From positions 3,894-14,830 of the forward strand of contig JAOZTO010000012.1 of the NCBI GenBank assembly GCA_029942265.1: 10,937 bases of DNA. The letters are read 5' to 3'. Position numbers and translations under genes: made by a program. Of this stretch, positions 1-10,937 are shown in pieces. Source of the DNA: Desulfocapsa sp. (GTDB lineage Bacteria > Desulfobacterota > Desulfobulbia > Desulfobulbales > Desulfocapsaceae). How positions within the stretch are numbered: the stretch's first letter is position 1; each line of letters opens with the position of its first letter. Under the pieces are notes generated by a model. It was not told the origin of the DNA, made no database searches, and worked only from the letters and a program-made list of their open reading frames with translations.

Positions 1-29
1 TATAGCACAGTTTGTAACGGTGTGAACGT

Positions 30-51
30 AAAAAATCGGGTTTGGCAAACC
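30..51 (-). terminator. Possible intrinsic terminator after the response regulator gene
   Basis: Read on the minus strand, a 5-bp stem GGTTT/AAACC with a 3-nt loop is followed, 3 nt later, by a run of six T (plus-strand A run at 30-35). It lies about 15 nt past the stop codon of the response regulator, where a terminator is expected. The stem is short, so termination may be weak. Confidence 0.4.
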
Positions 52-66
52 ACTGAATGGTAAATC

Positions 67-1485
67 CTATCTGTACTGATCGTTGTCAATGTCATAACGC
101 CGCAGTATTTTTTGCAGGGCGGCTCTGGTAAGTTGAGATAAGCGAGCGGCATAGGAGATGTTCCCTTTACTTTCTTTAAGGAGTGCGTGTACATATTGCC
201 GTGTAAATGAGTCAACACATTCCCCCTTTGCTGCTTTGTACGGACGTATAATTGTATCCATTTCAAGGGGCGTAGCGGAAGAAGAAAGCGGGAAAGATTG
301 GCCGAGCACCAAATGCTTTTTTTCAATAACAGGGCCTGGACAAAAAAGAACTGCGCGCCGGATTACATTCTGTAACTCTCTGATATTACCTGGCCAGTTA
401 TGCTCTAATAAAGGAGTCATGGCTGTTTCTGAAAATGACTTTTCACTACTGTTTAATTCAGATCCGGCAGTTTTGAGGAAATGATTGGCAAGCAGAGGGA
501 TATCTTCTGCAATATCAACAAGGGATGGCATGTGTAAGCTCAGGACTTCAAGGCGATAGAAGAGGTCATCCCGAAATGTTCCTTCTACTATTTTTTGTTC
601 AAGATTAGCGTTAGTTGAAGCGATAATACGAACATCTACTGTACTTGACGTCTCTGCTCCTAATGGTTTTATTTCCTGTTCCTGAAGAACTCGTAGTAGT
701 TTTATTTGTAGATTTACGGGGATGTCACCAATCTCATCCAGACAGATAGTGCCACCATCAGCCTGAGCAAACAGGCCAATATGATTTTTATCTGCGCCGG
801 TAAATGCGCCTTTTCGATAGCCAAAAAGTTCTGATTCCAGAAGGTTTTCAGGTATTGCCGGACAGTTCACCATGACAAAAGGTTTTGCAGAGCGTTTACT
901 GAGGTTGTGTATGGCTCTGGCACAGAGTTCTTTTCCGGTTCCAGAAGCTCCTCGAATAAGAGTTGTATAGTCACTGTCTGCTGATGTTTGGATGGTTTCG
1001 TACAGACGCTGCATGGTTGCACTCTGGCCGATGAATTCAGGGACTGCTCCACTGGAGCATATTTTTTTACGTAAGTTTTTGTTTTCATTGAGAAGTTCGC
1101 TGCGTTCCAGACCTTTTTTGAGTATGCGTGTCAGGGCATCAAGTTCCAATGGTTTTGTCACAAAATCCCAAGCTCCGCGACGAATGGCATTTACGGCAAG
1201 TTCTATTGTGCCATATCCGGTCATTAGGACAACGGTCTGTTTCGGTAGTGTGTTATGGATACGATCAAGTGTTTCAAGCCCATCCATATCGCTCATCATA
1301 ATGTCCATAAGAACCACAGCAATATTTTGTTGTGCAAGAATATCCAGTGCTTTTCTACCATCTGAGGCCGTTACGACTTTCACATCAGGAAGCCTTTTAG
1401 CAAAACTCCTTTTTAGGCCGCTAAGGAGATCAGGTTCATCATCAACAAGCAAAATTACGGGGAGAACAGGGACATTTTTAGTCAT
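67..1485 (-). CDS. Sigma-54-dependent response regulator (NtrC family)
   Basis: A 472-residue cytoplasmic transcription activator with the complete NtrC layout. The receiver domain (about 10-125) has the acidic pair D15/D16, phospho-acceptor D61 (in VLMDIMM), T89 and K111. The central AAA+ domain (about 150-385) has Walker A GASGTGKE (179-186), the sigma-54 contact loop GAFTGA (226-231), Walker B with CLDE (248-251) and the FRDDLFYRL arginine-finger region (304-312). A Fis-type helix-turn-helix is at about 440-464. I chose the ATG at 1485 because AAAAGAG lies just upstream; an upstream TTG at 1518 has no such site. The start overlaps the kinase stop by 8 nt (ATGACTAA), which implies translational coupling. 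All catalytic residues look intact. By family knowledge it activates a sigma-54 promoter when phosphorylated by the adjacent kinase. The divergent transporter operon is the obvious inferred target. Confidence 0.95.
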   Translation of the reverse strand: MTKNVPVLPVILLVDDEPDLLSGLKRSFAKRLPDVKVVTASDGRKALDILAQQNIAVVLMDIMMSDMDGLETLDRIHNTLPKQTVVLMTGYGTIELAVNAIRRGAWDFVTKPLELDALTRILKKGLERSELLNENKNLRKKICSSGAVPEFIGQSATMQRLYETIQTSADSDYTTLIRGASGTGKELCARAIHNLSKRSAKPFVMVNCPAIPENLLESELFGYRKGAFTGADKNHIGLFAQADGGTICLDEIGDIPVNLQIKLLRVLQEQEIKPLGAETSSTVDVRIIASTNANLEQKIVEGTFRDDLFYRLEVLSLHMPSLVDIAEDIPLLANHFLKTAGSELNSSEKSFSETAMTPLLEHNWPGNIRELQNVIRRAVLFCPGPVIEKKHLVLGQSFPLSSSATPLEMDTIIRPYKAAKGECVDSFTRQYVHALLKESKGNISYAARLSQLTRAALQKILRRYDIDNDQYR

Positions 1486-3970
1486 TGTGTACACTCTTTT
1501 CGGGTATGGGTAAGACAACTGTGAACCGACTGCCAGAGCCTATATCTGATTGTACTCTGATCTCGCCATTATGCTCATTGATTATGCCGTAACTAACTGA
1601 TAAACCAAGACCTGTGCCCTGACTTGGATCTTTGGTGCTGAAGAAAGGATCAAATATTTTTTCTATAATTTCTTTGCTGATACCGGGACCGTCATCTTCT
1701 ATATCTATTGATACATTGTTGGTTGTCGATTGTGTACGGATTGTAATCGTGCCGTTGCTTCCGATTGCCTGGACACCATTCATTATAAGATTGACTAGCA
1801 CTTGCTGGATGCGTCTGCTGTCCATAAGGCAGCGTGGAAGTGTAGTATCCAAATGGCATGAAAGAGTGATTTTGTTTTTCTTGAAATGCTGTTTTACCAT
1901 GGAAAGTACATTGTCTACCGTGTCGTTGATCGATTCAAGATGACGTTCTATTTTTGATTCACCACTGCGTGAAAAATCGAGGAGATCTGCCACAATCCGT
2001 TTGCAGTTTTCTGCGTGACGTTCAACTATACTGATATCGTTAAATGTTTCTCTGTTCTCTTTATTGTTTTCTTTGATGATATCGGTATGACAAAGAATCA
2101 CCCCAAGAGGGTTGTTGATTTCATGGGCAACACCGGCAGCAAGCTGGCCGATGGCAACAAGTTTTTCGGTCTGTTGGATTCGTTGTTCTGTCTCTTTGAG
2201 CGCTGTTACATCCTTTGCAAGACAGACGATGGCCTGAATAGAATTGTCCTGATTGAGAATGGGATAAAAAGAAACATCAAAAATTGAACTATCCTCAAGC
2301 TGGATCTCTTTTGCATGGTGTTTTTCTTCGTACAGGTTGAGCGTATCCAGCTGTCCACTGAAAACACATTGCTGGATTAAAGAAGCAGCGTTGATATTTA
2401 GGCCGATGGCATCATTCATAGTCAGCTCATTTCTTTTGAGAAAGCTCTGGTTGGCCATTTGTATATTGCCATCAGGGTCAAGAAGGATAAGTGGGTCGCT
2501 GATGCCGTTGAAGACTGATTGAAGAAGTTCAGTGTTTTGTCGAAGGCTCTGCATGTTCTGGAGACTTTCAATAGTTAATCCTATCTGCTGTCCGATGGAT
2601 AAAAGAAGTTCCTGTAATGCATCATTTAACATTTCACAGCGAAGATCAGTGATAAGCATAATGCCTAGTAGTCGGTTGCGGCAGCAGAGTGGAATGCTGA
2701 TGCTAAGCATGTCATATTTTTCTGATGGGATAATTTTAATCTGTTTGTGATCAATTGTGGCATGTTGTTTTTGGAGTGTGGGCGCATTCTCTGCGCATTG
2801 CAGGAGGTAGGTATTTGTTTTGTTTTCATGAAGATATATTCCTGCACCGAGGGCAGGGATAACCTGCAACGCTTCTCGAAGCACCTGGTGCAGAATGATC
2901 TGGAGACTTTGTGTGCTGGTTATGAGGCCGGTGAGGCTGTTGTGCAGCATCAATTCTCTGTTTCTTTTTTTTACCTGATTTCTTGCCTTAGTTTCTGATC
3001 GTTTTAACGCTTCGGTTCGTTCTGTAACAATACGTTCGAGATTGTCGGAATAGTCAAGCAGGCGTTCACGGCTTTCCTGAAGATGGGTAACCAGAGTTCT
3101 AGCGCTACGAAATAGTTCTTCGAGTTCTTCCCGATGTCCTTTTAAGTTTTCTGGTAATGCGGAGTTGTCACTTTTATCAAGTGTGGTGCGAAAGAGTGTT
3201 AAAAGGTCACGTAGATTTGTGATAATCAGCTGGTGAAAGAGAAGCCATATAACGGAATAGAGCAGAAGTGCAAGGATCAAAACGGTAGCAAACATTCGAA
3301 ATGATTGTTTCCAGATCTGTTCAAGGCTTTCTTCAACAGGGATTGAAATGGATAGGATACCGCCGATTTCCTCAGCTTTTCTGTGGAATCCTCGCACATC
3401 TCCATACAGCGTGCTTATGGCTGATGGCGCTTCACTTGGGTTTCCATGGCAGTGGAGACAAGAGCTGTTAAAGACAACTGGTCGATATAAAGTAAAATAA
3501 CGTTCAGAGTTGAATCGTTCCACTCCATGCCATTCCTGTTTTTCCGGGTGCTTCCGGAAGTAATCTATCATTTTTTGTTCTTGCAGATTTGCTTCATAGG
3601 TGGGATTTCTGGCTCCAATGGCAGTTCGGCGATACCTTAATGTTGGTAAGGTGTCTTTGAAGCGATCCATAATGACTCTGGTGATATAGGAGGTTGACAT
3701 GGCTTCTATTATAAATTTGTCCTCCCCTAGTTCATCATACATTCGTGGGCGCAGTACTTCACGAATATAGCCCCTGGTTGATTCAAGGGAAGCCATGACC
3801 AGTTCGGTCTGCCTGTAGGTTTCTTCTTCCAATAGATTTTTTTGAAAATGATAAATGATGGTGGTCGTAAAGAGACAAAAGCAGAAAAGGATAATCCCCA
3901 ACCCCACCTGAAATCGTAGCTTGAGATTGTGCTGATCTTTGCTGGCAAGATCTCTGATGATATCTTTCAT
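1478..3970 (-). CDS. Membrane sensor histidine kinase with extracytoplasmic c-type heme motif
   Basis: An 830-residue hybrid-sensor kinase without a receiver. TM1 (about 20-40) and TM2 (about 226-248) enclose an extracytoplasmic domain carrying CLHCH (171-175), a CxxCH heme c attachment motif; the domain resembles Tll0287-like/DUF3365 sensors. After a HAMP-like/coiled-coil linker (250-345) come a GAF-like domain (about 346-470), a PAS domain (about 480-592) and the kinase core. H616 in GVAHEINNPLG is the phospho-acceptor, N727 marks the N box, DDGPG (759-763) G1, FDPFFSTK (773-780) the F box and GTGLGL (785-790) G2, all intact. The ATG at 3970 has GGAG 6 nt upstream. It is co-transcribed with the downstream response regulator. 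Heme suggests redox or diatomic-gas sensing, but the signal is inference. The family of the sensor domain is assigned from memory; the heme motif itself is seen directly. Confidence 0.93.
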   Translation of the reverse strand: MKDIIRDLASKDQHNLKLRFQVGLGIILFCFCLFTTTIIYHFQKNLLEEETYRQTELVMASLESTRGYIREVLRPRMYDELGEDKFIIEAMSTSYITRVIMDRFKDTLPTLRYRRTAIGARNPTYEANLQEQKMIDYFRKHPEKQEWHGVERFNSERYFTLYRPVVFNSSCLHCHGNPSEAPSAISTLYGDVRGFHRKAEEIGGILSISIPVEESLEQIWKQSFRMFATVLILALLLYSVIWLLFHQLIITNLRDLLTLFRTTLDKSDNSALPENLKGHREELEELFRSARTLVTHLQESRERLLDYSDNLERIVTERTEALKRSETKARNQVKKRNRELMLHNSLTGLITSTQSLQIILHQVLREALQVIPALGAGIYLHENKTNTYLLQCAENAPTLQKQHATIDHKQIKIIPSEKYDMLSISIPLCCRNRLLGIMLITDLRCEMLNDALQELLLSIGQQIGLTIESLQNMQSLRQNTELLQSVFNGISDPLILLDPDGNIQMANQSFLKRNELTMNDAIGLNINAASLIQQCVFSGQLDTLNLYEEKHHAKEIQLEDSSIFDVSFYPILNQDNSIQAIVCLAKDVTALKETEQRIQQTEKLVAIGQLAAGVAHEINNPLGVILCHTDIIKENNKENRETFNDISIVERHAENCKRIVADLLDFSRSGESKIERHLESINDTVDNVLSMVKQHFKKNKITLSCHLDTTLPRCLMDSRRIQQVLVNLIMNGVQAIGSNGTITIRTQSTTNNVSIDIEDDGPGISKEIIEKIFDPFFSTKDPSQGTGLGLSVSYGIINEHNGEIRVQSDIGSGSRFTVVLPIPEKSVHND

Positions 3971-4014
3971 GGGAAACTCCGTAATGGATTTTGAACAAGG
4001 TGGGTGTCTAGTAA

Positions 4015-4043
4015 GCTATACACCACAAAGTGATAACTGTAAA
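4015..4043 (-). promoter_or_regulatory. Candidate sigma-70-type promoter for the kinase/regulator operon
   Basis: On the minus strand TTTACA (-35, 5 of 6 to consensus; plus coordinates 4038-4043) is separated by exactly 17 nt from TATAGC (-10, 4 of 6; 4015-4020). Transcription would begin near 4008, giving a leader of about 38 nt before the kinase ATG with its GGAG site. This would keep the sensor genes under housekeeping control. Confidence 0.4.
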
Positions 4044-4111
4044 CAAGGGTATGCGATTTTTTTATGCGTATCCTCGAGAAGATGTATTCTTGTTTTTGAT
4101 ATATTTATTAA

Positions 4112-4124
4112 TATCAGAGCATTA
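4112..4124 (+). promoter_or_regulatory. Possible IHF-like site
   Basis: TATCAG-N4-TTA matches the IHF core WATCAA-N4-TTR with one mismatch, within an A/T-rich stretch (about 4086-4125). IHF commonly bends DNA between an activator site and a sigma-54 promoter. The site lies roughly 115-125 nt upstream of the inferred start. A single near-match in AT-rich DNA is weak evidence. Confidence 0.2.
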
Positions 4125-4158
4125 CCTGACTTTGTCTTTTTTTTGTAAAAGAGGAATG

Positions 4159-4177
4159 CTATTTGCTGGTGAAATAG
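4159..4177. promoter_or_regulatory. Inverted repeat, candidate activator-binding site
   Basis: CTATTT and AAATAG form a perfect 6-bp inverted repeat with a 7-nt centre. A second, wider pair, AATGCT (4155-4160) and AGCATT (4184-4189), surrounds it with a slightly shifted centre. The element sits about 70 nt upstream of the inferred transcription start of the transporter operon, a plausible place for a dimer of the adjacent NtrC-type regulator. Assignment to that protein is inference. Confidence 0.3.
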
Positions 4178-4210
4178 GAGAACAGCATTTTTTAGTTATC
4201 GCAAATGTTT

Positions 4211-4226
4211 TGGCAACCATTACGCC
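4211..4226 (+). promoter_or_regulatory. Candidate sigma-54 (-24/-12) promoter of the transporter operon
   Basis: TGGCA at 4211-4215 gives the -24 GG (4212-4213). Exactly 10 nt later comes the -12 GC (4224-4225), the spacing that sigma-54 requires. The -12 half is ACGCC rather than TTGCA, so the match is partial. The inferred start near 4237 leaves a 25-nt leader containing GGAG (4249-4252) before the first ATG at 4262. The divergently encoded sigma-54 activator supports the reading. The sequence also happens to be an inverted repeat (TTGGC-N9-GCCAA), so an operator is an alternative. Confidence 0.45.
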
Positions 4227-4261
4227 AATACTTGAAAGTTACAAACATGGAGTACTGCCTG

Positions 4262-4558
4262 ATGAAACAAACACTACTCGCTCCCGTTACAATTTTTCTT
4301 GGATTCATTGGAAGTATGCTTGTAATGGCTGAGTCCAATATTTTTACCCCTATTATACAATTTATTCACAGCGGTAGTATCACAACTTTGCAGGCGATTT
4401 TTTGCTTGCTATTCACGGCTGCAGGTTTTGCTGCTTGCTATTATCTTTTGAATATTCTCTGTAGTTATTTCGTGCCTCGTATGGAGACAGGTGACAGGGA
4501 ATGTCCACAAACCAAAGACAATGGAGGAATTCGGGAAAATCTGACGAAACGAATTTAA
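4262..4558 (+). CDS. Small two-helix membrane protein, first gene of transporter operon
   Basis: A 98-residue protein of unrecognised family. Two hydrophobic helices (about 4-23 and 43-70) are followed by a polar, charged tail (71-98). The first segment ends in LVMAES, so a cleavable signal peptide is an alternative. The ATG at 4262 has GGAG 9 nt upstream and directly precedes the hydrophobic segment; in-frame ATGs at 4205 and 4247 are less well placed. It lies 27 nt before the transporter gene. Residues 8-51 align without gaps with residues 9-52 of that transporter, sharing PV near the start, then P30, H36, L43, Q44, L49 and F51 (transporter P31, H37, L44, Q45, L50, F52). This suggests a paralogue of the N-terminal extension of the transporter. 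An accessory or assembly role is inferred. Confidence 0.75.
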   Translation: MKQTLLAPVTIFLGFIGSMLVMAESNIFTPIIQFIHSGSITTLQAIFCLLFTAAGFAACYYLLNILCSYFVPRMETGDRECPQTKDNGGIRENLTKRI

Positions 4559-4585
4559 GATTACTTTTTTCTAGAGAGGAACTAC

Positions 4586-6214
4586 ATGTCATGCACAAAA
4601 GAGCATATGCCTGTTATTGTAATGGGTGCGCTTTTACTTATTTACGGACTTATTGTACAAACTGGTGTTTTGTTGCCTACAATGAAGTACCTGCATACCC
4701 ATAAAGCAATGGATTTACAGGTTACACTCAGTTTGATTTTCGGTGGGTTGGCACTTGTTGGTACCATAATAAATATGGTGAGAGAACCGGGCGATACCAC
4801 TCTTGATCGGTTTTTTCTGCAACCGCTTGGTGGTATTATTCTCATTATGATTATGGCCATGGCTATTCGCTGGTATCTTGAACCGCTGGTTAAAATCATG
4901 AGTAAATCATTACAACCACTACTTGGTTTTAAGATTTACAAGGTTATGAATCTAAATTATGTCGTGCTGGGTATTTTGGCTGGTGTTGTTATTACAAATA
5001 CTTGGGGAATTCCAAAGTTTGCAGCACCTGGCGTGAAGTGCGCCCGTTTTATTTTGAAGATGGGTGTTATTATGCTTGGTGCCCGTTATTCATTTGCAGA
5101 GCTTGCAAAGCTTGGTGTCTATTCCGTATGGCTGATCGGGTTTTTTGTGCTCGGTACCGTTTTTCTGGTACTGTGGCTTGGAAAAATATTCAAACAACCT
5201 AAATCCATGACAGGTGTATTGTCGGCTGGAATGGGCGTTTGCGGTGTTTCGGCAACTGTTGCTGTGGCACCTGTTGTTAAGGCAAAAAGTGCAGAGATGG
5301 CCTACACCATTGGAACCATTCTTTCTTTTGGTATTATCTGTATGTTTGTGTTTCCAACTATCGGCCATATGGCTGGTATGAATCCGGTACAGTTTGGTGC
5401 ATGGGCTGGCACCGGAATTTTGAATTCGGCTCAGGTTGCAGCAGCGGCTCTTGCTTTTGATGCAGTAGATATTAAAACTCTGAAAGTTGCTGAGATTTTT
5501 AATATTACCCGTGTTCTGTTTCTGCCGGTAATCGTACTTGTACTTGCAACCTGGTTTGGTAAGCAAAGTGGGCAGAAACTTAGTTTTAAATCTGTTGTAA
5601 TTGATAAATTTCCAATTTTTATTCTGGGATTTTTGATTCTTTTTGGTATGTCCTCTGCTGGTCTTTTTTCTCCTCCAAGTCACTACAAAGGAAAGTATAT
5701 TGATGTATCCTATAATGATCGTACTCAGGTAACAACTGAGGAGTGGGAAACATTGGATGGTGCATTGGCCGCAGGTGATTTTTCTTCCCTTGATCCAGCG
5801 CAACTTGCAGCAGTGACAAATCTGGTTGAACAGCGTCAGATTGCTGGGAACTATGACGAACGAAACGATAAGAAGCTTTTTGATTCCGTTGGTCGTGGTC
5901 GTATGGCTCAGCTTGAAGGTGTATTAGCAGCCGCTAAGGCAAAAACTATTTCACTGTCAAGTGATGTGAAAAGTGCTATTAAGCATGCAGTCAAACAGGT
6001 ACATAAAAAATCTAAAACGGTGGTAACACTCACTGACTTTATGATCTGGTTTTTTGCATTTGGTCTTATCGGGCTTGGTATGCAAATAACCAAGAAATCA
6101 ATCACTCAGGCTGGTGGATGGCCAATCGTAATGGGTGTTATTGCAGGAATCACCAAGGCGACACTTTCTTTCTTTGTTGTCCTCTGGCTGGTTAAGGATG
6201 TTGTGCTAAATTAA
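4586..6214 (+). CDS. YeiH/'putative sulfate exporter' family transporter, long form
   Basis: A 542-residue inner-membrane protein with many helices. The region from about 115 to 355 matches the YeiH family (Cons_hypoth698): LKMGVIMLGARYSF (157-170), GVCGVSATVAVAPVVKAKS (217-235) and WAGTGILNSAQVAAAAL (273-289) are the typical signatures. Family members I know are about 330-350 residues. The extra length comes from three N-terminal helices (about 9-30, 44-65, 80-98) and a soluble insert of about 120 residues (361-480) before the last two helices (about 482-500, 511-536). The ATG at 4586 has GAGAGGA just upstream. The family name implies export of sulfate or related anions, but the substrate is largely unproven. 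The gene lies between two small membrane-protein genes and probably responds to the divergent heme sensor kinase and sigma-54 regulator. Confidence 0.88.
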   Translation: MSCTKEHMPVIVMGALLLIYGLIVQTGVLLPTMKYLHTHKAMDLQVTLSLIFGGLALVGTIINMVREPGDTTLDRFFLQPLGGIILIMIMAMAIRWYLEPLVKIMSKSLQPLLGFKIYKVMNLNYVVLGILAGVVITNTWGIPKFAAPGVKCARFILKMGVIMLGARYSFAELAKLGVYSVWLIGFFVLGTVFLVLWLGKIFKQPKSMTGVLSAGMGVCGVSATVAVAPVVKAKSAEMAYTIGTILSFGIICMFVFPTIGHMAGMNPVQFGAWAGTGILNSAQVAAAALAFDAVDIKTLKVAEIFNITRVLFLPVIVLVLATWFGKQSGQKLSFKSVVIDKFPIFILGFLILFGMSSAGLFSPPSHYKGKYIDVSYNDRTQVTTEEWETLDGALAAGDFSSLDPAQLAAVTNLVEQRQIAGNYDERNDKKLFDSVGRGRMAQLEGVLAAAKAKTISLSSDVKSAIKHAVKQVHKKSKTVVTLTDFMIWFFAFGLIGLGMQITKKSITQAGGWPIVMGVIAGITKATLSFFVVLWLVKDVVLN

Positions 6215-6218
6215 TCTT

Positions 6219-6243
6219 AAGGGAACCTTGAACAGGTTCCTTT
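6219..6243 (+). repeat. Intercistronic hairpin before the small tail-anchored protein gene
   Basis: A 10-bp stem (one G-U pair), core GGAACCT/AGGTTCC with a 5-nt loop, starts 5 nt after the transporter stop. It ends 1 nt before the Shine-Dalgarno sequence AGGAG (6245-6249) of the next gene. There is no T run beyond the three inside the stem, so it is unlikely to be a full terminator. It may stabilise or process the mRNA, cause partial termination, or tune translation of the small gene. Confidence 0.6.
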
Positions 6244-6257
6244 CAGGAGTCTATATT

Positions 6258-6464
6258 ATGACTGATGAAGAAAATAAAGTAACAATTGAAACCGGTGATA
6301 CCGGTAAAGGAACTTCGGAAATGGCGGAACCAGCTAACACCGAAGAGCTGGAGGAACGTGCGTTGTCTGTTTTTTCCAGTGAACGAAACGAGGATCTTAC
6401 AGCCCTTGTTTTATGTTTAATTACCACCTTTATGGTGCTGCTGTTCACCAAATGGTTGGTTTGA
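6258..6464 (+). CDS. Small tail-anchored membrane protein, last gene of transporter operon
   Basis: A 68-residue protein of no family I recognise. The N-terminal part (1-46) is polar and strongly acidic. A single hydrophobic helix (about 47-63) ends near the C-terminus (residues 64-68, TKWLV), so it should be tail-anchored with the acidic part in the cytoplasm. The ATG at 6258 has AGGAG with 8-nt spacing; an in-frame TTG at 6228 lies inside the hairpin and is unlikely. It sits 43 nt after the transporter stop and before a strong terminator, so it probably ends the operon. Size, topology and position suggest a small regulatory or stabilising subunit of the transporter, which is inference. Confidence 0.75.
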   Translation: MTDEENKVTIETGDTGKGTSEMAEPANTEELEERALSVFSSERNEDLTALVLCLITTFMVLLFTKWLV

Positions 6465-6476
6465 TGTAAAAACACC

Positions 6477-6508
6477 TACCACCACTCAGGACTTGCTGAG
6501 TGGTGGTA
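6477..6508. terminator. Strong bidirectional intrinsic terminator
   Basis: A perfect 13-bp stem (6477-6489 with 6496-6508, including ACCACCACTCAG) closes a 6-nt loop. On the minus strand it is followed shortly by TTTTT (plus A run 6468-6472), a good terminator for the mscS-type gene. On the plus strand the downstream A/T-rich sequence is weaker, but the stem should also end the transporter operon. It lies exactly between the two convergent units. Confidence 0.85.
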
Positions 6509-6532
6509 AATATTTGGGTATTAACCGAATAC

Positions 6533-8212
6533 TTACGTTTTGTCTGGTGCAGAGTGCTGTATAACTAAGTGTGGTAGAGGGATTTCAATCCCGTTTTTAT
6601 TGAAAAGTCTGTGGATTTCCTTACTTAATTCATGGGTCAGACGGCCACGATCGTGTGGGCGCATTGCCCAGGTCAGTAACTCAAAATTGATGCTACTTTC
6701 TCCAAATGTTCGTAAACGTACTTTGGGCGGTGGAGTTTTACAAGCCAGAGGATTAGCGGCAGCTACTTCCAACAGTGTTTTTTCTACTTTATCAAGATCA
6801 GAATCATAAGCAACGCCAATTTTTATATGGACACGAAAGTTTTGTTTAGGAGCACTCTGATTGACAATTTTCACATTGGTAATAACAGAGTTTGGAATGG
6901 TGATCATTATATCATCACGGGTCTGAAGTCTGGTACTCCGCATACCAACAGCCTTGATTTCGCCACGTTCTCCAGTATCCAGAACAATGTAATCACCAGC
7001 ACGGAAGGGGCGATCAAGAAAAATAGAGATACCACCGAAGAAGTTAGCAAGTGTTTCACGTGCAGCTAGTGCTACAGCTAAACCTACGATACCAGCAGAT
7101 GCAAAAATTGTATTCAGTGAAAGACCCCATTGGCTAAATGCTTGAAAGCAAATTATAAGTACCAGTGCAATGGAAACAAGATTACATGTCAGTTTTATTA
7201 CGTCAGCATCCAGAGCCTTCTCGTCTATATGACGCGAAGTGATGATCAGATGCCTGACGATATTTCCTGTAAGCAGGATAGACCATGCTGCCAATATATA
7301 AATAATAAATTCAAGCAGGATAGTGCTGACAGTCATAACTTTGCCGGTTATATTGATTTGGATGTCAAGCACATATTCAATAAAAAAGCAGATTGCAATA
7401 CCGGATAATGTGACAAATAAAGCACTTAGACCCAATGCATTGCTCTTGAGATTCCTCTTCTTTTTTGTGTGGCAGTACAGCAAGAAGCAAAAAAGCAGGC
7501 ACCCAGCCGATATGCTAAGCACGAGACCTATCCATTGCCATAGAGCTTGTCCGTTATAGCCGCGTTTCAGCCAGTCGGGCAATGTGCTGATAAATCCGTC
7601 CGGTATCAACCAGCCGGACGAATATATGTACATTTCGTATATTCCATTAGCTATTCCGTTTCGATATGGAAGGTCTCGGACTGCATTATAATATTGATCC
7701 AGGTGCTTGACAGTTGATGGTGTAAAAAGAAAGGCTCCGGCTCTGGAGCCTTTTGTGGCTCTGCCAATCGTAATTTCTGTATGTGGAACTCGCCATTGAC
7801 CTAATGAAAATTCATTGGAAATGTCTTGTAGACGAAGCGCAACATCCATTCCAGGTACTTCGTCTTTGCCGGGAATATCGGTCAATTCCGGTAGAGACAT
7901 CCGGCTGAAAATTTCGTAGAGCTGGAGCACGGCTTCCTTGCCTTCATTTGCTCTTACCTTGGGGGGAAGGTTGCTCAGGTCAAAGCAGAGAATGGCTTTG
8001 GTCATGGCATTTTTTTCTTTGGAAACATCTCGTTCCTGAGCACTTACAGCCTTGTAGAAAGCGTCTGTGTAGAAAATAAAACTTTCCATGGTGGCACGGG
8101 GACTGGAAACATCAGGGGGGGCCAAGGGAAAATTACTGGATCCCACTGTTATTGTTGTGTGGAGAAGAACCAGTAAAAGTGGTGTAAACAGACGAATGCA
8201 CATGGGGAACAT
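6533..8212 (-). CDS. MscS-family mechanosensitive ion channel with large N-terminal domain
   Basis: A 559-residue protein. It begins with a likely signal peptide (about 1-26) and a periplasmic domain of about 195 residues (27-222) without a recognised family. Four helices follow (about 224-247, 258-282, 293-318, 341-360), then the MscS pore helix (about 365-395, GLAVALAARETLANFFGG). The beta domain (about 396-453) contains FLDRPFRAGDYIVL and a conserved IPNS, and the C-terminal alpha/beta domain is about 455-550. E. coli MscS is about 286 residues, so this is a larger family member. The ATG at 8212 has AAAGGAG 5 nt upstream; the frame stays open to a GTG at 8281 but that start lacks support. 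By family it releases solutes under osmotic downshock. It ends at a strong terminator and is divergent from the universal stress gene. Confidence 0.92.
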   Translation of the reverse strand: MFPMCIRLFTPLLLVLLHTTITVGSSNFPLAPPDVSSPRATMESFIFYTDAFYKAVSAQERDVSKEKNAMTKAILCFDLSNLPPKVRANEGKEAVLQLYEIFSRMSLPELTDIPGKDEVPGMDVALRLQDISNEFSLGQWRVPHTEITIGRATKGSRAGAFLFTPSTVKHLDQYYNAVRDLPYRNGIANGIYEMYIYSSGWLIPDGFISTLPDWLKRGYNGQALWQWIGLVLSISAGCLLFCFLLYCHTKKKRNLKSNALGLSALFVTLSGIAICFFIEYVLDIQINITGKVMTVSTILLEFIIYILAAWSILLTGNIVRHLIITSRHIDEKALDADVIKLTCNLVSIALVLIICFQAFSQWGLSLNTIFASAGIVGLAVALAARETLANFFGGISIFLDRPFRAGDYIVLDTGERGEIKAVGMRSTRLQTRDDIMITIPNSVITNVKIVNQSAPKQNFRVHIKIGVAYDSDLDKVEKTLLEVAAANPLACKTPPPKVRLRTFGESSINFELLTWAMRPHDRGRLTHELSKEIHRLFNKNGIEIPLPHLVIQHSAPDKT

Positions 8213-8250
8213 AAAAACTCCTTTATTTCTGCGTAATGAATTATGCTTGT

Positions 8251-8296
8251 ATTGCAACAGCCTGCATTGTAGCATAGCCACAATTAGCGTTGCAAT
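8251..8296. repeat. Nested inverted repeat between mscS-type gene and usp gene
   Basis: ATTGCAAC (8251-8258) and GTTGCAAT (8289-8296) are a perfect 8-bp inverted pair 30 nt apart. Inside them ATTGT (8266-8270) and ACAAT (8280-8284) form a second pair with nearly the same centre. The element overlaps the predicted promoter of the channel gene and could be an operator serving one or both divergent genes. Its function is not known. Confidence 0.4.
8266..8295 (-). promoter_or_regulatory. Candidate promoter for the MscS-family gene
   Basis: On the minus strand TTGCAA (8290-8295) and TACAAT (8266-8271) are 18 nt apart, and the -10 is preceded by TGC, giving an extended -10 (TGCTACAAT). The inferred start near 8259 leaves a leader of about 47 nt before the ATG at 8212 with its strong AAAGGAG site. 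Confidence 0.45.
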
Positions 8297-8375
8297 GTGT
8301 TTTTTGGAACAAAAAGAGAATAGTTACAAAAACAGGCTAAACCACTGAATTATAAATGTTTGGAGAGCTGATAGT

Positions 8376-8849
8376 ATGTTTAAACATGTTCTACTCTGTA
8401 CCCATGGAACTGAAGGTGCCCTAAAAGCTGAATCCTTTGTTTTTGAGCAATCAGCATTAAATCCGGATTTACAAGTTACCGTATTAACCATTCTCGATGA
8501 AGATTGGCGTGATATGACAGGTGATGACTGGCTCAATTCGAGTAAAACCCACGCCACTTTTCTTGACCATGTGGAAGAGCAGGTGGGAGAGGAAATAGCT
8601 GAAGAATGGCGTCGAATACAAGACACTTACCCAGTTTCTGCCAACGCATCGTTTCTACAGCGAACAGGTAGTATTGCAAAAACCATTACACAAGTTGCAG
8701 AAAAAAAAGATTGTGACCTGATCGTTATTGGTCCCTGTTATGTAAGTAAAGGCTTTTTAAAAGGTCAACCTCGTAAAGGCTTGCGAGATACAATGAAAAA
8801 CAAAGAACTTCACCCACTTCTGCCATGTCCACTACTGATAGCGTCATAA
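8376..8849 (+). CDS. Universal stress protein (UspA family)
   Basis: A 157-residue single-domain cytoplasmic protein. The start MFKHVLLCTHGTEGALKA, the VTVLTIL strand (34-40) and CDLIVIGP (113-120) followed by a C-terminal PCPLLIAS fit the Usp alpha/beta fold and usual length. The nucleotide-binding signature normally after the fourth strand (G-x2-G-x9-G-S/T) is not clean here: CYVSKGFLKGQPRKG occupies the place. ATP binding is therefore uncertain and it may belong to the non-ATP-binding UspA type. The ATG at 8376 has GGAGAG with 8-nt spacing. It is divergent from the channel gene and overlaps the next gene by 25 nt, so the two are translationally linked. Confidence 0.85.
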   Translation: MFKHVLLCTHGTEGALKAESFVFEQSALNPDLQVTVLTILDEDWRDMTGDDWLNSSKTHATFLDHVEEQVGEEIAEEWRRIQDTYPVSANASFLQRTGSIAKTITQVAEKKDCDLIVIGPCYVSKGFLKGQPRKGLRDTMKNKELHPLLPCPLLIAS

Positions 8850-9409
8850 CACCCAATCCTGCTGATACCACAGAGGTTAGCCTTTCTCTGCGACTTCCTA
8901 CTGGTTTTGATCTGCAGCCGTTTGTTCCTCATGATCGGCTGCTTCGGCTCCATCCCAACTGGTTCATATCAGATTTCCAGGAAGACGGAACATCCTTTTC
9001 AGCAAGCATAAAAGATTATGCCACTGAGGATGAATTCCCCCTTTCGGGTCAATTTGTTTTTAATGGAAAAGACGATGAGATTCTGCGTATCACATTGACT
9101 GAAACAATTGAGATAACGATTACCTTTTTAAGACGCAATGATGAATTAAGTGTTCAGGTACACTCTCCACAAGGAGAGCTGGACGTTGAAGATCCTCTCC
9201 TGCTCTGGATACGGGCAATCAGAGAGTATATTCGTATCTATGCAAAAAAAACTCCTGTGACGCTTTTTTTCAGGTTGCTTATGAACCGTATGGTACTACA
9301 GATGAATCCTTCGCAGCGGAAAATATGCCTGATGCTTGCGAGGTTTACGGCTGTAGAGATTTTACTTATTCTGTTTATTGTGATTGGCTATGTTGTTTTT
9401 GTCCTTTAA
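8825..9409 (+). CDS. Unknown protein with C-terminal membrane anchor, coupled to usp
   Basis: A 194-residue protein of unknown function. Residues 1-15 are polar. About 16-125 is a soluble, probably beta-rich region: LPTGFDLQPF, HPNWFISDF, then alternating strands to about 115. Residues 126-172 are helical and basic (REYIRIYAKK, MNPSQRKICLM), and one hydrophobic helix (about 174-194) ends at the C-terminus. The 'HPNW' turn followed by antiparallel strands and a long helix recalls SRPBCC/START-like folds, a low-confidence guess. The ATG at 8825 lies inside the usp gene without a clear Shine-Dalgarno, so translation probably relies on re-initiation after usp. No later ATG gives a comparable protein. 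Its 3' end overlaps the convergent selenoprotein gene by 35 nt. Confidence 0.7.
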   Translation: MSTTDSVITPNPADTTEVSLSLRLPTGFDLQPFVPHDRLLRLHPNWFISDFQEDGTSFSASIKDYATEDEFPLSGQFVFNGKDDEILRITLTETIEITITFLRRNDELSVQVHSPQGELDVEDPLLLWIRAIREYIRIYAKKTPVTLFFRLLMNRMVLQMNPSQRKICLMLARFTAVEILLILFIVIGYVVFVL

Positions 9410-9968
9410 TGCTGTTTGGCGATGAAAATCGTCCTCTTATCGTTGGGCGGGAACTGTTACTGCTGGATGAAGATGGTGGTTGTTTGTTGGAATAGCCACT
9501 TTTCACCATCTCTTTATCAAGTATTACTCCAAGTGCATGGGCAAGATCACCAACCAGTTTGATACAGTCTTTTCTGCTGCTTTCGGGGGCTGAGTAGTAG
9601 CGTTTAGTTGCCTCTCGGTCTGACCAGTTAATACGGGCAATGTCACTGCAATTTTGACCACCGAAAGGTTCTGTTAATGCGTTGAATTTGGAGATAACTT
9701 TATGGCTTACTCCCCATATTCGGGGGTTTTCTTTCTGGTTTAGGTTGCCCCGACTGTAGAGTGCTGATATTGTTGCCACTGCGCCAAGAAGTGCTCCACA
9801 GACAGAACCCGAACTTGCAATGCCACCACCAAATGCACCGGATGAGGCGATCACGTTCTCATCATATTTTTTGATTTTTTCCAGACCCACGGCCAGGATT
9901 GCCTGGCTTCAATGGAAGCGTTTTTTGAAAAGTTCCATAGCTTTATTTTGCATTTGTTCTGGTGTCAT
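9375..9968 (-). CDS. C-GCAxxG-C-C family protein with in-frame UGA (probable selenoprotein)
   Basis: A putative redox-active protein of 197 residues if the UGA at 9911-9909 is read as selenocysteine (U20). The frame starts at ATG 9968 with GAGG 8 nt upstream and reads FKKRFH-U-SQAILAVG, then FGGG (46-49), VCGALLG with C57, C107 and C135. In this family the first motif is a Cys followed by S/A-Q-A; here that exact Cys codon is TGA. The other three motif cysteines are present. Standard calling would start at GTG 9890 and lose the first motif. A SECIS-like hairpin follows the UGA. From memory, selenoprotein forms of this family occur in Deltaproteobacteria. The C-terminal 40 residues are Ser/Lys/Gln-rich (five consecutive Ser, 140-144), an unusual tail. 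The alternative is a nonsense mutation. The reaction catalysed is unknown. Confidence 0.8.
9880..9911 (-). promoter_or_regulatory. Bacterial SECIS-like element just after the in-frame UGA
   Basis: Going 5' to 3' on the minus strand after UGA (9911-9909), the arm UCCUGGCC (9898-9891) pairs with GGUCUGGA (9887-9880), with one U-U mismatch and one G-U pair. It closes a GUG apical loop (9890-9888). The loop starts 18 nt after the UGA and begins with G, both as described for bacterial SECIS elements. A competing hairpin GCCAGG/CCUGGC with a CAAU loop (9907-9892) is possible but lies too close to the UGA and lacks a loop G. Confidence 0.6.
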
Positions 9969-10008
9969 GATTTATTCCTCGTATAAAATTTACGTGCCTC
10001 GAATATGA

Positions 10009-10024
10009 AGTATTTAGAAATACT
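10009..10024. promoter_or_regulatory. Perfect 7-bp inverted repeat, candidate operator
   Basis: AGTATTT and AAATACT flank a 2-nt centre in the 128-bp gap between the divergent UGA-containing gene and the tatD-type gene. It lies about 40 nt upstream of the first ATG and 73 nt upstream of the tatD-type start, a suitable place for a dimeric repressor or activator. No regulator in the window is an obvious partner. I could not identify convincing -35/-10 boxes in this gap. Confidence 0.3.
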
Positions 10025-10096
10025 ACTCCGTTTCTTTGAAAAAGTCAGGCAGTGTCTGAATCAAAGTGAGTTTTTTCGGATGAAGAGGAAGCGTGA

Positions 10097-10876
10097 GTGC
10101 AACCATTAATTGATACACACAGTCATATTGATTTGGAAATATTTGCCGATGATTTGTATGAGGTGCTGGAGAGATCGCGAGCTGTAGGAATTGTCGGCCA
10201 GGTTCTTCCTGGAGTGTCACAGCAGGGGTGGAAGAGGATAATCAGGCTCTGTTCCACGGAAAAAGATCTTTATCCTGCCTTGGGCTTGCATCCCATGTAC
10301 CTGCATCCTTATGCAGAGGAAGATTTGTCGCTACTGCGAACACATGCCTTAAATGGTAAAATAGTGGCCATTGGCGAAATTGGTCTGGATTATTTTGCAC
10401 AGAACGTAGATCGAGCAACTCAACAAGAACTGTTTAAAGCCCAGCTTGAAATAGCCATGGAAAGTCGACTGCCTGTACTACTGCATGTACGTAAGGCTCA
10501 TGATCAGGTTCAGAAGATTTTGAGGAACATGCGCTTTGGGCACGGTGGAATTGTTCATGCTTTTAGCGGTAGTTTGCAACAGGCTGAAAGGTATATGGAG
10601 TTAGGCTTTCTGCTAAGTATCTGCGGAACCATTACTTACGATCGAGCGACAAAGATTCGTAGTGTTGCAGCACAGCTCCCACTGGATTCTATTGTGCTGG
10701 AAACGGATTCTCCTGATATTCCTCCTAAAACATATCATGGGCAACGAAATAGCCCTGAGTATTTACCTGAAATTCTATGTTCTTTGGCGCAATTGCGCAA
10801 TGAATCCATGGAGGATATTGCTAGGCAGACAACACTTAACGCCAGAGCTGTTCTTAATACAGTAGCACTTGGGTAA
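10097..10876 (+). CDS. TatD-family metal-dependent hydrolase / DNase
   Basis: A 259-residue cytoplasmic TIM-barrel hydrolase of normal length for the family. The metal ligands are all present: H8 and H10 in DTHSHID, E94 in GEIGLDYF, H130 in VLLHVRKA, H154 in IVHAFSGS, and D204 in ETDSPDIPP. LGLHP (62-66) is another family signature. The GTG start at 10097 has AGAGGAA 7 nt upstream and places the first His pair at the expected distance; no in-frame ATG is better placed. Family members act as 3'-5' exonucleases/DNases or related hydrolases in DNA repair and quality control. The exact substrate here is not determined, so I give no gene symbol. It is divergent from the selenoprotein gene and no partner gene follows within the window. 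Confidence 0.93.
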   Translation: MQPLIDTHSHIDLEIFADDLYEVLERSRAVGIVGQVLPGVSQQGWKRIIRLCSTEKDLYPALGLHPMYLHPYAEEDLSLLRTHALNGKIVAIGEIGLDYFAQNVDRATQQELFKAQLEIAMESRLPVLLHVRKAHDQVQKILRNMRFGHGGIVHAFSGSLQQAERYMELGFLLSICGTITYDRATKIRSVAAQLPLDSIVLETDSPDIPPKTYHGQRNSPEYLPEILCSLAQLRNESMEDIARQTTLNARAVLNTVALG

Positions 10877-10937
10877 ATTTCATGTAACTATTCAGCTGCA
10901 CCCCATATTCGTCCATTTGGACATTCTCACATAGCAA

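Follow-up and report, generated by a model that had tools for sequence, protein, structure and literature searches.

Locus and read-through frame

The window (the whole 10,937-nt stretch of Desulfocapsa sp. DNA analysed here) carries on its minus strand a frame that opens at ATG 9968-9966, with a GAGG at a spacing of 8 bases ahead of it, contains a sole in-frame TGA at 9911-9909 and closes at TAA 9377-9375 (Table 1). Read through the TGA, it encodes 197 residues, of which 177 lie downstream of residue 20; the surroundings of this residue are FH-U-SQAIL, and the four motif positions are U20, C57, C107 and C135. An earlier note, made from the letters and their open reading frames, had called this a probable selenoprotein gene. 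Its description of a minus frame with one TGA, an upstream GAGG, 177 further codons, the context FHxSQAIL and intact cysteines at 57, 107 and 135 was borne out by the sequence and the translated frame. The truncated annotation that it foresaw was likewise found: gene finding under table 11 yields, in this frame, a 171-residue product starting at GTG 9890, and the entry for the window in the protein set (P0001) is the identical truncated product.

Table 1. Positions of the gene, its motif codons, the candidate RNA hairpins and the adjoining reading frames in the window.
Feature	Position	Strand	Basis or remark
Predicted selenoprotein gene, C_GCAxxG_C_C family, 197 residues with putative Sec20	9375..9968	-	Frame, profile match, orthologue codons
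In-frame TGA, codon 20, putatively read as Sec	9909..9911	-	Frame and homologue codons
GAGG, likely ribosome-binding site	9977..9980	-	Sequence
Motif Cys57	9798..9800	-	Frame and homologue alignment
Motif Cys107	9648..9650	-	Frame and homologue alignment
Motif Cys135	9564..9566	-	Frame and homologue alignment
Predicted bSECIS hairpin UCC-U-GGCC-GUG-GGUC-U-GGA	9880..9898	-	Apical loop 18 nt after UGA
Overlapping alternative hairpin GCCAGG/CCUGGC	9892..9907	-	Belongs to the most stable fold predicted for the window sequence itself
TatD-family DNase gene, divergent neighbour	10097..10876	+	Profile match; context only
194-residue ORF	8825-9409	+	No Pfam or NCBIfam match at E 0.001

The read-through product scores 68.3 bits against PF09719, versus 53.9 bits for the truncated form (curated cut-off 27). 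Among 19 orthologues, pN/pS is 0.17 for codons 2-19 and 0.31 for codons 41-157, indicating that the frame is constrained both before and after the UGA. The frame is therefore not a product of chance, given the gain in PF09719 score on read-through and the protein-type constraint that flanks the UGA.

The protein ends in a serine-rich low-complexity tail (approximately residues 160-197; window 9375-9490, minus strand), and the other 18 orthologues are 156-168 residues long versus its 197. The 3′ end of the gene overlaps the opposite ORF by 35 bases, and for that ORF no Pfam or NCBIfam match was found at E 0.001. On the other side, a TatD match is present in the loci of 11 of 18 close relatives.

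Codon 20 in relatives and the selenocysteine machinery

A first set of 56 genomes (including the window's own) contained 30 with a match and 19 with a close orthologue at 49-99% identity; among its 34 matches, codon reading covers these 19, the 15 at 21-38% identity being left out. Among the 19 near orthologues, which include the window's gene, 18 have TGA at codon 20; the exception, G055, has TGT. The second set sampled 395 genomes from the phylum, and 41 of these had a strong match. From its 45 rows, 27 loci were read, which with four tandem copies inside them make 31 copies; G000, G010 and G055 were already covered by the first set, and 11 rows without a locus (five listing one TGA, six none) do not enter the codon count. 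Of the 31 copies, 17 have TGA at the site and 14 have a Cys codon (TGC or TGT), and no further stop was found in the aligned part of any of them.

Furthermore, named genomes supplied 78 copies at 75 loci, with TGA in 67, TGC in 8 and TGT in 3, counts that are not frequencies, since some genomes are shared with the other sets and the search patterns favoured some forms. These relatives were found with the alignment as query; an earlier contig scan with a single protein had found none. The UGA form occurs, for example, in Desulfogranum mediterraneum DSM 13871 and Desulfogranum marinum DSM 2058. On a tree of the 49 codon-verified sequences, at least 7 changes between Cys and Sec are needed, 4 of which are forced by well-supported branches. 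Tandem Cys and Sec copies are present in G106, G247 and G370, and two Sec copies in G332 (loci L061, L062, L063 and L065).

The protein set yielded 390 entries, including that of the window; among the 120 listed, position 20 is Cys in 49 and Trp in 6 and is uncovered in 65, most of which begin at the codon matching GTG 9890, while Cys57, Cys107 and Cys135 are present in all 120. The earlier note had taken the TGA site for the family's conserved Cys and had proposed an alignment of homologues for Cys or Sec at position 20. Such an alignment places TGA, TGC or TGT there, so that codon-verified homologues carry Cys or UGA exactly at this position; in place of the scattered stops that would have spoken against a selenoprotein, the near orthologues share the identical TGA.

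A search for the four machinery genes elsewhere in the genome, also proposed in advance, recovered all of them. The window's genome (G000; 2.93 Mb in 588 contigs, 88.85% complete) has tRNA-Sec (selC; 68.7 bits, reported by ARAGORN as tRNA-SeC with anticodon TCA), selB (380 bits), selA (599.9 bits) and selD (373.3 bits), the last itself with an in-frame TGA. Of the 44 genomes bearing the gene, 42 have a selA match (41 above the cut-off), namely 30 of the 32 with TGA and all 12 that are Cys-only; the Cys form is thus not explained by loss of selA.

Gaps in the machinery were met in a few relatives. selA was not found in G005 and G009, both of which have the UGA gene, and in G019 it is represented by a fragment below the cut-off, with selB also below the cut-off. 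tRNA-Sec was above the cut-off in two of the four genomes tested (G009 and G019) and was not found above it in G005 or G001 (98% complete; 150 of 200 candidates scored in G001). In all five selA loci read (L015, L092-L095), the gene immediately after selA encodes a protein of ~490 residues that shares 50-56% identity with its counterpart in the window's genome. In G005 a contig ends within the gene normally following selA, on the side facing selA, and the absence of selA there is therefore likely an assembly gap. G009 is Desulfocapsa sulfexigens DSM 10523; the 15,000 bases compared from its second contig show 100% identity to NC_020305.1. The UGA gene, selB and tRNA-Sec are present in it, and neither selA nor its usual downstream neighbour was found in the copy searched, whose chromosome has 3,982,500 bases. 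The chromosome of this strain is given as 3,986,761 bases in PMC3739170, 4,261 above the copy searched, so a missing piece is possible; a gap in the searched copy, loss of selA and another route to Sec-tRNA are all possible explanations. None of this affects the window's genome, where all four genes are present.

A candidate bSECIS hairpin and competing readings of the UGA

A hairpin downstream of the UGA, which the earlier note did not mention, was found as a candidate SECIS element in the present analysis. In the bSECIS model given in PMC13188914, the loop lies 16-37 nt after the UGA, is 3-9 nt long and has a G in its first two positions. The predicted hairpin, with a GUG loop at 18 nt, satisfies this model, and its loop (9890-9888) is the very codon taken as a start by gene finding. 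The overlapping alternative hairpin lies nearer to the UGA than the model allows. When the window RNA is folded alone, it is not unusually stable (z from -0.58 to -0.79) and the nearer hairpin is the most stable one; no match to Rfam was found in the window at gathering scores.

Comparison of the orthologues separated the UGA from the Cys sequences. In a scan restricted to model-conforming loops at 16-37 nt, 33 of 34 UGA sequences have their best loop at 17-20 nt, whereas the best loops of 15 Cys sequences are scattered over 16-37 nt, and the mean hairpin energy is -11.0 versus -7.3 kcal mol−1 (P value=0.004; Mann-Whitney test). In the register of the window, 227 of 272 cells are paired in the UGA set versus 59 of 120 in the Cys set. 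Five UGA sequences (L064, L066-L069) have a stem CUUGC/GCAAG with a one-base shift, and for one (L070) neither hairpin register fits. Codon redraws that preserve the protein reached the observed pairing in 0 of 2000 cases for the UGA set and in 1839 of 2000 for the Cys set, under a null that takes kin sequences as independent, which inflates the result, and whose codon pool, for every set, comes from the 19 near orthologues. Both overlapping hairpins exceed this null in the UGA orthologues; being mutually exclusive, they could be either a two-state signal or merely the consequence of shared bases.

Covariation is weak. In 27 of the 28 main-register sequences (L075 was omitted as a better fit to the shifted register), changes on both sides are seen in 1 of 8 pairs, at 4 cells, which 17 of 500 shuffles reach, whereas the share of cells paired is reached by 56 of 500 shuffles; pair 14-26 is unformed in 13 of the 27. 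Synonymous diversity (pS) is 0.46 in codons 21-32, 0.74 in codons 41-157 and 0.70 in codons 2-19. Since the covariance count adds little, it is mainly the codon resampling that points to a hairpin conserved in UGA orthologues beyond the demands of the protein, and not in Cys orthologues.

The position of the UGA at the first motif Cys of the homologues, the presence of SelA, SelB, SelD and tRNA-Sec(UCA) in the genome and the conserved hairpin together argue that the gene encodes a bacterial selenoprotein belonging to the C_GCAxxG_C_C (PF09719) family, in a relative of sulfur-cycling Desulfocapsa, a reading to which we assign a probability of about 0.96 from the sequence evidence. The initial selenoprotein call is thereby supported by the homologue codons, by the machinery genes and by the conservation of the TGA in close relatives. 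SelB bound to the hairpin would bring Sec-tRNA-Sec to the UGA, and the product would be a 197-residue protein carrying Sec20.

Two other readings of the TGA were considered and rejected. Were it a real stop, through pseudogene formation or a sequencing error, only the 171-residue piece from GTG 9890 would be made, which is what gene finding yields; most of the 65 site-lacking entries (among the 120 listed of 390) likewise start at the matching codon. Yet 18 of 19 orthologues, and 67 of 78 named-locus copies, share the TGA at codon 20, and all the others have a Cys codon there; moreover, the codons preceding it are under stronger constraint than codons 41-157, and the GUG start is the loop codon of the conserved hairpin. 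Conservation of the TGA and the upstream constraint make this reading highly improbable. Decoding of the UGA as tryptophan, through an altered code or a suppressor tRNA, would accord with the six Trp entries among the 120 listed (of 390), entries that table-4 gene calls could explain. No TGG, however, was found in the codon-verified copies (49 different sequences; 78 named-locus copies, with genomes partly shared), TGA is the ordinary terminal stop in 10 of the 19 orthologues, and the genome has tRNA-Sec(UCA) and selB. With the verified codons being TGA, TGC or TGT only, and TGA also in use as a stop, tryptophan is less credible still.

Family, fold and possible role

Within NCBIfam, the predicted selenoprotein of the window scores above the cut-off of TIGR01909 ('C-GCAxxG-C-C family (seleno)protein') and matches NF045669, NF045501 and NF047622, each below its own cut-off. 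C-GCAxxG-C-C proteins are tabulated as selenoproteins in PMC13188914 (form 1 and form 2) and in PMC9312934 (a single row). The two forms have the same Pfam family as the protein described here, which is not assignable to either from these table rows, since the rows give no Sec position for either form. The DVU_1555 family C-GCAxxG-C-C protein (NF045669) is matched over residues 7-142 at 64.4 bits, below its cut-off of 103 bits. Likeness to the HUGP/GUXX-star fusion selenoprotein (NF045501) extends over residues 5-139 at 41.9 bits, far under its cut-off of 325 bits; the name of that model suggests a Sec following His, as in HU-SQ here, yet it denotes a fusion with two Sec (from its name, and from the count of 2 in PMC13188914), unlike the present protein. 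The same genome encodes a second family member (contig C28, L002), a 151-residue open frame without internal stop, with Cys at the first motif position (NCATTN) as judged by eye.

In the open-access literature, no paper was recognised as being about this gene, and no report of selenium in its product was found. The available parts of PMC13188914, PMC9312934, PMC5701242, PMC8840924, PMC3739170, PMC4103992 and PMC10434189 contain no mechanism for the protein; among them, PMC4103992 mentions a PF09719 protein that is induced by acetone and described as 'of unknown function', and in an iron stimulon table of PMC10434189 a family member is listed next to an Nramp metal transporter. Since the family is already listed among selenoproteins (PMC13188914, PMC9312934), the gene is a further member of a known selenoprotein family, and its novelty is limited to that.

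The predicted fold matches that of split-Soret cytochrome c (PDB 1h21) at 18% identity, and the title of 1h21, as given by the fold match and in PMC5701242, names an iron centre. A sequence search of PDB with the profile gave a match limited to the part around Cys57. Split-Soret cytochrome c is defined by CxxCH haem-binding motifs, none of which is present in the 197-residue protein, and the cut-off of the corresponding model (NF047622; 400 bits) lies above the score of the latter. Because the structural resemblance is to an iron-centre protein, we infer a possible selenolate redox or metal site, in which Sec20, Cys57, Cys107 and Cys135 may come together, possibly around iron or iron-sulfur, a more tentative proposal than that of Sec20 itself.

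Two roles for Sec20 can be envisaged. Given that it is Sec, it may act as a thiol-redox residue that forms a selenenylsulfide with Cys57 or another motif Cys and involves no metal, a tentative proposal that we rate at somewhat short of even odds. Pfam describes PF09719 as putatively redox-active, and most selenoproteins are redox enzymes according to PMC9312934; but the four near-invariant chalcogen positions, like the fold match to an iron-centre protein, are at least as compatible with a metal site, although neither is decisive. That Sec20 instead binds, through its selenolate, an iron or iron-sulfur centre like that of split-Soret cytochrome c, and that the family is a natural set of Sec/Cys-swapped metal proteins, is unlikely on the present evidence.

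The finding itself is confirmed as real, with a clear record across relatives and with the selenoprotein status of the family known beforehand. It corrects a recurrent truncated annotation, in which 65 of the 120 listed entries (of 390) are without the Sec site, and it provides a naturally occurring series in which one small protein has either Sec or Cys. Because the UGA form occurs in named Desulfogranum strains, a direct test of Sec incorporation and of the first motif position is possible. Should the iron-ligand proposal hold, the metal proteins of this widespread family would have switched between Cys and Sec several times on its tree, with both forms encoded by adjacent copies in some genomes.
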